From the IMG/VR virus record IMGVR_UViG_3300042484_002457, positions 62,001-126,000 of that record: a stretch of 64,000 nt of DNA; one strand, given 5' to 3'. Shown piece after piece: positions 1 to 64,000 of this stretch. A program made the position numbers and the translations under genes. The stretch comes from a virus. The first letter of the stretch is position 1. The number at the start of each line of letters is the position of its first letter. The notes below the pieces were generated by a model. That model searched no databases and was not told the DNA's origin. It saw only the letters and a program-made list of their open reading frames with translations.

Positions 1-1
1 A

Positions 2-964
2 AGCATATCCAGTGCTGTGAATACTGCGGTGGAAATGAATGACACCATTGTCACGGCTCGATCCCGAGCTGAACTGACTTTTGAAGATGCCACCAAAGTA
101 AAAATTACCGAGCAGTCAAAGCTGATAATTGATGACTTCGTATACGACCCCAAGCAAGGAACAGGCAAGTTGGCCATGAAAGTGGCCTTGGGCACAGCTA
201 GATATGCATCGGGCCAAATAGCCAAAAATAATCCTCAACAGGTATCAGTCAAAACCCCTACAGCGTCAATTACTGTCAGGGGCACAGACTTTTCAATGAC
301 AGTGGACGAGTTAGGTCGTAGCCTTGTTATGCTACTGCCCAGCTGCGATGACAAAACGTGTGTGACTGGGGCTATTGAAGTCAGTAACGAGGCTGGCAGC
401 ATTTTGATGACCCAGGCCTATCAAGCCACCTTGGTTTCATCAGCAGACACTCTGCCTACAAGACCAGTTGTGTTAACCATTGATCAAGCCAACATCAACA
501 ACATGTTGATCATTAGCCGACCTCGGGAAATCAGCGAAGACAACCGAGACAACAAACGCGATGTTCGAACAGCCTTGGACGTGAATTTTCTTGATCAAGA
601 CTTTTTAAAACCTGCAGACTTGGACAATCAGCTGGATGCGTTTAATCAACTGGATCGCAATGAACTAGAAGATGACCTGTTGCCCAACGCATTGGATGCT
701 GTAAATGCTGCTTTGTCAGCCACGCAAGAAGCCATGTCAACTACACTCAGCATGCTACCGGGCTATGACGCAGGCTCAGGGTTGAAATGGCGCACAACCG
801 ATTCAGAACAGCTGGTTTTGACTAGATACAGCACTCATATTTTTGAACTAACTGTGCCCCGAGAACAAGGGGCAATCTTGGATCTACAACAGGACGGTAT
901 TCCTGTGTATCAAAAAATCAACACAGGTGGAACCACCACCATCACAGTTATCCAGAGTCAATAA
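2..964 (+). CDS. FecR-domain protein, 5' end cut by window edge
   Basis: The frame is open to the left edge (codons for SISSAV before the GTG at 17), so the true start lies upstream and 320 residues are visible. The first ~110 residues fit a FecR domain: 'NDTIVTARSRAELTFED', then a beta-rich stretch leading to 'TPTASITVRGTDFSM', the usual FecR 'T..a.iaVRGT.f' signature. The rest is acidic and helical with no recognised domain. In bacteria FecR proteins of this type often sit next to CHASE2 adenylate cyclases, and one lies at 3171-5222, so a shared envelope-sensing role is a reasonable inference. The fold call is firm; the function is not. Confidence 0.75.
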   Translation, partial: SISSAVNTAVEMNDTIVTARSRAELTFEDATKVKITEQSKLIIDDFVYDPKQGTGKLAMKVALGTARYASGQIAKNNPQQVSVKTPTASITVRGTDFSMTVDELGRSLVMLLPSCDDKTCVTGAIEVSNEAGSILMTQAYQATLVSSADTLPTRPVVLTIDQANINNMLIISRPREISEDNRDNKRDVRTALDVNFLDQDFLKPADLDNQLDAFNQLDRNELEDDLLPNALDAVNAALSATQEAMSTTLSMLPGYDAGSGLKWRTTDSEQLVLTRYSTHIFELTVPREQGAILDLQQDGIPVYQKINTGGTTTITVIQSQ

Positions 965-968
965 ATAC
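962..968 (+). promoter_or_regulatory. Late-promoter-like TAAATAC element
   Basis: TAAATAC overlaps the TAA stop of the FecR gene and ends 24 nt before the GTG start at 992. It belongs to the repeated motif described in the findings and resembles the T4 late box TATAAATA. Confidence 0.45.
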
Positions 969-991
969 TATTATAAAAACAAGGAGCCATT

Positions 992-1273
992 GTGGGTGAA
1001 TTTTTTAAATTGGTAGCCGAAGTAGGCTTCCCGATAGCAGCAGCTATAGGTGCAGGATATTTTGTATTCTTGACATTGAAATTTATTTTGGCTGGCGTAA
1101 CCAGCAGCGTAAATGGTATCAAAGGCATCATTGGAGCACTGGACAATCGAGTCAAAACCATGAATCACGACGTGATACGCATTGACACTATTGTGAGCAA
1201 TGCTCTTGGACTTAGGCCTGATGTGGACCGTATTGCACGAGCAGATGGCAAGAACGATGCTCGGAGAGACTGA
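992..1273 (+). CDS. Small membrane protein with C-terminal helix (holin-like architecture)
   Basis: 93 residues. GTG start with AAGGAG six nt upstream. The N-terminus holds a hydrophobic segment (about 10-37: VGFPIAAAIGAGYFVFL...), followed by an amphipathic stretch 'GALDNRVKTMNHDVIRIDTIVSNALGLRPD' and a charged tail. The neighbour at 1455 has the same plan ('GFPIxAAxGxGY'), so the two are paralogues. Size and topology would suit a holin or a membrane-anchored partner for the FecR/cyclase cluster; neither is proven. Overlaps the next gene by one base. Confidence 0.6.
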   Translation: MGEFFKLVAEVGFPIAAAIGAGYFVFLTLKFILAGVTSSVNGIKGIIGALDNRVKTMNHDVIRIDTIVSNALGLRPDVDRIARADGKNDARRD

Positions 1274-1455
1274 TGTTGTACTTTGATTATCATTGGGACC
1301 TAGACAAAGATGTTATGATTCCGGATCCTGAGTTGAATACTGACCAATTAGATTGGAAACCCGGGGACTTGTTTCAGGTTCAAGAATTCAATGGGAAGAA
1401 ATTTCTTTGCAGAGTTGACCCTTTGGTTAAATTTATACGAGATGGGGTAAAATAA
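1273..1455 (+). CDS. Conserved 60-aa phage protein, unknown function
   Basis: Starts MLYFDYHWDLDKD and ends with a basic segment. Acidic, with no membrane segment. It overlaps both flanking genes by one base (TGATG and AATGG junctions), so it is translated with the two small membrane proteins. I recognise the type from T4-like marine phages but know no function. Confidence 0.6.
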   Translation: MLYFDYHWDLDKDVMIPDPELNTDQLDWKPGDLFQVQEFNGKKFLCRVDPLVKFIRDGVK

Positions 1456-1778
1456 TGGACATAGCTGAACTCATAAACAAATATGGTTTCCCAATCGTGG
1501 CAGCTGGTGGCACCGGGTATATGATATACTATGTGTGGGAGTGGGCCACAAAAGAAATCAAGCCTGTGCTGAGCGAAGCCAACACTACTCTGATTGCCTT
1601 GATTGATCGCATTCGTATGCTGGACAATGACTTGATACGTTTGAATCAAAAAGTCAACACTGTGCTTCATTTGCGTGGCAAAATCATTGAAAGCGAACGT
1701 GTACTAGAAGCTCAAAAAGTAGACAATGAAGCTGAAAAGAAGTTTGAAGCTGCGGTCAAGACTGACACACAGAAATAA
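1455..1778 (+). CDS. Small membrane/coiled-coil protein, paralogue of 992-1273
   Basis: 107 residues: one N-terminal hydrophobic helix (about 11-30, 'GFPIVAAGGTGYMIYYVWEW') and then a long charged helix with coiled-coil character ('DRIRMLDNDLIRLNQKVNTVL') to the C-terminus. Same architecture as the gene at 992. Probably membrane-anchored with a cytoplasmic coiled coil. Holin-like or scaffold-like roles are both possible. Confidence 0.55.
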   Translation: MDIAELINKYGFPIVAAGGTGYMIYYVWEWATKEIKPVLSEANTTLIALIDRIRMLDNDLIRLNQKVNTVLHLRGKIIESERVLEAQKVDNEAEKKFEAAVKTDTQK

Positions 1779-1781
1779 TCA

Positions 1782-2495
1782 ATGCTAGAAATCATCCTAA
1801 CTTTGGTAATGACCCACATTACCATTATATGTGTTACTCTGTATCTACATCGCGGACAAGCACATCGTGGCATTGAATTTGATCCTGTACTAGAGCATTT
1901 TATGCGTGCTTGGCTGTGGCTCACAACAGGCATGGTAACCAAACAGTGGGTGGCCATACATCGCAAACATCATAGATACTGTGAGCAATCCAACGATCCG
2001 CACAGTCCTCATGTGTACGGAATCTGGCGTGTGCTGTTTGGCGGTGCTGGGCTGTATCACACAGCTTCTCAAGATCAACTATTAGTTGACAGCTACGGTG
2101 TAGGCACTCCCAATGACTGGATTGAACAACACATTTATACACCACACAGCCGGTTGGGAATAATACTGTTACTGGTTGTGGAAGTTCTGTTGTTCAATGG
2201 TTGGGGAATTGTGATGTGGTTGGTGCAAATGGCCTGGATTCCGTTCTGGGCAGCAGGAGTCATCAACGGTGTTGGTCATTGGTGGGGTTATCGTAATGGC
2301 GAAACTAAAGATAACAGCAGGAACATTAGTCCTTGGGGTATTATTATTGGTGGCGAATGCCTTCATAATAACCATCATCTGGATCCTGCTAACCCTAAAC
2401 TAAGCCGTCGCTGGTTTGAATTTGATATTGGATGGGCGTATCTGCAAATATTGCGCGGTGCCAATTTGGCACGCCTTAGAACGAACGAGAAATAA
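1782..2495 (+). CDS. Fatty acid desaturase
   Basis: 237 residues with the three histidine boxes of membrane acyl desaturases: HRGQAH near residue 23, HRKHH near residue 60 and HNNHH near residue 196, plus hydrophobic segments between them. These boxes bind the di-iron centre that inserts a double bond into acyl chains (delta-9-like family). The protein is short but complete for the bacterial class. It starts three nt after the upstream stop without an obvious Shine-Dalgarno, so it is probably translationally coupled. Its 3' end overlaps the convergent carboxypeptidase gene by 20 bp. Likely role: raising membrane unsaturation in infected cells (inference). Confidence 0.88.
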   Translation: MLEIILTLVMTHITIICVTLYLHRGQAHRGIEFDPVLEHFMRAWLWLTTGMVTKQWVAIHRKHHRYCEQSNDPHSPHVYGIWRVLFGGAGLYHTASQDQLLVDSYGVGTPNDWIEQHIYTPHSRLGIILLLVVEVLLFNGWGIVMWLVQMAWIPFWAAGVINGVGHWWGYRNGETKDNSRNISPWGIIIGGECLHNNHHLDPANPKLSRRWFEFDIGWAYLQILRGANLARLRTNEK

Positions 2496-3174
2496 ATTCA
2501 GCTTCGGGCACACGAGTATGTGTGTTTTTGCTTCCCAACAAAATAACAATTCGTTGTCCGACCACAGTGTCTAACATCATTACAATACATCCGCCAGCAG
2601 CTCGTATGTAACCAGTTTTGCTTATTGTATAAGTTTGATTCACTAGACGATTGGTGTTATAAATCATTGTTTTTCCAATGCGTAGCACTGCGGACTGACT
2701 GGATTCTACAATTTCTTTATAGTTTTTGGCGGCCAGTACCATGGCCACTAAGTCTCTACCAGTGCTTATATTCATTACGCCAAGCCCGGTAGAATCTACA
2801 AATTTTGTATGACGCATGTTTAATGTCCGTGCCTTGGCATTCATTGCCAGCAAGCAACTGTCTCGACCGCCAGGATAATTGCGACATAGTGTAGCTGCTG
2901 CATTATTATCACTTTTAATCAGTGCCAATTGCAGCAGCTGACGGCGTGTGTGCAGACCTATTTTTTTATCAAGATCTTGCTGTGCATCAAGAACCACCAT
3001 GGCAGTCATTAATTTAGTGATACTGGCAATGCTGCGTAGTTCGTGTGAATTTGATTCTTGTAGTATAGCCCCTGCTTGATCAGCAACCACCCAAGAATGT
3101 GCAGTGACTGTGACGGCTGATGCAGTAACTGCAAAAAACGACACCACTAACGCAAACACATAGTTCATGATCAC
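2476..3174 (-). CDS. D-alanyl-D-alanine carboxypeptidase/endopeptidase-like (peptidase S11)
   Basis: 232 residues with an N-terminal signal peptide (about 1-20, ending ASA). The three serine penicillin-binding motifs are in order: S-x-x-K as SITK, S-x-N as SDN, and K-T-G in SKTG. This is the PBP7/DacA family that trims or cleaves peptidoglycan cross-links in the periplasm. The GTG at 3174 overlaps the TGA of the cyclase gene; the ATG at 3168 is an equally good start. The gene is shorter than DacA and lacks its C-terminal beta domain, so it resembles PBP7. Roles in wall remodelling, lysis or superinfection control are possible. Confidence 0.85.
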   Translation of the reverse strand: MIMNYVFALVVSFFAVTASAVTVTAHSWVVADQAGAILQESNSHELRSIASITKLMTAMVVLDAQQDLDKKIGLHTRRQLLQLALIKSDNNAAATLCRNYPGGRDSCLLAMNAKARTLNMRHTKFVDSTGLGVMNISTGRDLVAMVLAAKNYKEIVESSQSAVLRIGKTMIYNTNRLVNQTYTISKTGYIRAAGGCIVMMLDTVVGQRIVILLGSKNTHTRVPEAEFISRSF

Positions 3175-5222
3175 TTGCTGGTAGCTCGGTATATTCCGTC
3201 CCAGTCACTGGGCAAGCGTGCTGAACGTAGGTCTTGTATGCGTTCAATCATGGCATCATAATAGGCTTCGAACTCATGATCAAATTCTGTTTTAAGATGT
3301 TGAGCCAATTCTGCCGCCGCTGCCCACTTTTGTGCACGGTACAGTTGTAAGAATCGTGTATGATCTTGCTTGGCCTCAGCATGCGAGCCGCTGGGTGCGG
3401 CCAAAACTGTGTAGATGCGCACACCTTGTATTTTGCCTTTGACAGCAATTTCATCCAGTTCTAAAGTAAAGAAATTGGTCTGTACATGGCGTGCTGTTTG
3501 CTCACCTAGAACAATTTTGACACCATACGGCTTAGACTGGCCCTCGAGTCTTGACGCCAAATTAACACCGTCGCCAAGACAAGTGTAATCAAACCGCTGA
3601 CTGCTACCCATGTTACCCACAACAACGGTGGCACTATTAATGCCAAGACCCATACCAAAAGGTGGTACGCCTTCTCTTGTAATTTCTGCGTTGAATGCAT
3701 CTAAACTTCCTATCATTTCCAGTGCTGTTTCCACGGCGTGTCGTGCATGATCAGCATCGTCCAAGGGTGCGTTCCAAAATGCCATTTGTGCGTCACCAAT
3801 GTATTTGTCCAGGGTACCATTGTTTTCAATTATTTTGGCAGTCATAGCAGTCATGTAACGATTCATGATCCGAGTCAAGCCCTGAACGTCTTTACCGTAG
3901 TGTTCGCTTATTGTAGTAAATCCGCGAACGTCTGTAAACATAATTGACAACTCGCGTTCTTCTCCGCCTAATTGCAGCAGTTCAGGATTCTGTTGCAATT
4001 TCTCCACCATGGCCGGACTCAAGTATGTGCCAAACTGTTTCTTTATTTGTTGCTTTTGTAAGAACTCTGAAACGAACTTGACCCCGTAGGCATGCAGAGC
4101 GACCAGGATTGTGCCACTTGCAAAGGCAGTTGCGTCGAATAGCCATAAATGATTGCCAAATGCGTACCTACTACCAGCAATGCCAGCAGCACATAAAATA
4201 ATAACTGTCGCCAATCCAACATAAGTCCACCTTGTTAAAATTAATAATACAATACCTGCCACAGCAATGGCCAAGATTTCCGCACCATCTGCGTAGTCGG
4301 GACGCACAATGTTTGTGCCTGAGGCCAAGGTATCTAGTACAGCGGCCTGCAAGTGGTGCGGATATACTTCTCCTCTTGCAGTGCTGACTGGGTTGTTGAG
4401 CCCAGCTGCGGTGAGCCCAACAATGACGATTCCACCTTGGAAATCCTTTGGCAGATCAGCCAAGGAGTGCTCCTGTGGTCGGGATGCCCAATCCACCCAG
4501 ATTCTACCGTAGTTGTCTGTTGCAATTTTTCCAAATTGTGGAATTCTAACTGCTTCAATAACTCCTGCATTGACTCGAACCTGGAAGCTGGGGTCACCAG
4601 CGGCAACTCTAAGGGTTTCGAGACTGATTGAGGGGTAGAGCTGCCCGTTGACTGCAACAACCTGGGGGACTCGGCGTACGACGCCGTCCACTTCAGGCAA
4701 AGTGTTAACAATACCAATACCGCTTGCTGCTTCATTTAGGGACCTCACATTGGGTTGAATGTTTCTGTAGGGAATTCCAGGGTTGCCATCGCCTATTACA
4801 GAAACTCCTGGGCGATATGGTGGGTGCTGTGCCTTGACGGTGTTATTGGTGGCCACATGCGGAAGCACCACTGTGCTCTTTTGCAGCTGGCGAGACAAGG
4901 CAACATCTTGACCAAATCTATCAGCATCAGGCATAAAAATGTTAAACACAATTACACCAGCGTTGCGATTTTCTAGATCACGTATGATGTCGGCGTATTG
5001 ATTTCTGGGAAAAGGAAATTGACCACGTTGTTCAATTGCAGCATCGTCAATGTTGACCACGTGCACCAGTTTGCTGGTGTCTACTGGTTTGCTGGTGATT
5101 AGCGTGTCAAAATAACGCAGTCTCACGCTTTCCACAAATGCAGTGTCTGCAATACGTATGCCCAACACCAAGATCAAGGTGAAGATAGCAGTCCAAGGAG
5201 TTAGTAGTATTTTTTTCCACAT
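3171..5222 (-). CDS. CHASE2-domain class III adenylate/guanylate cyclase
   Basis: 683 residues. One N-terminal membrane helix (about 8-26), an extracytoplasmic CHASE2 domain (about 30-305), three closely spaced membrane helices (about 312-380), then a class III cyclase domain (about 420-600) and a helical tail. The cyclase looks catalytically complete: metal aspartates in FTDVRGFT and IGDAQMAFW, the base-selecting Lys in TLDKYIGD, and the transition-state Asn and Arg in GDGVNLASRLE. It should convert ATP (or GTP) to the cyclic nucleotide in response to an envelope signal. Forms an operon with the carboxypeptidase (overlap of stop and start). The FecR gene nearby is a plausible partner. Confidence 0.9.
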   Translation of the reverse strand: MWKKILLTPWTAIFTLILVLGIRIADTAFVESVRLRYFDTLITSKPVDTSKLVHVVNIDDAAIEQRGQFPFPRNQYADIIRDLENRNAGVIVFNIFMPDADRFGQDVALSRQLQKSTVVLPHVATNNTVKAQHPPYRPGVSVIGDGNPGIPYRNIQPNVRSLNEAASGIGIVNTLPEVDGVVRRVPQVVAVNGQLYPSISLETLRVAAGDPSFQVRVNAGVIEAVRIPQFGKIATDNYGRIWVDWASRPQEHSLADLPKDFQGGIVIVGLTAAGLNNPVSTARGEVYPHHLQAAVLDTLASGTNIVRPDYADGAEILAIAVAGIVLLILTRWTYVGLATVIILCAAGIAGSRYAFGNHLWLFDATAFASGTILVALHAYGVKFVSEFLQKQQIKKQFGTYLSPAMVEKLQQNPELLQLGGEERELSIMFTDVRGFTTISEHYGKDVQGLTRIMNRYMTAMTAKIIENNGTLDKYIGDAQMAFWNAPLDDADHARHAVETALEMIGSLDAFNAEITREGVPPFGMGLGINSATVVVGNMGSSQRFDYTCLGDGVNLASRLEGQSKPYGVKIVLGEQTARHVQTNFFTLELDEIAVKGKIQGVRIYTVLAAPSGSHAEAKQDHTRFLQLYRAQKWAAAAELAQHLKTEFDHEFEAYYDAMIERIQDLRSARLPSDWDGIYRATSK

Positions 5223-5229
5223 CTAATAT

Positions 5230-5304
5230 TTATTGGGGCTGTGTTGGCACAGGCTCAGGCGGATGTGGTGGATGTCGTGGAGGGCGATGGCTAAACCAAC
5301 TCAT
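5230..5304 (-). CDS. Tiny proline-rich peptide, 24 aa
   Basis: ATG at 5304 has a strong AAAGGAAT Shine-Dalgarno 5-6 nt upstream. The product begins MSWFSHRPPRHPPHPP and ends PEPVPTQPQ. It lies seven nt before the cyclase start in the same direction. Supported by the RBS and clean context only; no known homologue comes to mind. Confidence 0.5.
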   Translation of the reverse strand: MSWFSHRPPRHPPHPPEPVPTQPQ

Positions 5305-5323
5305 AATGATTCCTTTGTGTTAC

Positions 5324-6613
5324 TTAACTGCTGGAGTCAAAAGTTAATAACCCAGTTAAATTTTTTGTGTTATTTTCCACGTGGTGTATGGTCTTGACAT
5401 ACTCTTCAGGAGAACACAATGATTTAAAAATAAGTCTATTACTGTTAAAATATCTAGCAGAGTTGTGTTCAGCAGCTTGAGTTAGAGCCACTGATAGATT
5501 GGTTTTGTATTCTTGTAGAATTTGTTGAAAGAATTCTTGACTAAAAAACCTTTGTTTATTAAAATCGGCTATGTGATTGAGTTGTGCAAGTAACTTTAGT
5601 TGCAGTGTTGGAGGTAAATTAGATATTCTTTTCATTTCTGCTACCACAGCTTGCAGACGCTCAAGTGGGTCCTTGATGATGTTGTATGTTTCGTCAATAT
5701 ACGGGGAAAAAGTTTTAAACCCATAACTTTGCAAGTAGTCAAGACTGCCAGCACTTGCTGCCAACATAAAAGGTTGACCACACGCAATTGGTCTCAAGGA
5801 TTTTTCAGTAAGATGCCAGCGTTGGTCATCAAACAGTGTTTCAAGCACAACCTCAATATGTGTCCGGTTGTAATCTCTAGAATCATAATCGGCACTGGCT
5901 GCACTGCTGATTTGATTGATATAAAAATGATCTTCAAGATTGTGTTTTTCTATACAAAAATCAGCATTGCTGAATTTGTGTTCTCTGTAGTCCAGGTCCT
6001 GGTCCTGAGGATTAAACCCCATGTGGCATTGATTTGCAAGTTCTGCGTTGACCACTAATTCAGCAAATTTTAATCGATATTCTCTAGTGCCTGCCCAGGC
6101 TCGATTATAAATCAAGAATAGTCGGTCAACGTTCTTTTGACCCAACGCAGGATCATGCCCGGCAAATCGATACCAATCCTGTGCAATCAAGGCATGACTC
6201 CAGTAGTAGACTGGTATAGCTCCGGAACTTGTAAATTTTTCTAGTTCTGGACTCTGCTGCTCACTGTGCAGCAACAAAGCTCGATCATAAAAGTTAAACA
6301 TGTTGTAGACGTAGTATCTGAACACACCAATTTTGGATGCAATTGGTGGCCAATCTGAAAAATTCAAAGGTTCTTGGTCATGACAAATCAGCGGCAGCCT
6401 TGACATTTCTTCAAATCTTGTGCAGTGAAACAACGGTTTGCAATCTTCTGTTTTTTTTGAGCCATGTGGAAACCAGCGATAAATTATTACGTCCTGGTCG
6501 CAATGATCATGTAAAAAATTGTATAATCTATCTAAAGGAATGCTAATTTTCTTCTCCGTATAAATTGGTTTTATTGGTATTGGTATAAATATTGCATGAC
6601 TAATTCCTACCAA
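5324..6613 (-). CDS. Glycosyltransferase-like protein (start uncertain)
   Basis: About 420 residues. The C-terminal half has a pattern typical of fucosyltransferase/exostosin-like phage enzymes: 'RWHLTEKSLRPIACGQPFML', then 'GFKTFSPYIDETYN'. The protein at 11957-13063 has the same arrangement (TEKSIWPALLGKLFLIYG). No ATG or GTG exists in frame near the N-terminus; the only long start is TTG at 6613. An ATG at 6597 with a GGTAGGA box is in the wrong frame. The gene's 5' end overlaps a divergent homing endonuclease gene, which may have disturbed the original start. Substrate unknown. Confidence 0.6.
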   Translation of the reverse strand: MVGISHAIFIPIPIKPIYTEKKISIPLDRLYNFLHDHCDQDVIIYRWFPHGSKKTEDCKPLFHCTRFEEMSRLPLICHDQEPLNFSDWPPIASKIGVFRYYVYNMFNFYDRALLLHSEQQSPELEKFTSSGAIPVYYWSHALIAQDWYRFAGHDPALGQKNVDRLFLIYNRAWAGTREYRLKFAELVVNAELANQCHMGFNPQDQDLDYREHKFSNADFCIEKHNLEDHFYINQISSAASADYDSRDYNRTHIEVVLETLFDDQRWHLTEKSLRPIACGQPFMLAASAGSLDYLQSYGFKTFSPYIDETYNIIKDPLERLQAVVAEMKRISNLPPTLQLKLLAQLNHIADFNKQRFFSQEFFQQILQEYKTNLSVALTQAAEHNSARYFNSNRLIFKSLCSPEEYVKTIHHVENNTKNLTGLLTFDSSS

Positions 6614-7264
6614 CCTTATACATACTTAATTGGCTGGGCCACCCAACATAAATTTTACTATGGTGTGCGATATGCAAAAAATTGTAGCCCAACAGATTTG
6701 TGGAGTAAGTATTTTACTTCATCAAAAGAAGTAGCAGCAATGAAAACAGTTTATGGAGATCCTGACATTATACAAGTTAGAAAAGTATTCTTAACTAAAG
6801 AGCATGCTAGACTCTGGGAAAACAAAGTGTTGCGAAGATTAAAAGTTGTGTCTCGAGAAGATTTCCTTAATAAAAACGATGCTCCTGCTCCTCCAATTAA
6901 TAATCGAGTAATGTCAGAAATTACTAAGACTAAAATTGGCACAGTGCATAAGGGAAAACCAAAATCTGAAGAGCACAAGCAAAAAATTAGAGAAGCACGG
7001 GCAAAGCAGGTCAATACCAGAAAAGGACAACGTGCAACAGAAGAAACAAAGCAAAAACTTAGAGAAGCAAATTTAGGAAAAACATATTCAGAAGATGTTA
7101 ATTCTAAAAAAGGTCAAAAAAAGGATTTGCATTGGACTTATGGAAAACCTCGAACAGAAGAAACAAAGCAAAAACTTAGAGAAGCAAATTTAGGAAAAGT
7201 TTTGTCAGAAGAAACAAAACAAAAAATGCGTGGACCAAGATTGAAATTAAAGGAAATTAAATGA
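6596..7264 (+). CDS. GIY-YIG homing endonuclease with NUMOD3 repeats
   Basis: 222 residues. N-terminal GIY-YIG-type nuclease domain ('YTYLIGWATQHKFYYGVRYA', then a WSKYFTSS segment and an 'ENKVLRR' Glu). Next come several NUMOD3-like DNA-binding repeats of the form 'GKPxSEEHKQKIREA', 'TEETKQKLREANLGK'. The region is visibly more A+T-rich than its neighbours. The stop overlaps the ATG of the dehydrogenase gene (ATGA), and the end of this gene supplies its Shine-Dalgarno (AAAGGAAA). A TATAAATA box sits five nt before the ATG. A freestanding Seg-type selfish gene. Confidence 0.85.
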   Translation: MTNSYQPYTYLIGWATQHKFYYGVRYAKNCSPTDLWSKYFTSSKEVAAMKTVYGDPDIIQVRKVFLTKEHARLWENKVLRRLKVVSREDFLNKNDAPAPPINNRVMSEITKTKIGTVHKGKPKSEEHKQKIREARAKQVNTRKGQRATEETKQKLREANLGKTYSEDVNSKKGQKKDLHWTYGKPRTEETKQKLREANLGKVLSEETKQKMRGPRLKLKEIK

Positions 7265-8505
7265 AAAAATGCAAGGTGGGATTCATCGGAATTGGGAAAT
7301 TAGGTTTAGATTGTGCTGAAGTCATGGCTGAGAAGCATGAAGTCAGAGGTTACGATATTTACCCACGCACCAGTGACTCAGTAAAAGTATGTGACATTGA
7401 TGAACTTGTGAACGAAAGCGAATGGATTTTTATTGCTGTGCCCACACCACATGCTGAAGGCTATGATGGCAGTGTGCCTAGCTCGCACATGGAGCCTCGA
7501 GACTTTGGACACGATGCTGTGATTGATGCTATCAAGAACATCAACCAGCATGCTCGCGGTCCCAAAAAGGTTGTGTTGATCAGCACAGTGTTGCCGGGCA
7601 CCACACGCCGCAAGTTTTATCCATTGTTAGACCAGCAACATCAGTTCTTGTACAACCCTTACCTGATTGCCATGGGTAGTGTGAAATGGGACATGGTCAA
7701 CCCTGAAATGGTCATGATTGGCACCGAAGATGGCAACCCCAATGCCTTGGCCGGTGAGCTGATTGACCTGTACAAAACAATCATGGAAAATGATCCACGC
7801 TACGAAATTGGCACCTGGGACGAATGTGAAGCCATCAAGATCTTCTACAACACTTTCATATCAGCCAAGGTGGGACTGGTGAACATGATTCAAGATTTTG
7901 CCATGCGAATCGGCAACATCAACGTGGACGTTGTAACAGATGCTCTGGCCCGATCAACCATGCGTATCATGGGGCCCAAGTACATGACTGCTGGCATGGG
8001 CGATGCAGGTGCATGCCACCCACGTGACAACATTGCGTTGCGTTGGTTGGCCAAAGAATACAACATTGGCTACGACTTGTTTGATACAGTGATGCATGCC
8101 CGGGAAATTCAAGCTCAGAATCTTGCACTGTTCCTTGTGGATATTTCAGTAACCAACAACATGCCCATTGTTATTCACGGCAAAGCCTACAAGCCCAATG
8201 TGCCTTACTGTATTGGCAGTTATAGTACTCTGGTGGGTCACTACATTGAGCAAGCAGGAAAAACCGTGGTGTATGTAGACCCATTAGCCGATGATCGCGC
8301 CAACTGTGTGGACAATGTTACAGAGCCTGCTGTTATTTTAATGGCACACAACCGTAACATCACGTTTGGCTACACTGGCGAACAAGCAGCCGACCCTGAC
8401 TATTTTGAATTCCGGCCAGGATCAATCGTGGTAGATCCTTTCCGCAAAGAAGCTGATCGTGCAGGCATCAAGGTTGTTCACTATGGCAACACACGGAGTT
8501 CTTAA
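7261..8505 (+). CDS. UDP-glucose/GDP-mannose dehydrogenase family protein
   Basis: 414 residues. Rossmann NAD motif GFIGIGKLG at residues 8-16, middle domain, and the catalytic cysteine in 'GDAGACHPRDNIAL', which matches the family's GGxCxPKD loop. The last ~110 residues form the UDP-binding domain. Enzymes of this family oxidise a sugar nucleotide (UDP-Glc to UDP-GlcA, or UDP-ManNAc) twice at C6. It heads a run with the oxygenase-like and amidinotransferase genes, so a modified sugar is the likely product. The exact substrate cannot be read from sequence. Confidence 0.85.
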   Translation: MKKCKVGFIGIGKLGLDCAEVMAEKHEVRGYDIYPRTSDSVKVCDIDELVNESEWIFIAVPTPHAEGYDGSVPSSHMEPRDFGHDAVIDAIKNINQHARGPKKVVLISTVLPGTTRRKFYPLLDQQHQFLYNPYLIAMGSVKWDMVNPEMVMIGTEDGNPNALAGELIDLYKTIMENDPRYEIGTWDECEAIKIFYNTFISAKVGLVNMIQDFAMRIGNINVDVVTDALARSTMRIMGPKYMTAGMGDAGACHPRDNIALRWLAKEYNIGYDLFDTVMHAREIQAQNLALFLVDISVTNNMPIVIHGKAYKPNVPYCIGSYSTLVGHYIEQAGKTVVYVDPLADDRANCVDNVTEPAVILMAHNRNITFGYTGEQAADPDYFEFRPGSIVVDPFRKEADRAGIKVVHYGNTRSS

Positions 8506-9001
8506 ATATCATATTCCAAAGTTTTGGGATGATGAGTTCAAGCAGCTCAACTACATCAACGAAACCTTTAATGATACAGAAAGTCTAAAGCGGTGGACAG
8601 CTCTAGGCTATGCCAACAAGTTCACCGGAGACATGTGCAACATGCGCAGTCCCCAACCCACTTGGAATCACCGGTTTATTAAAATCTATCAAGAAATGGG
8701 CTGGAAAGATATTGGTACCAGCTACTATAGAATGGCCACTGGAACCATACTGCCCACACACAGTGACTTGTATCTTCGTTATATTGAATTGTTCAAACTA
8801 CAAGGGCAAGAACAACGTATACGCAGAGCCATTGTGTTCTTGGAAGACTGGTGTCCAGGCCACTATTTTGAAAGTTGTGATGTGCCCAAGACACAGTGGC
8901 AGGCCGGCGATGTTGTAGAGTGGCAGTATGATGCATCGCACTTGGCAGCTAATCTCGGACTAGAACCAAGATACACACTTCAGATAACGGGATGGGTATG
9001 A
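8483..9001 (+). CDS. 2-oxoglutarate/Fe(II) oxygenase-like protein
   Basis: 172 residues from ATG 8483, which overlaps the dehydrogenase gene by 23 bp. A double-stranded beta-helix pattern is visible: first ligands H-x-D in 'LPTHSDLYLRYIEL', a distal histidine in 'YDASHLAANLG', and an arginine shortly after ('EPRYTLQITG') suited to bind 2-oxoglutarate. Phages of the T4 group commonly carry such enzymes. Could hydroxylate a protein, sugar or small molecule; context favours a role with the surrounding sugar genes. Confidence 0.65.
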   Translation: MATHGVLKYHIPKFWDDEFKQLNYINETFNDTESLKRWTALGYANKFTGDMCNMRSPQPTWNHRFIKIYQEMGWKDIGTSYYRMATGTILPTHSDLYLRYIELFKLQGQEQRIRRAIVFLEDWCPGHYFESCDVPKTQWQAGDVVEWQYDASHLAANLGLEPRYTLQITGWV

Positions 9002-9909
9002 TCAAAAGTTATGATGAGTGGAGTCCACTCAAACGCATAGTGGTCGGAGATGCCACTCACGCCAATTGGCCAGTGCATGATCCTGTTTTCAAACTGGAAA
9101 GCAACAAAACAACCTGGAAAGAATCAGCAGTACCCCGGGGACCTGTGCCTCAAAACATAATTGACGAAGCCAACGAAGACTTGGATGGTCTTGCAACGAC
9201 CCTGATGAGCCTAGGTGTAGATGTAGTACGCCCGGATCCACTCAACTTTCAAGTTCACGACGGCATGTATAATTATTGTCCCCGGGACCGACTGCTGGTG
9301 TATGGTGATACCATTGTGAATCCCGCCATGATGTATCCTTGCAGAGACATGGAATTTCAATGTTATCACGACATTGTAGACGAGGCTGCTCATTATCATC
9401 TTATGCCCAGAAACAAAGGCATAATCCTAGACGCAGCCAATGTATGCAGACTTGGGGACAAAATGCTATTCTTGGAATCTGCGTCAGGCAATCGAGCAGC
9501 TTATGATTGGTTGTGCAGTGTGTTTCCCAATGTCAAAATTGAACTGTGCAACTTCTATACTGGGGTGCACATAGACTCAACCATTGTGCCCTTGAGAGAA
9601 GGCTTGGTCATGCTCAATGCCAGCCGAGTCAATAGTGAAAATGTGCCTGGAGTTTTTGAAAAATGGGAAAAGATCTGGGTTGAAGATGTTGTTGCCCAGG
9701 GCTTTTACCAATATCCCTATGCATCAAAATGGATTGCCATGAACATGTTGGTTGTGAATCCTACCACAGTGATCTGTGACCGACACCAAACTGACCTAAT
9801 AACCACCTTGCAAAAACATGGTTTTGAAGTGATTGTACATGAGCTGCGACACAGCCGAACTCTAGGTGGTGGATTTCACTGTGTGACCCTGGATCTTGAG
9901 CGCGGTTGA
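8998..9909 (+). CDS. Glycine/inosamine-type amidinotransferase
   Basis: 303 residues from the ATG at 8998 (ATGA overlap with the upstream stop; another ATG at 8992). Three catalytic stretches of the GATM/StrB family are present: 'ILDAANVCRLGD' (Asp), 'TGVHIDSTIVPLREGLVMLN' (His/Asp) and 'LGGGFHCVTLDLERG' (nucleophilic Cys). The family moves an amidino group from arginine to an amine such as glycine or an aminocyclitol. Sitting downstream of a sugar nucleotide dehydrogenase and an oxygenase-like gene, it may act on an amino sugar (inference). Confidence 0.85.
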   Translation: MIKSYDEWSPLKRIVVGDATHANWPVHDPVFKLESNKTTWKESAVPRGPVPQNIIDEANEDLDGLATTLMSLGVDVVRPDPLNFQVHDGMYNYCPRDRLLVYGDTIVNPAMMYPCRDMEFQCYHDIVDEAAHYHLMPRNKGIILDAANVCRLGDKMLFLESASGNRAAYDWLCSVFPNVKIELCNFYTGVHIDSTIVPLREGLVMLNASRVNSENVPGVFEKWEKIWVEDVVAQGFYQYPYASKWIAMNMLVVNPTTVICDRHQTDLITTLQKHGFEVIVHELRHSRTLGGGFHCVTLDLERG

Positions 9910-9934
9910 CCATTATTGTGATTTGTCATATAAT
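9906..9934 (+). promoter_or_regulatory. Sigma-70 promoter for uvsE, leaderless
   Basis: TTGACC, 17-bp spacer, TATAAT. The ATG at 9941 begins seven nt after the -10 box, where transcription should start, so no 5' leader is expected. The -35 box overlaps the stop of the amidinotransferase gene. Confidence 0.85.
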
Positions 9935-9940
9935 ACATGT

Positions 9941-10969
9941 ATGACTACACCTCGAATTGGCTTTTGTTGCAAGTGGCTCAATGACCCCAGTGAATGTGGG
10001 GGCATGAAGGTCAATGCAAAAGATCGGGACCTTAACGGGCGTTCAACTACCATGCGCTGGCTTCGTGAGCACAAGAGCGAAGCCGAACAGCGCCAATGGG
10101 ATATCATGAACCACAATGCTCGTGCAGCAGTGCTCATGATTGAACGTGTGGCCACCTTGCTCCCAGGTCGCAGAATGGTACGACTGGGCAGTGAAATGCT
10201 GCAAGGTTATACTCATGAGGATTGGATTCCTTTTTGGAAACAAGCTGATGTACAAGATCACTGTGCAAAGATTTTTGCACCTGTAGGCGAAACTGCTCGT
10301 AGACTAGGTGTGCGACTCAGCTTTCACCCCGGGCAGTTCTGTGTGCTTGCTAGTGAAAGTGACGAGATTGTTGAACGAAGCATCCTGGAATTTGAGTACC
10401 ATGCCGACATGGCTCGTTGGATGGGCTATGGCGCCACTTGGCACGATCATGGCTTTAAAATTAACGTGCATTTGAGTGGCAAGGGTGGTGTCACAAAATT
10501 CCTGCGATCATTGGGTCGCCTCACTCCCGAGGCCAGGAACTTAATTACCATCGAAAATGACGAGATGACTAATGGGATCGATTCTACTTTACTTGTGGCT
10601 GAGCATGTGGCTCTCGTACTGGATGTACACCATCATTGGATCAACTCGGGCGAATATATCAAGCCTGATGATGTTCGCGTTGCAAGGGTTGTTAACTCTT
10701 GGCGTGGCGTTCGCCCTGCTCTTCACTATTCAGTTAGCCGTGAAGATATTCTGGTTGGGCATGATGGAGGAGTTCGCCCAGACCTTGCTGCCCTTCTTGA
10801 TGCAGGTTTTAAAAAGCAAAAGCTACGGGCTCACAGTGATATGATGTGGAACACTGCATGCAATGACTGGATCTTGGGATTCTCTCCGCAGTTTGATATA
10901 CAATGCGAAGCCAAGGGCAAAAACTTAGCCAGTGAAATGCTGTACAACCAATGGCAGGCCAATGTATAG
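9941..10969 (+). CDS. uvsE: UV damage endonuclease UvsE
   Basis: 342 residues, starting MTTPRIGFCCKWL. TIM-barrel UVDE features: 'VRLSFHPGQFCVLAS' (metal His and Gln), 'YHADMARWMGY', 'INVHLSGKGG', 'ITIENDE' (Glu) and 'ALVLDVHHHWIN'. The enzyme nicks 5' to pyrimidine dimers and other lesions, starting excision repair. Here it takes the place that DenV has in T4. The start is set by the promoter at 9906-9934; no Shine-Dalgarno is possible on the predicted transcript. Overlaps the next gene by eight bases. Confidence 0.92.
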   Translation: MTTPRIGFCCKWLNDPSECGGMKVNAKDRDLNGRSTTMRWLREHKSEAEQRQWDIMNHNARAAVLMIERVATLLPGRRMVRLGSEMLQGYTHEDWIPFWKQADVQDHCAKIFAPVGETARRLGVRLSFHPGQFCVLASESDEIVERSILEFEYHADMARWMGYGATWHDHGFKINVHLSGKGGVTKFLRSLGRLTPEARNLITIENDEMTNGIDSTLLVAEHVALVLDVHHHWINSGEYIKPDDVRVARVVNSWRGVRPALHYSVSREDILVGHDGGVRPDLAALLDAGFKKQKLRAHSDMMWNTACNDWILGFSPQFDIQCEAKGKNLASEMLYNQWQANV

Positions 10970-11252
10970 CATACTAACAGGAATTTTTGATTGGATACAC
11001 AGCGATTACAAAACTAACCGAATTAGATTTTGTGTGGAGGTGCTGGCTTGGGGTATTAGTATTGGGTGCTCTATCACCATGGCTGCTACTGTTCCAACTC
11101 CACCTTTATTGGCTCTTTATCCTATTTGGATTATAGGATGTGCTATGTATGCTTGGGCTAGTTATACTCGTAGATCGTTTGGTATGCTAGCCAACTACAT
11201 CTTGCTTACCACAATAGATAGTGTTGGCCTAGCTCGGATGCTATTGAACTAA
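10962..11252 (+). CDS. Small integral membrane protein
   Basis: 96 residues from the ATG at 10962 (MYSILTGIFDWIHSD), overlapping the end of uvsE. About three hydrophobic segments: 'VEVLAWGISIGCSITMAA', 'PPLLALYPIWIIGCAMYAW' and 'MLANYILLTTIDSVGLA'. A PnuC-like or generic phage membrane protein; I do not recognise a specific family. Its 3' end overlaps the convergent SGNH gene by 12 bp. Confidence 0.55.
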   Translation: MYSILTGIFDWIHSDYKTNRIRFCVEVLAWGISIGCSITMAATVPTPPLLALYPIWIIGCAMYAWASYTRRSFGMLANYILLTTIDSVGLARMLLN

Positions 11253-11960
11253 TTTTTCTAATACAACATCATTTATCCAGAAACTGTGGGCGTCAGTGAC
11301 TGGATGATTGCTTACAATGTTGAATTTTCGATCCTTTGCAAAGCTCAAAAATCCACGGTCATTTTGATAAAACACAAATCTGTTCCAGTCAATACAATCA
11401 AAAATCCAACTAAAATTGCCACTGTTTTGTGTTTGATTGTATGACTGTTCTACCAGATTATCTCTATCATAGGCTGTGGTAAAATAATATGGTATGTTTT
11501 TAATTTTAAAAAAATTCTCTAGATTATAAACAGTGGTCCAGTAGTTCAACAACGCAGATGTTGTACTGTAATAATATTTGAACCAATGTCGTTTGTGTCC
11601 ACGTATTTCCCCTCCAGACAACGAATATCCTTCAACATGATTTGACTGACCATCCAGTGTTACCAATGAAGGACTATGTCCATTTTGCCAACTAGCAATA
11701 GATATGCCACTGGCTCTCAATGGATGGTGTTGATCTAAGTACCAATCAAATCTGTCCACACTGGGCAACATCACAACAATTAAATCAGTGTCATTGCGAC
11801 TACAGTGGTACATTATTCGTTTGCTAACAAAATCAATGCCAGCACCGCGAGCTCCAAGATTTGTTAGTTTGTAATCAAGATGTTGTGCCAAATAATCAGC
11901 CCAAGTTTTTTGATAGTTGTCCAAGGTAAAACTGCACCCAGCTGTGACTAAGTTTTTCAT
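11241..11960 (-). CDS. SGNH/GDSL-type hydrolase
   Basis: 239 residues. The nucleophile block is at the very N-terminus ('LVTAGCSFTLDN', Ser in GCSF), 'NLGARGAGID' provides the Gly block, and 'HPVTDAHSFWIND' gives the Asp-x-x-His of the catalytic triad. These are esterases or acetyl hydrolases. Small phage SGNH proteins usually act on glycans. It overlaps the start of the glycosyltransferase-like gene by four bases, so the pair is probably one glycan-modifying unit. Confidence 0.7.
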   Translation of the reverse strand: MKNLVTAGCSFTLDNYQKTWADYLAQHLDYKLTNLGARGAGIDFVSKRIMYHCSRNDTDLIVVMLPSVDRFDWYLDQHHPLRASGISIASWQNGHSPSLVTLDGQSNHVEGYSLSGGEIRGHKRHWFKYYYSTTSALLNYWTTVYNLENFFKIKNIPYYFTTAYDRDNLVEQSYNQTQNSGNFSWIFDCIDWNRFVFYQNDRGFLSFAKDRKFNIVSNHPVTDAHSFWINDVVLEKLVQ

Positions 11961-13063
11961 GGAACCAACTCCAACTGAGAAACAAAAAATTTGTACAGAT
12001 TTTTACCCAGGGTCCATCGGGCTGACTCCAATTCAGGGTGTAGTTGTGCTTGTATATCTTTGGCATTTTTGATCAATTCATGATTGGTGTCAATCATGGT
12101 TGTTAATCTTTTTTTATCAAAGTCAAAACCAGAGTCAAAACTAGAGATGGAATCATAAGTTGTGTTGGCAAATTTTGTTATATCAATATCATAAAATCTT
12201 TGTATCCAGGCCATGGAACCTGGTCTGCCATAGATCAAAAACAATTTGCCCAACAACGCAGGCCAGATACTTTTTTCTGTACTTTTAAAATTTCCAGTAA
12301 CGGTTTCAGGATTTATGGCCAAGGGTATGTTGTGATATTTTTGATCTATGTACAAGTAATTTTCAACATTTTTAGACACCCATACACCATTGATGTTGAC
12401 CTGCCTTGCTATCATTGGGTAATCAGGATTTGTAGTAGGATCGTAAACAATTTCTTGGTTGACCTGACAAAATTCTAATAGATCTTCGGGAAAACTACAA
12501 TTTCTATTCACTGTGATCAACCCATAACTGCTCAACTGTTTTTTGTGTAACTCTCGAGCCAGATCAGCTTTGTGGCTAGCTGAAGTATTGCCAATCAAAC
12601 AAAAAAAGTTGTGATTGTTGTCATTTGGCACAAAGTCTGTGGCTGTGTCAGCCACACGATAATAAGTCAAACAGTCGTTTAACAACACCCATGGTAGCTC
12701 TAGTATTTTGATACGGAACTGATGTTTTTTTCTATAAGACTCTTGAGCCGCATAATCCAACATGGTGATATAATAAACTGGACTGTTTACATAATTGTTG
12801 AGGATCCTGGTTAATTGTGCATTTACTGTAAATATCACATGCTCATCTTCGGCAATGATCACAACAGATCTGCCTTGAGCAAGTCCTTGTTGTATTTTGA
12901 TATCTAACCAATTGTAATTGTCCGGACTGTCCCACGAACGATTTTTTAACTTTATATCAATGATAAAAAGGTCTGGTCGATGGTGTTGTATAAAGCCCAA
13001 TGTATAATACCCAAAAAGAGTTTCGTACTCATTTAGATTTATATTTTCATACACCGGGTACAT
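11957..13063 (-). CDS. Glycosyltransferase-like protein, related to 5324-6613
   Basis: 368 residues from ATG 13063 (MYPVYENINLNEYETLFGYY); upstream reading in this frame only shadows the lysine-rich gene. The C-terminal part has 'TEKSIWPALLGKLFLIYGRP' and 'RFYDIDITKFANTTYDSI', the same pattern as the protein at 5324-6613. The N-terminal half ('PDLFIIDIKLKNRSWDSPD', 'SVVIIAEDEHVIF') looks Rossmann-like. No clear Shine-Dalgarno. Likely modifies a surface glycan or the phage's own DNA or proteins; the acceptor is unknown. Confidence 0.55.
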   Translation of the reverse strand: MYPVYENINLNEYETLFGYYTLGFIQHHRPDLFIIDIKLKNRSWDSPDNYNWLDIKIQQGLAQGRSVVIIAEDEHVIFTVNAQLTRILNNYVNSPVYYITMLDYAAQESYRKKHQFRIKILELPWVLLNDCLTYYRVADTATDFVPNDNNHNFFCLIGNTSASHKADLARELHKKQLSSYGLITVNRNCSFPEDLLEFCQVNQEIVYDPTTNPDYPMIARQVNINGVWVSKNVENYLYIDQKYHNIPLAINPETVTGNFKSTEKSIWPALLGKLFLIYGRPGSMAWIQRFYDIDITKFANTTYDSISSFDSGFDFDKKRLTTMIDTNHELIKNAKDIQAQLHPELESARWTLGKNLYKFFVSQLELVP

Positions 13064-13076
13064 TAAACAAATACTG

Positions 13077-13430
13077 TTAAACTGATTTCTTTTTAGCGGG
13101 CGCTTTTTTAGCAACCGGCTGTTTGACAGCAGGTTGTTTGGTAGCAACGGGCTTTTTGACAGCAGGCCTCTTGGGGGCTGTTGGCTTGGATTTGTTGTCA
13201 GGATGTGCGACCCACTCTTCAGCAGTGAGCTTGTGCAGACCCACACAGAATCCAGTTGTGCTGCGACCGCAGCCGCAGCGGGCTGGCTCGGGCTTGCTGG
13301 GTGCCACTTGGGTAATAATTGGTGCAACGTCTACAGACACTGTTGCCGGTGCAGGCAGTTCTACTTTGTAGGGCGCCTGGGGTTCCTGGGTGGTGTGCTT
13401 ACCAAAAAAACTTTTTAAAAATCGTAACAT
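13077..13430 (-). CDS. CDGSH-like metal-binding protein with lysine-rich tail
   Basis: 117 residues, TAGGAG Shine-Dalgarno before ATG 13430. The middle has 'CGCGRSTTGFCVGLHKL' (about residues 52-68), close to the CDGSH iron-sulphur motif C-x-C-x2-S-x3-P-x-C-D-G-x-H but one residue shorter and without the Asp. The C-terminal ~35 residues are a K/P/A-rich, histone-H1-like tail (KRPAVKKPVATKQPAVK). This mixture suggests a nucleic-acid-binding protein carrying a metal or Fe-S site. A TAAATAC element lies 17 nt upstream. Confidence 0.55.
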   Translation of the reverse strand: MLRFLKSFFGKHTTQEPQAPYKVELPAPATVSVDVAPIITQVAPSKPEPARCGCGRSTTGFCVGLHKLTAEEWVAHPDNKSKPTAPKRPAVKKPVATKQPAVKQPVAKKAPAKKKSV

Positions 13431-13446
13431 AGTGTTCTCCTATCAA

Positions 13447-13453
13447 GTATTTA
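13447..13453 (-). promoter_or_regulatory. Late-promoter-like TAAATAC element (minus strand)
   Basis: Reads GTAAATACTT on the minus strand, 17 nt before the start codon at 13430, with the Shine-Dalgarno between. Confidence 0.5.
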
Positions 13454-13536
13454 CTACCGTTTGCAAAATTTGAAAATAAAATTAGTGAGCGATCACTAAA
13501 GTGCTGAAAAAATGCTGCGACCGCACATTTCCTCCA

Positions 13537-13543
13537 TAAATAT
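13537..13543 (+). promoter_or_regulatory. Late-promoter-like CATAAATAT element
   Basis: CATAAATAT lies 73 nt before the phasin-like gene. A TACAAT at 13548-13553 follows without a -35 box. It is farther from its start codon than the other copies because a structured leader intervenes. Confidence 0.35.
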
Positions 13544-13558
13544 ATGTTACAATAACAC

Positions 13559-13586
13559 ATAGGACGCTGGATAGGCCGGGTCCTAT
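13559..13586 (+). promoter_or_regulatory. Hairpin in the leader of the phasin-like gene
   Basis: ATAGGAC and GTCCTAT form a perfect 7-bp stem around a 14-nt loop, 30 nt before the start codon. May stabilise the mRNA or bind a regulator. Confidence 0.5.
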
Positions 13587-13615
13587 ATAAACCTCGCTTA
13601 AATTAGGAGAAACAC

Positions 13616-13891
13616 ATGTTTACAGCAGACGCAATCATCGACACCGTTCAAACCAGTAAAAAGACTTTTGTCAAGACTTTTGTACAAAACGAAACAGCAG
13701 CCAAGGCCATGAATGAGTTCATTGACGCTCAAGCTGACTACACCAAGAAGGCAGCTCGAGTTGGAATGGACACATTTACTACACTCAGCACCGAAATGGT
13801 CAAAGCTGGTCAGAACGCTATGAAATTTGACTACACCAAATTTGGTGAAGGCATCATGAAAGCTTACACAGCTACCGCAGCCAAAAAGTAA
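13616..13891 (+). CDS. Phasin-like helical protein
   Basis: 91 residues, TTAGGAGAAACAC before the ATG. Nearly all helical: 'TVQTSKKTFVKTFVQNE', 'FIDAQADYTKKAARVGMDTF', 'AGQNAMKFDYTKFGEG'. This repeats the phasin pattern of amphipathic helix plus 'FxDAQ...' used to coat polyhydroxyalkanoate granules. It is shorter than bacterial phasins (about 110-190 aa). It is followed by a strong terminator, so it is a single-gene unit. Could coat storage granules of the host or simply be a small abundant helical protein. Confidence 0.6.
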   Translation: MFTADAIIDTVQTSKKTFVKTFVQNETAAKAMNEFIDAQADYTKKAARVGMDTFTTLSTEMVKAGQNAMKFDYTKFGEGIMKAYTATAAKK

Positions 13892-13910
13892 TACTCAAGT
13901 GTTACATTTA

Positions 13911-13935
13911 GAGCCCCGCAAGGGGCTTTTCTTTT
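13911..13935 (+). terminator. Intrinsic terminator after the phasin-like gene
   Basis: GCCCC-GCAA-GGGGC stem-loop followed by TTTTCTTTT. The same hairpin ends pstS. Confidence 0.85.
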
Positions 13936-13942
13936 GGCAAAA

Positions 13943-13971
13943 TTGTTGTGTGTTTGTAACAAAATTGTAAC
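13943..13971 (+). promoter_or_regulatory. Pho box (PhoB operator) upstream of pstS
   Basis: Three 7-bp direct repeats at exact 11-bp steps: TTGTTGT (13943), TTGTAAC (13954) and TTGTAAC (13965), separated by 4-bp spacers. This is the architecture of a PhoB-binding Pho box, and it ends 11 bp before a TAAATA -10-like box. Confidence 0.75.
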
Positions 13972-13982
13972 ACATTTTGACC

Positions 13983-13989
13983 TAAATAC
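13983..13989 (+). promoter_or_regulatory. TAAATAC element: pstS -10 and/or late promoter
   Basis: Lies 11 bp after the Pho box and 29 nt before the GTG of pstS. Its position suits both a PhoB-dependent -10 box and the phage TAAATAC late motif, so the gene could be read by either route. Confidence 0.5.
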
Positions 13990-14017
13990 ATGTGTCACTA
14001 ACACAAGGAGACTCACA

Positions 14018-15022
14018 GTGAAAAAACTATTTGCTATTCTCGTAGCCGCAGTAACAATTTCTGCACAGGCTGCAGACATCACAGGGGCAGGTGCCACCTT
14101 CCCTTATCCAATCTATGCCAAGTGGGCTGAAGGCTACAAAAAAGCCACAGGCACTGGTATGAACTATCAAAGTATCGGATCATCGGGCGGCATTCGTCAA
14201 ATCAACGCAAAGACTGTGGACTTTGGTGCCACAGATGCTCCAGTAAGCGGTGAAAATTTGGACAAGCAAGGGCAAGTACAGTTTCCTGCAATCATTGGCG
14301 GAACAGTTCCTGTTGTTAATCTAGATGGTTTTAAACCAGGTGAACTACGCATCACAGGACCAGTCATGGCCGAAGTGTTCTTGGGCACGATCAATCGGTG
14401 GAATGATCCCAAACTTGTAGCATTGAATCCAGGTAAGACATTGCCCAACACAGAAATCACCATTGTACATCGTGCTGATGGTTCAGGTACAACATTCAAC
14501 TGGACAGACTATCTTGCCACAGTAAGCCCAGAGTGGCTACAACGTGTGGGTCGTGGTGCCGCAGTCAAGTGGCCAGCAGCCACGTCAGTAGGTGGCAAAG
14601 GCAACGAAGGTGTGGCTGCCAACGTGAACCGCATCAAAGGTTCAATTGGTTATGTAGAGTATGCTTATGTCAAGAAAAACAACATGACATTCCTGCAACT
14701 ACAAAATCGATCAGGACGGTATGTTAGTCCAGATGATTCAACATTTGCCGCAGCCGCAGATGGTGCTGATTGGTTCTCAGTTCCTGGTATGGGATTGAGC
14801 ATTGTGGATCAACGTAATCCTGCGGCTTGGCCAGTGAGTTCAGCAAGTTTTATCATCATGTACAAGACCCCTGCCAACAAGGCCAACAGTGACGAAGTGT
14901 TAAAATTCTTTGACTGGGCATTTAAGAATGGCAAGAAAGATGCTGCTGACTTGGACTATGTGGCATTACCTGACACGTTGACACGTCAGATCCGTGAGCG
15001 TGTTTGGACACAGATCAAGTAA
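14018..15022 (+). CDS. pstS: Phosphate-binding protein PstS
   Basis: 334 residues from GTG 14018 with AAGGAG nine nt upstream; an in-frame start at 13934 would run through the Pho box and is rejected. Signal peptide 1-19 (MKKLFAILVAAVTISAQAA). Then the PstS pattern: 'ITGAGATFPYPIYAKWAEGY', 'YQSIGSSGGIRQI', 'VDFGATDAPV', 'IVHRADGSGTTF'. Serves as periplasmic phosphate receptor for the host PstABC transporter. Phage pstS genes are known in T4-like cyanophages, where host PhoB control has been shown. Single-gene unit with its own terminator. Confidence 0.95.
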   Translation: MKKLFAILVAAVTISAQAADITGAGATFPYPIYAKWAEGYKKATGTGMNYQSIGSSGGIRQINAKTVDFGATDAPVSGENLDKQGQVQFPAIIGGTVPVVNLDGFKPGELRITGPVMAEVFLGTINRWNDPKLVALNPGKTLPNTEITIVHRADGSGTTFNWTDYLATVSPEWLQRVGRGAAVKWPAATSVGGKGNEGVAANVNRIKGSIGYVEYAYVKKNNMTFLQLQNRSGRYVSPDDSTFAAAADGADWFSVPGMGLSIVDQRNPAAWPVSSASFIIMYKTPANKANSDEVLKFFDWAFKNGKKDAADLDYVALPDTLTRQIRERVWTQIK

Positions 15023-15052
15023 CCAGCAAGTATACAAAAGTACTACAACAAG

Positions 15053-15076
15053 AGCCCCGCAAGGGGCTTTTCTTTT
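15053..15076 (+). terminator. Intrinsic terminator after pstS
   Basis: AGCCCC-GCAA-GGGGCT stem with TTTTCTTTT tail, nearly identical to the one at 13911. Confidence 0.85.
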
Positions 15077-15078
15077 GG

Positions 15079-15107
15079 TTGACTCAAAATGCCCAATTTG
15101 CTACAAT
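15079..15107 (+). promoter_or_regulatory. Sigma-70 promoter, CCCAATTTGC-spacer class
   Basis: TTGACT, 17-bp spacer ending CCCAATTTGC, TACAAT. Serves the small gene at 15136. Confidence 0.8.
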
Positions 15108-15135
15108 AGTGGCTTAACAACACACAGGAGTCACT

Positions 15136-15336
15136 ATGTTTGAACCCGGACTTGTTGCACGATGCGCAGTACTAAAACGCAAACTTCAGCGCGAGTTTGA
15201 GGCTCGTCCGGCTGTGACACTGGAGCGTGAATGCCGCTGGCAAAAAATTGGTGTGTCACAAGTGTGCCGCCGGTTGGCCCAAAGGTATCGCTTGCCTGTG
15301 TACAAAGTTGTTCAATTGTGCCACCCTTGTTTGTGA
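15136..15336 (+). CDS. Small basic protein with helix-turn-helix-like segment
   Basis: 66 residues; CAGGAG seven nt before the ATG. Arg-rich, with 'IGVSQVCRRLAQRYRLPVYK' resembling a helix-turn-helix. Possibly DNA-binding. Followed at once by a hairpin terminator and the next promoter. Confidence 0.5.
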   Translation: MFEPGLVARCAVLKRKLQREFEARPAVTLERECRWQKIGVSQVCRRLAQRYRLPVYKVVQLCHPCL

Positions 15337-15337
15337 A

Positions 15338-15370
15338 ATGTTTGTAGTACTTGAGTACTACAAACATTTT
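15338..15370 (+). terminator. Hairpin terminator of the TACTTGAGTA type
   Basis: A perfect 13-bp stem (ATGTTTGTAGTAC/GTACTACAAACAT) with loop TTGA and a short T-run, ending two bp before the next -35 box. The outer arms make it nearly symmetric, so it may act in both directions. Confidence 0.7.
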
Positions 15371-15372
15371 GG

Positions 15373-15401
15373 TTGACTCGAAATGCCCAATTTGCTATAA
15401 T
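15373..15401 (+). promoter_or_regulatory. Sigma-70 promoter, CCCAATTTGC-spacer class
   Basis: TTGACT, 17 bp, TATAAT with TGC extended -10. Drives the small-gene run from 15432. Confidence 0.88.
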
Positions 15402-15431
15402 ACATACATACACAGCAATAAACAGGAGTAG

Positions 15432-15617
15432 ATGATGCGTAGAACAGCAGCAGATCGACAGGCAGAAGCCGCCCGTGCCCAGCAAATGACTGAACAGGCC
15501 CAACCGCGTGTCCAGGACCGCAAGACTGGTGAATACTACAACCCACAAGAAGCCTTTGACGCTATGATGAACAAGCCCGAGATCCTGGCAGTGTTCAAGC
15601 GTTTGGCCATTCGTTAA
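15432..15617 (+). CDS. Small hydrophilic protein, unknown
   Basis: 61 residues; ACAGGAG upstream, ATG at 15432 or 15435. Charged helical N-terminus ('RRTAADRQAEAARAQQM'), then 'GEYYNPQEAFDAMMNKPEI'. No family recognised. Confidence 0.5.
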   Translation: MMRRTAADRQAEAARAQQMTEQAQPRVQDRKTGEYYNPQEAFDAMMNKPEILAVFKRLAIR

Positions 15618-15626
15618 GGAGTTGAT

Positions 15627-15836
15627 ATGAACGAACGAATTAAGGAACTAGCCGATAAGGCAGGTGTACGAAGCATCTATTTCGAAGGCGAAAGTATTCA
15701 AAAACTTGCCGAGTTGATTGTGAAAGAATTTTCAAAGCAGGTTCAAATTGAAGGTCGCTTTGGGCTCGAACGAGACCAGACTTTGATTCGGCTTTGCTGT
15801 GAAAATGCCAAGAAACATTTCGGAGTTGAGGAATGA
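15627..15836 (+). CDS. HFGVEE-family small protein 1
   Basis: 69 residues; TAAGGAGTTGAT precedes the ATG. N-terminus MNERIKELADKAG, central 'KLAELIVKEF', C-terminus KKHFGVEE. Member of the paralogous family spread over 15.6-18.6 kb. The last codons (CATTTCGGAGTTGA...) contain the Shine-Dalgarno of the next gene, and the ATGA overlap couples the two. Function unknown; the family is common in marine and freshwater phages. Confidence 0.65.
   Translation: MNERIKELADKAGVRSIYFEGESIQKLAELIVKEFSKQVQIEGRFGLERDQTLIRLCCENAKKHFGVEE
15815..15829 (+). repeat. Embedded RBS repeat copy 1
   Basis: ACATTTCGGAGTTGA, exactly three nt before the ATG at 15833. First of seven identical 15-nt copies in this run. 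Confidence 0.8.
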
Positions 15837-16072
15837 ACGAACGAATTCGAGAACTTGCTGAACAGGCTGGATTTTATTTTTACGATATGCACGATATTGA
15901 CGGCCAAGACTTAGGTGAATCTATTGAAGCGGATAAGTGGTCTGTTGCCGAAAAGTTCGCCGAGTTGATTGTGAAAGAATGTCAAACGGTTGTTGAATGG
16001 GCAATCAGTGTAGATTCTACAATCGACCGAGTGCCTATGTTGATCCAAGAACATTTCGGAGTTGAAGAATGA
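15833..16072 (+). CDS. HFGVEE-family small protein 2
   Basis: 79 residues: MNERIRELAEQAGF, an aspartate-rich insert (DMHDIDGQDLG), 'EKFAELIVKEC', and EHFGVEE at the end. Overlaps both neighbours through ATGA. The start is fixed by the embedded GGAG seven nt upstream. Confidence 0.65.
   Translation: MNERIRELAEQAGFYFYDMHDIDGQDLGESIEADKWSVAEKFAELIVKECQTVVEWAISVDSTIDRVPMLIQEHFGVEE
16051..16065 (+). repeat. Embedded RBS repeat copy 2
   Basis: ACATTTCGGAGTTGA, three nt before the ATG at 16069. Confidence 0.8.
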
Positions 16073-16224
16073 ACCTACGTGAAATGATGACTGAGCGAGT
16101 CCTGTTTGCAGTTGATGAGGATGCCCTGGCCACAGAGTTCAGCATCAGCCCGGACGAGATTGCCACACTCAGCGATCTGGACTTCCTGGAACTGTTTGAA
16201 CAGGTCACTGGATTTAATGGTTAA
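16069..16224 (+). CDS. Small acidic protein, 51 aa
   Basis: Begins MNLREMMTERVLFAVDED and ends LFEQVTGFNG. Acidic and helical ('ISPDEIATLSDLDFLELFEQ'), not a family member of its neighbours although it uses the same embedded RBS and ATGA overlap. A recognisable short phage protein of unknown function. Confidence 0.6.
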   Translation: MNLREMMTERVLFAVDEDALATEFSISPDEIATLSDLDFLELFEQVTGFNG

Positions 16225-16250
16225 CAGAGCGTCCAAAAAGGAGTATTGAC

Positions 16251-16496
16251 ATGGGATGGGTAGTTTACGAGGTTGAGTCTGGTCGCATGATCAAGTATTA
16301 CAAAACGCCCAGCCCAGCCAAGTCTGAAGTAACACGACAGAAAAATTTTACCCGTGAAATGCAGGCTCAGTACCGTAACCATCGTGTTCGTGAGTACGCA
16401 GCCTGCTCATATCGTGACTATGAAGGTCAGTTGATGGGCCTGCGTGGTGCAGACTTTAAATTTTGGCAATTTTGCAACGCACAACCCAACACTTGA
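16251..16496 (+). CDS. Conserved small basic phage protein
   Basis: 81 residues, AAAGGAG eight nt before the ATG. Basic, starts MGWVVYEVESGRMIKYYKT and holds aromatic, Arg-rich segments ('RNHRVREYAACSYRDYEG'). Known as a recurring hypothetical in phage genomes; function unknown. Confidence 0.55.
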   Translation: MGWVVYEVESGRMIKYYKTPSPAKSEVTRQKNFTREMQAQYRNHRVREYAACSYRDYEGQLMGLRGADFKFWQFCNAQPNT

Positions 16497-16521
16497 CCAA
16501 TAATGCTTGTTTTGCTATAAT
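16493..16521 (+). promoter_or_regulatory. Sigma-70 promoter, TTGACCAATAA class
   Basis: TTGACC, 17 bp, TGC-TATAAT. The -35 box overlaps the stop of the upstream gene. The ATG at 16531 is ten nt after the -10 box, leaving a leader of only about 2-3 nt. Confidence 0.85.
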
Positions 16522-16530
16522 TACACTGTT

Positions 16531-16680
16531 ATGAAGCCCATATCTTTTGTACTGCAACCACCACGTCAGCGTCGACATCAAGCACTGTTTGATTCGGACT
16601 TGCCGTTTCGTGGCCGTGCGGAACAGCCCAAAACAGTGTACAAACGCCAACCCAAACACCGAAAGACTGAACAGGAATAA
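16531..16680 (+). CDS. Small very basic protein, 49 aa, near-leaderless
   Basis: MKPISFVLQPPRQRRHQALF... ending HRKTEQE. Rich in Arg, Lys, Gln and Pro, so nucleic-acid or protein binding is plausible. The start follows directly from the promoter at 16493-16521. Its last codons (ACAGGAATAA) provide the Shine-Dalgarno of the next gene. Confidence 0.5.
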   Translation: MKPISFVLQPPRQRRHQALFDSDLPFRGRAEQPKTVYKRQPKHRKTEQE

Positions 16681-16681
16681 C

Positions 16682-16909
16682 ATGACTGTACCAAACGAAC
16701 GCACCCGAGCAGTGATACATACCGAGCGGTTCTTGAGTGATCTCCTGGACCCAAAAAAGACGCCGCGAGTACCTCGTGCCATTCGACAACGTGCCAGTTC
16801 ATTGTTGAGACATTACCCCGGTGAGTTCCACATGAACACAATTGCGGATCGCGAAGATGCTGCTGATCACAGTTTGTCAATCAAGGTTTTTGGAAAGAGC
16901 TGGTCATGA
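16682..16909 (+). CDS. BPSL0761-like small protein
   Basis: 75 residues from ATG 16682 (ACAGGA upstream). 'NERTRAVIHTERFLSDLLDPK', then 'RVPRAIRQRASSLLRHYPGEF', matching the BPSL0761 family first named in Burkholderia and seen in phages and plasmids of proteobacteria. Function unknown. Overlaps the next gene by ATGA. Confidence 0.6.
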   Translation: MTVPNERTRAVIHTERFLSDLLDPKKTPRVPRAIRQRASSLLRHYPGEFHMNTIADREDAADHSLSIKVFGKSWS

Positions 16910-17145
16910 ACAAACGAATTCGAGAACTTCATATACAGGCGCAACAAGAGGCATGGAATGAACCAATCGATATTGAAAATTGTGCAGTAGAAGATATAAA
17001 AGGATTCAGTCAACAAGTTTACGAAAAGTTCGCTGAGTTGATTGTTCTCGATACAATTAAAAATTGTCGTGATATGTTTATGGTGAATAGTGTTAGTTGG
17101 AATCTCTTAAATGAGAAACTAGAACATTTCGGAGTTGAAGAATGA
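16906..17145 (+). CDS. HFGVEE-family small protein 3
   Basis: 79 residues: MNKRIRELHIQAQQEA, 'QQVYEKFAELIVLDTIKN', C-terminal EHFGVEE. This copy has diverged in the middle but keeps both ends and the central FAELIV helix. ATGA overlaps on both sides. Confidence 0.65.
   Translation: MNKRIRELHIQAQQEAWNEPIDIENCAVEDIKGFSQQVYEKFAELIVLDTIKNCRDMFMVNSVSWNLLNEKLEHFGVEE
17124..17138 (+). repeat. Embedded RBS repeat copy 3
   Basis: ACATTTCGGAGTTGA, three nt before the ATG at 17142. Confidence 0.8.
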
Positions 17146-17372
17146 ACCAAGTTTTAGTAAACCTGCTGTCTAATCGAGCAGTAAGATTGGGTGAGCACTC
17201 TTGGCAATGGGCCGAGAAAAAGACTGGCAATCCTTCCTTGAAAAATTCTGTGACTTCTCGTATGTTTCGGTCCGATCTTGTAGAAGTGGTCGGTGCAGAA
17301 ATGAAACTTACTGCTATGGGTCGTATACAAGCAGAACAACATTTCGGAGTTGAGGAATGTTTAAGAAGCTAA
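17142..17372 (+). CDS. HFGVEE-tailed small protein with read-through end
   Basis: 76 residues, N-terminus MNQVLVNLLSNRAVRLG unrelated to the family, but ending EQHFGVEE followed by CLRS. The extra residues arise because the downstream gene begins ATGT instead of ATGA, so the usual TGA is missing. This suggests the tail and RBS unit was joined to a different gene body. Confidence 0.6.
   Translation: MNQVLVNLLSNRAVRLGEHSWQWAEKKTGNPSLKNSVTSRMFRSDLVEVVGAEMKLTAMGRIQAEQHFGVEECLRS
17339..17353 (+). repeat. Embedded RBS repeat copy 4
   Basis: ACATTTCGGAGTTGA, three nt before the ATG at 17357; here the overlap is ATGT. Confidence 0.8.
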
Positions 17373-17587
17373 TTGACATATTCAAAGAGCCCGAGCATGG
17401 CATAGTGAAGTTGAGTTTTATTGCCCTGGACGAGAATGGAGAACCCTATGAGGATATTGCAACAATGCCATATCATACACAATACATTCAAAGTGATGTG
17501 GAAGCAAAGTTTGTGGCATTCATGAGTTTACGGAATCACCGAGTTGTTGAAATCACAATACTAGAAGTAATTAAAACAAGTGGATAA
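17357..17587 (+). CDS. Small protein, paralogue of 25856-26119
   Basis: 76 residues: MFKKLIDIFKEPEHGIVKLS, 'FIALDENGEPYEDIATMPY', 'VVEITILEV'. The protein at 25856 matches in order ('GTVKLKFIAYDDA', 'EPYEDVATIPYEGKYQ', 'VVEMTVIEHV'). Predicted mostly beta. Function unknown. Confidence 0.6.
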   Translation: MFKKLIDIFKEPEHGIVKLSFIALDENGEPYEDIATMPYHTQYIQSDVEAKFVAFMSLRNHRVVEITILEVIKTSG

Positions 17588-17591
17588 TATA

Positions 17592-17801
17592 ATGAACGAA
17601 CGAATTCAAAAACTTGCTAGAGAGGCTGCTTTGGCCGAAAGCTGGGGACCCGGAGTTTGGCAAACCACATTTACTGAAAAGTTCGCCGAGTTGATTGTGA
17701 AGGAAACCATGCAGGTTGTTGCTAACCAATTGCCTAGCAATCAGTATCTTGATGTAGCCCATGCAGTAATTGAGCATTATAAGGATGACGATGTTACTTG
17801 A
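17592..17801 (+). CDS. HFGVEE-family small protein 4 with altered end
   Basis: 69 residues from ATG 17592 (MNERIQKLAREAALAES; the in-frame ATG at 17580 lacks support). Has 'EKFAELIVKETMQVV' but ends 'IEHYKDDDVT', so the usual HFGVEE end is replaced. The lost end may be the stray copy at 17905-17919. Confidence 0.6.
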   Translation: MNERIQKLAREAALAESWGPGVWQTTFTEKFAELIVKETMQVVANQLPSNQYLDVAHAVIEHYKDDDVT

Positions 17802-17901
17802 AATTTTACTGTTTGTTATTGGAGTAATTGGTTTGATTTTGCTCTTTCGTTGGGTAGACAAGGTTAGAACCGATCCTTTAGACTACCCTCAGGATTATTA
17901 A
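17791..17901 (+). CDS. Single-span membrane peptide, 36 aa
   Basis: MLLEILLFVIGVIGLILLF followed by RWVDKVRTDPLDYPQDY. One transmembrane helix with a positively charged cytoplasmic flank and acidic tail. It overlaps the end of the preceding gene by 11 bp. No strong Shine-Dalgarno beyond AAGGATGACG. Possible small phage membrane effector. Confidence 0.45.
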   Translation: MLLEILLFVIGVIGLILLFRWVDKVRTDPLDYPQDY

Positions 17902-17904
17902 GAA

Positions 17905-17919
17905 ACATTTCGGAGTTGA
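17905..17919 (+). repeat. Embedded RBS repeat copy 5, outside any gene
   Basis: ACATTTCGGAGTTGA lies between genes. Its frame would read RIIKKHFGVEE but is closed by TAG at 17879-17881. It still stands three nt before an ATG (17923), so only its RBS role remains. Confidence 0.8.
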
Positions 17920-17922
17920 AGA

Positions 17923-18090
17923 ATGAAAATAACCATGACAGGTGAGCACGAAGGTAAATCTGTAACGATTGCCGTTTGGGAATATTCTCCCGAGATTGTT
18001 AAAGGCAATCCTATCGAAGTAGAAGAAAAATTATGGCTTGCTATCAAACAGCAAATGACCCACTACATTAAGAAGGTGATTGAAGAATGA
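17923..18090 (+). CDS. Small protein, 55 aa
   Basis: MKITMTGEHEGKSVTIAVWE..., ending THYIKKVIEE. Start set by the GGAG of repeat copy 5; its TGA overlaps the next ATG. Mixed charge; no family recognised. Confidence 0.5.
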   Translation: MKITMTGEHEGKSVTIAVWEYSPEIVKGNPIEVEEKLWLAIKQQMTHYIKKVIEE

Positions 18091-18365
18091 ACAAACAACT
18101 GATTAGAGATTTAGCCATCACAGGTGGCATTTATGATTGTATTTGTGATCCTTACGACAAGTTAAAGAACGGTGATTACTACAGTAGTGTAATGGTTGAT
18201 TTGGAGCGTTTCGCTGAGAAGATTGTGAAAGAATGTACTGAACAAATCAAGACACAGGGTATCAGCGCCTCTAGTGAAGATTATGGCGATTATGAAATAG
18301 GATTTAACGCAGGGTTATTTCATGCTCTCTACACAATCAAACAACATTTCGGAGTTGAAGAATGA
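18087..18365 (+). CDS. HFGVEE-family small protein 5
   Basis: 92 residues: MNKQLIRDLAITGGIYDC, 'ERFAEKIVKECTEQIKTQG', C-terminal KQHFGVEE. The longest member here, with an acidic insert (SSEDYGDYEIG). ATGA overlaps at both ends. Confidence 0.65.
   Translation: MNKQLIRDLAITGGIYDCICDPYDKLKNGDYYSSVMVDLERFAEKIVKECTEQIKTQGISASSEDYGDYEIGFNAGLFHALYTIKQHFGVEE
18344..18358 (+). repeat. Embedded RBS repeat copy 6
   Basis: ACATTTCGGAGTTGA, three nt before the ATG at 18362. Confidence 0.8.
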
Positions 18366-18592
18366 ACGAACGAATTAAACAAATCACAGGACAGGTACTA
18401 GATGAAATAGTGCCCGAGACTTGGGTAGCGTTGGGCTACGACAAAATCAAAGAGATTCAAAACCGCACAGCCGAGTTGATTGTTCGGGAATGTGCCAAGT
18501 TTCTAGATGAGAATTCTGGCTATGATGAATGCAACAATTCTTGGCATCCTGAACCAGAAGATTTATTACAACATTTCGGAGTTGAACTATGA
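18362..18592 (+). CDS. HFGVEE-family small protein 6
   Basis: 76 residues: MNERIKQITGQVLDEIVPET, 'NRTAELIVRECAKFLDEN', end LLQHFGVEL. The final Glu is replaced by Leu because the junction reads ...GAACTATGA. Coupled to the next gene by ATGA. Confidence 0.65.
   Translation: MNERIKQITGQVLDEIVPETWVALGYDKIKEIQNRTAELIVRECAKFLDENSGYDECNNSWHPEPEDLLQHFGVEL
18571..18585 (+). repeat. Embedded RBS repeat copy 7
   Basis: ACATTTCGGAGTTGA, three nt before the ATG at 18589. Confidence 0.8.
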
Positions 18593-18804
18593 ACCATCAT
18601 GTGACAAACACAGACAATCCCGTGGACTTTCCACCAGCACCTGGCCGTGCCACAGTGGAGGTTGAACTTGATGACCACGAGTGGTACGAACTCATGAAAC
18701 TGGCACATGAACATGACATCACCTTGAACCAGTTGGTGGAACAGATCTTGCGTGACTTTGTCCAGGAGCATCATGATGGCACGTTGCCTGAATGGACCCT
18801 ATAA
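18589..18804 (+). CDS. Ribbon-helix-helix-like small protein
   Basis: 71 residues. After a Pro-rich N-terminus, 'ATVEVELDDHEWYELMKLAH' (strand plus helix) is followed by 'DITLNQLVEQILRDFVQEH' (second helix), which fits an Arc/CopG-type fold. A DNA-binding regulator of the small-gene run is possible. Last gene of the run; a 6-bp hairpin (CCACGT/ACGTGG) follows at about 18815. Confidence 0.5.
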   Translation: MNHHVTNTDNPVDFPPAPGRATVEVELDDHEWYELMKLAHEHDITLNQLVEQILRDFVQEHHDGTLPEWTL

Positions 18805-18859
18805 GCCTAGCAATCCACGTTCGGTACGTGGCGTAGTAATATTTGAGTTAAAGTGGGGC

Positions 18860-18866
18860 TAAATAT
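18860..18866 (+). promoter_or_regulatory. Late-promoter-like TAAATAT element
   Basis: CTAAATATC lies 17 nt before the ATG at 18883, the spacing seen at other copies. It argues against the longer reading from upstream starts. Confidence 0.45.
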
Positions 18867-18882
18867 CATGCAGGAATCAAAA

Positions 18883-19458
18883 ATGACCACAGAAACAGAT
18901 GTTACCACAAGCCATGGGCAAGAGCTTGCAGATGCAGGTCTCATGGTACTCATGGGTGAGGTTGAAAACGATTCTATTAAACCTGTGATTGAATGGATCC
19001 TGTATGAAAATCATGTGAGCAAGAAAAAGCGACAAGAGCTATTGCTCATGATCTGTAGTGAAGGCGGAGATTTAAGTGCCGCCTTTGCCTTGATTGACGT
19101 GATGCGTAGCAGTCGTTTGCCTGTCAAAACAGTGGGACTGGGCCAAATTGGATCTGCTGGCTTGTTGATTTTTCTTGCTGGCACACCTGGTCGACGTGTG
19201 CTAACTCCCAACACCAGTATTCTAAGTCATCAGTTCAGCTGGGGCAGTGATGGCAAAGTACATGAACTGTTTGCTACCATGAAAGAGTTTGAGCTTACAC
19301 AAAAGCGCATGGTACAGCACTACAAAGAATGTACCGGGCTTGGTGAAGAAGAAATTCGCACAGCCTTGTTGCCACCCCATGATGTGTGGCTCACAGCAGA
19401 AGAAGCTCTTGCACTAAATGTGTGCGATGTAATCAGTCCAGCAATGCGTCAGGCTTGA
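18883..19458 (+). CDS. Divergent ClpP-family serine peptidase
   Basis: 191 residues from ATG 18883 (AGGA ten nt upstream). ClpP fold with an intact triad: Ser in 'GQIGSAGLLIFLAG', His in 'ILSHQFSW', Asp in 'PHDVWLTAEEAL'. 'LLMICSEGGDLSAAFALID' is the oxyanion strand (ClpP: INSPGG). The N-terminal axial loops and the MIHQPSGG segment of true ClpP are changed. It could mix with host ClpP, replace one ring, or serve as a head-maturation-like protease. A canonical ClpP follows at 21753. Overlaps the convergent gene by 10 bp. Confidence 0.82.
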   Translation: MTTETDVTTSHGQELADAGLMVLMGEVENDSIKPVIEWILYENHVSKKKRQELLLMICSEGGDLSAAFALIDVMRSSRLPVKTVGLGQIGSAGLLIFLAGTPGRRVLTPNTSILSHQFSWGSDGKVHELFATMKEFELTQKRMVQHYKECTGLGEEEIRTALLPPHDVWLTAEEALALNVCDVISPAMRQA

Positions 19459-20093
19459 CTTACAGGTTTCCCACCAATGGTTACCTGGATCACATCATTT
19501 GGATAACGCTGAGAAACTTGCTGTTTCACCTTGTCAATTGATTGTTTAATTTTTGATTGAAGTTCGCCAGGAGCAATATGTCGTTGGTCAAACTCTATTG
19601 ACCCATGCACGCCATATTGATTGTTTGGATCAACTGATTTTATCACCACAATGTTGTTTTTATAATCCTGCATCCCAGCGTCTTCTTGAGATTGTGCTGC
19701 TTGGCTTGCTGCTTGCCCGGCAGCAGAGTTATTGTAACGCTCAACATCTTTTTTGTATTCGTCACGGATATCGTTATCAACGTTGAAACCTTGATCAGCA
19801 AGGAATGAATCCATTTCTTCTTGAACTGCATCATCAATCATCATGTACGCTTCTCTACCAGCTTCCATGCCTTTTGTTAGAAAAGCCTCGGCACACTCAT
19901 CAATTTCATAAGCATCACTTTCGTTTTGACTTGCGGAGGTTGATCCTGAAATATCAAAATTAAAATGACCTTCGGCATACAACTTTGCCATTTCTTTCAG
20001 AGCCATGCCATATGCAAACGGGCCGTTATCTTCGCTGCCACCAGGTGCGAACTCAGACAAGTAACTCTCTGTGATAATATCCTGTATTTTCAT
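19449..20093 (-). CDS. Putative packaged protein with capsid-targeting-like N-terminus
   Basis: 214 residues. N-terminus MKIQDIITESYLSEF resembles the T4 capsid-targeting sequence (MKTYQEFIAEA), with 'I-T-E' where the gp21-type protease would cut (L/I-x-E). The rest is acidic, low complexity in the middle ('AAGQAASQAAQSQED') and ends 'DVIQVTIGGKPVSQA'. Lies directly behind a second protein of this kind on the same strand. Role inside the head is inferred from the N-terminus only. Confidence 0.5.
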   Translation of the reverse strand: MKIQDIITESYLSEFAPGGSEDNGPFAYGMALKEMAKLYAEGHFNFDISGSTSASQNESDAYEIDECAEAFLTKGMEAGREAYMMIDDAVQEEMDSFLADQGFNVDNDIRDEYKKDVERYNNSAAGQAASQAAQSQEDAGMQDYKNNIVVIKSVDPNNQYGVHGSIEFDQRHIAPGELQSKIKQSIDKVKQQVSQRYPNDVIQVTIGGKPVSQA

Positions 20094-20098
20094 AAAAC

Positions 20099-21691
20099 TT
20101 ATTTACCTCTAAGTTCGCGACCCAATGTGGCCACATCGGTCTTGGGCGCACTAGTATTACGGGCTGCTTGAACTCCGGGTCCCTTGAGGCGGGGTTCTTG
20201 CGTCACAGCGTTTAGATCAGCGGTGCTGAGTTTTGCTTTTTCGTTGCCGCCTCCGCTTTGGCTACCAATTTCAACATTGGCTTTTTCTTTGCCAGGGCTG
20301 ATTTCTACACTGAGCTTGCCTTTCTTGGGATCAGATGCCGATCCTTTTGTTTTGAGTTTTACCTCACCTTTGAGTTTGGCGGGCCAGAATGCTTCAGTTA
20401 CTAACTTGCCATTTTTTACATTGGTATAAAGTTGCACAAAGTTATAACCAAGACTTTCGATCAATGCTTCGCGCAGGTTGGGCACAGCCGAACCTTTGTT
20501 CACAGCGTTGATAATATCAGTGGTCACAGCATACCAAGCCTTGCCACCATCACTGTTGTCTGAGTTCTCAACTTTGTCACTTAGGCGTTTGTTAAACACT
20601 TGCATGATGTTTTTTGGCACAGGTTTGTTGGTCTTAACTGTGGACTCTAAGCCGGCAATCAATTCGTTACTAAATGGCATGAGGGGTACATATTCTGCAG
20701 GAACATTGTTGGGATTGATCTCATACATAGAGTTCAGCATTTCAAATGGTTGCGCAAACGTGCTCACACTGGGGTTTTGGGCACTGTCAAGAAATTCAGC
20801 AGCTTCGGGATATTTTTTTCGCACATCTGCGGGCAGCTTGATTGATGTCAAGCTTGGTGGTGCACCTTTGCCAGCAGCCTTGCTAGAAATCTTGATACTG
20901 TGACCAGTTGCATCGTTGGTAACGCTAAAACTATCAGCTAGTGGGTTGCTAACGCTTTTAGGGAAATACATAATCATTGAACCAAGATCTGTTCCAATGA
21001 AGTTGTCAAAATCTTCTCTGTTACCTTGCTTGAATGGCACAGTTCCCGCAACCAGGCCCAACACACCCAGGTATTCAGAAGCATATAACTCAATTGCTTT
21101 GACTTCTTGTGCTGATAAGCCTGCGGGAATTTCAGGAATTTGACCTTGTGTGATTTGCTTGGCCATGGCAACAACTGCTTGACCAACTTTGCCTAATTGA
21201 GCAATTTGCGGACTATTTGCAATTGCATCATACATGTCGATTGCTGGGAAACCGCCAGCTGACAAAATATTTTCAATTGGGTTGTTCATATCAGCAATGT
21301 CGGTATCCTCTGAACCAAACACATCTGATCCTTTGATCTTGATTCCTTCTGCTTCTTTGCTGCCAAATTCTACTGTTTTTAATAATTCATTATTTTTTAT
21401 GGTGTCCCCATCAGTGGTGGTCAGCACGATAGGTTTTGTCATGCCCTGCGATAACCAAGTTTTAACATTAGGTGCTTCGGCAGGATTAATAGTCACTTCG
21501 CCACCACCGGCTTTTTCAGTTGCAGTGAACGGGCTTGAATTAATGACCTTCCAAAGAAAAAGTTCTTGTCTAGTCATTAATTGCCCTGTTGTGGGATTTT
21601 TGACCGCAGACATTTTTTTTGCAGGTATTTCGGCAGCGCCTAATGCAGCTTCTGCTAGTACGTTATCGAGTAAATTGAGTAGGTCTCTCAT
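20099..21691 (-). CDS. Large putative packaged/virion protein
   Basis: 530 residues, GGAAACACA before the ATG. N-terminus MRDLLNLLDNVLAEAALGA has 'L-A-E' after a short amphipathic helix, like a T4 capsid-targeting sequence. Body mixed alpha/beta without a known domain; near the end 'FWPAKLKGEVKLKTKGSAS' and a Lys/Gly-rich stretch, then 'RELRGK'. Possibly an internal head protein. Five nt upstream of the related gene at 20093. Function unknown. Confidence 0.5.
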   Translation of the reverse strand: MRDLLNLLDNVLAEAALGAAEIPAKKMSAVKNPTTGQLMTRQELFLWKVINSSPFTATEKAGGGEVTINPAEAPNVKTWLSQGMTKPIVLTTTDGDTIKNNELLKTVEFGSKEAEGIKIKGSDVFGSEDTDIADMNNPIENILSAGGFPAIDMYDAIANSPQIAQLGKVGQAVVAMAKQITQGQIPEIPAGLSAQEVKAIELYASEYLGVLGLVAGTVPFKQGNREDFDNFIGTDLGSMIMYFPKSVSNPLADSFSVTNDATGHSIKISSKAAGKGAPPSLTSIKLPADVRKKYPEAAEFLDSAQNPSVSTFAQPFEMLNSMYEINPNNVPAEYVPLMPFSNELIAGLESTVKTNKPVPKNIMQVFNKRLSDKVENSDNSDGGKAWYAVTTDIINAVNKGSAVPNLREALIESLGYNFVQLYTNVKNGKLVTEAFWPAKLKGEVKLKTKGSASDPKKGKLSVEISPGKEKANVEIGSQSGGGNEKAKLSTADLNAVTQEPRLKGPGVQAARNTSAPKTDVATLGRELRGK

Positions 21692-21719
21692 TGTGTTTCC
21701 ATGAAAATTATAGTATACT
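21691..21719 (+). promoter_or_regulatory. Probable sigma-70 promoter for clpP
   Basis: TTGTGT, 17 bp, TATACT. The -35 match is weak, the -10 good. Confidence 0.5.
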
Positions 21720-21752
21720 TATCCTAGTGCATTACTTAATACAGGAGAATTT

Positions 21753-22346
21753 ATGCCCAGTTTGATCCCCATGGTTGTTGAACAAACCTCAAAAGGCGAG
21801 CGCAGTTACGATATCTACAGTCGCTTGCTGAAAGATCGTGTGATCATGCTAGACACAGACGTTAACGAGCACACAGCCAGTTTGTTGGTTGCTCAGTTGT
21901 TGTTTCTTGAAAGCGAAAATCCTGACAAGGACATCAGTTTGTATATCAACAGCCCGGGTGGCAGTGTAACAGCAGGTATGGCCATTTATGATACCATGCA
22001 GTTTATCAAATGCGATGTGCAAACCATTGTGATGGGGCAAGCTGCCAGCATGGGTAGTCTGCTAAGTACAGCAGGAGCCCCAGGCAAACGCATGATGCTG
22101 CCCAATGCACGTCACATGATTCATCAACCATCAGGTGGCGCACGTGGCATGCAAAGTGACATTGAAATCAGCTACAACGAAATCACTTACTTGAAACGTC
22201 GACTAACTGAAATTTACGTCCGGCACAACACTGCTGGCAAAACCTATGATGACTTTGTGCGGGACATGGACCGTGACAAATTCATGAGCGCAGAACAAGC
22301 ACTTGAATACGGCTTGATTGATAAAATTATTGACCAACGTGGCTAA
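21753..22346 (+). CDS. clpP: ATP-dependent Clp protease proteolytic subunit ClpP
   Basis: 197 residues with ACAGGAGAA before the ATG. Canonical ClpP: '[18 protein letters not shown]', '[20 protein letters not shown]', nucleophile Ser99 in GQAASMGS, His124 in '[11 protein letters not shown]', Asp in '[10 protein letters not shown]'. Full length and apparently active. Would assemble 14-mers and work with host ClpX or ClpA. With the divergent ClpP at 18883 it may alter host proteolysis or process phage proteins. Overlaps the radical SAM gene by eight bases. Confidence 0.95.
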
Positions 22347-23628
22347 TTCTGAGATCTTCTGTAACACACCGTGGTACGAGCTACACATCTATTGGGATGG
22401 CAGCTTGGGTATCTGCTGCCAGGAAGATCACAAACTCTACGCTGGCACAGACTACAACATTGCCACCATGACCATTGCTGAGTGGTTCAACTCTGCTCCA
22501 GTGCAGCAATTTAGGCAAGCAATATTGGGCAATACTCCAGTGAGTGCATGCAGAAGATGTTATGTTGAAGAATCTCATGCCGGAAAAAGTCGCCGCTTGA
22601 AAAGCAATCAAAAAAGTGTGATTTTCATCCAGGCATTTCAAGAAAGCTTTGAACAAAGCCCATGGCGAAAGCACTTTGATTCGTCGGGACTGACTGCCAC
22701 ACAGCCTATTGACATACACGTGGACCTGGGCAACTACTGCAACTTGGCCTGCAAAATGTGCAACGCTCGGGCCAGTTCGCAAATTGCTGCCCAGGAAGTC
22801 AAGTGGGGTATTGAATCTAGTAGACCTTACCTGGGGCAAGACTGGACCAAAAATGCTGATACTTGGGCCAGCTTCAAGCAGCAATTGTTAAATATACCGG
22901 GCCTGAACAATATTCACTTCATGGGCGGTGAAACATTGTTGACTGATCGGTTTGAAGACTTGGTAGACTGCATGATTGAACATGGTCGGTTTGATCTGTG
23001 TTTTAGTTTTGTCACCAACGGCACAATTTTTCAACCTAAACTGATGGCCAAGCTGTCAAAGTTTCGTCGTGTGGGCATTGAAGTTAGCATAGAGACTGTG
23101 AGCGAACACAATGCCTATCAGCGACAGGGCACAGACACTGCCCAGGTGCTGGCCAACATTGAAAAATATCAAGAGTGGGACAACGGCTCCAACATCACCA
23201 TTACTCTTCGTCCAGCAATCAGTGCACTAACAATTGGTCACTATCACACTCTACTGGCGTATGCATTGGCCAATAAATTCATAATCAAAAGTTTGTTGGT
23301 AAACCGACCTGAATATCTAGATGTAAAGATTCTACCTGAATCAGCAAAAAGCACATATATTCAATACTATGAAAATATTTTGCAAGAACTTGAATATGTG
23401 TCAGTTAAACTAGACTATAACGAAAGTGATCCAAATAACTTTCGAGAAATAATAAAGCAACAAGCTCGGATGTGTATAAACATGCTGGGTCAAAACCAAC
23501 CAGGCAACATTGACCAGTTACAGAAACAGTTTGTTGAACATTGCAAAAAGTGGGATCAGGTCTACGGATACAATGCTGTAAAGCTTTATCCTGAACTTGC
23601 TGAGGTATTTGATCGATATGGCTACTAA
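22339..23628 (+). CDS. Radical SAM protein with SPASM/twitch-like N-terminus
   Basis: 429 residues from GTG 22339 (overlaps the clpP stop; a TTG at 22318 would add seven residues). N-terminal '[20 protein letters not shown]' and 'CRRCYVEE' are cysteine clusters typical of auxiliary Fe-S (SPASM/twitch) regions. The radical SAM core follows with C-x3-C-x2-C in '[16 protein letters not shown]' and 'HFMGGETLL' for SAM binding. This arrangement occurs in the phage 'twitch' radical SAM family. Substrate unknown, perhaps a peptide; the next gene is its likely partner. Confidence 0.82.
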
Positions 23629-24034
23629 AGTAAGTCTTTCAGTTACTTTGACACCGGTTGATCGGCCCTGGGTTCGAATATCTGTTGGTGACTACAAAAA
23701 ACACATCAACCTAACTGATACAACCCGGTTTGATATTGACTTTGAAACTGAATCCTTGGCTCAAGTACTGTTGATTGAACATGTTGAAAAACACCATAAT
23801 GATCCCACAACCGCAGTGATTGTGGACAGTATTGGATTTTTTGCAATAACAGATCCCAAGTTTGTTTGGGCTGGGGTATACTATCCTGAGTATCCTGGCC
23901 ATTATCCTGATAAAACGTCGCCGCTGCTGGGACACAATTATCTCAGTTGGAACGGCACTTACCGGTTAGACTTTGATGTTCCAGTGTTTACTTGGATGCA
24001 CAAAATACTAGATTTTGGTCGGATTTATCAGTAG
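23618..24034 (+). CDS. Unknown protein coupled to the radical SAM gene
   Basis: 138 residues from ATG 23618, overlapping the upstream gene by 11 bp. Beta-rich N-terminus ('SLSVTLTPVDRPWVRISVGD'), aromatic-rich C-terminus ('WAGVYYPEYPGHYPDK', 'YLSWNGTYRLDFDVPVFTW'). Could be a substrate or accessory of the radical SAM enzyme (context only). Confidence 0.5.
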   Translation: MATKVSLSVTLTPVDRPWVRISVGDYKKHINLTDTTRFDIDFETESLAQVLLIEHVEKHHNDPTTAVIVDSIGFFAITDPKFVWAGVYYPEYPGHYPDKTSPLLGHNYLSWNGTYRLDFDVPVFTWMHKILDFGRIYQ

Positions 24035-24117
24035 TGGTTTCGGGTAAACCTGGTGCTCTTGCGATACTGATACAGTATCTCAGCCCAGCTCACCAAAAAG
24101 TCATACATAGTTTTCAT
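24028..24117 (-). CDS. Small protein, 29 aa
   Basis: MKTMYDFLVSWAEILYQYRK, ending STRFTRNHY. Its ATG overlaps the TGA of the gene upstream on the minus strand (ATGA), and its 3' end overlaps the convergent gene by seven bp. Supported by coupling only. Confidence 0.45.
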   Translation of the reverse strand: MKTMYDFLVSWAEILYQYRKSTRFTRNHY

Positions 24118-24284
24118 AAAAAACCTTGTGTTTGTTTGCGATAAAACTCGCGTTCGTAGTGCTCAACATCACCCACGTTGGATGGTTTACGACTTGTGAT
24201 ATACTGTTCCAAACAACGTTGATAGTCTTGTTTTGGGAACATTTCGGCTAGCTTTTCAAGCATTCTTTCAATTTTTGCTGTCAT
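24114..24284 (-). CDS. Small helical protein, 56 aa
   Basis: AGAAGGAAATATC precedes the ATG. 'MTAKIERMLEKLAEMFPKQD' is a charged helix; 'NVGDVEHYEREFYRKQTQGF' follows. A TAAATAC element lies 16 nt upstream, so this two-gene unit fills what would otherwise be a gap between 24.03 and 24.38 kb. Confidence 0.55.
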   Translation of the reverse strand: MTAKIERMLEKLAEMFPKQDYQRCLEQYITSRKPSNVGDVEHYEREFYRKQTQGFL

Positions 24285-24299
24285 GATATTTCCTTCTCA

Positions 24300-24306
24300 G
24301 TATTTA
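24300..24306 (-). promoter_or_regulatory. Late-promoter-like TAAATAC element (minus strand)
   Basis: GGTAAATACTG on the minus strand, 16 nt before the start at 24284. Confidence 0.5.
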
Positions 24307-24346
24307 CCATGAGTCGTTATTGCAGTGCAGCAAATACTTGATTTTC

Positions 24347-24376
24347 TTGACAATCCCAGTTGTTTGCGTGTATAAT
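24347..24376 (+). promoter_or_regulatory. Sigma-70 promoter, leaderless
   Basis: TTGACA, 18-bp spacer, TATAAT. The ATG of the nuclease gene (24383) begins seven nt after the -10 box. Confidence 0.82.
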
Positions 24377-24382
24377 ATCAGT

Positions 24383-24829
24383 ATGCGTTTATTTTTAGAT
24401 ACCGAATTCAACGGCTTCGGCGGCCGACTTATATCCATGGCCCTGGTGCCCGAAAACTCCAAAACTCGGGAGTTTTATAAAGAAATTGAAATTCGAGACC
24501 AGTTAGAACCCTGGGTGCGAGATAATGTGGTTCCGCATTTGATTTTGATTCCCTGTTCGCATTGGGATTTTCAACAGGCTCTAGCACAGTACTTGTGGGA
24601 AGTAGGTGAATGTACCATTGTAGCAGACTGGCCTGATGATATCCGGTACTTTTGCGAGTCGTTAATTACTGGCCCAGGCATGATGATCAATATGTTACAC
24701 AATATTAAATTTGAACTGGATTGCAGTATCGAATACCAATCAGTAGTACCGCATAATGCTTTGCATGACGCCAGGGCCATACGCGACTGGTACCTACAGC
24801 GTGAACAGCGCCTGGCTCAACAAAAGTAG
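24383..24829 (+). CDS. DEDD-type 3'-5' exonuclease/RNase T-like
   Basis: 148 residues starting MRLFLDTEFNGFGG. Exo I motif D-x-E in 'LDTEFNG', a central Asp in 'IVADWPDDIRYF', and Exo III 'HNALHDARAIRDWY' with the catalytic His and Asp. This matches the small bacterial RNase H-fold exonucleases (Rv2179c-like). May act on RNA or DNA ends. Predicted to be translated from a leaderless mRNA; an upstream TTG-type reading through the promoter is rejected. Confidence 0.8.
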   Translation: MRLFLDTEFNGFGGRLISMALVPENSKTREFYKEIEIRDQLEPWVRDNVVPHLILIPCSHWDFQQALAQYLWEVGECTIVADWPDDIRYFCESLITGPGMMINMLHNIKFELDCSIEYQSVVPHNALHDARAIRDWYLQREQRLAQQK

Positions 24830-24849
24830 TACTCAAGTACTACAAAATT
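24826..24849 (+). terminator. Small hairpin of the TACTCAAGTA type
   Basis: GTAGTAC-TCAA-GTACTAC followed by AAAATTT. It includes the stop codon of the exonuclease gene and directly precedes a promoter. Weak T-run, so terminator strength is uncertain. Confidence 0.5.
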
Positions 24850-24854
24850 TCTGG

Positions 24855-24883
24855 TTGACCAAAATTGCCCAATTTGCTATAAT
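24855..24883 (+). promoter_or_regulatory. Sigma-70 promoter, CCCAATTTGC-spacer class
   Basis: TTGACC, 17 bp, TATAAT with extended TGC; followed by ATACACATAGCAAAGC, shared with other copies. Confidence 0.9.
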
Positions 24884-24914
24884 ATACACATAGCAAAGCA
24901 AAAAGGAGCCTGAA

Positions 24915-25202
24915 ATGACCAAGCAAGATCACACAGTGTACATCTACAAAACAGATCGTCGCACCAAGAGTGGTGAGCGTCTTGTCAGCACCACTGTTTG
25001 GCGCAACCGTGATGCAGCAGAAATGAAACGTGAAGTGCGTGAACTGCAATACGAACTTTGGCCTGTGAGCCGAGGCTTCCGTATTGAGTTCTTTCCCACA
25101 ATGGTCACTGTCAAAAACTTGATAACTGGCCAGGACATTGAAATTGACCGTGACACTCCCTGGTCGTGCAACCCTGCGTCAGAATCTTATTGGTCGAGGT
25201 AA
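24915..25202 (+). CDS. Conserved phage protein, unknown
   Basis: 95 residues; AAGGAG eight nt upstream. MTKQDHTVYIYKTDRRTKSG, 'NRDAAEMKREVRELQYE', then a beta-rich half. Single-gene unit between two promoter cassettes. No function known. Confidence 0.55.
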   Translation: MTKQDHTVYIYKTDRRTKSGERLVSTTVWRNRDAAEMKREVRELQYELWPVSRGFRIEFFPTMVTVKNLITGQDIEIDRDTPWSCNPASESYWSR

Positions 25203-25224
25203 CACTTGAGTATTACAAATTTTG
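25199..25224 (+). terminator. Small hairpin of the TACTTGAGTA type
   Basis: GTAACAC-TTGA-GTATTAC (one mismatch), then AAATTTTGG directly before the next -35. Confidence 0.45.
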
Positions 25225-25225
25225 G

Positions 25226-25254
25226 TTGACCAGAATTTCCCAATTTGCTATAAT
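25226..25254 (+). promoter_or_regulatory. Sigma-70 promoter, CCCAATTTGC-spacer class
   Basis: TTGACC, 17 bp, TATAAT. Drives 25287-26119. Confidence 0.9.
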
Positions 25255-25286
25255 ATAGACATACAGTAACAAAACAGGAGTCAACT

Positions 25287-25538
25287 ATGAAAGTTCAGCG
25301 TTTCAAACAAGCCCAGCGTTTTCGTGTTATTGTTGGTCCCGCATGTTTTTATGCCACCGCAAAGCAAATTCGCAATGGGGTTGGTGACTTTGTAAACTGC
25401 AATGCCGCAACCCAAAAGGCCCTGGAGACACTGGAATTTCAACGTAGCGGCGGCTATAAGAATGCTGGGGTGCTGGAGTTTTCAACCGGGCTTGCAGGTA
25501 CCTGGGAAGGTTTGCAAGTTCAACTCAACGTGGCTTAA
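25287..25538 (+). CDS. Small phage protein, unknown
   Basis: 83 residues, CAGGAG upstream. MKVQRFKQAQRFRVIVGPACF, then 'QKALETLEFQRSGGYKNAG'. Basic, probably alpha/beta. First gene of a three-gene unit. Confidence 0.5.
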   Translation: MKVQRFKQAQRFRVIVGPACFYATAKQIRNGVGDFVNCNAATQKALETLEFQRSGGYKNAGVLEFSTGLAGTWEGLQVQLNVA

Positions 25539-25548
25539 GGAGTAAATT

Positions 25549-25863
25549 ATGCCCTGCATGAGTTATGATGATCGTCCTGACTACAGTGAACGAGATTGGA
25601 AAAACAAAACAGACCGCCTGGCCCGTATTGCCTGCAAGGCACTGCAAGCCCTTGAAGACGCAGGCAAGGAAGATTTTCTTTTGCTCCAAGACGATGAAGT
25701 GCGTGAATGGTGGGCCGCACATAAAGAAGCAGATCGCAAAGCTCAAGCGGCCAAGGCAGAAAAAGCCCGTGTGGCACAAATTCGCCGAGCTGCCTTGGCC
25801 AAACTCAGTGATGAAGAGCGCCGAGCGCTGGGCATCAAACAAATAAAGAGCACAAATGTTTGA
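25549..25863 (+). CDS. Charged helical phage protein
   Basis: 104 residues; TAAGGAG before the ATG. After 'MSYDDRPDYSERDWKNKTD' the protein is helical and Ala/Lys/Arg-rich ('EADRKAQAAKAEKARVAQIR'), ending with 'LSDEERRALGIKQ'. A recurring phage protein of unknown role. Overlaps the next gene. Confidence 0.55.
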   Translation: MPCMSYDDRPDYSERDWKNKTDRLARIACKALQALEDAGKEDFLLLQDDEVREWWAAHKEADRKAQAAKAEKARVAQIRRAALAKLSDEERRALGIKQIKSTNV

Positions 25864-26119
25864 GTGGGTCAAAGAAATATACACCAAAGGCACAGTAAAG
25901 CTGAAGTTCATTGCCTACGATGACGCCAAACAGGGCGATGAAATTGAGCCTTACGAAGACGTGGCCACAATCCCATACGAAGGCAAATACCAAGAGTTTG
26001 TGATCAAAAGCAAGCTCAGGAATTTTATTCGTGCTACTCGGGATCACTTGGTTGTGGAAATGACCGTGATTGAACACGTTGAGAATGGCAAGGTGATTTA
26101 TGAAGCTGATCAAAACTGA
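25856..26119 (+). CDS. Small protein, paralogue of 17357-17587
   Basis: 87 residues: MFEWVKEIYTKGTVKLKFIA, 'EPYEDVATIPYEGKYQEF', 'VVEMTVIEHVENGK'. Clear family with 17357. Overlaps the preceding gene by eight bases. The two copies lie under different promoters, so the duplication is not in tandem. Confidence 0.6.
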   Translation: MFEWVKEIYTKGTVKLKFIAYDDAKQGDEIEPYEDVATIPYEGKYQEFVIKSKLRNFIRATRDHLVVEMTVIEHVENGKVIYEADQN

Positions 26120-26128
26120 TAGCCAAAA

Positions 26129-26154
26129 GTAATACTTTATAGTACTACTTTTTC
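26129..26154 (+). terminator. Hairpin terminator, AGTAATACTTTATAGTACTACT type
   Basis: AGTAATACT/AGTACTACT stem (one mismatch), loop TTAT region, followed by TTTTTC. Next promoter starts four bp later. Confidence 0.6.
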
Positions 26155-26157
26155 TGG

Positions 26158-26186
26158 TTGACCAAAATTTCCCAATTTGCTATAAT
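26158..26186 (+). promoter_or_regulatory. Sigma-70 promoter, CCCAATTTGC-spacer class
   Basis: TTGACC, 17 bp, TATAAT; the downstream leader (ATACACATAGCAAAGCAAAA) is the same as at 24855. Confidence 0.9.
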
Positions 26187-26218
26187 ATACACATAGCAAA
26201 GCAAAACAGGAGTCGAAG

Positions 26219-26629
26219 ATGGCATATGTGAGTCAAGAAATGAAAGCAAAGTTGGCCCCTACTATCCGGGCAATTTGCAAAAAGTACGGCGTCAAAGGCA
26301 GCATTGCAGTGCGCCACCACTCAACTCTGGTCTTGAACATCCGCCAAGGCAACATTGACTTCATTGGCAACTTTAACCGAACTGTGTCTGAACGCCCAGG
26401 TGGCTTCCGCAATGGTAATCCTGCCAAGGACCACATTGACGTGAACACTTCTTGGTACCAAGAACACTTTGATGGTCGTGCTCGAGCATTCCTGGCTGAA
26501 GTGATCCCTGCAATGGAAGGTCCGGACTACTTTGACCACAGCGATATCCAAAGCGACTACTTCCATCGCTCACACTACATCGACATCAACATTGGCTCAT
26601 GGAACAAGCCCTACGCCCTGGAGAAATAA
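26219..26629 (+). CDS. Conserved phage protein (LPD29-like?)
   Basis: 136 residues, ACAGGAG upstream. 'MKAKLAPTIRAICKKYGVKG', 'HHSTLVLNIRQGNIDFIGNF', 'FLAEVIPAMEGPDYFDHSD', 'HYIDINIGSWNKPY'. Very common in phages and plasmids; the N-terminal helix-strand pattern recalls large-polyvalent-protein-associated domains, but I cannot confirm it. Heads an operon to 27702. Confidence 0.6.
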   Translation: MAYVSQEMKAKLAPTIRAICKKYGVKGSIAVRHHSTLVLNIRQGNIDFIGNFNRTVSERPGGFRNGNPAKDHIDVNTSWYQEHFDGRARAFLAEVIPAMEGPDYFDHSDIQSDYFHRSHYIDINIGSWNKPYALEK

Positions 26630-26630
26630 A

Positions 26631-26738
26631 ATGAAATTGTACTCTGTGCGCTGGACTCAAACTTATACTGGTTGGGCTGAGCCCGAACTGGATCTAGCTC
26701 AGGCTCAAGAACTGTTAGCAAGGATCATGGCAAAATGA
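26631..26738 (+). CDS. Small protein, 35 aa
   Basis: MKLYSVRWTQTYTGWAEPEL, ending AQELLARIMAK. One base after the upstream stop and overlapping the next ATG by TGA. Its start is set by position between coupled genes. Confidence 0.5.
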   Translation: MKLYSVRWTQTYTGWAEPELDLAQAQELLARIMAK

Positions 26739-27022
26739 ACAGCAACCTAGTTCACTGTTATATTACCGGATTCAAGTTTAAAAACATATTCGGCGGAGAG
26801 ACCGACGACTTTTCCCGCAGTATTACACATATGACTTATCTGGATCCGGTAACTGCACGAAAGTTTCCAATGATTAGAAATATGTGGAGCCTGCGCGACC
26901 ACGCACACTCATATGGATACTTTGATACTCTTGAAGAAGCGCAAGCAGAAGCACAGCGTATTTGGCCCGGCTGCGGATTTAAGACTCCGGCAGAGTTTAG
27001 AGCAGAGGAGTGTGAATCGTGA
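26735..27022 (+). CDS. Small phage protein, unknown
   Basis: 95 residues. Aromatic N-terminus (MNSNLVHCYITGFKFKNIFG), 'LEEAQAEAQRIWPGCGFKTP'. ATGA overlap with 26631 gene. No family recognised. Confidence 0.5.
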   Translation: MNSNLVHCYITGFKFKNIFGGETDDFSRSITHMTYLDPVTARKFPMIRNMWSLRDHAHSYGYFDTLEEAQAEAQRIWPGCGFKTPAEFRAEECES

Positions 27023-27375
27023 AATGGTTTGCCGAAACAACTGACTACAAGGACAAGGTTCCCAACGGCATCTACTTGCTGGATGACAGCAAGACCAAAA
27101 TGTATGCGTTCAAGCCCCGTGGCACAGACGACATCAAAACGTTCAAAAACTTTATCCGCATTGACACCCGTGGTCGCAAGTTTGTTGTGAACCCTGTGCA
27201 GTTCGAAACCAAGGTCAAAGAGCCAGAGCCCGAAGGTCGCTCATGGACAGTGAAAGGTAGCAAAGGCGATGAATACACAATCACAGAACTCAACGGTAAT
27301 CTCTCTTGCACCTGTTCAGGATTTAAGTTTAGAGGAAAATGCAAGCACGCCGAAAGTGTATCAGTGGCAGTATAA
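27019..27375 (+). CDS. SWIM zinc-finger protein
   Basis: 118 residues from a GTG overlapping the upstream TGA. The C-terminus has the SWIM pattern C-x-C-x(n)-C-x-H: 'LSCTCSGFKFRGKCKHAESV'. N-terminal half is beta-rich with 'NGIYLLDDSKTKMYAFKPRG'. SWIM motifs bind Zn and often DNA or protein; they are usual in small phage proteins of this kind. Overlaps the next gene by 20 bp. Confidence 0.78.
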   Translation: MKWFAETTDYKDKVPNGIYLLDDSKTKMYAFKPRGTDDIKTFKNFIRIDTRGRKFVVNPVQFETKVKEPEPEGRSWTVKGSKGDEYTITELNGNLSCTCSGFKFRGKCKHAESVSVAV

Positions 27376-27529
27376 CGGCCGAGCACCTTGGTCAGAGATT
27401 GTGCATTGGTGCTACAAGAATCTTTACCACGGCGGACACTATGAACCCAACTGGCGCACCAACGGTTATGAAACCATTTGGTTCACAGACCCCAAAGAGT
27501 ATACTGCATTCCTGTTGAGGTGGTCATGA
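27356..27529 (+). CDS. Small 'LRWS'-tail protein 1
   Basis: 57 residues from GTG 27356 (the longer reading would lie over the SWIM coding region). 'RAPWSEIVHWCYKNLYHGG', end 'FTDPKEYTAFLLRWS'. Shares the tail 'F.D...a.fflRWS' with genes at 27526, 34287, 34559 and 42427, a small ferredoxin-like fold family by pattern. Confidence 0.5.
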   Translation: MYQWQYNGRAPWSEIVHWCYKNLYHGGHYEPNWRTNGYETIWFTDPKEYTAFLLRWS

Positions 27530-27702
27530 CGGAAACTGAATTGATTGAAATAACAGTGGGTGCCTGGGGCAACAATCTCAAAGAAATAGTGGATTGGGCA
27601 CTAGAGAGATTCAGCGATCGCGTTGAGCCACACGATACTTTGCCAATTTTGTATTTCCGTGACCAAGCAGATGCTACATTTTTCGTGATGCGATGGTCGT
27701 GA
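27526..27702 (+). CDS. Small 'LRWS'-tail protein 2
   Basis: 58 residues, ATGA overlap. 'AWGNNLKEIVDWALERFSD', end 'FRDQADATFFVMRWS'. Tandem relative of the previous gene. Ends at a shared bidirectional terminator. Confidence 0.6.
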   Translation: MTETELIEITVGAWGNNLKEIVDWALERFSDRVEPHDTLPILYFRDQADATFFVMRWS

Positions 27703-27727
27703 AAAAGCCCCTTGCGGGGCCTTTTTT
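27702..27727. terminator. Bidirectional terminator
   Basis: AAAAA-GCCCC-TTGC-GGGGC-CTTTTTT. Closes the plus-strand operon and the convergent minus-strand gene at 27727. Confidence 0.85.
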
Positions 27728-28026
27728 CAAATGTCTTCAATTTCTACACTTATGATATTCAAATCGTACAATTCGGATGAGCTAAAAAGGAAATCGCGCC
27801 ATTCTTCAGCAGCGGCCTGATCTACCCAATGCCGGGTGGCAGTAAAAAGCACGTACTCGTTGCTAACTCCGCCCCACTCAAAGTTATAAAGCACTTTACC
27901 TTTTCCGTCAGTTTTTCCAGCCGCAAATAGATCGCTTATTTCTCCATCCGCTGCAATCCGATATGGGGTCATGCTCATCGCCATAGTGGGGTATGTTGCA
28001 ACAGTCTTCTTGGTCATTGTGGTCAT
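27727..28026 (-). CDS. Small protein, unknown
   Basis: 99 residues, AAAGGAATTTTATC before the ATG. 'YRIAADGEISDLFAAGKTDG', 'NEYVLFTATRHWVDQAAAEE', end 'LNIISVEIEDI'. Reads like a small ferredoxin-fold or antibiotic-monooxygenase-like domain, but weakly. Preceded by a TATAAATAC late box. Confidence 0.5.
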   Translation of the reverse strand: MTTMTKKTVATYPTMAMSMTPYRIAADGEISDLFAAGKTDGKGKVLYNFEWGGVSNEYVLFTATRHWVDQAAAEEWRDFLFSSSELYDLNIISVEIEDI

Positions 28027-28043
28027 GATAAAATTCCTTTGTT

Positions 28044-28052
28044 GTATTTATA
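28044..28052 (-). promoter_or_regulatory. Late-promoter-like TATAAATAC element (minus strand)
   Basis: Exact T4 late core TATAAATA plus C, 18 nt before the start at 28026. Confidence 0.6.
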
Positions 28053-28054
28053 TC

Positions 28055-28486
28055 TTACTTGTAGATATAGTTAATGGTGTCGTTGTTTTCTCGATAAACA
28101 CCGGCACCATTCTTGAGATGGAAGCGTCGAGCCATGTCAGTCTTGGGACTCAAGGTCACATAGGTCTGAATACCAGGAAACTCAGCCTCAATTGACTTTT
28201 GGGCTTCTTGAATCAGTTCGCGTCCTGCCCCTGCTGTATAACTCCAAATAGTATAAAATACCGCAGTTGTGGCACTCTCAACCAGGTCCACCAAGTCATC
28301 CACAGCAGCAGGAATTGAGCTCAAAAACTTAACACAGGTCACTGCCTGTGTTTTGTCCCCGTCCTTGAGCATGTAAATTCGGCTGTTAGAGTTGACTCGT
28401 TGAGCTACAGGAATTTCGGGACGAACAGGGTCGTCCCGAATAATAGTTTCTAATTCGTCAGTGATGGTAGTGATGGTCTGCAACAT
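28055..28486 (-). CDS. GNAT-like acetyltransferase (tentative)
   Basis: 143 residues from ATG 28486 (GGAGAGCGTAAC upstream). Central 'AVFYTIWSYTAGAGRELIQE' could be the acetyl-CoA loop region, and 'YVTLSPKTDMARRFHLKNGA' followed by 'NYIYK' resembles the C-terminus of a GNAT-type phage enzyme. No canonical R/Q-x-x-G-x-G/A is clear. Single gene with its own late box. Confidence 0.45.
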   Translation of the reverse strand: MLQTITTITDELETIIRDDPVRPEIPVAQRVNSNSRIYMLKDGDKTQAVTCVKFLSSIPAAVDDLVDLVESATTAVFYTIWSYTAGAGRELIQEAQKSIEAEFPGIQTYVTLSPKTDMARRFHLKNGAGVYRENNDTINYIYK

Positions 28487-28509
28487 GTTACGCTCTCCAA
28501 TTGCAACCT

Positions 28510-28517
28510 TATTTATA
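28510..28517 (-). promoter_or_regulatory. Late-promoter-like TATAAATA element (minus strand)
   Basis: Exact TATAAATA on the minus strand, 24 nt before the start at 28486. Confidence 0.6.
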
Positions 28518-28580
28518 TCTGTGTATATTAAAATTTTGTGACAATAGGCAAACTTTGTCAAAATACTTGACCAATAAGTG

Positions 28581-28609
28581 TTGCAACAACAATCAATAAC
28601 CAGTACAAT
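28581..28609 (+). promoter_or_regulatory. Sigma-70-like promoter
   Basis: TTGCAA, 17 bp, TACAAT. A TTGACCAATAAG at 28567 lacks a matching -10. Confidence 0.6.
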
Positions 28610-28615
28610 AGTCAC

Positions 28616-28640
28616 ATGCTGTAGACAACAGCATCTTTTT
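28616..28640 (+). promoter_or_regulatory. 5'-leader hairpin with T-run
   Basis: ATGCTGT-AGACA-ACAGCAT, then CTTTTTAACTTAGGAG. The stem starts about where transcription begins. Similar leaders precede 35533 and 41966; either an attenuator or a 5' stabiliser. Confidence 0.6.
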
Positions 28641-28656
28641 AACTTAGGAGATTATT

Positions 28657-28923
28657 ATGCGTTTCAATGAAGATACCAAAACTTTCAAACTGTTCACAGC
28701 CTTGCGCACTGGCGAAGCTATCACTCCCGCTACTGCTGCCAAGCGGTTTGGCATCAAGAACATGAGTGCTGAAGTTAGCCGTGTTCGTGCTGGCGGTTTT
28801 GCAGTTTATAGTAACACCCGTGTGGCTGGCAACGGCGTGCGTGTGACCGAGTACCAAATGGGCAAGCCATCGCGAAAAATTATCGCTGCTGGTTATCGCG
28901 CTATGGCACTTGGTCTTGCTTGA
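28657..28923 (+). CDS. Winged-helix/HTH-like small protein
   Basis: 88 residues, TTAGGAG upstream. 'TALRTGEAITPATAAKRFGI' and 'NMSAEVSRVRAGGF' give a helix-turn-helix, followed by a beta hairpin 'YSNTRVAGNGVRVTEYQMGK'. A frequent phage DNA-binding protein type. Candidate regulator. Ends at a strong terminator. Confidence 0.65.
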   Translation: MRFNEDTKTFKLFTALRTGEAITPATAAKRFGIKNMSAEVSRVRAGGFAVYSNTRVAGNGVRVTEYQMGKPSRKIIAAGYRAMALGLA

Positions 28924-28940
28924 TAAGTAGTTAGTACTAC

Positions 28941-28971
28941 AAAGAAGCCCGCCATTGGCGGGCTTCTTCTT
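28941..28971 (+). terminator. Intrinsic terminator
   Basis: GAAGCCCGCC-ATT-GGCGGGCTTC with TTCTT tail. The -35 of the next promoter starts in its tail. Confidence 0.85.
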
Positions 28972-28998
28972 GACCATTTATACAAGACACTGTATAAT
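28970..28998 (+). promoter_or_regulatory. Sigma-70 promoter
   Basis: TTGACC, 17 bp, TATAAT; serves the operon from 29018. Confidence 0.88.
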
Positions 28999-29017
28999 AC
29001 ACATGTAAAGGAAAACC

Positions 29018-29470
29018 ATGTTGTTAAAACTGCTGGAAAAAATGGGTCGAAAACGCATTGTTTATGATCGCGTGGACAACGAGCCCTACCTGGAACGCTA
29101 TTACTTGTTTCTCAAGGAGCGAGAGCGTTTCCCATTCAACGTGTTCTTGCACAAGTTTTTGAAATCTGACCCTGATGATGTGCATGACCATCCTTGGCCT
29201 TTTGCTACCTTGATTCTACGAGGTGGCTACTGGGAGTGGCGTCCTCAGTTCAATTCACAAGGTGAAAAAATTGGTGAAGTTGCCAAATGGTGCGGCCCCG
29301 GTAGCTTTAGAACTGCTCGAGCCACCACATACCACCGCATTGAACTGGACCCTGCTGTGACTTGCTGGACCTTGTTTATGCCTGGGCCCAAACAACGAGA
29401 CTGGGGCTTCTTGGTTCGCAACGTGTGGATACAGTGGGAACAGTATTTGAAACAAAGGAAAGCAACATGA
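29018..29470 (+). CDS. Cupin-fold protein
   Basis: 150 residues; AAAGGAAAACC before the ATG. 'DDVHDHPWPFATLILRGGYW' supplies the cupin metal histidines, and 'YHRIELDPAVTCWTLFMPGP' the second strand set. 'NVFLHKFLKSDPDD' precedes. Cysteine-dioxygenase-like proteins of this sort occur in many phages; metal binding is likely, reaction unknown. ATGA-type overlap with the next gene. Confidence 0.7.
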   Translation: MLLKLLEKMGRKRIVYDRVDNEPYLERYYLFLKERERFPFNVFLHKFLKSDPDDVHDHPWPFATLILRGGYWEWRPQFNSQGEKIGEVAKWCGPGSFRTARATTYHRIELDPAVTCWTLFMPGPKQRDWGFLVRNVWIQWEQYLKQRKAT

Positions 29471-29763
29471 ATTGGCTAAAACTAAAACTTCGAGACTGGA
29501 TCAACAGTGCTCATGATATTGATGCGCCCGAGCAGGTCTATGCCACTAGCCCAAGCAATCGATTGATAGCTCGCAGTGACATAGACAGCGAAGACGGGCT
29601 AAGTATCACTGTGCGATCAGCTGTGGGTGGGCGCATTGTGACATTCCGACATTATGACCGTAAAACAGACCGCACCAATCATCGCCTGTACATTGTGCCT
29701 GAAGACCAGGACTTTGAACGCGAACTGGGCAAAATGATCACATTGGAAAGCATGCGAGGTTGA
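29467..29763 (+). CDS. Small phage protein, unknown
   Basis: 98 residues from ATG 29467. 'DWINSAHDIDAPEQVYATSP', 'GLSITVRSAVGGRIVTFRHY', 'NHRLYIVPEDQDFERELGK'. Alpha/beta; known as a T4-type hypothetical. Coupled to the cupin gene. Confidence 0.55.
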   Translation: MNWLKLKLRDWINSAHDIDAPEQVYATSPSNRLIARSDIDSEDGLSITVRSAVGGRIVTFRHYDRKTDRTNHRLYIVPEDQDFERELGKMITLESMRG

Positions 29764-29765
29764 AC

Positions 29766-30152
29766 ATGGAACTTGTTGTTGAGTTTGTGCTTTGGATAAT
29801 GCAGATTGCATTTTGGTACATGATATTCACGGCGGTGTTCAACTTGATCAGGCTCAAATTCTATCAGCCCCGTGATCAAGAGCTTGTTCGCATCATCAAC
29901 GATTTGGAATCTGAACAGCTGATTCCCTTGCTGGTTGAGCTTGACCAAAATACCTATTTCTGTTATAATTGCTTGACTGAAGAGTTTGTTTGCCAGGGAC
30001 AAGACGCCAAAGAAATTCTTACCAGATTCAAACAGCGGTTTCCCGGAAGATATTGCTCATTGAGTCAGGGCCCGGCCGAAGTACTGGACGTACTCAAACA
30101 GCAACTAAAGGAATTTAATGAAAGTAGCAGTAGCATCAGATCTCCATCTTGA
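29766..30152 (+). CDS. N-terminally membrane-anchored small protein
   Basis: 128 residues from ATG 29766. Hydrophobic helix at 4-28 ('VEFVLWIMQIAFWYMIFTAV'), then a soluble domain with two cysteines ('TYFCYNCLTEEFVCQGQ'). A complete sigma-70 promoter lies inside this gene (29941-29969), and its end overlaps the phosphoesterase gene by 35 bp. Confidence 0.55.
   Translation: MELVVEFVLWIMQIAFWYMIFTAVFNLIRLKFYQPRDQELVRIINDLESEQLIPLLVELDQNTYFCYNCLTEEFVCQGQDAKEILTRFKQRFPGRYCSLSQGPAEVLDVLKQQLKEFNESSSSIRSPS
29941..29969 (+). promoter_or_regulatory. Internal sigma-70 promoter
   Basis: TTGACC, 17 bp, TATAAT within the coding region of 29766-30152; would drive the phosphoesterase at 30118. Confidence 0.75.
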
Positions 30153-31041
30153 ATTTGGAGACTTGGATTTTGACAACACTGACCACGCTGACGTTTTAAT
30201 ACTCAGCGGTGATATCTTTGTGGCTCGTGATCTTGCACAGCGAGATCCGTACGGTGTCATGGGCCTTGAATATCGCAGCAATCGATATCATGATTTCATG
30301 CAGCGATGTTCCGAACGTTTCCCACATGTGATCTTGATTGCCGGCAACCACGAACACTACAATGGCGACTTTGCCAAAACAGTGGCACACATCAAAGACG
30401 TGCTGGGGTATTTGAAGAATGTGCATGTGCTGGAGAAAGAAAGTGTTGAGATTAACGGTGTGACCTTTGTGGGCGCTACACTGTGGACCGACATGAACCG
30501 TGAGGATCCTGAAACCCTGGGTCGAATCAAACAGTACATGAACGACTACCGTATCATTGAAAACAGTGCTGACCCTGTGAGCTTTCGCAAAACTCTGCCA
30601 CGTGACAAGCCAGTGGGCATGACCGATGATGAGTGGTTGAGCTTGCCTGCAGAGGATCGCACACGAGTTGAGTTTGGTACTCGTACTGGAAAGTTTAGCC
30701 CTTTGGCCAGTGTGGCCGATCACAAGGCCGCACTGGCATTTATTCAACAAACTGTGGACGCAGATCCTGCCAAGCCGTTTGTTGTTGTAGGGCATCACTC
30801 GCCTAGCCGCCGCAGTACCAAGCCACAGTATGCCAAAGATGTGCATGTGAACGGTGCCTACAGTTCAGACCTTGAGGACTTTATTCAAGCAAGACCTCAA
30901 ATTCGACTGTGGACACACGGGCACACACACCATGGTTTTGATTACCTGGTAGGAGAGACTCGCGTGGTTTGTAACCCACGCGGATATATTGGACACGAAC
31001 CTGAGGCAAGTGAATGGCAACTACAAACAGTAACAGTTTAA
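30118..31041 (+). CDS. Calcineurin-like metallophosphoesterase
   Basis: 307 residues, AAAGGAATTTA before the ATG. All five metal motifs: 'ASDLHLEFG' (D, H), 'LSGDIF' (D), 'AGNHEHY' (N, H), 'VVGHHSPS' (H) and 'WTHGHTHHG' (H). Such enzymes hydrolyse phosphomono- or diesters, including nucleic acid ends or cyclic nucleotides. The length and 'CNPRGYIGHEPE' end match a common phage family. Since the phage also has a nucleotide cyclase, a phosphodiesterase role is worth considering but unproven. Confidence 0.88.
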   Translation: MKVAVASDLHLEFGDLDFDNTDHADVLILSGDIFVARDLAQRDPYGVMGLEYRSNRYHDFMQRCSERFPHVILIAGNHEHYNGDFAKTVAHIKDVLGYLKNVHVLEKESVEINGVTFVGATLWTDMNREDPETLGRIKQYMNDYRIIENSADPVSFRKTLPRDKPVGMTDDEWLSLPAEDRTRVEFGTRTGKFSPLASVADHKAALAFIQQTVDADPAKPFVVVGHHSPSRRSTKPQYAKDVHVNGAYSSDLEDFIQARPQIRLWTHGHTHHGFDYLVGETRVVCNPRGYIGHEPEASEWQLQTVTV

Positions 31042-31265
31042 CGCATTCTGAAAACCCAGCAATCGGTGTCCGCGGATTCCTAATTCGCGGACTTGGAGAT
31101 ACATTTTGGTTTAGAGTTTATCACCCTGACAAAGAATTCACTGACTATGATATCACACATCATGATTGTGAGATTGTGATCATTGACCCTAGTGCAGCAT
31201 TGATCAGTAATGATGCTGGGGACTTTTTGGATTACACTACAGAGAGCATGCAAATTGTCAAGTGA
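31014..31265 (+). CDS. Small phage protein, unknown
   Basis: 83 residues, overlapping the phosphoesterase gene by 28 bp. Beta-rich: 'IGVRGFLIRGLGDTFWFRVY', 'HDCEIVIIDPSAALISNDAG'. Function unknown. Confidence 0.55.
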   Translation: MATTNSNSLTHSENPAIGVRGFLIRGLGDTFWFRVYHPDKEFTDYDITHHDCEIVIIDPSAALISNDAGDFLDYTTESMQIVK

Positions 31266-31458
31266 TCGCAATTACCAAAAGATCACACTGAGCCGCCATC
31301 AGATTGAGCGTCTTGCAGTGTTTCTGGCCTTGCAACAAAATGTAAAAAGTGTTACAATAGAAGAAACAAACGAATCAGGCATTGGTGCAAGCCACGCCGC
31401 GATTTATCATGGGCATGATGACCTTGTGGATGACATAACAGACGTAGGAAATTGGTAA
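31255..31458 (+). CDS. Small phage protein, unknown
   Basis: 67 residues from TTG 31255, the only plausible start near the junction (overlap of 11 bp). 'ITLSRHQIERLAVFLALQQN' helix, then 'VKSVTIEETNESGIGASH'. Contains an internal promoter (31330-31358). Confidence 0.45.
   Translation: MSSDRNYQKITLSRHQIERLAVFLALQQNVKSVTIEETNESGIGASHAAIYHGHDDLVDDITDVGNW
31330..31358 (+). promoter_or_regulatory. Internal sigma-70-like promoter
   Basis: TTGCAA, 17 bp, TACAAT inside 31255-31458; the same box pair as the promoter at 28581. Would serve the gene at 31458. Confidence 0.5.
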
Positions 31459-32204
31459 TGAAAATATATCTCAGCAAACCTCGTGATCATTGGATCTCAC
31501 CATACACCATGTTGGACTACATGTTCTGGTGGACCGACTGGAGCAAATGCAGTCGAGACAAGAGCCTGCAACGCACTCTAGACGACATTGAAGCAGTCAA
31601 AGCCGGTGGCAAAAGTTCCTATGTAGAGCGCCCCGAGTGGGTAGAAAAAGCCAGCGACTATCTTGTGCCCGTTAGCCAAGCTATTGCCTGGGTATGGGAT
31701 CGAGTGCATCCTGAAATCAAGATCGTCAAGATTGATCGTTGGGATACCTGGAGCATGGACCATACCTTGGCGCACATTATTTTGCCCATGCTGAAACAAC
31801 TGAAAGAAAAACAACACGGCGCTGGCTTTGTGGATGATAAAGATGTGCCCGAAGGCCTTGGTCTACGCAGCACCGAAGCAGCCCCCAAAGAAAACGAGTG
31901 GGACACTGACAGCAACCATTTTGCTCGTTGGGAGTGGGTCATAAATGAAATGATCTTTGCATTTGAATGCAAGGTAGATGACTCATGGCAAGATGTTTTC
32001 CGTGAAGGCGAACATGACATTGTTTGGATTCCTGTAGACAAAAACGGTAATGAAGTGCCCAAGGGCGAGCACAAGTACTACCAAATGGACCGTGGTCCCA
32101 AAGACACTTACAAGTGCGATTATGATGGTATGAAAATGGTAGAAGAGCGTATTCAAAACGGCTTCCGACTATTTGGCCGATATTATCAAAATCTCTGGGA
32201 TTGA
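31458..32204 (+). CDS. Widely conserved phage protein of unknown function
   Basis: 248 residues from ATG 31458 (TAATG overlap). 'TPDTWSMDHTLA'-type core is seen here as 'DRWDTWSMDHTLAHIILPML', followed by 'HFARWEWVINEMIFAFEC' and C-terminal 'ERIQNGFRLFGRYYQNLWD'. Tryptophan-rich, helical. I recognise the family from many phage genomes, but no activity is established. Confidence 0.7.
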   Translation: MKIYLSKPRDHWISPYTMLDYMFWWTDWSKCSRDKSLQRTLDDIEAVKAGGKSSYVERPEWVEKASDYLVPVSQAIAWVWDRVHPEIKIVKIDRWDTWSMDHTLAHIILPMLKQLKEKQHGAGFVDDKDVPEGLGLRSTEAAPKENEWDTDSNHFARWEWVINEMIFAFECKVDDSWQDVFREGEHDIVWIPVDKNGNEVPKGEHKYYQMDRGPKDTYKCDYDGMKMVEERIQNGFRLFGRYYQNLWD

Positions 32205-32229
32205 CCATTAACTCAACTGGTGTTACAAT
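32201..32229 (+). promoter_or_regulatory. Sigma-70 promoter, leaderless
   Basis: TTGACC, 17 bp, TACAAT. The -35 box overlaps the preceding stop; the ATG at 32235 begins six nt after the -10 box. Confidence 0.75.
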
Positions 32230-32234
32230 AGCCT

Positions 32235-32927
32235 ATGACTACTCAAGACTTGACAATAGACTGGGACGACTTCAAAGCTGTGTTCAAATCCACAGACCCT
32301 GAACCGGACATGACGTTTGCTGATGACCCGGTGGCCCTGGCCTGGGCTGCTTATCGTGTGTACTTGACAACCCCAGCACTGCGATGGATTGACTTTGCGG
32401 ATGTCGAAGTTACTGAGCAAGATCGTGTGCAGGCCCAGGAGATTCGCAGTTACTACACTGGTCGCATCTTGATGGATGCTATGAAGTCCAAAAACCCCAT
32501 GAGTGAGTTTAGAAAAAAACTGTATGGCTTGTTGATCGGTGGGACTGGACTCAAGAAAAAAGACATTGGCTTGCTGTATCGACTGCCGTATTTTTATGTG
32601 GAAGACACTGACCTGGACCAAGTGATTGCACAAACCCAGTCAGCATCTGTAATGTTTGGTACTGCGATAGCAGGCACATTTACCTTGATCAAGCGAATCT
32701 TGGTGAGTCGACGCTCTGGGGACTATGTGCATTTTTGGCTACGACACCACAAGCGATCTGAGCCGTTCTTGATCGTGGTCAAGACAGACAATCCCTTGTT
32801 GAGTTTGCTGACCGGCATCTTGGAAAAACCAGTACAGTTGAGCGCAACAGCGCACCTCAAACGTCACCGCGGATATCACCGCAACAGATATTTTCACCAG
32901 CTGGGCAACGTTGAGCTGGTAAATTAA
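32235..32927 (+). CDS. Conserved T4-type phage protein, leaderless mRNA
   Basis: 230 residues. Acidic N-terminus ('TIDWDDFKAVFKSTDPEPD'), 'RIDFADVEVTEQDRVQA'-like helix region, and a basic C-terminus ('HLKRHRGYHRNRYFHQLG'). No recognised catalytic motif. The start codon follows directly from the promoter, with no Shine-Dalgarno. Confidence 0.6.
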   Translation: MTTQDLTIDWDDFKAVFKSTDPEPDMTFADDPVALAWAAYRVYLTTPALRWIDFADVEVTEQDRVQAQEIRSYYTGRILMDAMKSKNPMSEFRKKLYGLLIGGTGLKKKDIGLLYRLPYFYVEDTDLDQVIAQTQSASVMFGTAIAGTFTLIKRILVSRRSGDYVHFWLRHHKRSEPFLIVVKTDNPLLSLLTGILEKPVQLSATAHLKRHRGYHRNRYFHQLGNVELVN

Positions 32928-32943
32928 TTTAAAGAAGGAAACC

Positions 32944-34050
32944 ATGAGCTATCTATTTACGTCAGAATCTGTGAGTGAAGGACATCCGGACAAAGTGGCT
33001 GATGCCATTAGCGATGCCATTCTTGACATTGTGATGAGCAAGCAAGATACTGCATTGCGATGCGCATGCGAGACATTGGTCACAACCAATCGAGTGGTTG
33101 TAGCAGGAGAATACAAGGGTATCTTGCACCAAGCCGAAGTAGACAGTGCTGTGCGCCGAGTTGTACGAGATATTGGTTATGAACAGGCTGGGTTTGATTG
33201 GCGCACACTAGAAATCACAAACTTGCTACACGGTCAAAGCGCAGACATTGCCATGGGCACTGACACGTTTGGCGCAGGTGACCAAGGTTTGATGTTTGGG
33301 TATGCCTGCAACGAGACTGACAACTACATGCCCAGCGCAATTTATTGGAGTCATCGCATTGTTGAACATCTTACGCAACTGAGAAAAGCAGGCCAAGGTG
33401 CACATATTGGTCTGGGACCTGACGCCAAGAGTCAAGTAACTTTTGAATACAACAATGACGGCACACCCCAGCGCATTGCCAAAGTTGTTTGCAGTACCCA
33501 GCATGGTGACACCGCAGATATTGCAACTGTACGTCAAGAAGTTGAGCAATTTATTCGAGACATTTTGCCCAAAGAATATGTGGATAATACTACTGAGTTT
33601 TTCATCAATCCTACTGGTCGCTTTGTTATTGGTGGACCTGATGGCGACACTGGACTCACCGGAAGAAAGATTATCGTTGATACTTACGGTGGTTATAGCC
33701 CTCATGGTGGCGGCGCTTTTAGTGGTAAAGATCCTACCAAAGTAGATCGTAGTGCCGCTTACATGATGCGCTACATTGCCAAGAACATTGTGGCATCTGG
33801 TCGAGCGCCCTGGGCAACCTGTCAGATCAGTTACGCAATTGGCATGAAAGACCCCATGAGTTTCTATGTTGAATGTGAGGACCGAGAACTGGCAAGGGCA
33901 TTGACTGCAACCATACCCACCATGGTTGATCTAACGCCAATGGGAATTATCAAACATTTTGATTTGTTCCGTCCAATCTACAGTACCACCACCAACTACG
34001 GACACTTTGGTAAATCCAACCTGCCTTGGGAAAAAATTGATTTATTTTAA
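32944..34050 (+). CDS. metK: S-adenosylmethionine synthetase MetK
   Basis: 368 residues (host enzymes ~385); AAGAAGGAAACC before the ATG. Typical blocks: 'FTSESVSEGHPDKVADAISD', 'FGAGDQGLMFGYACNET', 'IGGPDGDTGLTGRKIIVDTY', 'GGGAFSGKDPTKVDRSAAY'. Makes SAM from methionine and ATP in the cytoplasm. Key ATP, methionine and metal residues appear intact. Nearby SAM users are the methyltransferase at 35777 and the radical SAM proteins. Probably co-transcribed with the upstream gene. Confidence 0.95.
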   Translation: MSYLFTSESVSEGHPDKVADAISDAILDIVMSKQDTALRCACETLVTTNRVVVAGEYKGILHQAEVDSAVRRVVRDIGYEQAGFDWRTLEITNLLHGQSADIAMGTDTFGAGDQGLMFGYACNETDNYMPSAIYWSHRIVEHLTQLRKAGQGAHIGLGPDAKSQVTFEYNNDGTPQRIAKVVCSTQHGDTADIATVRQEVEQFIRDILPKEYVDNTTEFFINPTGRFVIGGPDGDTGLTGRKIIVDTYGGYSPHGGGAFSGKDPTKVDRSAAYMMRYIAKNIVASGRAPWATCQISYAIGMKDPMSFYVECEDRELARALTATIPTMVDLTPMGIIKHFDLFRPIYSTTTNYGHFGKSNLPWEKIDLF

Positions 34051-34066
34051 TACCGGCGGCGGCATT

Positions 34067-34300
34067 GTGAGTGTGTTGACTGCACTTGGTTCCACCAAGT
34101 TGCATCGCCTAAGTCGCATTACACAATCCGAGTATCAGCAGTGGCGCCGAGAGTTCTGTTTTGACGCATTAAAAAATATGCGTTATGGGCAGAGCTTTTG
34201 CAATCACTTCAACATCACCGATCATAGAATTTTTTATGACAGCGATGTTGAACGTTGCGATCAGTTGATTGTGCGTGACTGGGTCAATGCGGCAAATTAA
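34067..34300 (+). CDS. Small conserved phage protein
   Basis: About 77 residues from GTG 34067; a TTG inside the metK 3' end would lengthen it. 'RLSRITQSEYQQWRREFCFD', 'MRYGQSFCNHFNITDHRIFY', 'ERCDQLIVRDWV'. The 'M(R)xGQ.F.N.F...LFY' pattern is frequent in phages; function unknown. Confidence 0.55.
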   Translation: MSVLTALGSTKLHRLSRITQSEYQQWRREFCFDALKNMRYGQSFCNHFNITDHRIFYDSDVERCDQLIVRDWVNAAN

Positions 34301-34523
34301 TTTGCCGCACCTGACTCCTGATGATGGCATCAGACTCAAGAATCAACTGATTGCTGCAGGGCTCAAACAGGGTGAAGATTTTGTTTGGGCATATCGACAG
34401 GCCAACTACAACAACGATGGTTATGAAGCGGTAACGCCAAGAACAGTGACATTTGAATTTGCAGATCACAAACTGGCAACCTTTTACAAACTCAAATGGT
34501 CCAACAGCACAGCATCAAATTGA
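34287..34523 (+). CDS. Small 'LKWS'-tail protein 3
   Basis: 78 residues from ATG 34287, overlapping the upstream gene by 14 bp. 'LTPDDGIRLKNQLIAAGLKQ' and 'VTFEFADHKLATFYKLKWS', the same tail pattern as 27356/27526. The overlap region is a perfect palindrome (34288-34309). Confidence 0.6.
   Translation: MRQINLPHLTPDDGIRLKNQLIAAGLKQGEDFVWAYRQANYNNDGYEAVTPRTVTFEFADHKLATFYKLKWSNSTASN
34288..34309. repeat. Perfect 22-bp palindrome at a gene junction
   Basis: TGCGGCAAATT followed by its exact reverse complement AATTTGCCGCA. It covers the stop of one gene and the second to ninth codons of the next. Could be an operator or an mRNA hairpin that controls re-initiation. Confidence 0.7.
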
Positions 34524-34558
34524 TTTGGTGCACACGAGAAAACTGATAATTACAGTTG

Positions 34559-34798
34559 ATGAACCTAGCCACCATACCAGACTACCTGATTCGTAGCAAG
34601 GAAAGCTTTTCCTATGCCAAGGAAATTTCTAGACCTTTTGGCGGCATTGATGCAGTAATTGCCTGGTGCAAATCTGAACTGCTGTCTGAGTGGCGCTGGC
34701 AAATGGTTGAAATGAGCTCAGACATACGCCCTGGTCGTTATATATTTTATTTTGATTCTGAGCGAGATTGTGTTGCTTTTTTGCTACACTGGCAATAA
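34559..34798 (+). CDS. Small 'LLHWQ'-tail protein 4
   Basis: 79 residues from ATG 34559. 'FGGIDAVIAWCKSELLSEWR', end 'FYFDSERDCVAFLLHWQ', a diverged member of the RWS-tail family. Upstream GATAAT without a clear -35. Confidence 0.55.
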   Translation: MNLATIPDYLIRSKESFSYAKEISRPFGGIDAVIAWCKSELLSEWRWQMVEMSSDIRPGRYIFYFDSERDCVAFLLHWQ

Positions 34799-34801
34799 GA
34801 C

Positions 34802-34830
34802 TTGACAAAAAATCACAGTTGTTATAAAAT
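34802..34830 (+). promoter_or_regulatory. Sigma-70 promoter
   Basis: TTGACA, 17 bp, TAAAAT, 26 nt before the ATG at 34857. Confidence 0.7.
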
Positions 34831-34856
34831 TACTCTATAAATTTACTGGAGTTGTA

Positions 34857-35081
34857 ATGTCCTTGCAGATTACCAATCTTACGCAGCATCAGGTCGACCT
34901 ACTCAATGCCATGTGGGATATCAAAGAAGAATCTGAATATTTTGACTGGTACAAGAGTCTTGATCACGATACCCAACTTGAAGTAGAAAGTTTGCAAGCA
35001 CTAATAATCTTGGAATCGGTAGATCAGATGTTGAGTGACTTGAGCGTGGCTCGCAAAGTACTGAAAAAATTCATGCTATGA
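34857..35081 (+). CDS. Small acidic helical protein
   Basis: 74 residues, GGAG six nt upstream. 'LTQHQVDLLNAMWDIKEESE', 'FDWYKSLDHDTQLEVESLQA'. A common phage type; function unknown. Overlaps the next ATG. Confidence 0.55.
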   Translation: MSLQITNLTQHQVDLLNAMWDIKEESEYFDWYKSLDHDTQLEVESLQALIILESVDQMLSDLSVARKVLKKFML

Positions 35082-35428
35082 ACGAAATGGACCAAGAAGA
35101 TAGCCGCTTGGGCATATTTGCCATCATGTGGGACTACTACGGACTTGAAGCTGTGGCACGGATTCCTGATCCCGCAGACACCACCTTTGCACTGCTAAAA
35201 GGCGTTGAGCCACCAAAAGGGCCTAATATCAACCACTGGTCGCTGAGGGCACGATTCAACCCCCAGCGCAACTACGAAATCTACATCATCACTGCCACAC
35301 CAGGTATTAGCGAACATGACATTCGCGAGATGTTTGAAAACAACCCACAAAGTGCTGCCGACACAATTCGACGCATTGGGCAAAAGTACCACAGTGATCG
35401 AGACACGAAAGAAAGAGCAATTCGGTAA
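35078..35428 (+). CDS. Small phage protein, unknown
   Basis: 116 residues. 'LGIFAIMWDYYGLEAVARIP', 'LRARFNPQRNYEIYIITATP', 'DIREMFENNPQSAADTIRRI'. ATGA overlap with the previous gene; no known domain. Confidence 0.5.
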   Translation: MNEMDQEDSRLGIFAIMWDYYGLEAVARIPDPADTTFALLKGVEPPKGPNINHWSLRARFNPQRNYEIYIITATPGISEHDIREMFENNPQSAADTIRRIGQKYHSDRDTKERAIR

Positions 35429-35436
35429 AATAGAGG

Positions 35437-35465
35437 TTGATCAATAAATCTCTATTTGCTATACT
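35437..35465 (+). promoter_or_regulatory. Sigma-70 promoter, AATAA class
   Basis: TTGATC, 17-bp spacer starting AATAA and ending TGC, TATACT. Confidence 0.7.
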
Positions 35466-35472
35466 TTGTTCT

Positions 35473-35495
35473 GTGTTAGCAATTAACACATTTTT
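35473..35495 (+). promoter_or_regulatory. 5'-leader hairpin with T-run
   Basis: GTGTTA-GCAAT-TAACAC then ATTTTTAACTTA, immediately after the -10 box. Same design as at 28616 and 41910. Confidence 0.6.
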
Positions 35496-35532
35496 AACTT
35501 AACAGAGACGCTAGACGTCGAAAGGAAAAATT

Positions 35533-35787
35533 ATGCATTCAATTGCACTTGCTGTCAACCACGACACAAAAGAGTTCGCGATCACTATCCGTCATTTGGA
35601 GGCTTCTCACTTCAAAAAAGTTGGACCAAACTCCTGGGTTGATTCAGCATACCCAAACAAGGAGTTTTTTGTGGTTCTACAAGCCGAGCGTTCACGTGCC
35701 GAATTTGTTGCACACTCTCAAAGTTTCCTGCTACAATCAAATGGTTACACATCTGTAACTGTGAAAGGAAACTTCAATGATGAATAA
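35533..35787 (+). CDS. Small phage protein, unknown
   Basis: 84 residues, AAAGGAAAAATT before the ATG. 'IALAVNHDTKEFAITIRHLE', 'NKEFFVVLQAERSRAEFVAH', beta-alpha pattern. First gene behind a structured leader; overlaps the methyltransferase start. Confidence 0.5.
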   Translation: MHSIALAVNHDTKEFAITIRHLEASHFKKVGPNSWVDSAYPNKEFFVVLQAERSRAEFVAHSQSFLLQSNGYTSVTVKGNFNDE

Positions 35788-36547
35788 TCATCAACACCGC
35801 GCTCTTGACGTAGAGCTACAACGACAACGCTATGGCGAGAACTCTGAGCTACTGAAAGGCTTGGGGTACAACACCGACGTCATGAACATCCGTCGCATGT
35901 CCAAGGACATTGCTACAGGTGATACTTGGCGTTACATGGAATCCAAAGATCTAGAAGACCTTAAGGATTGTGTAACTGACTACGACTTGTATGAGTGGAC
36001 AGTCAACTCACAACTTGACTCTGCCTTGCTTGAAATAGGACAGATACTTGAGTTTGGTACCGCAACTGGCCGTACACTGAACCAATTTGCATACTGGTTA
36101 CCAAACAAAACTATCTATGGCTTTGACAGTTGGCAAGGATTGCCTGAGAAGTTCAACGACTTGCCTGCAGGACATTTTGCACAACCACTGCCTGAGATAG
36201 CAACAAACTGCCGACTGGTACAAGGCTGGTTTGGTTCAAGACCTGCACAAGACCAATCAGGTATTGCAGAATTCACAACGCAGACATTTGCAGCCGCACA
36301 CCCGGAACCCATTGCACTTTTGCACTTGGATGCTGACCTGTACTCCAGCACAAAAACAGTGTTGAATGCGTTTGCCAAACACATTGTCTCTGGCACAGTG
36401 ATCTTGTTCAACGAGTATTGGAACCATCCAACTTGGAAGAAACACGAGTTCAAGGCCTGGCAAGAGCATTGTGCTACACACAATATCAGGTATGAATACA
36501 TTGGTTATGCTAGCGACCATCAAGAAGTCGCTGTAAGAGTGTTGTAA
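35777..36547 (+). CDS. Class I SAM methyltransferase, TylF/macrocin O-methyltransferase-like
   Basis: 256 residues (ATG 35777 or 35780). SAM motif 'ILEFGTATGRTLNQFAYW', then 'IYGFDSWQGLPEKF' and the metal/acid motif 'IALLHLDADLYSSTKTVLNA', followed by 'VILFNEYWNHPTWKKHEF'. This order is characteristic of TylF-like enzymes that methylate sugars or small molecules. Acceptor unknown, perhaps phage or host glycan. MetK lies 1.7 kb upstream. Confidence 0.82.
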   Translation: MMNNHQHRALDVELQRQRYGENSELLKGLGYNTDVMNIRRMSKDIATGDTWRYMESKDLEDLKDCVTDYDLYEWTVNSQLDSALLEIGQILEFGTATGRTLNQFAYWLPNKTIYGFDSWQGLPEKFNDLPAGHFAQPLPEIATNCRLVQGWFGSRPAQDQSGIAEFTTQTFAAAHPEPIALLHLDADLYSSTKTVLNAFAKHIVSGTVILFNEYWNHPTWKKHEFKAWQEHCATHNIRYEYIGYASDHQEVAVRVL

Positions 36548-36566
36548 AAATACAACAACAAAAGAC

Positions 36567-36595
36567 TTGACCAATAAACCAATCTCTAGTATACT
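36567..36595 (+). promoter_or_regulatory. Sigma-70 promoter, TTGACCAATAA class
   Basis: TTGACC, 17 bp, TATACT. Confidence 0.75.
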
Positions 36596-36633
36596 AGAGA
36601 CTGTTTAGCAATAATGCTAGACAAAACCCAGTA

Positions 36634-36657
36634 TGCCACAAATTTGAAATTGTGGCA
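36634..36657 (+). promoter_or_regulatory. Leader hairpin before the ParB/DGQHR-like gene
   Basis: TGCCACAA-N8-TTGTGGCA, perfect 8-bp stem 25 nt before the ATG; a second hairpin TAGCA-ATAA-TGCTA lies at 36606-36619. Confidence 0.55.
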
Positions 36658-36681
36658 ACTTACAATTTAAGGAAAAATCTT

Positions 36682-37896
36682 ATGTCAACATCGGTACAAA
36701 GTTACGCAACTCGCGTCAACGCAAAATACTCAAATACAGCCAGTCATTACCAGGACCTAAAAACTCGATGGAATGCTACGCTTTCTCTTTACAATCCAAA
36801 TACTGTCAATACCATTAACTCTTCGTTGAAGCGGCAGATTGCAGGCTGGATCAAACTTCATCCCAAAGTTAAAACATTCAAGGACATGCCCTTGTGCCGA
36901 GCACAGACATGCCGCCTAAGTGACATTTTGATTGACGAAACAATGCAACGTCAACTCAACATCTCCTGGGTGCTCGAAATCATTGAGGACTGGCGTGCCT
37001 GGCAAGCAATGCCTGTGCAAGTGTACACTGTTGGTGCCAATGCAAGTCCGGAGTTGGCATATCTTGGTGAAGATAAACTGTATGCAAGCTGGGATGGTCA
37101 ACATACTGCCATGGCATTTTACATAATCGCTGTGTTTATTCTAGGTCTTGATCCCAAAGACGTTGAAATTCCTGTGGTGATCTATGACGTAAGCACCAAA
37201 GCAGAAATCCGCAACAACTTTATTGAAAGCAACAGCGAAAGCGGCAAAAAGCTACTGGACAAGATTGACATTTTCCAGCAAATGGTTTATGGCGTTCGTG
37301 TTGACGGTGCAACATATCCTGATTGGTTAGAGGTGGAGAAAAAACAACAGTACCTTGAAGCCGCTGACTTGTTCCTTACTGACGAAAAGTTTGGCGATGC
37401 AACACAAGTTGGTGCGATCAGTCGAGTTGAAGACATTGTGACTCGCAAGGTGAGTCCAGAAATTGTGCGCCAATTCTGTGTGTATGCAAAAACTGTGTTG
37501 GGCTTTACACCACGTGCTATTAACACCAAGGAAGCACCTATCATTCTGGGTTTCTTGAAGATGGCCAGTGTTGATGACGTGCAATATAGCGATGCAGAAA
37601 TTGAGAGCTTGGCTATGCTGTGCAATCAATTGTTTAGCGCAGACTTTGATGCTAGAGGTCCTTACTGGGCTCAGGTTGAAACTGCATACTTAAACTGGTG
37701 GGAGTCATTCTATGACGGCGTCGACGAAAGCGTTCGACCTGAACGCCCACGTATGAACAAGGACTGGACGCAAGGTGGTACGTTTTTCTGGCACCTGCTG
37801 AAAAAGAACTGGAAGGACGAGGCTGGTATGCCAATGGCAATGCCCCGTTTAAACATTCAAACACCATTCATCCCTAACCGTAAGGACTTGTTCTAA
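36682..37896 (+). CDS. ParB/DGQHR-like domain protein
   Basis: 404 residues from ATG 36682 (TAAGGAAAAATC upstream). 'RLSDILIDETMQRQLNISWV' sets up a ParB-like region, 'LYASWDGQHTAMAFYIIA' is the DGQHR-type motif, and 'DVEIPVVIYDVSTKAEIRNN' follows, with a helical C-terminal half. DGQHR/ParB-like proteins bind nucleotides or DNA and occur in defence and anti-defence loci. Followed two bases later by an HNH-like gene, so the two probably act together. Confidence 0.65.
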   Translation: MSTSVQSYATRVNAKYSNTASHYQDLKTRWNATLSLYNPNTVNTINSSLKRQIAGWIKLHPKVKTFKDMPLCRAQTCRLSDILIDETMQRQLNISWVLEIIEDWRAWQAMPVQVYTVGANASPELAYLGEDKLYASWDGQHTAMAFYIIAVFILGLDPKDVEIPVVIYDVSTKAEIRNNFIESNSESGKKLLDKIDIFQQMVYGVRVDGATYPDWLEVEKKQQYLEAADLFLTDEKFGDATQVGAISRVEDIVTRKVSPEIVRQFCVYAKTVLGFTPRAINTKEAPIILGFLKMASVDDVQYSDAEIESLAMLCNQLFSADFDARGPYWAQVETAYLNWWESFYDGVDESVRPERPRMNKDWTQGGTFFWHLLKKNWKDEAGMPMAMPRLNIQTPFIPNRKDLF

Positions 37897-37897
37897 A

Positions 37898-38455
37898 ATG
37901 GACTTGAATCTACTTGAATCAAATGTCAAGGGATTCGTACACCCCGACTACGGTCGGGTTGTGCGAGATGGTCAAGCCTACGTGGCAACTGAAAAGTTTG
38001 TACGCCGTGGTTTGAAAATTTGCTTGGCACTGTATCGTAAACTTGAACGTCTGGATCAAACAGCTCGTTTGCTACGTGATGCAATTGACTTCTTGCTACG
38101 CCGATATCATGGTTATGCAATCAAAGAACGCATCAAAGCACACTATCGTGATGCTGGTCTCAAGCCTACAGACAAGACTGACTTTGAACATGTGATCCCG
38201 GCTGCACTGTTGGCAGCATTGTTGATCCAAGGCAAAATCTCAGTAGAGCTGGCAATGAATCCACCAACATGCTTGCTGAAGAAAAAGCATCATGCTTTGC
38301 TCAAGAAGCAAGGGCTTGGTAACAAGACCCCGGATGTGTGGAATTTTTGGAAACGATATGAGATGCTGGGTATCAAGTTGGAAACACACACTGGCGACGA
38401 AGTGGACGTGACTACTTGGAATCTGGGCACACACGTAACTTACTTCAAGGTCTAA
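37898..38455 (+). CDS. HNH-like nuclease, partner of the DGQHR-like protein
   Basis: 185 residues. Basic helical N-terminus; 'DKTDFEHVIPAALLAALLIQ' and 'NPPTCLLKKKHHALLKKQGL' form an HNH-like beta-beta-alpha pattern (E-H-V-I-P, then N...C...H...L). 'WNFWKRYEMLGIK' follows. The spacing to the upstream gene is one base. Nuclease activity is inferred from the motif only. Confidence 0.55.
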   Translation: MDLNLLESNVKGFVHPDYGRVVRDGQAYVATEKFVRRGLKICLALYRKLERLDQTARLLRDAIDFLLRRYHGYAIKERIKAHYRDAGLKPTDKTDFEHVIPAALLAALLIQGKISVELAMNPPTCLLKKKHHALLKKQGLGNKTPDVWNFWKRYEMLGIKLETHTGDEVDVTTWNLGTHVTYFKV

Positions 38456-38456
38456 T

Positions 38457-38678
38457 ATGAGCCAACTTGAACTGCATGGACGTCCCTGGACAGTGTTTGA
38501 TCCTGCCAATCAACAACACAGGGCTTGGTATCACGATTTTGTAAAAACTGGCACCTGGGGGCGGTGCCCAGTGCGGTTCGTAGTACCCGAAGATCATGGC
38601 AACTTGGTTACCATGATCCAACGCAACCTAGTGGCATACTATGTCACACAAGAATTTAAACGAACACGGAGAAAATAA
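38457..38678 (+). CDS. Small conserved phage protein
   Basis: 73 residues, one base after the HNH-like gene. 'LHGRPWTVFDPANQQHRAWY', 'TGTWGRCPVRFVVPEDHGNL', end 'EFKRTRRK'. Widespread in T4-type genomes; function unknown. Confidence 0.6.
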   Translation: MSQLELHGRPWTVFDPANQQHRAWYHDFVKTGTWGRCPVRFVVPEDHGNLVTMIQRNLVAYYVTQEFKRTRRK

Positions 38679-39100
38679 TGTTAATGTTTGCATACGGTAT
38701 GAACACCAATCCCAAAGAGATGGCTCGACGTTGTCCGCAGGCTCGGAGCCTGGGTCATGCTCGACTTGTAAACCACAGCTTCCGGTTTGCGCAATATGCA
38801 GATGTGGAACCACAGTCGGGCAGTTTTGTAGAAGGGGTGTTGTGGGAGATCACTGAAGAATGCCTTCGTGCTCTGGACCAGTTAGAAGGTTACCCTGTTT
38901 ATTACAATCGTGTGGTGAGTTCTGTGGTGCATGAATCTAGAACCTATCATGCTCTAGTGTACCGCATGCAGCCAGGGCGCCGGGACTATGGGCCTACTCG
39001 TGACTACTATCGTTTGGTCACAGAAGGCTATCAAGCACATCGTGTGCCCACTGACCAGCTGGAAAATAGTGTAAACTATAGTACTACAAATTTTGGTTGA
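38678..39100 (+). CDS. Gamma-glutamylcyclotransferase-like protein
   Basis: 140 residues, TAATG overlap. 'MFAYGMNTNPKEMARRCPQA' is the substrate-binding YGxN loop and 'ALDQLEGYPVYYNR' contains the catalytic Glu. Family members open gamma-glutamyl amines or act in glutathione turnover. The last codons (…TTNFG, TGA) are encoded by the start of the promoter cassette at 39097, so the gene ends inside it. Confidence 0.8.
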   Translation: MLMFAYGMNTNPKEMARRCPQARSLGHARLVNHSFRFAQYADVEPQSGSFVEGVLWEITEECLRALDQLEGYPVYYNRVVSSVVHESRTYHALVYRMQPGRRDYGPTRDYYRLVTEGYQAHRVPTDQLENSVNYSTTNFG

Positions 39101-39125
39101 CCAAAAACTCCCAATTTGCTATAAT
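39097..39125 (+). promoter_or_regulatory. Sigma-70 promoter, CCCAATTTGC-spacer class
   Basis: TTGACC, 17 bp, TATAAT. Its -35 box contains the TGA of the gene before. Confidence 0.9.
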
Positions 39126-39158
39126 ATACACATATACAGCAACAAACAGGAGTAAATT

Positions 39159-39608
39159 ATGGGAACCAGAAGTCGAGTGGGAATCATGCATGGTGACAAG
39201 TGCAAATCAATTTACATTCAGTGGGATGGTTATCTTGACGGCGTTGGCAAGATACTGCTTGAACACTATGACAGTGCCAAGGCCAATCACTTGGTGGCCC
39301 TAGGCGATGTGTCGAGCCTGCGTCAAAACGTTGAGATTCCCGAAGGTGTTGAGCACACATTTGATCAGGCTGCTGACGGCATCACTATTTTCTACGGTCG
39401 CGATCATAAGGAAAATGGTTGCGAGTTTTCAGTGGATCACACATTCAAAGACTTCATGACACGTGTGGGCGACAGCGGTGCCGAATACTACTACATCATG
39501 CGAGATGGTGTGTGGTATGTGGGCTCTGTATATGACGTTAATGGTTTGGTAGCCGGTGATCTTGTGTGTTTGAGCAAAGCACTGGTCTGGGAGGCAATTG
39601 CGCAATGA
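39159..39608 (+). CDS. Conserved phage/plasmid protein (WDGY type)
   Basis: 149 residues. 'TRSRVGIMHGDKCKSIYIQW' then 'DGYLDGVGKILLEHYDSAKA', the hallmark of a family found in many phages and plasmids. Alpha/beta; function unknown. First of a two-gene unit. Confidence 0.65.
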   Translation: MGTRSRVGIMHGDKCKSIYIQWDGYLDGVGKILLEHYDSAKANHLVALGDVSSLRQNVEIPEGVEHTFDQAADGITIFYGRDHKENGCEFSVDHTFKDFMTRVGDSGAEYYYIMRDGVWYVGSVYDVNGLVAGDLVCLSKALVWEAIAQ

Positions 39609-39997
39609 GCGGATATCAAACAATTTTGCGTATTCGACGCATTGAAGAAACTGTCGCCAAACTTGGATTCATGTTGGCCAATTCCCGGCATGGATGGGAC
39701 AACAGCAACCCTGACATGGTGGCCCTCAAGCCCCGTGACGATGATGCAGTGCCGGGCTACAGCCGAGATGCTGAAGTGTTTCGTGGTACCTTGGAAGAAC
39801 TGGAAGTTTGGTTGCGTGGTGTGGAGTGGGCACGAAGCTACGACCGTGTGCTTCGAATCAGCGACGACAAAAAGAGAGCCAAGTACGAGGATCGAGAGCG
39901 CCTGAGAATTGCAGAAATGCGCAAACGAGAAGAACAGAAAATGCTACTGGCTGTGCTAAAGGCGCCCGATCACGAAAACAGCCGGGTAAAAAAGTAA
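39605..39997 (+). CDS. Conserved phage protein, charged
   Basis: 130 residues from ATG 39605 (ATGA). 'RIRRIEETVAKLGFMLANSR', 'EVFRGTLEELEVWLRGVEWA', coiled-coil C-terminus ('EDRERLRIAEMRKREEQKML'). Recurring phage hypothetical. Confidence 0.6.
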   Translation: MSGYQTILRIRRIEETVAKLGFMLANSRHGWDNSNPDMVALKPRDDDAVPGYSRDAEVFRGTLEELEVWLRGVEWARSYDRVLRISDDKKRAKYEDRERLRIAEMRKREEQKMLLAVLKAPDHENSRVKK

Positions 39998-40018
39998 TAC
40001 TTTATAGTACTACTTTTC
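39993..40018 (+). terminator. Hairpin terminator, AGTAATACTTTATAGTACTACT type
   Basis: Same hairpin as at 26129, starting in the stop codon region, TTTTC tail, then the next promoter. Confidence 0.6.
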
Positions 40019-40021
40019 TGG

Positions 40022-40050
40022 TTGACTCAAAATGCCCAATTTGTTATAAT
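40022..40050 (+). promoter_or_regulatory. Sigma-70 promoter, CCCAATTTGT-spacer class
   Basis: TTGACT, 17 bp, TATAAT. Confidence 0.9.
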
Positions 40051-40082
40051 ATACACATAGCAAAGCAAAACAGGAGCCAGAG

Positions 40083-40307
40083 ATGACCAAGCAATTCGTA
40101 CAAGTTAGTGCCAGCAAAGACAGTAACAATTTCATGCACTGTAGCAACCTGAGCCTGATGGCATATGATGGCATGACTGCCGATCAAGCCCTGTGTGAAT
40201 TGCTGGACATGGCTGATGAGTACACCTTGAAAGGTTACACCATCCAGTGGACTTTTCAAGATTTTGACGCAATCGATGAAGAAATGTACGGCGAATTATT
40301 TGCCTAA
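40083..40307 (+). CDS. Small acidic phage protein
   Basis: 74 residues, CAGGAG upstream. 'KQFVQVSASKDSNNFMHCSN', 'ALCELLDMADEYTLKGYTIQ'. Single-gene unit. Function unknown. Confidence 0.5.
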   Translation: MTKQFVQVSASKDSNNFMHCSNLSLMAYDGMTADQALCELLDMADEYTLKGYTIQWTFQDFDAIDEEMYGELFA

Positions 40308-40313
40308 GTTTAG

Positions 40314-40342
40314 TTGACCAAAATTTCCCAATTTGTTATAAT
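40314..40342 (+). promoter_or_regulatory. Sigma-70 promoter, CCCAATTTGT-spacer class
   Basis: TTGACC, 17 bp, TATAAT; no terminator hairpin precedes this copy. Confidence 0.9.
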
Positions 40343-40373
40343 ATACACATAGCAAAGCAAAACAGGAGTTGAT

Positions 40374-40580
40374 ATGGGTTTCGAAACAGTGGTGTTGGAC
40401 AAGGTTGCAACAGTTCTTAAATCGGACAACCTTGCTGGATTTTATTGTGGTACGCTGAGTGTGGTCTGCACGGCTGCAGAAGCCAACCGAATTGCAAAAA
40501 AGCTCTCCAAAGAATTAGACACAAAAATCCAGATCAGCCCCGACGGCTCTTATGGTTACTTGTTTGATTTTGTGGCCTAA
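40374..40580 (+). CDS. Small phage protein, unknown
   Basis: 68 residues; CAGGAG upstream. 'LAGFYCGTLSVVCTAAEANR', 'ELDTKIQISPDGSYGYLFDF'. Alternating strand/helix. Coupled to the following gene by a 9-nt gap containing AAGGA. Confidence 0.5.
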   Translation: MGFETVVLDKVATVLKSDNLAGFYCGTLSVVCTAAEANRIAKKLSKELDTKIQISPDGSYGYLFDFVA

Positions 40581-40589
40581 GGAACTGTG

Positions 40590-40844
40590 ATGAACATCGA
40601 AATTGAATACGACCTGTCCGGCAACGCGGCACCCGACTATGGCATGTACTCTGACATTGGCAATGCCGCGGTGCATGCCATTGTATTGGCTGCCCAATCT
40701 AACAAGATGACATGGGTCCAAACATTGCGAGCTCTGCGAGCTCTGGCAGAACAAGAACAGTTTGGCGAAGCCATGGACACCATGGTGCGTGAAATGGTGT
40801 ACAGTGCCCTGGGCATCAAAGACGAGTCGTTTTACGTGTTGTAA
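40590..40844 (+). CDS. Small helical phage protein
   Basis: 84 residues from ATG 40590 (GTG at 40587 also possible). 'MNIEIEYDLSGNAAPDYGMY' then helices 'TWVQTLRALRALAEQEQFGE', 'MVREMVYSALGIKDE'. Function unknown. Confidence 0.5.
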   Translation: MNIEIEYDLSGNAAPDYGMYSDIGNAAVHAIVLAAQSNKMTWVQTLRALRALAEQEQFGEAMDTMVREMVYSALGIKDESFYVL

Positions 40845-40866
40845 TACTTGAGTATTACTTTTTTTT
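40841..40866 (+). terminator. Hairpin terminator of the TACTTGAGTA type
   Basis: GTAATAC-TTGA-GTATTAC with an eight-T run, starting at the stop codon of the gene at 40590. The strongest member of this hairpin class. Confidence 0.8.
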
Positions 40867-40868
40867 GG

Positions 40869-40897
40869 TTGACCAGAATTTCCCAATTTGCTATAAT
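40869..40897 (+). promoter_or_regulatory. Sigma-70 promoter, CCCAATTTGC-spacer class
   Basis: TTGACC, 17 bp, TATAAT; two bp after the terminator. Confidence 0.9.
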
Positions 40898-40927
40898 AGA
40901 AGTATAGTAAGAAACAAGGAGTTAAAG

Positions 40928-41710
40928 ATGTCAGGTTTTGTTGATGTGTCGGGTATGAGTTATCAAGATGTCAAGCGCATGAGTCAGCAAGATGATGTAG
41001 ATTATCAACCTCGTCATCCCATTGGATCTGCTCCTGCTCGTCGCAACACTGTGCTTCAAACTGGCCATAGCGTCAGCGATGTGTGGGCCGCAGCCTGTGC
41101 CGCTCAACGTGTGAATGGTGGTTACTACAAAGAATCCACCTACCTGTGGGACGAAAGTACTCATGTCAACAAACTTGACAAGCGCCGCAACCGCGACATC
41201 ATGATGGAGTTCCTGTACAACCCCGACCGACTCTTGGTTGAGGACGTTGAAGCAGGTGAACAGGCACATGACTTTCTGCAAAACGATCTTACCTTCCGTG
41301 CGCTCAAAGGCAAGCTCACTGAGTTTGACAGTGCCACCAGCAAGTGCCTGGCAGTGACAGATCAGTTTTACACTGTGCAACACCGCTACGAACTGGCTGT
41401 GGTTGCGGCTCTGCCTGCCAGCGCGGCTCGTAGTCAAGCACAACAAAATCAAGTTGAACGAGTGCGGTTTTCCAAAGGCGGCCTTATTGCTCAGCCCGGC
41501 GACAAAGTGTCGGCTCAAGTAGAAGTGCTGACTTCAGTTTACAGCAAGAATTACGGTGTGTACTGGATCAAGGGCATCACTGATCAAGACCAGCCAGTGT
41601 TCTTTAGTGCCAAAAAAGCACACAACACTGGCACTTGGCTCAGTGTAACAGGCACCGTTAAAGCACATCGCGATGATGTCACTCAACTCACTCGCGTCAA
41701 GGTGTTGTGA
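40928..41710 (+). CDS. Phage protein with C-terminal OB-fold-like domain
   Basis: 260 residues from ATG 40928 (AAGGAG upstream). Helical N-terminal ~190 residues ('SVSDVWAAACAAQRVNGGYY', 'NDLTFRALKGKLTEFDS'). The end 'PGDKVSAQVEVLTSVYSKNYG' to 'GTWLSVTGTVKAHRDDVTQ' follows the pattern 'V.v.v...vt..YG...i...d..G.v...f....GTVK.H', an OB-like fold in many phage proteins. Possible nucleic-acid binding. Confidence 0.6.
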   Translation: MSGFVDVSGMSYQDVKRMSQQDDVDYQPRHPIGSAPARRNTVLQTGHSVSDVWAAACAAQRVNGGYYKESTYLWDESTHVNKLDKRRNRDIMMEFLYNPDRLLVEDVEAGEQAHDFLQNDLTFRALKGKLTEFDSATSKCLAVTDQFYTVQHRYELAVVAALPASAARSQAQQNQVERVRFSKGGLIAQPGDKVSAQVEVLTSVYSKNYGVYWIKGITDQDQPVFFSAKKAHNTGTWLSVTGTVKAHRDDVTQLTRVKVL

Positions 41711-41838
41711 TGTTCAAACTTTTGATTGGTATTGTTATTGGTGTGGTGGTGGCAACTATTGGTTTTAGCGGCATTGCTCAACTGCTGGACCGAGGAGTCC
41801 AAACCATCCAGGAACAAAGCAAAGAATTGGCCCGCTAA
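41710..41838 (+). CDS. Small membrane protein, 42 aa
   Basis: MFKLLIGIVIGVVVATIGFS followed by GIAQLLDRGVQTIQEQSKELAR: one transmembrane helix plus an amphipathic tail. TGATG overlap with the gene before. Role unknown. Confidence 0.55.
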   Translation: MFKLLIGIVIGVVVATIGFSGIAQLLDRGVQTIQEQSKELAR

Positions 41839-41875
41839 ATTGGGCAAACTGAGTCCAAATTGTATCAAGAAACGG

Positions 41876-41904
41876 TTGACCAATCAGCTGTTTTTTGCTA
41901 TAAT
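41876..41904 (+). promoter_or_regulatory. Sigma-70 promoter, TTGACCAAT class
   Basis: TTGACC, 17 bp, TATAAT with extended TGC. Confidence 0.88.
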
Positions 41905-41909
41905 TAGAC

Positions 41910-41933
41910 ATGCTGCAAACACAGCATATTTTT
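41910..41933 (+). promoter_or_regulatory. 5'-leader hairpin with T-run
   Basis: ATGCTG-CAAACA-CAGCAT then ATTTTTAA; begins six nt after the -10 box. Third copy of the leader design. Confidence 0.65.
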
Positions 41934-41965
41934 AAATCTGTAAGGCAACTTTGAAAGGCAACTTT

Positions 41966-42325
41966 ATGACAAACGAAAAGACTTTTACCGTGGCTGGTAC
42001 TGCCAAGAACCCCAACGGTACTGTCAAGGCCCGTTTTGCTAACGACTTGGTGGCTCGCATCAAGATTCTCAACAAAGCAGGATGCACTGACATCAACTTG
42101 GCTGAACTGCCCCGCGCAATGACCAAACTGGAATGTCTCCAGTATCTCACCGAGCAAGGTATTACTGAAGGCGATGCTGGATTTGTTGTGGCAAACAAGC
42201 TGGCAGAAAAAGCCAAGGTGGCCAAGAAAGGCGAAGTCAAGGTGCAAGCCAGTACTGGCGCCAAGGCCAAGAGCACCAAAAAGGACGTTACTGCTGAACA
42301 ACTGATTGCCGAAGCCAAGGCCTAA
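41966..42325 (+). CDS. Small protein with Lys-rich tail
   Basis: 119 residues from ATG 41966. 'KTFTVAGTAKNPNGTVKARF', 'KLECLQYLTEQGITEGDAGF', then a basic stretch 'VQASTGAKAKSTKKDVTAEQ'. Likely an abundant nucleic-acid-associated protein; the family is unnamed to me. Followed by a strong terminator. Confidence 0.55.
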   Translation: MTNEKTFTVAGTAKNPNGTVKARFANDLVARIKILNKAGCTDINLAELPRAMTKLECLQYLTEQGITEGDAGFVVANKLAEKAKVAKKGEVKVQASTGAKAKSTKKDVTAEQLIAEAKA

Positions 42326-42344
42326 GCAACTGTTTGACAGCACA

Positions 42345-42370
42345 ATGCGGCCTTTGGGCCGCATTTCTTT
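42345..42370 (+). terminator. Intrinsic terminator
   Basis: ATGCGGCC-TTTG-GGCCGCAT with TTCTTT tail. Confidence 0.85.
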
Positions 42371-42426
42371 GTGTTTTGGAAACAAAGAGATAATTACTGG
42401 ATGCGGGCCAAACACAACAACCAATA

Positions 42427-42675
42427 ATGACTATAGCATCTTACCGTGCGGTAGAACCACTGTACATTGTAACCTTACGCAACTCCACTCAAGCCGAAGC
42501 ACTGTTAAAAAACTGGATACGAGAACATCGTGTCGAGCATGCATCGGTGTCAGGCAATCGAATGATGTTGCATGACCAAAGAGGTTTTGAACAATTTAGG
42601 TTGACTTGGTCTCACAGCATCACCGGTATCACTATCTGGGATACCTGGGTCAAACGGCACATATATCTAGATTAA
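42427..42675 (+). CDS. Small 'LTWS' protein 5
   Basis: 82 residues. 'YIVTLRNSTQAEALLKNWIR', 'MMLHDQRGFEQFRLTWSHS' and an extra tail 'GITIWDTWVKRHIYLD'. RWS-type pattern followed by about 20 extra residues. No promoter recognised upstream; may be read through the terminator. Confidence 0.5.
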   Translation: MTIASYRAVEPLYIVTLRNSTQAEALLKNWIREHRVEHASVSGNRMMLHDQRGFEQFRLTWSHSITGITIWDTWVKRHIYLD

Positions 42676-42703
42676 CTAGAGTGCCAAAAAAACAAAAAAA
42701 TCG

Positions 42704-42732
42704 TTGACAATGCTATCACAGCATTGTATAAT
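42704..42732 (+). promoter_or_regulatory. Sigma-70 promoter with built-in operator
   Basis: TTGACA, 17 bp, TATAAT. The spacer carries an inverted repeat ACAATGCT-N5-AGCATTGT (42707-42727) running from the -35 to the -10 box, a classical repressor site layout. Confidence 0.85.
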
Positions 42733-42755
42733 TGTTCTACATACAAGGAGTTACT

Positions 42756-42941
42756 ATGACACAACACGAACAACTGGTTTCCGCTTACGAAACTTACATT
42801 GCCGAAAACGAAAAATTCACCACCAAGGGCGTCAAGGCTTCAGCAGCCCGGGCTCGCAAGGCGCTACAAGAGATGAGCAAATGCATCAAAGAACGCCGCA
42901 AAGAAATCACTGCTGAGAAAGAAGCCTTGGCAGCAAAATGA
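42756..42941 (+). CDS. Histone H1-like small basic protein
   Basis: 61 residues from ATG 42756 (AAGGAG upstream). 'LVSAYETYIAENEKFTTKGV' then 'KASAARARKALQEMSKCIKE' and 'RRKEITAEKEALAAK'. Lys/Ala/Arg-rich helices like the H1-type small proteins of many phages. Probably binds DNA or RNA. Confidence 0.6.
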   Translation: MTQHEQLVSAYETYIAENEKFTTKGVKASAARARKALQEMSKCIKERRKEITAEKEALAAK

Positions 42942-43132
42942 ATGTAGAAACTATGCATCTAAAGCAAGGATATTGGCCGGAAACGCTAACGCCCGAACTT
43001 AGACAACAACTTTTGCTGGACAAAATAGCTCGAGTTCAGCAGGCGGCCGAACAGCGCAAAAAGTATCCGAATTCAATTCGTGACGAGCTAAACATTGTCT
43101 GTTGCAATGAGCAAGAATGCGAACACCATTAA
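42938..43132 (+). CDS. Small protein with C-terminal Cys/His cluster
   Basis: 64 residues, ATGA overlap. Helical 'TPELRQQLLLDKIARVQQAA', end 'NIVCCNEQECEHH' with three Cys and two His, a possible metal site. Function unknown. Confidence 0.5.
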   Translation: MNVETMHLKQGYWPETLTPELRQQLLLDKIARVQQAAEQRKKYPNSIRDELNIVCCNEQECEHH

Positions 43133-43565
43133 CATCTATTCTGACAACGATGTGATATCTGACACTGGTGAAAGCCTTTACATCAGTACTGGTGCTACTG
43201 GTGCTATTGGCGCTGCCGACTCAAATGCTTATTCATGGAATGCCAACAGTTCTATAGATTGGAACAATATCACTATTGGATCTTCCAATATTGCTGGCAC
43301 CAATGGTACCATGATTCGTCCGTCTGGACGTTTGGAACTTCAAGGTGAAGATGCTGACATAAAAATCAATGGTCGAAGTTTGATGGATGCTATTGATGCC
43401 CTTGAGCAGCGCCTTAACATTCTAGTACCTAATCCTGAGCTGGAAGCAGAATGGGATGAATTACGAGAGCTGGGCGAACGTTATAGAGCGTTGGAAAAAC
43501 AATGTACCGAGAAAGGCAACATGTGGAAAAAACTAAAGTCAATGCCACCACCAACCAAACCATGA
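43110..43565 (+). CDS. Conserved T4-type phage protein
   Basis: 151 residues from ATG 43110. Gly/Asn/Ser-rich N-terminus, 'RPSGRLELQGEDADIKINGR', 'LEQRLNILVPNPELEAEWDE', coiled-coil end, 'MPPPTKP'. I recognise this combination from T4-like cyanophage-type genomes; function unknown. Overlaps the next ATG. Confidence 0.65.
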   Translation, partial: SKNANTINIYSDNDVISDTGESLYISTGATGAIGAADSNAYSWNANSSIDWNNITIGSSNIAGTNGTMIRPSGRLELQGEDADIKINGRSLMDAIDALEQRLNILVPNPELEAEWDELRELGERYRALEKQCTEKGNMWKKLKSMPPPTKP

Positions 43566-44386
43566 AACCAAAACAACGTATCAATCACATTGTAAAGTGG
43601 TTGAAGCAGTATGCCAAGAGTGCCAAAATTGACACTTTTGTAGTGGGCATTTCTGGTGGGATCGACAGCTCAGTTGTGAGTGCCTTGTGTGCTCAAACTG
43701 GCTTAAAAACCATTGTGGTGCAGATGCCTATTCGTCAAAACAAACAGTTGGATAATCGCAGTAGCTTGCATGCAGGCTGGTTGTTGGAACGTTTCCCCCA
43801 AACAGTTACTCACATGAGCATGGATCTAACTCCAGTGTTCTCTGCGTTTGAAAAGAAGGTTGATCCTTTTTGCAGGATTGACGATGACACCTATGACACG
43901 TACAAATTGGCCAGTGCCAACTCTCGCAGTCGCCTGCGCATGATGACGCTGTATCAAATTGCACAATGTCATGGTGCCTTGGTTGTAGGAACCGGCAACC
44001 GGGTAGAAGACTTTGGTGTGGGCTTTTTTACCAAGTACGGCGATGGCGGAGTTGACCTCAGCCCCATTGGCGACTGTCTCAAAACACAAGTATGGGACAT
44101 GGGTCGCGAACTTGGTGTAGCACCAGAGATCATTGATGCTGCTCCTACTGATGGACTTTGGGCAGATGGTCGTACAGATGAAGATCAGATTGGCATGACT
44201 TACCCTGATCTAGAACGCATGATGGCCTTGGACTTCTTAAAACGTGCCAAGGCAGTGGACTCTGACATGCCCGGTAGCTCCAAGTTGTCAGCAGACGATC
44301 GCAAAAAGCTAACACGTTATCAAGAGCTTCGTGCTAGAAACATGCACAAAATGCAACCAATCCCGGTTTGCAAGTTTGACCAATAA
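43562..44386 (+). CDS. nadE: NAD+ synthetase NadE (ammonia-dependent type)
   Basis: 274 residues, the length of bacterial NH3-dependent NadE. PP-loop 'VVGISGGIDSSVVSALCAQ', 'LVVGTGNRVEDFGVGFFTKY', 'DLSPIGDCLKTQVWDMGREL', and 'PTDGLWADGRTDEDQIGM'. Adenylates nicotinate adenine dinucleotide and amidates it to NAD+. No glutaminase domain. ATGA coupling to the gene upstream. Suggests the phage boosts NAD supply; no other NAD gene is in view. Confidence 0.93.
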   Translation: MKPKQRINHIVKWLKQYAKSAKIDTFVVGISGGIDSSVVSALCAQTGLKTIVVQMPIRQNKQLDNRSSLHAGWLLERFPQTVTHMSMDLTPVFSAFEKKVDPFCRIDDDTYDTYKLASANSRSRLRMMTLYQIAQCHGALVVGTGNRVEDFGVGFFTKYGDGGVDLSPIGDCLKTQVWDMGRELGVAPEIIDAAPTDGLWADGRTDEDQIGMTYPDLERMMALDFLKRAKAVDSDMPGSSKLSADDRKKLTRYQELRARNMHKMQPIPVCKFDQ

Positions 44387-44404
44387 GTCAAACTGTGCTA
44401 TAAT
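44376..44404 (+). promoter_or_regulatory. Sigma-70 promoter, TTGACCAATAA class
   Basis: TTGACC, 17 bp, TATAAT with TGC; its -35 overlaps the end of nadE. Confidence 0.85.
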
Positions 44405-44441
44405 GATATTGTGGGATAACTACCCACTTATTGGCCAAAAC

Positions 44442-44478
44442 GTACCATTTTGTGGGGCTATGCTTCACAATATGGTAC
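44442..44478 (+). promoter_or_regulatory. Long hairpin in the leader of the cell-wall hydrolase gene
   Basis: GTACCATTTTGTG pairs with CACAATATGGTAC (12 of 13 bp) around an 11-nt loop. It ends 20 nt before the ATG, where the Shine-Dalgarno is weak. Confidence 0.65.
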
Positions 44479-44498
44479 CACTTACTAAGTAACAGCCT

Positions 44499-45068
44499 AT
44501 GAACGCAAATGTAACCTCAACAACTTTGCAAGTTGCAACCTGGAGCTCACGCCTACTAAAAGTCTTTGGACTATGGGTAGTGTTGGCTGCTGTGTTTGTG
44601 ACCAGTACTGCAAAACTCGACTACCTACGACAAGCAAACAACAACATGTCTGACAATTATGTGTCAGCAGCTCAAAGAACCAAAGAGCTAGAATGTTTGA
44701 CACGCAACATTTACTGGGAGGCGGCCAGTGAGCCGTTTGAAGGCAAAGTTGGTGTGGCGCAGGTTACCCTGAATCGAATGGAGTCTGGAAAATTTCCCAA
44801 TTCTGTTTGCGGGGTAGTGTACCAGAAAAACGTATTCTACGAAAAAGTAGTTTGTCAGTTTAGCTGGTACTGCGAAGGCAACCATACCACTCGTGCAATC
44901 CACAAACCCTTGTGGAATGAGTCAGAGATTGTGGCCAAAAAAGTGTTGTTGGAAGGATTTAGATTGCCTGGTCTAGAAGATGCACTTTTTTACCACGCAA
45001 CATACATATCGCCGGGCTGGAAGCGAGAAAAGATCCAAACTATTGGACAACACATTTTTTACAGATAG
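44499..45068 (+). CDS. Cell-wall hydrolase (SleB/CwlJ type), probable endolysin
   Basis: 189 residues. N-terminal signal-anchor helix (about 20-40, 'VFGLWVVLAAVFVTSTA'), then the Hydrolase_2 domain: 'LTRNIYWEAASEPFEGKVGV' with the catalytic Glu, 'AQVTLNRMESGKFPNSVCGV', 'VCQFSWYCEG'. This family of amidase/transglycosylase-like enzymes degrades peptidoglycan. The uncleaved anchor would suit a secreted (SAR-like) endolysin. The next gene is a small membrane protein. Confidence 0.85.
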   Translation: MNANVTSTTLQVATWSSRLLKVFGLWVVLAAVFVTSTAKLDYLRQANNNMSDNYVSAAQRTKELECLTRNIYWEAASEPFEGKVGVAQVTLNRMESGKFPNSVCGVVYQKNVFYEKVVCQFSWYCEGNHTTRAIHKPLWNESEIVAKKVLLEGFRLPGLEDALFYHATYISPGWKREKIQTIGQHIFYR

Positions 45069-45078
45069 TCCTACTTAC

Positions 45079-45105
45079 GGAAATCAGATTCTGATTTCCT
45101 CCGTT
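45079..45105 (+). terminator. Hairpin downstream of the endolysin gene
   Basis: GGAAATCAG-ATT-CTGATTTCC, followed by TCCGTTTT. Weak T-run. Confidence 0.55.
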
Positions 45106-45169
45106 TTACATCTTCAGAATCTTTGCGTCGATACCCTGCTTCAGATAACTTTTTTTACGGAGACCGCTC

Positions 45170-45478
45170 ATGAACATCAACAACATTGTACCCACAGTTC
45201 GAAACTTTTTTGCTGAACACTTTGGAAAAATCTCAGCAGAGACCCTGGGCTGGTTGGCAGTGATTGTGATCCACGCTGCCACCATTCCCACCTTGTTGGC
45301 CTTGATGTCTGGACTCAGCGACCGTGCCCCACAGCTGGACATGGTATTGTTTATGTGGGCAGGCCTGGTCTTGATGTTTTTACGTGCCGTGGTGCTGAAA
45401 GACATGCTGAACATCATCACAATTGGTCTGGGCTTTATTGTGCAAGCCGTGCTCATGGCCTTGCTACTGTTTCGGTAA
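45170..45478 (+). CDS. Three-span membrane protein, holin candidate
   Basis: 102 residues, ACGGAGACC upstream. 'LGWLAVIVIHAATIPTLLAL', 'MVLFMWAGLVLMFLRAVVL' and 'ITIGLGFIVQAVLMALLLF' are membrane helices. The family is frequent in phages. Its place next to the cell-wall hydrolase makes a holin possible; sequence alone does not prove it. Confidence 0.65.
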   Translation: MNINNIVPTVRNFFAEHFGKISAETLGWLAVIVIHAATIPTLLALMSGLSDRAPQLDMVLFMWAGLVLMFLRAVVLKDMLNIITIGLGFIVQAVLMALLLFR

Positions 45479-45492
45479 TACTCTAGTAGTAC
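45474..45492 (+). terminator. Small hairpin, TAATACTCTAGTAGTAC type
   Basis: GTAATAC/GTAGTAC imperfect stem next to the following -35 box; weak. Confidence 0.35.
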
Positions 45493-45521
45493 TTGACCAA
45501 TAATCCTGGATATGCTATAAT
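45493..45521 (+). promoter_or_regulatory. Sigma-70 promoter, leaderless
   Basis: TTGACC, 17 bp starting AATAA and ending TGC, TATAAT. ATG at 45528 is seven nt after the -10 box. Confidence 0.88.
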
Positions 45522-45527
45522 ATACAC

Positions 45528-45752
45528 ATGTTTAAAGCAAACAGATCACATGTGACATTGCGTCCGGGGCATGAGGACTTTGTGTTCAGCCCCGACGGTG
45601 TCACTGTTGTGCCTCGTGCCAGCATTGAAATCAGTCAACGATGCCCAGAAAATTATCGAAGTCTGATTGCAGAATGTTTTAATCAAGGTTGGATCAAGCC
45701 TATAGCAAACATGCGCAAAACTGAATACACCATGGAGTTACTGAAAAAATGA
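45528..45752 (+). CDS. Small phage protein from a leaderless mRNA
   Basis: 74 residues: MFKANRSHVTLRPGHEDFVF, 'TVVPRASIEISQRCPENYRS', end 'KTEYTMELLKK'. No Shine-Dalgarno possible on the predicted transcript. Function unknown; heads the operon to IF-1. Confidence 0.55.
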   Translation: MFKANRSHVTLRPGHEDFVFSPDGVTVVPRASIEISQRCPENYRSLIAECFNQGWIKPIANMRKTEYTMELLKK

Positions 45753-46144
45753 CAATGCATCTGTGTGGTCCTGCCCTGAGTCTTATTGGTAAGAAAAAAG
45801 GCAAAGTCAAGTTTCGCAACGCTGCTGAAGCTGCTCGTGCACGTGAGCTTGATACCTCGTGGAAAGAACTGCTGAAGTCGCAGGGCATAGCAGCTGAAGA
45901 AAAGCGGCGTGTTCGAGCCATGAAGGCTGAGCCTTTGACTTATAACTTGAGCGCTCCTGTGGGCCGAAGCACCAGCAATCATATCCCCAGTCGTTCCACT
46001 TCAGGTGGTTCTACTGCGCCTGTAGCTCACAAAGAATACACCGGTACCAAGATGCTGGGTATTGGTCAGTTGCACAAGAGCAATGCAGTGCCTGTTTTTT
46101 GCAATCAGGACGCTGTAGATATCTCTAAAATGCGCCGCGGATGA
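45749..46144 (+). CDS. Conserved phage protein (MLGIxQLHKSN type)
   Basis: 131 residues, ATGA. 'MHLCGPALSLIGKKKGKVKF', 'RARELDTSWKELLKSQGI', and the C-terminal block 'EYTGTKMLGIGQLHKSNAVP', 'DAVDISKMRRG', which is typical of a phage family of unknown function. Confidence 0.65.
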   Translation: MTMHLCGPALSLIGKKKGKVKFRNAAEAARARELDTSWKELLKSQGIAAEEKRRVRAMKAEPLTYNLSAPVGRSTSNHIPSRSTSGGSTAPVAHKEYTGTKMLGIGQLHKSNAVPVFCNQDAVDISKMRRG

Positions 46145-46323
46145 CCAACTCTGTGTTTGTTCCTGTTGCCCGGCTACTTGAGGCACTGACGTGGGCCAAA
46201 TGTCATTGTACCACATACATCACCAATGATTATTTGCAGGACACAGATTCAATTGAGTTTTTCTTTTGCCCAACTGAACAAGGGCAAAGAGAAATGTTGA
46301 TGTTTACTTTGAAATTTTTATAA
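46141..46323 (+). CDS. Small phage protein, unknown
   Basis: 60 residues, ATGA. 'PVARLLEALTWAKCHCTTYI', 'DSIEFFFCPTEQGQREMLMF'. May be a remote relative of the RWS-tail family ('F.F.....e..m.f'). Confidence 0.5.
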   Translation: MTNSVFVPVARLLEALTWAKCHCTTYITNDYLQDTDSIEFFFCPTEQGQREMLMFTLKFL

Positions 46324-46337
46324 CACTTGGAGACAAA

Positions 46338-46733
46338 ATGATAGACGCAGATATGTGGCAAAAACAAGAAGTGGTACGACTGCTCAAGGGCGCACCGGGC
46401 ACGGCCTATCAAGAGGCCGATGACGCCAACCGCACAATCATGCGTGATTGGGTGCGTAGCCTGCTACAAAAGGGTCCTATCACAGTAACGTTTACCAAAG
46501 CAGACGGAACTGTGCGTGACATGAAATGCACATTGGATTGGACATTTATCCCCACATACAAACAGCCCAAAGGTCCTGACACAACCTCAGTGGACGGAAT
46601 GGTGAAAGAATCCCGACAACGCAAAGATCCTGATGTGCATAGCCTCCGGGTGTTTGACGTGGACAAACTAGAATGGCGTAGTTTCCGCTTTGACCGACTT
46701 CAAAAGATCACAGCTGAGCTGAATTTTGAATAA
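46338..46733 (+). CDS. SH3/WYL-like small domain protein (DUF2693-like)
   Basis: 131 residues. '[20 protein letters not shown]' then '[20 protein letters not shown]' follow a beta-barrel pattern seen in T4-like phages, where a short DNA-binding or WYL-like domain is suggested. No catalytic motif. Name is tentative. Confidence 0.55.
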
Positions 46734-46744
46734 GTAATAGCCAA

Positions 46745-46966
46745 ATGGCTAAAAAAGAAGATACTATTACAGTGGAAGGTGTTGTTGAGGAAATCATGCC
46801 CGCAGCAATGTTCAGAATCCGACTTCACAATATTGAAAAAACAGTACTTGGTTACTTGTCGGGTCGCATGAGAAAAAACAATATCAAAGTTTTGTTGGGT
46901 GATCGAATCGAAATGGAGTTTAGTCCATATGATCTGACTCGCGGTCGTATTACCCGACGCAAATAA
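46745..46966 (+). CDS. infA: Translation initiation factor IF-1
   Basis: 73 residues, the usual IF-1 length (72). OB fold with '[20 protein letters not shown]', '[20 protein letters not shown]' and '[14 protein letters not shown]', matching bacterial 'GkMRknyIrIl.GD.V..e.sPYDLtkGRI'. IF-1 binds the ribosomal A site and works with IF-2 and IF-3. It is diverged from bacterial copies, so unlikely to be recent contamination. The TAA stop overlaps the TAAATAC element before the SOD gene. Confidence 0.92.
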
Positions 46967-46970
46967 ATAC
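46964..46970 (+). promoter_or_regulatory. Late-promoter-like TAAATAC element
   Basis: AATAAATACTG; ends only seven nt before the SOD ATG, so a transcript from it would be leaderless. Confidence 0.45.
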
Positions 46971-46976
46971 TGTACT

Positions 46977-47525
46977 ATGAAACTTCGTGATACAATTAGC
47001 CTAGTAGAAGCTAGCACTCGACCAGCCAAGCTGGAAACCACTCCCTTGCCCTATGGTGAGAAAGACCTTGAGCCAGTATTGAGTAAAGAAAGTTTAGAAT
47101 ACCATTATGGACATTTGGCCCGGGGCTATGCCAAGCGTTACAATGCAGGAGAAGGCAATGCGGATTTTAATCGTGCTGGCAGTTTTCTGCACAATAAATT
47201 TTTCCCTCAGCTCAGGGCTCCCAAGGGCGCCAATCGACCACGTGGGGCAGTACTTGCGCTGATTGAAGAAAAGTTCAAGACCTATGAAGACTTCAAGGAG
47301 GAAATGAAAAAAGTTTTTATGTCTATCCAGGGAAGTGGTTGGTGTTATCTCTCAACATCCGGCGACATAAAAACTATTGCAAACCATGCTGTTAGAACTG
47401 ATATTGCTCTTCTGATAGACGCATGGGAACACGCATGGAGCTTGGACCACCAGTGGGACAAAGAGGCTTACTTTGATAACATCTGGAAAATCATCAACTG
47501 GGACGTTGTTAACGAACGTCTATGA
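46977..47525 (+). CDS. Fe/Mn superoxide dismutase with N-terminal targeting-like extension
   Basis: 182 residues. All four metal ligands fit the SodA/SodB family: His in 'ESLEYHYGHLARGY', His in 'AGSFLHNKFFPQL', and Asp and His in 'LLIDAWEHAWSLDH'. The family normally begins near 'LPY'; here about 23 residues precede it, starting MKLRDTISLVEASTRP. That extension looks like a T4 capsid-targeting sequence with an L-V-E cleavage site. Detoxifies superoxide, perhaps inside the virion or early after injection (inference). ATGA overlap with the endonuclease gene. Confidence 0.88.
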   Translation: MKLRDTISLVEASTRPAKLETTPLPYGEKDLEPVLSKESLEYHYGHLARGYAKRYNAGEGNADFNRAGSFLHNKFFPQLRAPKGANRPRGAVLALIEEKFKTYEDFKEEMKKVFMSIQGSGWCYLSTSGDIKTIANHAVRTDIALLIDAWEHAWSLDHQWDKEAYFDNIWKIINWDVVNERL

Positions 47526-48178
47526 GTATATATCTTCTAGTTAAAACACATGCTAAAACAGGGTTAAAATACCTTTGTAAAACTAATAGAAAAGACTATC
47601 AAAAATACCTAGGCTCTGGTCTATACTGGAAAGATCATTTGCGGGTTCACGGCAAAGAGCACACTACAGAGTTAATAAAAGAATGTTCATGCAATGCCGA
47701 AATCAAAAAATGGGGGTTATATTATAGTAACCTCTGGGATGTAGTAAATGCTAAAAATACCGAAGGTAAAAAACTCTGGGCAAATCTAGTGCCAGAAGAA
47801 GGCCAAGGTATTTCTAGTGAGGTCGGAAAAGTAATACAAAATCGTCCTGAAGTAAAAGCAAAGAACGTTGCAGGAGTTAAAGCATTTTATGCTAACAACC
47901 CAGATATACGAGAAGAGCACCGAAAAACTGCGTTAGATAATAACCCTATGCATAAGCCTGGGATTAAAGAAAAACACAAACTAGCAGTAGAAATCTCTAA
48001 TACTGGTGAAAAAAATAATAGTTGTGATTTAAGATTGCATAAGTTTCAACATGAAACTGGGCCACAGGAATATTGTACTCAAAATTTCCTAAAGAAAAAA
48101 TATAATCTTAAAAAAACTGGTATTAGCCAGTTAGTAAATGGGCATAAGCAAATTGCGTACGGATGGAAAATATTATGA
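47522..48178 (+). CDS. GIY-YIG-type homing endonuclease (Seg-like)
   Basis: 218 residues. '[20 protein letters not shown]' and '[20 protein letters not shown]' follow the phage GIY-YIG variant ('GLKYLGKT...YxGSGxYW'), with YLC in place of YIG-like residues. Middle has NUMOD-like '[20 protein letters not shown]' and the end an HTH '[20 protein letters not shown]'. More A+T-rich than its neighbours. Fitted exactly between SOD and the Fe-S carrier through ATGA overlaps on both sides. Confidence 0.75.
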
Positions 48179-48495
48179 TTACACTAACTGAATCTGCTGT
48201 GACAAAACTCCGAGACCTGTTTGCCGAAGAAAACAATCCGGCGCTGGTGCTACGAGTATTTGTGCAAGGTGGAGGCTGCTCGGGATTTCAATACGGGTTT
48301 ACATTTGACGAAAATCGTAACGAGGATGATTTTGAAGTTCCAGCTGAAGTGCCTGTTGTGGTGGATGCCATGAGCATGCAGTACCTACAGGGTTCTGCTG
48401 TGGATTATCACGAGGACGTTATGGGTGCCAGCTTTGTGATCAACAATCCGCAAGCAGTGTCCACTTGCGGCTGCGGATCAAGCTTTGGTATCTGA
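48175..48495 (+). CDS. A-type Fe-S carrier (HesB/IscA/ErpA family)
   Basis: 106 residues from ATG 48175. Conserved cysteines in '[16 protein letters not shown]' and '[11 protein letters not shown]' (C-x-C-G at the C-terminus), plus '[20 protein letters not shown]'. Delivers Fe-S clusters to client proteins. hesB-like genes are common in T4-related phages. Clients in this phage could be the radical SAM proteins. The next gene on the minus strand begins to overlap at the stop. Confidence 0.92.
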
Positions 48496-49833
48496 TTAAA
48501 CAAACGGTCTTGGGTTAGCGCCAAATTGATTGGCTGCGTTTGAGAATGTTGGTGACACCGAACCATACACTGGATTCCAGGTTCCCCCATCCTTGACATA
48601 AACTGAGTTAACACTCTGCCAAACATTATTGACTTTTACCCATGTATTTCTAACTGGTGCAAAAGATCCAAGATAGTGCACTGATACACCGCTGACATTG
48701 AAGTCAAACATTGCATATCCACTAGAGCCTTGAATGGCAGTATTTCCGCCCAGTGCAATTCCACTGCCAGGGTAATACGTAGAATTGGTACCACCAGGTG
48801 TTTTACCACTTGGATTTTGATATGTTCCTGAACTTAACCCAAACGCCCCAGCATAGGCACCTACGTCGCCGCCAGGAGTGATGCCACCATTACCGCCGCC
48901 CCAGCCACCACCTCCACCTCCACCACCACCACCGTCACCACTGTTGGCCTGTCCATTTTGACCAGCATTGATTCCCACGGCTGCCTGTCCGCTATCACCT
49001 GGAGCATTTTGTCCGTTTTTTGCACCAACGTTACCTGCACCGCCACCCCCACCGCCACCCCCAGCAGCTCCAAGTGGAGTTCCGTTAAGAATGACAACCG
49101 TGGCGCCACCACCACCGCCACCAGCACCTGAACTTCCAGCTGGTCCAGCTGCACCACCAACACCACCGCTGAAAGATGTTCCTGAATTTATAATTAGTGC
49201 AACTGCGCCCGGACCACCAGTATTGACACCAACAATACGTACTGTATGAGTTCCTGCAGATAAAAATATTCTAGATTCAAAAGTGGTTGTGTAATCTGGG
49301 GCACTCAACACTATTGATCCGTCAACATATACATCTGCATAGTTGTCAGCCGATCCAATAAATTGGTATTCTGTGCTAGAAGGAAAAGTTACAGTGTATG
49401 TTTTATCAAAATTGGTAGTAGAGCTAGGATTGACCCATACTCCGTTGGAATTTAGAAATGTGCAGTACCTAGTATTGAATTGCGAAAATACAGGACCGCC
49501 AAGACCACTTGATGGCACGGCTGTGATGGTATTAAAAATTTGACTTTGTGTGTAACTAAAACCAGGAGATCCACCAGCTGCACTACTTTGCCCGCTCTGT
49601 CCACCGCCGCCTGGTCCACCAACGGCTACTTGCAAGACATCTCCAGCACTGATGTTAAAGTTAACAACTGAGTATGCACCGCCACCACCTGCACCGCCTG
49701 TGCCTGAATCGTTGCCTCCACCGCCACCTCCACCACCCCAAAGGTATGCAGCCACAGGCACGTTGTTTCCAAATTGCCAAGTTAATTGCTGTAGGCTACC
49801 GGTGTATCCTACTGGACGTAATACTGTTGCCAT
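48496..49833 (-). CDS. Glycine-rich tail fibre adhesin-like protein
   Basis: 445 residues. Long polyglycine runs near 30-50, 250-290 and 300-315, as in gp38-type adhesins that build polyglycine-II sheets. Between them is a PA14-like lectin segment ('YQFIGSADNYADVYVDGSIV', 'LSAGTHTVRIVGVNTGG'). The end 'VKVNNVWQSVNSVYVKDGG' resembles other tail-fibre C-termini. Three nt behind the repeat-rich fibre gene, as expected for a tip adhesin. Likely decides receptor choice. Confidence 0.7.
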   Translation of the reverse strand: MATVLRPVGYTGSLQQLTWQFGNNVPVAAYLWGGGGGGGGNDSGTGGAGGGGAYSVVNFNISAGDVLQVAVGGPGGGGQSGQSSAAGGSPGFSYTQSQIFNTITAVPSSGLGGPVFSQFNTRYCTFLNSNGVWVNPSSTTNFDKTYTVTFPSSTEYQFIGSADNYADVYVDGSIVLSAPDYTTTFESRIFLSAGTHTVRIVGVNTGGPGAVALIINSGTSFSGGVGGAAGPAGSSGAGGGGGGATVVILNGTPLGAAGGGGGGGGAGNVGAKNGQNAPGDSGQAAVGINAGQNGQANSGDGGGGGGGGGGWGGGNGGITPGGDVGAYAGAFGLSSGTYQNPSGKTPGGTNSTYYPGSGIALGGNTAIQGSSGYAMFDFNVSGVSVHYLGSFAPVRNTWVKVNNVWQSVNSVYVKDGGTWNPVYGSVSPTFSNAANQFGANPRPFV

Positions 49834-49836
49834 GTG

Positions 49837-51507
49837 TTAAATTTGATACCAAATATCACCGTTGTTGCCACCGGTGGGCGCACTGGTACTTACATATCTT
49901 GTGCCAAAGCCGTTTGAATTTGTTGCAATGGACAACGTAATATCGGCAATTAATGACCCGCCACCGGTTAGTCCTGTGCCGGCAATGATGTTTGTGCTGC
50001 TGTGTGCTGCACCTAGATTGGTTCTAGCATCTGTGGGATTACTTGCACCAGTGCCTCCATCAGCAACGGTTAAATCTGTTATTCCAGAGATTGTACCACT
50101 TGAAATTGCAACATTACTAGCTGAAAACAATGTTAGGCCAGATATTGTGCCACCTGTAATTCCAACCGAGTTTGCTGCCTGTGTAGCAATAGATCCAAGT
50201 CCAAGATTGGTTCTTGCAGCAGATGCTGTGGTTGCATTTGTGCCACCACTACTAATTTCCAAAGGCGAAGTCAATCCAGATATTGTACCACCTGTGATAG
50301 ACACTGATGATGCATTTTGTGTAGCAAGATTGCCAAGGCCAAGGTTGGTTCTTGCTGCACCAGCAGTATTTGCTCCAGTTCCGCCACTTAGCACAGCCAA
50401 CGGTGCATTTAGTCCAGAAATATTACCGCCAGTGATAACAATGTTGTCTATGGTACCAGCAGTGAATGCAATGTTGCTGGTATTCATGGTGGCAATGTTG
50501 CCAAGTTGCAGTCCGCTTCTTGCTTGCGCAGCGGTGCTACCTCCAGTGCCACCGTCGGCCACAGCAAGCGGTGTGATACCTGTAATAGTACCGCCACTGA
50601 TAGCAACAGCATTGGAATTTTGCTGACTCATGGTAGGCAGGGCATTGGTCCAGTCTGTGACAAATCGAGTTGTTGCAATCTGAGTGTTACTTGTGCCCAG
50701 TGATGCAGTAGGCGACGTAGGCACACCAGTAAATGCAGGGCTTGCTTTTTCTCCCTGAACAAATGCTGTGGTAGCAATTTGTGTTGAATTTGTTCCTGCT
50801 GGGGCAGTGGGCGCAACCGGAGTTCCAGTGAATACAGGACTAGCTTTTTGTGCTTGTACAAAAGCAGTTGTGGCCAATTTGTTGCTGCTGTCAACAGTAC
50901 TGGCTGTGGGCGCAGTTGGTATGTTAGCAAACTCAGGACCTGATGTAACAAACGCTGTGGTAGCAAGTTGAGTGGTATTTGTGCCAGTACTAGCAGTAGC
51001 AGCAGTTGGAGTTCCAGTGAAAATTGGACTATTAGTGACAAATGCTGTGGTAGCAATTTGTGTGGTTGCAGTACCTGCTGTGGCAGTAGGAGCTGTGGGC
51101 ACACCAGCCAGTGCTGGACTGTTTGTTACAAATGCTGTGGTAGCAATTTGCGTATTTGCTGTTGCTGAGGGTGCAGTGGGTGCAGTAGGTACCCCAGTAA
51201 ATGCCGGGCTAATTTTTTGAGCTTGCACATAATCTTGACTGGCCAGCACTGCCCAGGTGTTAGCACTAGAATAGGCCGAAATTGCGTCAGTGGCACTGTT
51301 GTACCACAACTGCCCCAAGATTGGTTGCAAGGGTGCTGTGGAATTTGCAAAATTCTCCAGCAAATATACATAGTTTTCGTTTTCGTAAGTACCGTAGTCT
51401 GTTAGTCCTCGTCCCACCAAGGACAAGTCTGTAGCCGTGGTGTTTACTGTGCCGTCTGCAATAACGGCAATAACGTTTCCGCGAGAATTGTTGATAATAT
51501 AGCTCAT
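49837..51507 (-). CDS. Repeat-rich tail fibre protein
   Basis: 556 residues; GGAG before the ATG. N-terminus 'MSYIINNSRGNVIAVIADGT' is an attachment domain seen in T4-like fibres. About residues 95-290 carry seven or so repeats of 'F(T)GVPTAPTA...TQIATTAFV'; then 'ADGGTG...ARTNLGL' repeats to the C-terminus. Both repeat classes are typical of phage tail fibres. Late box 19 nt upstream. Nucleotide-level similarity of the repeats invites recombination. Confidence 0.85.
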   Translation of the reverse strand: MSYIINNSRGNVIAVIADGTVNTTATDLSLVGRGLTDYGTYENENYVYLLENFANSTAPLQPILGQLWYNSATDAISAYSSANTWAVLASQDYVQAQKISPAFTGVPTAPTAPSATANTQIATTAFVTNSPALAGVPTAPTATAGTATTQIATTAFVTNSPIFTGTPTAATASTGTNTTQLATTAFVTSGPEFANIPTAPTASTVDSSNKLATTAFVQAQKASPVFTGTPVAPTAPAGTNSTQIATTAFVQGEKASPAFTGVPTSPTASLGTSNTQIATTRFVTDWTNALPTMSQQNSNAVAISGGTITGITPLAVADGGTGGSTAAQARSGLQLGNIATMNTSNIAFTAGTIDNIVITGGNISGLNAPLAVLSGGTGANTAGAARTNLGLGNLATQNASSVSITGGTISGLTSPLEISSGGTNATTASAARTNLGLGSIATQAANSVGITGGTISGLTLFSASNVAISSGTISGITDLTVADGGTGASNPTDARTNLGAAHSSTNIIAGTGLTGGGSLIADITLSIATNSNGFGTRYVSTSAPTGGNNGDIWYQI

Positions 51508-51525
51508 TGACCACTCCGAATCAGT

Positions 51526-51532
51526 GTATTTA
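51526..51532 (-). promoter_or_regulatory. Late-promoter-like TAAATAC element (minus strand)
   Basis: GCTAAATACAC on the minus strand, 19 nt before the fibre gene start; GGAG follows. Confidence 0.6.
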
Positions 51533-51571
51533 GCGGCAACTCATAGTGTGTGCTACCTACAAAATCTTTGG

Positions 51572-51578
51572 TAAATAA
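51572..51578 (+). promoter_or_regulatory. Late-promoter-like TAAATAA element
   Basis: GGTAAATAAC, 19 nt before the ATG at 51597. Divergent from the box at 51526, so one 90-bp gap drives both fibre units. Confidence 0.55.
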
Positions 51579-51596
51579 CACAATAGGACTGCAAAC

Positions 51597-53921
51597 ATGA
51601 CACAACAAATCATTGACGTTGGCAACGTAGCAAATGACGGGCAAGGCGATCCCTTACGAACTGCTTTTATAAAGATCAACGAAAATTTTACTGAAGTTTA
51701 CAATACCGGGGGGTTAACTGGTATTACAAACGGCAGCTCAAACATCAAAATCGTACAAGATTCCAACATCAATTTCAGCTCAGCCAACGTAGCTAACGTT
51801 TTTGCTGTGTCTGGAACTGGTACCAGTACCACGGGAACCAGTGCAGTGACTGGGAATGTTAGTGCCACTGGTAATGTATCTGCTGGGGGATTTTTTGTAG
51901 GTAACGGAAGTTTACTTACAGGGGTTGTTTCCAGCGCACCTGCTGCACTACTCACTGGCACCACATTGAGTGCAAACGTGGTTAATTCAAGCCTGACCAG
52001 TGTGGGCACGCTCAGTAGCTTGGCAGTAACTGCTAATATTACAGGCGGCAATCTAACAACTGCAGGAAGAGTCAGTGCTACTGGAAATGTGCTAGCGCAA
52101 AACTTCACCACAGGCGGTACAATCAGTGCCACTGGTAATATTAATGGTGCCAACATTTTTGCCACAGGCGCTTTAAGTGCTGGTGGAACAATCAACGCTG
52201 TGGGAAATATCACTGGCAATTACTTCATTGGTAACGGAAGTTTGCTCACTGGATTTTCAGTAAGCTCAAATGCAGCACTTTTAACAGGTTCTACCCTCAG
52301 CGCAAACGTAACTGTAAGTAGTCTACAAACTGTTGGAACACTAAACAGCTTGACCGTGAGTAATGCTCTGGGCGGCAACGGCAACGTGCAATCCAACAAT
52401 GTCAGTGCAGGATCCACAGTTTCTGCTGTGGGCAATATCACTGGCGGAAATCTAATCAGTATTGGGGCAGTCAGTGCAGTTACTGGTGTATTCGCTGGAG
52501 ACATTACTGGTGCAAACATCACTGGAAATCTTGTGGGCGGAAACATTGCAGCTGGTAACCTCAACGCCACAAACACTGTGACAGGAACTACTATATCAGC
52601 TAGCGGAAACGTAACTGGGGGCAACATCAATTTTGGCTCAGGCGTTGTGAGTGGATCTGGCAACATTGTTGGTGGCAACATCTCTGGTACACTTACTACT
52701 GCGGCTCAAACAAATATCACAAGTGTGGGTACCTTGACCACGCTGGTAGTTTCTGGCAACGTCAGCGGTGGAAATATCTCAACAGGAGCAATGACTGCAA
52801 CTGGAAACGTATCTGGTAGCAATGTGATTACATCTGGATATGTTACAGCGGCAGGCAATATCACTGGTGGCAATATATCTTCAGGCAATATCACTGGTGG
52901 TAATCTTATAACAGCTGGCCAGTTAACTGCTACTGGAAACGTAACTGGTGGTAACTTAAACACTGGCGGATCTCTAAGTGTTGCTGGCAGTACTATTATT
53001 GCTGGCAATCTAACAGTCAACGGAACAACAGAGTATACCAATGTCAGTACTCTAGCAATTGCTGATCCAATAATTGGAATTGGTCGTGGTGCAAACAATG
53101 CCACACTCAGCAGCAATGATGGTAAAGATCGCGGCGAACAACTGTTTTATTACACCACTCAAGAACGTTCTGCTTTTATCGGCTATCAAAACAGCACTGG
53201 TAAACTAGTAGCAGCTACTCAAGCAACTGTCACAAACGAACTTGTGACCATTGACACAGCTGGAAGTTTTGTTGTTGGACAGTTGGAAGGTGTCACAATC
53301 AGTGTTAGCGGAACAGTAACTGTTGGCAATGTGTCTACAGGGGGAACTATCAGTGCTGCTGGCACTATCACTGGCGGCAACTTGACCACTATTGGTTCTG
53401 TGGGTGCAACTGGAGGCATAACTGGTGGAAATTTATTAACTGGTGGACTAGTAAGCGCCGCTGGCACTGTAACAGGTAGTGCTGTTAACACTGCTGGAGC
53501 TGTTAGTGCAGCTGGAAACGTCACTGGTGGCAATCTAATAACTGCAGGCGCAGTGTCAGGATCAGGCCTTGTGATCTCAGGCAACACTGCTACGGTGACC
53601 AGTGCTGGTTACACTATTGGTTACAGAGACATTCCGCAGTTGACATCATTTGGTACCCTGGCCATCACTGACGGTGGCAAACACTACTACGGGTCAGGGA
53701 CTCTTACCATTCCCACCAACGGCAGTGTAGCACTACCAATTGGTACCAGCATTCTTGTCATAGCAAGTAGTAGCACTACTATAGCCAATGCTACTGGGGT
53801 TACACTGACCTGGGCTGGTCCCGGTACTGGTGGCTCAAGGACTCTTGCACAGTATGGCATGGCCACAGTGATCAAGGTTGCATCTGACACCTGGTATGTG
53901 AATGGAACAGGACTAAGTTAA
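51597..53921 (+). CDS. Large repeat structural protein (tail fibre/baseplate type)
   Basis: 774 residues, AGGA before the ATG. N-terminus 'TQQIIDVGNVANDGQGDPLR' and 'TAFIKINENFTEVYNTGG' is a domain shared by many T4-like virion proteins. From about residue 85 to 640 runs a beta-helix-like repeat of 'SATGNVSGGNI.TAG' about 20 residues long. The C-terminal ~130 residues ('YYTTQERSAFIGYQNSTGK', 'SFGTLAITDGGKHYYG') form a separate domain. A fibre or appendage protein. Confidence 0.8.
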   Translation: MTQQIIDVGNVANDGQGDPLRTAFIKINENFTEVYNTGGLTGITNGSSNIKIVQDSNINFSSANVANVFAVSGTGTSTTGTSAVTGNVSATGNVSAGGFFVGNGSLLTGVVSSAPAALLTGTTLSANVVNSSLTSVGTLSSLAVTANITGGNLTTAGRVSATGNVLAQNFTTGGTISATGNINGANIFATGALSAGGTINAVGNITGNYFIGNGSLLTGFSVSSNAALLTGSTLSANVTVSSLQTVGTLNSLTVSNALGGNGNVQSNNVSAGSTVSAVGNITGGNLISIGAVSAVTGVFAGDITGANITGNLVGGNIAAGNLNATNTVTGTTISASGNVTGGNINFGSGVVSGSGNIVGGNISGTLTTAAQTNITSVGTLTTLVVSGNVSGGNISTGAMTATGNVSGSNVITSGYVTAAGNITGGNISSGNITGGNLITAGQLTATGNVTGGNLNTGGSLSVAGSTIIAGNLTVNGTTEYTNVSTLAIADPIIGIGRGANNATLSSNDGKDRGEQLFYYTTQERSAFIGYQNSTGKLVAATQATVTNELVTIDTAGSFVVGQLEGVTISVSGTVTVGNVSTGGTISAAGTITGGNLTTIGSVGATGGITGGNLLTGGLVSAAGTVTGSAVNTAGAVSAAGNVTGGNLITAGAVSGSGLVISGNTATVTSAGYTIGYRDIPQLTSFGTLAITDGGKHYYGSGTLTIPTNGSVALPIGTSILVIASSSTTIANATGVTLTWAGPGTGGSRTLAQYGMATVIKVASDTWYVNGTGLS

Positions 53922-54406
53922 TGACAGGTATAATGTCTGCCATTGCTGGCAACGCACAAAACATTGTGTATGCATCTGGCTTGTATGGGCCAACTGGTGT
54001 TGACCAAGCTCCTATTAATGGCAGCGACTTAAACAACTCAGTGGTTCAGTCCAAGACCTGGATTGGGTATTTTAGGCCAACTGCTGGTGGTTCAAATTCG
54101 TTTGGTATATCTGCTGCCTGGACCAGTGATGACACAGGCGAAGGCCAGTATTCAAGAGCTTATGTCTGGGTAGGTGCCTTGGCACTCTCTGGTTACACCA
54201 CAGGCAATGCTTTGGCCGCAGCTGACAACAGCTCGGGCTCAGGTTCTGCTACTTTGGTGGCCGGACAATACTATCCCATAAGAGTGCAATGGAATTATTA
54301 TTTCCCGTTTGACGGTGGTTTCTTTGGATTTGACACATCTGGAAGTTTTTCATTGACGCCGCCCAGCGGCACCTATTGGTACAACACCAAGAGCAATGGA
54401 TTCTAA
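53921..54406 (+). CDS. Lectin-like virion protein (PA14/GLEYA-like)
   Basis: 161 residues, stop/start overlap with the previous gene. 'KTWIGYFRPTAGGSNSFGIS', 'GQYSRAYVWVGALALSGYTT', 'VAGQYYPIRVQWNYYFPFDG' fits a PA14-like beta sandwich that binds sugars. Probably a tip or receptor-binding module of the adjacent fibre. Confidence 0.6.
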   Translation: MTGIMSAIAGNAQNIVYASGLYGPTGVDQAPINGSDLNNSVVQSKTWIGYFRPTAGGSNSFGISAAWTSDDTGEGQYSRAYVWVGALALSGYTTGNALAAADNSSGSGSATLVAGQYYPIRVQWNYYFPFDGGFFGFDTSGSFSLTPPSGTYWYNTKSNGF

Positions 54407-54413
54407 GCCACGG

Positions 54414-54420
54414 TAAATAT
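54414..54420 (+). promoter_or_regulatory. Late-promoter-like TAAATAT element
   Basis: GGTAAATATG, 19 nt before the ATG at 54439. Confidence 0.55.
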
Positions 54421-54438
54421 GAAAAAGGGCAAAGAATA

Positions 54439-57400
54439 ATGGCACAACCTGTATGGATCACACCAGCTGGTAGTTTGGGAGTTATACCCGAAGGAGTTTT
54501 CTACCAACTATCAATGTTGGCAGAAGATCCTGATGGCGGCGAAATTTATTATGCTGTAATAGCAGGATCATTGCCCCCTGGTATTCAATGTTTAGCCAAT
54601 GGCTTAATAGTAGGTGTACCCAGGGCCATTGCCAGTCTTCAAGGTGTCCCATTTGACGTCAGTAGAGATGTTACCAGTAAGTTTACCATAAGAATTTACA
54701 CAGAAGAAAATCCACTACTTATAAGAGACAGAACATTCACCCTTACAGTGACCGGCAATGATGTACCAGAATTTACAACTCCTGCAGGTCCCTTGGCTAC
54801 TTATAATTCAATAACCGGCCAATGGGAAGTTAATGATACCTATTATGATGGTGGTGAAATCAATTATCAAATACAATACACTAATCAAGATCCTGATGAC
54901 ACTGTGATTGTGAAATTAGTAGGCGGCGAATTGCCTGGCGGTGTTACTATCACCCCAGGGGGTTTGATCACTGGTTATATACAGCCAGCGGCAAACGTCA
55001 ACGAAACACCTGGTTATGATTTCACGCCAATTTATACCGAGCCTTACGATTTTATAATCAGCTCAGTCAGTAGAAATTACCAATTCACACTGGAAGTCAC
55101 TGACGGCAAGAGTTCAAATTTGAGAACATTTGAGTTCTTTGTATACGATCGGTCAAGTCTAACCGCAGACAACACCACAATAACTGCTGACACCACCGCA
55201 GTTACTGCTGACGAAGGACTTGAACGTGCACCGTTCTTGCTGAATGCTGTGCCAAGCGACCTTGGTATCGTTCGCAGTGACAACTATTATGCCTATCAGT
55301 TTATTGGTAGAGATTATGATACTCCAGATATAAGATATGCTATTGGAGTCAACCAAGGCGCTGGCTTGCCGCCTGGACTAGAACTAGATACAGTCACAGG
55401 ATGGTACTATGGTTACTTGCCTGATCAAGGTGTAACTTCAGTAGAATACAGTTTTAATATTGTTACCTATCAAACAGACTTTGTTGGCTCGCCTATCACT
55501 TGTACAGCAACCACATTTGGTACCAATAGAATAACCTGTAACAGCACTGAACAACTGGGAACAGGCCAGCCTATTATATTCACCGGCACTGCATTTGGCG
55601 GTGTGTCTGCTTCTGCAATACAAGTTTACTATGTGTTGAGTGTAGTAAATGCCACACAGTTTACCATTACAAATAATTTAAGCTCTACCACTCCAGTATC
55701 GCTTAGTACATCAGCAGGATCAATGATTGCAAATCTGGTTGTGGCCAGCAAGCCATATCCGTTTACTATTACGTTGTCTGGTGCAGTTGACGCTGAAGTT
55801 ACATGGTTGACTGACAGCAATCTTGGTTCCATTGTCAATGGCGAAGTCAGCTTGTTTCAGGTTGAAGCTGTTAATCGCGGCGGAAGAAATTTGTTTTATC
55901 GACTCAAAGACGGTGCATTTAATGAATTGCCGCAGGGCCTACAACTGTTGCCAACAGGAGAAATATCAGGTCGCGCCAGCTTTAACACTTTTGCAATTGA
56001 TCTTGGTTCTACCACAATTGACAATAATTCTACTACGTGGGATAGCTCATTTACATTCACAGTAAATGCCTATGCTGAAGACACACAACAAATTGTTTAT
56101 GATGTAGAAAGCATTACAGTTGTAGATGGCGGATCTGGATACAGTGCAGTTACTACACCAGTAATAGAGTTCTCTACGCCAGTTGGTGCCACCGCGGTAC
56201 AGGCCCTGGCAGGCAACGTCACGGTAAGTGGTGGCGCAATTACATTTGTTAGTGTTGCAGATCCTGGCGCTGGATATACTGGTGCAACCGGACAGTCAGG
56301 TTCGGCCACAGTTGAAGTAATTGCCGGTTTTGGCGGTTCGGGCGCCGAATTGCAAGCTGTGATGCGACCAACTGGGGTTAGAGATGTTGTTTCAGTTTTT
56401 AAAACTTTTACAATCAGACTGATTCGTGAATACAATGCACCATATCAAAATCTAGTAGTGCAAGCAATGCCACCGCTAAACGACAGATTGTTAATTGACA
56501 GTTTGTTGACCAACAACAATATTTTTGTACCTGACTACATTTTTAGACCAACAGATCCTTATTTTGGAAAATCTACACGAGTCAATTATGATCATGCATA
56601 CGGTCTAGCGCCAGACATTCTGGATCGCTATGTTGAGAGCCTGTACGAAAATCACTATTGGAAGAATTTGGTGCTAGGTGAAATTGCCACTGCACAAGCT
56701 ACTGATGCCAACGGAAATGTAATATATGAAGTTGTTTATAGCAAAGTGATTGACAACTTGGTAAACAGTGCCGGGGAAAGTGTAAGCAAAATTGTAAATC
56801 TTGCGTATCCCATAATTGATCCCAACGACGGATCAACAGTTCTTACACAGGTCTATCCCAATAGCTTGATCGATATGCGAAATCAAGTTATTGATGTTGT
56901 GGGACAAATATCGTCAAGCTTGCCACTGTGGATGACTTCAAAGCAGTCAGACGGACGTGTTTTGGGCTTTACTCCTGCCTGGGTACTTTGCTACGCCAAG
57001 CCTGGCCGCAGCAGACAAATTGCTTATTACATTCAAAGTCAATTTGGCGAACAACTCAACAAGGTTGATTTCAAAGTTGATCGATATATTCTAGATCGAG
57101 AACTCAGCAGAAACTGGGACACAGTTACTCAAGACTGGACCCCAGAAGCAAACCTTACAACATTTGATAGATTTGATACTGCGGGCTACAATTTTATTGG
57201 TACTGTGAGTATTGGAACTGATCTAGCGTTTGCTGACGTCAACAATCGTACACTGGAATACATCAATGCTCTTGGCGGCCTAGACGGCGTGATCTCCAAT
57301 ATCAACAACAATACCTTGATATTTGTCAAACAGGAAGACTACAGTGGGCCGCCAGGCAGCAACTATGCAACCATAAATGATGCCTGGTCTGATTATTTGA

Positions 57401-57798
57401 TCTTATACGATTCTGCGCCATATGATCAGACTGGTACAGAATTTGATGAATCTGTGGTGATCCCAACTACCCCGGTAAACGAGCGCATGGCTGTTTGGCG
57501 TATTGCAGTGGACCCTATTACCACAATAGTCACATTGTCCATTGAAGAAAATACCGCAGCAAATGATTATGTACAAGTTGAGCGCGGAAACTTCTACAGA
57601 AGTGCTCAACTGTATCGCCCAAGCACTCCAGGAACCGGACTTACACAAGTAAGTTGGTTGCCATTGACCACAGTTGTGACCGAAGAAACAATATTTGACA
57701 TGGGAAGTGTGGCGTTTGAAGAGCCAGTAGATATGTACGATCCAACGGATCAGTATGATAAATATCTGGTATTCCCCAAAGCAAATATTTTGGTGTAA
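54439..57798 (+). CDS. Large structural protein with putative Ig domains (baseplate/fibre hub type)
   Basis: 1119 residues from ATG 54439. N-terminus 'QPVWITPAGSLGVIPEGVFY', then 'AGSLPPGIQCLANGLIVGVP' is the He-PIG putative Ig signature, repeated near residue 160 ('GGELPGGVTITPGGLITGY') and later ('GLPPGLELDTVTGWYYGYLP', 'LPQGLQLLPTGEISGRASF'). The last third is alpha/beta ('DHAYGLAPDILDRYVESLYE'). Such proteins form a large baseplate-associated component in T4-like marine phages. Confidence 0.78.
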   Translation: MAQPVWITPAGSLGVIPEGVFYQLSMLAEDPDGGEIYYAVIAGSLPPGIQCLANGLIVGVPRAIASLQGVPFDVSRDVTSKFTIRIYTEENPLLIRDRTFTLTVTGNDVPEFTTPAGPLATYNSITGQWEVNDTYYDGGEINYQIQYTNQDPDDTVIVKLVGGELPGGVTITPGGLITGYIQPAANVNETPGYDFTPIYTEPYDFIISSVSRNYQFTLEVTDGKSSNLRTFEFFVYDRSSLTADNTTITADTTAVTADEGLERAPFLLNAVPSDLGIVRSDNYYAYQFIGRDYDTPDIRYAIGVNQGAGLPPGLELDTVTGWYYGYLPDQGVTSVEYSFNIVTYQTDFVGSPITCTATTFGTNRITCNSTEQLGTGQPIIFTGTAFGGVSASAIQVYYVLSVVNATQFTITNNLSSTTPVSLSTSAGSMIANLVVASKPYPFTITLSGAVDAEVTWLTDSNLGSIVNGEVSLFQVEAVNRGGRNLFYRLKDGAFNELPQGLQLLPTGEISGRASFNTFAIDLGSTTIDNNSTTWDSSFTFTVNAYAEDTQQIVYDVESITVVDGGSGYSAVTTPVIEFSTPVGATAVQALAGNVTVSGGAITFVSVADPGAGYTGATGQSGSATVEVIAGFGGSGAELQAVMRPTGVRDVVSVFKTFTIRLIREYNAPYQNLVVQAMPPLNDRLLIDSLLTNNNIFVPDYIFRPTDPYFGKSTRVNYDHAYGLAPDILDRYVESLYENHYWKNLVLGEIATAQATDANGNVIYEVVYSKVIDNLVNSAGESVSKIVNLAYPIIDPNDGSTVLTQVYPNSLIDMRNQVIDVVGQISSSLPLWMTSKQSDGRVLGFTPAWVLCYAKPGRSRQIAYYIQSQFGEQLNKVDFKVDRYILDRELSRNWDTVTQDWTPEANLTTFDRFDTAGYNFIGTVSIGTDLAFADVNNRTLEYINALGGLDGVISNINNNTLIFVKQEDYSGPPGSNYATINDAWSDYLILYDSAPYDQTGTEFDESVVIPTTPVNERMAVWRIAVDPITTIVTLSIEENTAANDYVQVERGNFYRSAQLYRPSTPGTGLTQVSWLPLTTVVTEETIFDMGSVAFEEPVDMYDPTDQYDKYLVFPKANILV

Positions 57799-57810
57799 CC
57801 AGGACACACA

Positions 57811-58710
57811 ATGACCAGTCAAATCAACCCTAACAACATAAACACAGCATACCCTGTAGCTGGCCAGGACAACAGTACTCAAGGATTTCGTGACAACTTT
57901 ACGAATATCAAATTGAATTTTCAGTTCGCAGCCGGAGAAATCTCTGCACTACAAGCCAATGCTGTGGTTGGAGGGGCTAATACAATCAACGATTTGCAAG
58001 GTGCAGTACTTTACAATTCCACCTTGCAAAATGTACGATACGCTCAAATAAACATTGGCGATGCTGCACCAAGCACTACAATCAACTATGCTGCGGCCAG
58101 TTATCAAACTGTAACAGCCAATGCAAATACTGTACTGAATTTTTCAAATCTTCCAGCAGCAGGAAATACTGCTGTAATCACCTTGGCCATAAACGCCGAA
58201 GCTGCAAACGTCACTGCTGCACCTTACACTGTGACCATTGCCAATGCTCAAATAAGCAATAACAACGTTACCTTGACTGGCTTGAACGGCAATGTGCTGA
58301 GTTTTCCAAATGCTTATAATACCGATGCCGGACTGCACACCTATCAATTGATAACAGATGATCAAGGGGCATCTTGGACCATTACTTCTTTAAACAGTTC
58401 AGCCCAGCCACTCAACGCCAGCGCAGAAGATGTAGCAGCCGGTGCCGCAGTAAAATTAAGCATAAGCGACAGCTACTTCAGCACCGCAGCGCCTGAGACA
58501 GCAACACTGGGCGCTGGAGTAAACGGACAAGTAAAAGTTTTGGCCATGTATGCTGATTTGGGAGACATGGTAATCACAGTGACAAATGCTGGTTGGAAAA
58601 CTTCAGGCACAGGTACTATTACATTTGACACCATTGGTGATGCATGCACACTCAAATACATCAATTCAAAATGGTTTGTAATTGGCAACAACGGATGCAC
58701 TTTTGCCTAA
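57811..58710 (+). CDS. T4-type virion protein, GFRDNFTNIK family member 1
   Basis: 299 residues; CCAGGACACACA upstream. N-terminus 'TSQINPNNINTAYPVAGQDN' and 'TQGFRDNFTNIKLNFQFAAG', almost identical to the next gene over 45 residues and related to 51597. Middle beta-rich; the end has 'KYINSKWFVIGNNG', common in fibre domains. A neck/fibre-type structural protein. Confidence 0.75.
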   Translation: MTSQINPNNINTAYPVAGQDNSTQGFRDNFTNIKLNFQFAAGEISALQANAVVGGANTINDLQGAVLYNSTLQNVRYAQINIGDAAPSTTINYAAASYQTVTANANTVLNFSNLPAAGNTAVITLAINAEAANVTAAPYTVTIANAQISNNNVTLTGLNGNVLSFPNAYNTDAGLHTYQLITDDQGASWTITSLNSSAQPLNASAEDVAAGAAVKLSISDSYFSTAAPETATLGAGVNGQVKVLAMYADLGDMVITVTNAGWKTSGTGTITFDTIGDACTLKYINSKWFVIGNNGCTFA

Positions 58711-58723
58711 TCAAGGATAAACA

Positions 58724-60223
58724 ATGACCAGTCAAATCAACCCAAACAACATCGATGGATCATATCCAGTAGCTGGACAAGACAACAACAGCCAAGGATT
58801 TCGCGACAACTTTACCAACATCAAAGTCAACTTTCAAGACGCTGCTGCTGAAATAACTGATTTACAAAACAAGGTAGTTCTCAAGGCTGCACTAACTGGC
58901 ATCCCACTGGACAACAACATGAATGATGCACTGTTGTTGGCAGCAAAGATTCAAGATTTTAGTGCCACCAAGGTCACAGTAGAAAACACCAGCGGCGCCA
59001 TTGCTATCAATTACACCAGTGGACACTATCAAAGCATTGCCACTTCTGGACCTATTTCGTTGAGCTTTATCAACTGGCCCGGCACTGGCAGCTACGGTTA
59101 TATCAAACTGCAAATAAACATTCAAAACGTCAGTAACACTGTGACATTGCCTGGTGCAGTCAGTTTGGGTACAACAGGTCTACAAGGCTACAGTGCTGGA
59201 ACAATAACATTTAGTGCAACTGGCATTTATGAATTTGGATTTGGCACATACGATGGCGGCACAACAATAACCATTTTTGACTTGAACCGTGGCCTAACAA
59301 ACTTTGCTGGCGCTGACATTCAATTTGACGATATCACTGCCACTGGCAATATCAGTGCAGGCAACATTGCCAATCCAAGATTTATATCAGCATCTGGAAA
59401 CGTGTTGGCTGCACAAAACATTGTGGCAGTGGGCAACGTAACTGGTGGCAACATCAATGCCAGCGGCGCAGTCTCGGCAACTGGTAATGTGTCTGGTGCT
59501 AACATTGTCACAGCAGGAACTGTCAGTGCAGTTGGCAACATAGCTGGTACCAACTTGGTAGGCCTTGTGAGGCCGCCAGCTGGGTCAGCAAGTCAAGCAC
59601 CCTTGGTGCTCACTTCAGGTTCAAATTTAAGTGTACCAGCAGCTGGTGCATTTGAGTATGACGGGGTAGTATTTTATTCAACTCCGCAGGCCACAGCACA
59701 ACGTGGTGTTGTGCCCACAGTGTATGTGCTGGCGCTGAGTACAGATTACCTGGCAAACGATTCTAGCTCTGCACAAAAGGTGTTTGATGTAGGCACCAGT
59801 TCAGCTGGAACAGTTACCTTGGCTGGCTCAACCACATACATGTTTGAAGGCACCTACTACATTACTCGTGCTCTGGGCACAACCAGTCACACCACTAGTT
59901 TGTTGTTTGCATTAAGTAATGCCTTGACCAGCATCACTTATCATATTGACAGTACCACGTCAACTGGTGCTGCGCTCACAGCCGTGAACAGAATTTATGC
60001 TACGTCAGTCAACGCCACAACAGCAACCGGTGCATCAACATCGGCTACTGAAAATCTAGTGTTTACAGTAAAAGGTATACTGCGCACCAATTCAAGCACC
60101 ACATTGCAACCACAATTCCAGTACAGTACTGCACCCGGTGGCTCGCCTACTGTGTTAAAGAACAGTTACATTAAATTTGTACCAATTGGCACAAGTTCGG
60201 TTACCACAGTGGGCAATTGGTAA
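58724..60223 (+). CDS. T4-type virion protein, GFRDNFTNIK family member 2
   Basis: 499 residues; CAAGGATAAACA upstream. Same N-terminal module as 57811 ('SQGFRDNFTNIKVNFQDAAA'), then a 'SATGNVSGANIVTAGTVSAV' repeat block near residues 205-270, and a C-terminal beta domain ('TYYITRALGTTSHTTSLLFA', 'TLQPQFQYSTAPGGSPTVLK') of the kind found in tail-fibre trimers. Modular mixture of the neighbours' parts. Confidence 0.75.
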   Translation: MTSQINPNNIDGSYPVAGQDNNSQGFRDNFTNIKVNFQDAAAEITDLQNKVVLKAALTGIPLDNNMNDALLLAAKIQDFSATKVTVENTSGAIAINYTSGHYQSIATSGPISLSFINWPGTGSYGYIKLQINIQNVSNTVTLPGAVSLGTTGLQGYSAGTITFSATGIYEFGFGTYDGGTTITIFDLNRGLTNFAGADIQFDDITATGNISAGNIANPRFISASGNVLAAQNIVAVGNVTGGNINASGAVSATGNVSGANIVTAGTVSAVGNIAGTNLVGLVRPPAGSASQAPLVLTSGSNLSVPAAGAFEYDGVVFYSTPQATAQRGVVPTVYVLALSTDYLANDSSSAQKVFDVGTSSAGTVTLAGSTTYMFEGTYYITRALGTTSHTTSLLFALSNALTSITYHIDSTTSTGAALTAVNRIYATSVNATTATGASTSATENLVFTVKGILRTNSSTTLQPQFQYSTAPGGSPTVLKNSYIKFVPIGTSSVTTVGNW

Positions 60224-60231
60224 CAAACCGT

Positions 60232-60260
60232 TTGACTTTACAAACAGTTCCAACTATAAT
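60232..60260 (+). promoter_or_regulatory. Sigma-70 promoter, leaderless
   Basis: TTGACT, 17 bp, TATAAT. ATG at 60266 begins six nt after the -10 box. Confidence 0.8.
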
Positions 60261-60265
60261 AAGGT

Positions 60266-60505
60266 ATGGAACATCCACTACTTGGCGATCTAGATGAGTA
60301 CTCAATTGATGAGCTCAACTCTAAGATATCCGAACTCAACAAAAAACTAAACATTGCCATGTCAACTGGCAATGCACATCTCTGTAATCAACTGCGCATG
60401 GCCATTGAAAGCTTTAGAAACAAGTATCATGAAAAAGTGCGCAATGACTATGAGAAGAAATTAGCCGACGCAAAAATTGATTCTAGCAAGATTGATATCC
60501 AATGA
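60266..60505 (+). CDS. Small coiled-coil T4-type protein, leaderless mRNA
   Basis: 79 residues. 'MEHPLLGDLDEYSIDELNSK' then an unbroken charged helix ('ISELNKKLNIAMSTGNAHLC', 'RNKYHEKVRNDYEKKLADAK'). A type seen next to replication genes in T4-like phages. Overlaps the next gene through ATGA. Confidence 0.6.
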   Translation: MEHPLLGDLDEYSIDELNSKISELNKKLNIAMSTGNAHLCNQLRMAIESFRNKYHEKVRNDYEKKLADAKIDSSKIDIQ

Positions 60506-61107
60506 ACATAAGATTACAATACGATTTAGAATTCCTGGGCGGGATTTACTACGACAATGCTCTGAGACTCAACAGTTATTCAATCAATCTGCAGATTCTA
60601 ACAAGAACTGCTGACCCTGTTGAACTCAACATTGCCTGGGAAAGACTAAAAGCATTTGTGTATGGCGAACTAGACAACACTGTGTTCATCAATCAAAAGC
60701 TTGAGGATCAAGCGGAACTGTTGGCCATGATGGGTGTTAATATTACAACATTGCCAGAAGATCCAGTTGATCAAGTGATTGGGTTGATGTTGATGTGCAA
60801 GCTCAATGCTATCTTCGAGGGTCGACTACATATTGTACAATTGGATATATCCAGCTCAATTGGAGACAATGTTTGGTATCTCATTGACGAAGAAGAAGGT
60901 GTAGGTGTGTTTGCTCAAGATGGTTGGTGGAACGAGCCCACAGTAAAACATTCAACAGTGAACATTGACAAAGACAACAGCAAAGTAGTCAAGGTGTCTC
61001 CCAGTGCCTGGATTGAGTACGGACTTACTTGGCCTGACTTGGTTGACAAACAGTCAAAAAAGCCGCATACTGTGTTATACGCAAAATTTCCCAAGAATGA
61101 AAATTGA
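60502..61107 (+). CDS. Conserved T4-type protein, unknown
   Basis: 201 residues. 'MNIRLQYDLEFLGGIYYDNA', 'AWERLKAFVYGELDNTVFIN', 'SSSIGDNVWYLIDEEEGVGV', 'GWWNEPTVKHSTV'. No known domain; overlaps the next gene by 11 bp. Confidence 0.6.
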   Translation: MNIRLQYDLEFLGGIYYDNALRLNSYSINLQILTRTADPVELNIAWERLKAFVYGELDNTVFINQKLEDQAELLAMMGVNITTLPEDPVDQVIGLMLMCKLNAIFEGRLHIVQLDISSSIGDNVWYLIDEEEGVGVFAQDGWWNEPTVKHSTVNIDKDNSKVVKVSPSAWIEYGLTWPDLVDKQSKKPHTVLYAKFPKNEN

Positions 61108-61615
61108 CAAATTTGGACAGATGATTTTCAGTCAAGACGATGTTGTAAACTTGTATTTGCAAGGACACAACATCAATGTACTAGAACATCTCTTGGTTGA
61201 CAACACCATTGATCTAGAAACTGCTGCACACATACTGGAAAATGTGCCGGCATTTGTGCGCTATGATGAACTGGCACAACAACAAACACTAGAAGAATGG
61301 GATCATCGATGTCAAGCCAACTGGTACATGCCTGAAAAATACAAGCAATTGGACATCGCTGAACATGTATTGAGCCTGTGCACAACAGATGTTGAACTTC
61401 AACGCTGCGGCCAAGAACTCATGTTGTTTCAAGAACGAAATCTTTTTGACCTACTGCGCTATCTAGTTTATCTAGTGGATGTCATGCGTGAAAATCGTTT
61501 GATCTGGGGAGTGGGACGAGGAAGCAGTGTGGCCAGTTATGTGCTGTACAAATTGGGTGTACACAAAATCAACAGCCTGTACTATGAATTAGATCCTGCT
61601 GAATTCTTGCGTTAA
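61097..61615 (+). CDS. DNA polymerase III alpha-like fragment
   Basis: 172 residues from ATG 61097. The C-terminal part 'MRENRLIWGVGRGSSVASYV' and 'LYKLGVHKINSLYYELDPAE' copies the Pol III alpha/PolC palm entry motif (GRGSGAGSLVAYALGIT.DPL.F.LLFERFLN). The protein stops exactly there (AEFLR), before the catalytic D-x-D segment, so it cannot polymerise. N-terminal half helical ('LYLQGHNINVLEHLLVD'). Reads as a retained domain with another role, not obviously decay, since it is in a tight operon. Confidence 0.7.
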   Translation: MKIDKFGQMIFSQDDVVNLYLQGHNINVLEHLLVDNTIDLETAAHILENVPAFVRYDELAQQQTLEEWDHRCQANWYMPEKYKQLDIAEHVLSLCTTDVELQRCGQELMLFQERNLFDLLRYLVYLVDVMRENRLIWGVGRGSSVASYVLYKLGVHKINSLYYELDPAEFLR

Positions 61616-61619
61616 ATAT
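61613..61619 (+). promoter_or_regulatory. Late-promoter-like TAAATAT element
   Basis: TTAAATATAAT overlaps the preceding stop and lies 18 nt before the ATG at 61637. Confidence 0.5.
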
Positions 61620-61636
61620 AATTTTAGGAGATAGCT

Positions 61637-61858
61637 ATGACCAAACAAATACATAGATCAGCCAATGGCAAGCCCGTTGACATGGGCGCACTGCGTTTGA
61701 AAAACGAAAAAGTTCGAGCAGTTGGCAACATGAAAGTCAACGCTCGGGGAGATCAAGTAGACGACATGAATCGTGTGATTGCCACCAAGCCTGAACAAGT
61801 AAACAAACAGTATCGAAAACAAGTAGTTACTGGAAAAAACAATATAGGACCAGTATGA
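61637..61858 (+). CDS. Conserved T4-type small protein
   Basis: 73 residues, TTAGGAG upstream. 'RSANGKPVDMGALRLKNEKV', 'RAVGNMKVNARGDQVDDMNR' is a strongly conserved pattern in T4-like genomes. Basic, no membrane segment; probably virion-associated. Confidence 0.65.
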   Translation: MTKQIHRSANGKPVDMGALRLKNEKVRAVGNMKVNARGDQVDDMNRVIATKPEQVNKQYRKQVVTGKNNIGPV

Positions 61859-62256
61859 CCAAAGCAGCGTATTCTGCACACAAAATCAACCGACATCAGT
61901 TGCAACCCATCAAGGATGCAGTGATTGTGAGCGACATGGTTTTTGATGAACGACTCAGCACTGGTGGTATTGTGCTGTTAAACGACAATGGTAAAAGCAG
62001 TGGTATTCGGCCCCGCTGGGGCCGTGTGTATGCAGTGGGCCCTGACCAGTCTGGAGTGCGTGTAGGCGAATGGGTTTGTATAGAACATGGTCGTTGGACT
62101 CGAGGTCTTGAAGTTGAAGACGAAGCTGGCAAACATACACTGCGCAGAGTTGATCCCAAGGATATCTTGATGAGTGCAGATGAGCGGCCAGATGATGTGA
62201 CTTTCTCATCAGCCATTCACGTAGAAGCCAAACCCAGCCACATGCAGCACAACTGA
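61855..62256 (+). CDS. GroES/gp31-like co-chaperonin
   Basis: 133 residues, ATGA. GroES pattern: 'LQPIKDAVIVSDMVFDERLS', 'TGGIVLLNDNGKSSGIRPRW', 'GRVYAVGPDQSGVRVGEWVC', 'HTLRRVDPKDILMSADE'. The mobile loop (about residues 33-50) ends with the hydrophobic 'GGIVLL' that contacts GroEL. In T4, gp31 replaces GroES for folding the major capsid protein. Longer than GroES by a C-terminal tail of ~25 residues. Confidence 0.82.
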   Translation: MTKAAYSAHKINRHQLQPIKDAVIVSDMVFDERLSTGGIVLLNDNGKSSGIRPRWGRVYAVGPDQSGVRVGEWVCIEHGRWTRGLEVEDEAGKHTLRRVDPKDILMSADERPDDVTFSSAIHVEAKPSHMQHN

Positions 62257-62257
62257 T

Positions 62258-62518
62258 ATGATAATCAACTGGGACGTAAACAAAGTTATTAGCGACTGCC
62301 AGAAGATGTATTATGGGGCAAATGACCCATATGTGACCGGTTGGAACAACTGGCCTTGCAAACAAGACTTATATCGTGTAAAATTTGCTGTAGACGAAAT
62401 GCTCAAGAACACTAGCAAATTTGCTGGTGAACAAGAGTGGTTGGAAGAACATGATAAAGAACAAGTTTGGAAAAAACTCAATGAAGTGCAACACTTGTCG
62501 AAAAGACATAGATTCTAA
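62258..62518 (+). CDS. Small T4-type protein
   Basis: 86 residues, one base after the co-chaperonin gene. 'MIINWDVNKVISDCQKMYYG', 'QDLYRVKFAVDEMLKNTSKF', end 'KLNEVQHLSKRHRF'. Helical; function unknown. Confidence 0.55.
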   Translation: MIINWDVNKVISDCQKMYYGANDPYVTGWNNWPCKQDLYRVKFAVDEMLKNTSKFAGEQEWLEEHDKEQVWKKLNEVQHLSKRHRF

Positions 62519-62612
62519 TTGCGACTGGCACCAAGGCCGATGTCCGCATCGTCCCAGCACCTGGGACGTTTTTATTACATGGTGGAGAAATAGAAATGAG
62601 CAAAGGAAGTAG
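62481..62612 (+). CDS. Small zinc-ribbon-like protein, 43 aa
   Basis: From ATG 62481: MKCNTCRKDIDSNCDWHQGR, 'CPHRPSTWDVFITWWRNRNE'. C-x2-C, C-x7-C-x-H spacing suits a metal site. Overlaps the previous gene by 38 bp and the next by 17 bp. A recurring T4-type mini-gene. Confidence 0.55.
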   Translation: MKCNTCRKDIDSNCDWHQGRCPHRPSTWDVFITWWRNRNEQRK

Positions 62613-62790
62613 ACCTCGTCCTTTAAGTATTCCAATTGTGGAATTGAACAATAGACTAGATACAATCTTTGGTGAAAAGCCAAAGAAACAGCGTTGGATA
62701 CCACCAGCATTGCCCGAAGACATGCAAGGTATCAAAAGCTCGTTTGAGCAGCAACTGGGTGTGAATAAACTTCCACCTGGGCGCACATGA
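62596..62790 (+). CDS. Small proline-rich T4-type protein
   Basis: 64 residues; GGAGAAATAGAA before the ATG. 'MSKGSRPRPLSIPIVELNNR', 'LDTIFGEKPKKQRWIPPALP'. Known as a hypothetical in T4-like genomes. Confidence 0.55.
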   Translation: MSKGSRPRPLSIPIVELNNRLDTIFGEKPKKQRWIPPALPEDMQGIKSSFEQQLGVNKLPPGRT

Positions 62791-63005
62791 AATTATTCAA
62801 CCAGGTATATCTAGGAATGAATCCCACAATACAACAACTGATGCAACAGGCAGGCACTGACACCAGCGGCAAATGGATGAGTATAGACAATGCCGAAAAG
62901 TTTGCTCAGTTGGTAATTGCAGCGTATAATAAAGAACTTGACGAGTCTTGTCAGGAAAGCAAAAGCAAACTTGGCTACAGCCGAATTGGATTGGAAAACG
63001 TATGA
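62787..63005 (+). CDS. Small protein distantly related to the HFGVEE family
   Basis: 72 residues, ATGA. 'IQQLMQQAGTDTSGKWMSID' and 'NAEKFAQLVIAAYNKELDES' align with the central 'EKFAELIVKEC' of the small genes at 15.6-18.6 kb, but the HFGVEE end and embedded RBS are absent (end 'YSRIGLENV'). Confidence 0.5.
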   Translation: MKLFNQVYLGMNPTIQQLMQQAGTDTSGKWMSIDNAEKFAQLVIAAYNKELDESCQESKSKLGYSRIGLENV

Positions 63006-63925
63006 AAGAATTATGGGTAGAAAAATATCGTCCCAACACTGTGGATGGTTATGTGTTTGTTGACACTGCGCAACGTGAGCAGGTAACACAGTGGATCCGA
63101 GACGGAAGTATTCCTCACTTGATGTTGAGTGGTAGTGCTGGTACAGGTAAAACAACCCTGGCCAAACTGTTGATCAATGAACTAGGCGTAGACGAATATG
63201 ACGTGATGTACGCCAACGGTTCAAAGGAAGCTCGCAAGGTTGAGTGGGTGGACAAGCTGATCAGCTTTTGTCAAACCATGCCATTTGGTGCATTCAAAGT
63301 GGTGTTGATTGACGAAGCAGACTACATGAATCCCAACTCGGTACAGCCCGCACTACGCAACTTGATGGAAGACTACAGCCAAACTGTGCGGTTTATTCTT
63401 ACTTGTAACTATCCCAACAAGATTATCCCGGCCTTGCACTCACGTTGCCAAGGCTTTCACATCACCAAAACAGATCATACAGAGTTCACTGCTAGAGTGG
63501 CCACTGTGCTGGTGTCAGAAAATGTAGAATTTGATCTGGACACCTTGGATACTTATGTCAAGGCCACTTATCCAGATCTACGCAAGTGTTTGAACTTGGT
63601 ACAACCCAATTCAGTAACTGGAAAACTTGCACCCCCGGGCGAAAGCGATCGTGCTGTTCGAGACTGGAAGCTGGACTGTGTGGATCTGTTCAAACAAGGC
63701 AAGATTCGTGCAGCTCGTACTTTGCTGTGTCAAAGTGCCAGTGCCGAAGAATCAGATGAGATTTTTCGCTGGATGTACGACAACCTTGAACTGTTTGGTA
63801 AAACAGCTGAGCAGCAGGATCAAGCCATTGTGATTATTCGCAACGGCATTGCCAACATTCCCTTGGTCACAGATCAAGAAATCAACCTGAGTGCTACTTT
63901 AATTGAACTTGGCAACATCGCTTGA
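63002..63925 (+). CDS. 44: Sliding clamp loader large subunit (gp44-like)
   Basis: 307 residues from ATG 63002 (ATGA). AAA+ ATPase: Walker A 'GSAGTGKTTLAK' near residue 43, Walker B 'VVLIDEADYMN', sensor 1 'RFILTCNYPNKI', arginine finger in 'PALHSRCQGF'. With gp62 it loads the gp45 clamp onto DNA; in T4 the clamp also activates late transcription. Length close to T4 gp44 (319). The clearest taxonomic marker of the window. Confidence 0.95.
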   Translation: MKELWVEKYRPNTVDGYVFVDTAQREQVTQWIRDGSIPHLMLSGSAGTGKTTLAKLLINELGVDEYDVMYANGSKEARKVEWVDKLISFCQTMPFGAFKVVLIDEADYMNPNSVQPALRNLMEDYSQTVRFILTCNYPNKIIPALHSRCQGFHITKTDHTEFTARVATVLVSENVEFDLDTLDTYVKATYPDLRKCLNLVQPNSVTGKLAPPGESDRAVRDWKLDCVDLFKQGKIRAARTLLCQSASAEESDEIFRWMYDNLELFGKTAEQQDQAIVIIRNGIANIPLVTDQEINLSATLIELGNIA

Positions 63926-63929
63926 GCCT

Positions 63930-64000
63930 GTGATTGATCCCAACAACAGGATCACATTCCTGTTGGATTGGGAACTCACAATGAAATGCAATCTGGATTG
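63930..64000 (+). CDS. 5' part of a radical SAM protein (cut by window end)
   Basis: From GTG 63930 (or TTG 63909) the frame reads '...VIDPNNRITFLLDWELTMKC' and then NLD, with the first Cys of what should be C-x3-C-x2-C. This resembles the phage twitch-type radical SAM enzymes, as at 22339. Only ~24 residues are visible, so the call is tentative. Confidence 0.45.
   Translation, partial: MIDPNNRITFLLDWELTMKCNLD

Follow-up and report, generated by a model that had tools for sequence, protein, structure and literature searches.

Most of what is known of guanidino-sugar chemistry comes from antibiotics, among them streptomycin, in whose pathway StrB, the inosamine-phosphate amidinotransferase, amidinates an amino-cyclitol phosphate. 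Phage glycan clusters are common and their chemistry is mostly unknown. Among cultured phages, an amidinotransferase is found in 15 of 50,697 records, specifically in Campylobacter phages, two Enterococcus records and Synechococcus phage S-SCSM2R. In the Campylobacter Firehammervirus phages CP220, CPt10 and F379, a gene encoding a pentein amidinotransferase, noted in the literature as a single annotation, adjoins radical SAM and nucleotide-diphospho-sugar transferase genes (PMC2853527).

The cluster of S-SCSM2R (PQ898602) unites genes for a mini-DegT protein, a radical SAM protein, several glycosyltransferases (GTs), an oxygenase, an amidinotransferase and a GT2, with the oxygenase directly upstream of the amidinotransferase, as in the locus described here, and with a mini-DegT protein 43% identical to that of our genome. 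The S-SCSM2R module proteins are, however, only 30-40% identical to ours, and the cluster contains no dehydrogenase, having the radical SAM gene and several GTs instead. The Firehammervirus amidinotransferase is more distant (~25% identity) and likewise lacks an accompanying dehydrogenase, and the gene preceding it is not an oxygenase; its candidacy as a 2OG-like protein was rejected on a sequence without the HxD...H pattern. In a metagenomic phage (L166), genes for a C-methyltransferase, a dehydrogenase, an oxygenase, a hexapeptide transferase, a mini-DegT protein and a GT11 are found together, with no amidinotransferase in the records of this type examined. The related clusters of S-SCSM2R and L166 point to glycans.

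The locus and its genomic setting

The window referred to throughout is the whole stretch of 64,000 nucleotides analyzed, bases 62001-126000 of IMG/VR record IMGVR_UViG_3300042484_002457, which totals 209,543 bases. Its source is a large uncultured bacterial virus (giant phage), and terminase-, recombinase- and ribonucleotide-reductase-like proteins, together with many glycan-related genes, were recognized by eye in the record. Because the six related records that carry the amidinotransferase and reach 320 kb or more span 321-364 kb, the record is probably incomplete.

Three overlapping open reading frames (ORFs) on the plus strand encode a nucleotide-sugar (UDP-glucose/GDP-mannose-type) dehydrogenase homologue (7261..8505), an Fe(II)/2-oxoglutarate (2OG) dioxygenase-like protein (8483..9001) and a StrB-type L-arginine amidinotransferase (8998..9909), all present and overlapping as the preliminary description had reported. 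A divergent gene on the minus strand (5324..6613; 5' end of the ORF uncertain) encodes a GT-B-type glycosyltransferase-like protein.

A conserved block in metagenomic giant phages

A search of viral contigs with the amidinotransferase returned 105 related stretches, of which 80 were kept as loci; these contain near-duplicates, and dereplication at 88% leaves 66 amidinotransferases. The earlier statement that such enzymes are rare in phages thus holds for cultured records and fails for metagenomic giant phages. The dehydrogenase is present in 79 of the 80 loci, the oxygenase lies no more than 400 nt upstream of the amidinotransferase in 76, and 74 carry the GT-B-like gene on the minus strand, the order GT-B(-)/dehydrogenase/oxygenase/amidinotransferase being fixed in most. 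The reverse test, a separate search with the oxygenase, recovered the amidinotransferase in 76/80 loci. Exceptions include loci L030-L032, in which a gene of the GT-B-like family stands between oxygenase and amidinotransferase. The dehydrogenase, oxygenase and amidinotransferase genes, along with the divergent GT-B-like gene, therefore form a conserved block in these phages. Of the nearby genes on which the preliminary description had also drawn, the GT-B-like gene belongs to this block, whereas the SGNH hydrolase gene (11241-11960) and a second GT-like gene (11957-13327), each found in 1-2 of the 80 loci, were rejected as members. In 55 loci an ORF of ~420 aa, judged fibre-like by eye and without a database match, is inserted just downstream of the amidinotransferase.

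The amidinotransferase is followed in most loci, immediately or after a few kb, by a gene encoding a UvsE-type UV-damage endonuclease (9941..10969, plus strand; Pfam UvdE, 7.9e-30). Between the two, a predicted sigma-70-type phage promoter, TTGACC-N17-TATAAT (9906..9934, plus strand), starts at the amidinotransferase stop and agrees with the consensus at 11 of 12 positions. A TTGAC-N17/18-TATAAT site, matching at 10-12 of 12 positions and leaving 5-6 nt to the ATG of uvsE, is retained by 22 of 32 distinct relatives, and the same motif family recurs in the window (five exact matches versus 0.02 expected). The predicted promoter marks the 3' boundary of the module. Since uvsE has a conserved promoter of its own, it is read as a conserved neighbor forming a separate transcription unit and was ruled out as a pathway member. 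A late-promoter octamer search of the window gave a single TATAAATA at 6584, which is not above chance.

The amidinotransferase and its kinship to StrB

The likely start of the amidinotransferase gene is at 8998, in an ATGA overlap with the oxygenase stop, with a further in-frame ATG at 8992. In phmmer comparisons the protein matches StrB (1bwd) with an E-value of 1.5e-63, followed by HsvA (1.9e-27), AGAT (2.3e-26) and SxtG (2.3e-21); on sequence comparison, then, its closest characterized relative is StrB rather than any of the latter three. The triad D147/H193/C297 together with D99, R118 and D195 align with D179/H227/C332, D108, R127 and D229 of StrB, so that all six active-site residues are kept, and they are invariant or nearly so among 49 sequences. 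The initial assignment to the GATM/StrB type, catalytic residues included, is thereby borne out. Relative to the Streptomyces griseus copy of StrB, the phage protein is ~38% identical over the whole length and carries the identical D108/R127/D179/H227/D229/C332 set, but is shorter by 23 residues in the stretch between R127 and D179 of StrB. In a phylogenetic tree the metagenomic phage amidinotransferases constitute one clade on a long branch, apart from cellular StrB-type sequences. The clade also includes a contig of a 'Bacteroidetes' MAG (L177), rejected as a cellular module: its 4.4 kb carry GT-B, oxygenase and amidinotransferase genes in phage order, and it is probably a misbinned phage. 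Pairwise comparisons with relatives give a dN of ~0.11-0.13 with saturated dS, and within that limit identify a real gene under purifying selection.

The dehydrogenase and an inserted homing endonuclease

The dehydrogenase ORF matches Pfam UDPG_MGDP_dh and UDPG_MGDP_dh_N (E ~1e-14 to 1e-15) and phrog_9148 (E 5e-89), as well as NCBIfam and PDB entries. Among 47 sequences the Rossmann GxGxxG (G10-G15), K193, N197, C252 and D256 are invariant, the latter four occupying what we take to be the positions of the catalytic Lys, Asn, Cys and Asp of UDP-glucose dehydrogenase. NPY stands where an SPE motif is usual, so that the SPE Glu is missing, and no Pfam match to the C-terminal UDP-binding domain PF03720 was obtained at E 0.01. 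The original designation as a UDP-sugar dehydrogenase is therefore right as to family, while specificity for an NDP-sugar is uncertain in light of the missing Glu and the lack of a detectable UDP-binding domain; the protein is best described as a dehydrogenase homologue rather than a proven UDP-glucose dehydrogenase. UDP-glucose dehydrogenase-like proteins of Synechococcus phage Bellamy and Pelagibacter phage HTVC008M belong to the same subfamily (56% and 48% identical, respectively) and share the NPY, the invariant residues and the unrecognized UDP-binding domain. Their genes sit in clusters with GT, carbamoyltransferase, methyltransferase and NadE-like genes which, unlike the module of the window, contain no amidinotransferase.

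Immediately upstream, a NUMOD3 homing endonuclease gene (6596..7264, plus strand; Pfam NUMOD3, phrog_314) is found in 8 of 159 loci, and at ~6563-6584 a trace of the former 5' end of the dehydrogenase gene persists. The endonuclease gene was inserted into the beginning of the dehydrogenase gene and does not belong to the pathway.

The oxygenase and the GT-B-like protein

The oxygenase gene lies in an ORF of 180 aa open from 8459, its likely start at 8483 being deduced from relatives and sequence. Searches of Pfam and PHROG with the 180-aa ORF gave no match, nor did a sequence profile search of the PDB. Its relatives, however, share an invariant HxD...H...R, comprising an HxD...H iron triad and a distal Arg, and an AlphaFold2 model (pLDDT 91) predicts a double-stranded beta-helix (DSBH) for which Foldseek finds the Fe(II)/2OG dioxygenases P4H, AspH and AsqJ (E ~1e-6 to 1e-5). 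Invariant residues and modeled fold together uphold the first description of a 2OG-Fe(II) oxygenase-like protein and identify the predicted product of 8483-9001 as a member of that superfamily. Pairwise dN/dS values against relatives of ~0.08-0.13, for the oxygenase and the dehydrogenase alike, indicate that both genes are under purifying selection. Taken together, family and structure matches and dN/dS data establish the dehydrogenase, oxygenase and amidinotransferase as real, selected genes.

For the GT-B-like ORF, an AlphaFold2 model (pLDDT 88.5) yields a PDB Foldseek list made up nearly entirely of GT-B glycosyltransferases, with a best E of 4.7e-4 and a probability of 0.99 but TM-scores of 0.2-0.4. 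A T-E-K and a downstream E are invariant in the family. The product of 5324-6613 is thus described as GT-B-like, an assignment resting on weak TM-scores.

Proposed pathway and competing explanations

The reading to which we give a little better than an even chance is that the module is a phage glycan-tailoring operon making a guanidino-sugar, most likely for the surface of the virion or of the infected cell. The amino group of the sugar would come from phage DegT-type aminotransferases, acting with GalE/4,6-dehydratase-type SDRs, or from the host. Supply by phage DegT and SDR genes is supported by sequence matches in related genomes: full-length DegT and mini-DegT genes occur in all six of the searched records that bear the amidinotransferase and measure at least 320 kb, the four full-length DegT proteins scanned score best against PseC- or DesI-type sugar transaminases, and three of these four adjoin NDP-hexose dehydratase/epimerase-like genes. 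The probably incomplete record of the window contains the mini-DegT gene and no full-length one. An inosamine acceptor of phage origin looks unlikely because no GFO/IDH-type inositol dehydrogenase was matched in nine phage records, a result that rules against an inositol route. The amidino group would pass from L-arginine to the sugar amine by a StrB-like ping-pong mechanism, with Cys297 forming a covalent amidino-enzyme and Asp147 and His193 assisting, to give the guanidino-sugar. The dehydrogenase homologue may oxidize, and the 2OG oxygenase hydroxylate, the same sugar or its carrier, whereupon the GT-B-like enzyme would transfer the guanidino-sugar to a glycan. Such a guanidino-glycan would decorate the virion (most likely) or the surface of the infected cell, adding positive charge.

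The preliminary description had proposed an amidinated sugar for a surface glycan, the virion or DNA. Support is strongest for a sugar or glycan as the target, given the conserved linkage to the GT-B-like gene, the sugar-type aminotransferases, the NDP-hexose dehydratase/epimerase-like genes and the related glycan clusters of cultured phages; the DNA portion of the proposal finds little support. The proposal of the virion as target draws on virion glycosylation, known in mycobacteriophages according to work cited in PMC12619734, and on the fibre-like ORF downstream of the amidinotransferase in 55 loci, although that ORF matches no database entry.

The chief competing explanation, which we regard as unlikely, is that the amidinotransferase takes glycine, lysine, putrescine or some similar free amino acid or amine as its acceptor, the module yielding a small metabolite or changing the host's arginine metabolism in the course of infection. 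AGAT and HsvA have the same fold and donor-binding residues, amino acids are often hydroxylated by 2OG enzymes, and a viral survey counts K00613, a phage 'glycine amidinotransferase', among the genes of amino-acid metabolism (PMC8226683). The phage enzyme is nevertheless far nearer to StrB than to AGAT (1.5e-63 versus ~1e-26), and the genes with which it is consistently linked are glycan genes, not amino-acid genes.

Modification of phage DNA, in which an amidinated or glycosylated hypermodified base would protect against restriction, seems quite unlikely. The genome does contain FolE-, QueD- and QueE-like genes, part of the 7-deazaguanine pathway; QueD is present in each of the six related records that reach 320 kb or more, and also in Campylobacter phage F379, which has the pentein amidinotransferase. 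The set is, however, partial, as searches gave no QueC and no TGT-family (TGT/DpdA) match, and the preQ0 genes are separated from the module by ~110 kb and not linked to it, which makes a DNA target the less likely. A thymidylate-synthase family member, moreover, was found in just one of nine records.

We consider it very unlikely that the module modifies protein, the oxygenase hydroxylating a virion or host side chain, the amidinotransferase converting an amine to a guanidine, and the dehydrogenase and GT building on the hydroxyl. Prolyl- and aspartyl/asparaginyl hydroxylases are among the nearest folds of the oxygenase model, but matches to a DSBH fold do not give the substrate, and the known acceptors of StrB-type enzymes are small; the ORF just downstream in 55 loci would suit such a role, but is fibre-like by eye only.

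Finally, a chance neighborhood of unrelated auxiliary genes, conceivable in that phage genomes shuffle modules and the DNA-repair gene uvsE is also adjacent in many loci, is largely excluded because the oxygenase-amidinotransferase pairing recurs in a second lineage, that of the distant Synechococcus phage, and is further countered by the translational overlaps and by conservation in 76-79 of 80 loci among relatives down to ~63% identity.

Significance of a proposed phage guanidino-sugar module

Phage glycan-tailoring clusters and single phage amidinotransferase annotations were already known. In the open literature searched we found no description of a dehydrogenase-oxygenase-amidinotransferase-GT module, nothing on phage guanidino modification, and no precedent for a cationic guanidino-sugar glycan on any virus. 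The jumbo 'moraphages' paper (PMC12619734) likewise makes no mention of oxygenase, dehydrogenase or queuosine genes.

The boldest form of the proposal, that a widespread group of giant phages makes a guanidino-sugar and mounts it on the virion as a cationic glycan, is put forward as a tentative and somewhat doubtful possibility. A StrB-like operon predicts a shift of +42.02 Da (CH2N2) and a cationic sugar, a product that can be searched for in virions, host envelope and DNA. If the proposal is true, amidino-sugar chemistry would extend from antibiotics to viruses, and the resulting glycan might influence how the phage adsorbs, excludes superinfection or withstands host defences.

A Promoter Family Across the Window

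The pattern TTGACC-N17-TATAAT occurs five times as an exact match in the window (9906-9943, 24347, 41876, 45493, and 60232), where 0.02 matches are expected, and approximately 12 further sites carry one or two mismatches. Several copies share the longer sequence TTGACCAAAATTTCCCAATTTGCTATAATATACACATA. These sites constitute a phage-wide family of promoters. Because an ATG begins only 5-6 nt after the promoter sites, the resulting mRNAs would be leaderless or nearly so.

The Amidinotransferase Loci

Within the region 6500-7340, the homing endonuclease lies in the 5'-terminal part of the dehydrogenase gene: the former dehydrogenase leader and a decayed gene start are still present upstream of the endonuclease, and a recoded start is located 3' of it. 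The divergent GT-B-like gene seems to have had its start disturbed as well.

In 55 loci, an ORF of ~420 aa (L169:8229-9497 and relatives, L169 being the locus of a related metagenomic phage) is inserted between the amidinotransferase gene and uvsE. By eye its product looks fibre-like; its sole PHROG match is marginal (0.048), and no counterpart was found among named phages. Phages related to that of the window additionally encode one or two further pentein proteins of ~350-385 aa (L059:9977-12250; L067:9700-10848; L038:8427-9587), in which Cys and His are kept and the catalytic Asp of the amidinotransferase is absent.

Other Genes in the Window and Record

At 2476-5222, the minus strand encodes a protein resembling D-alanyl-D-alanine carboxypeptidases. 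A 683-aa product of the same region and strand matches phrog_35576 (E 3e-255); read by eye, it resembles a CHASE2-adenylate cyclase. At 13616-15022, a small protein that appears phasin-like by eye precedes a PstS phosphate-binding protein whose NCBIfam score exceeds the cut-off, and an ORF at 32944-34050 was assigned by eye as SAM-synthetase-like. The NAD-synthase-family gene at 43502-44386 shares ~48-50% identity with the NadE-like genes of Bellamy and HTVC008M, which in those phages adjoin the dehydrogenase gene.

Outside the window, at record 179679-187332, are FolE-, QueD-, and QueE-like genes, and their surroundings include genes of GalE-, mini-DegT-, Rieske-, and PP-loop-like type; QueC and TGT were sought alongside the former set, and neither was found. 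At record 137287-141451, likewise outside the window, a second 2OG-like paralogue, o202, adjoins sulfotransferase-like, SGNH-like, and APS-kinase-like genes, assigned partly by eye, and these neighbors suggest the production of sulfated glycans.
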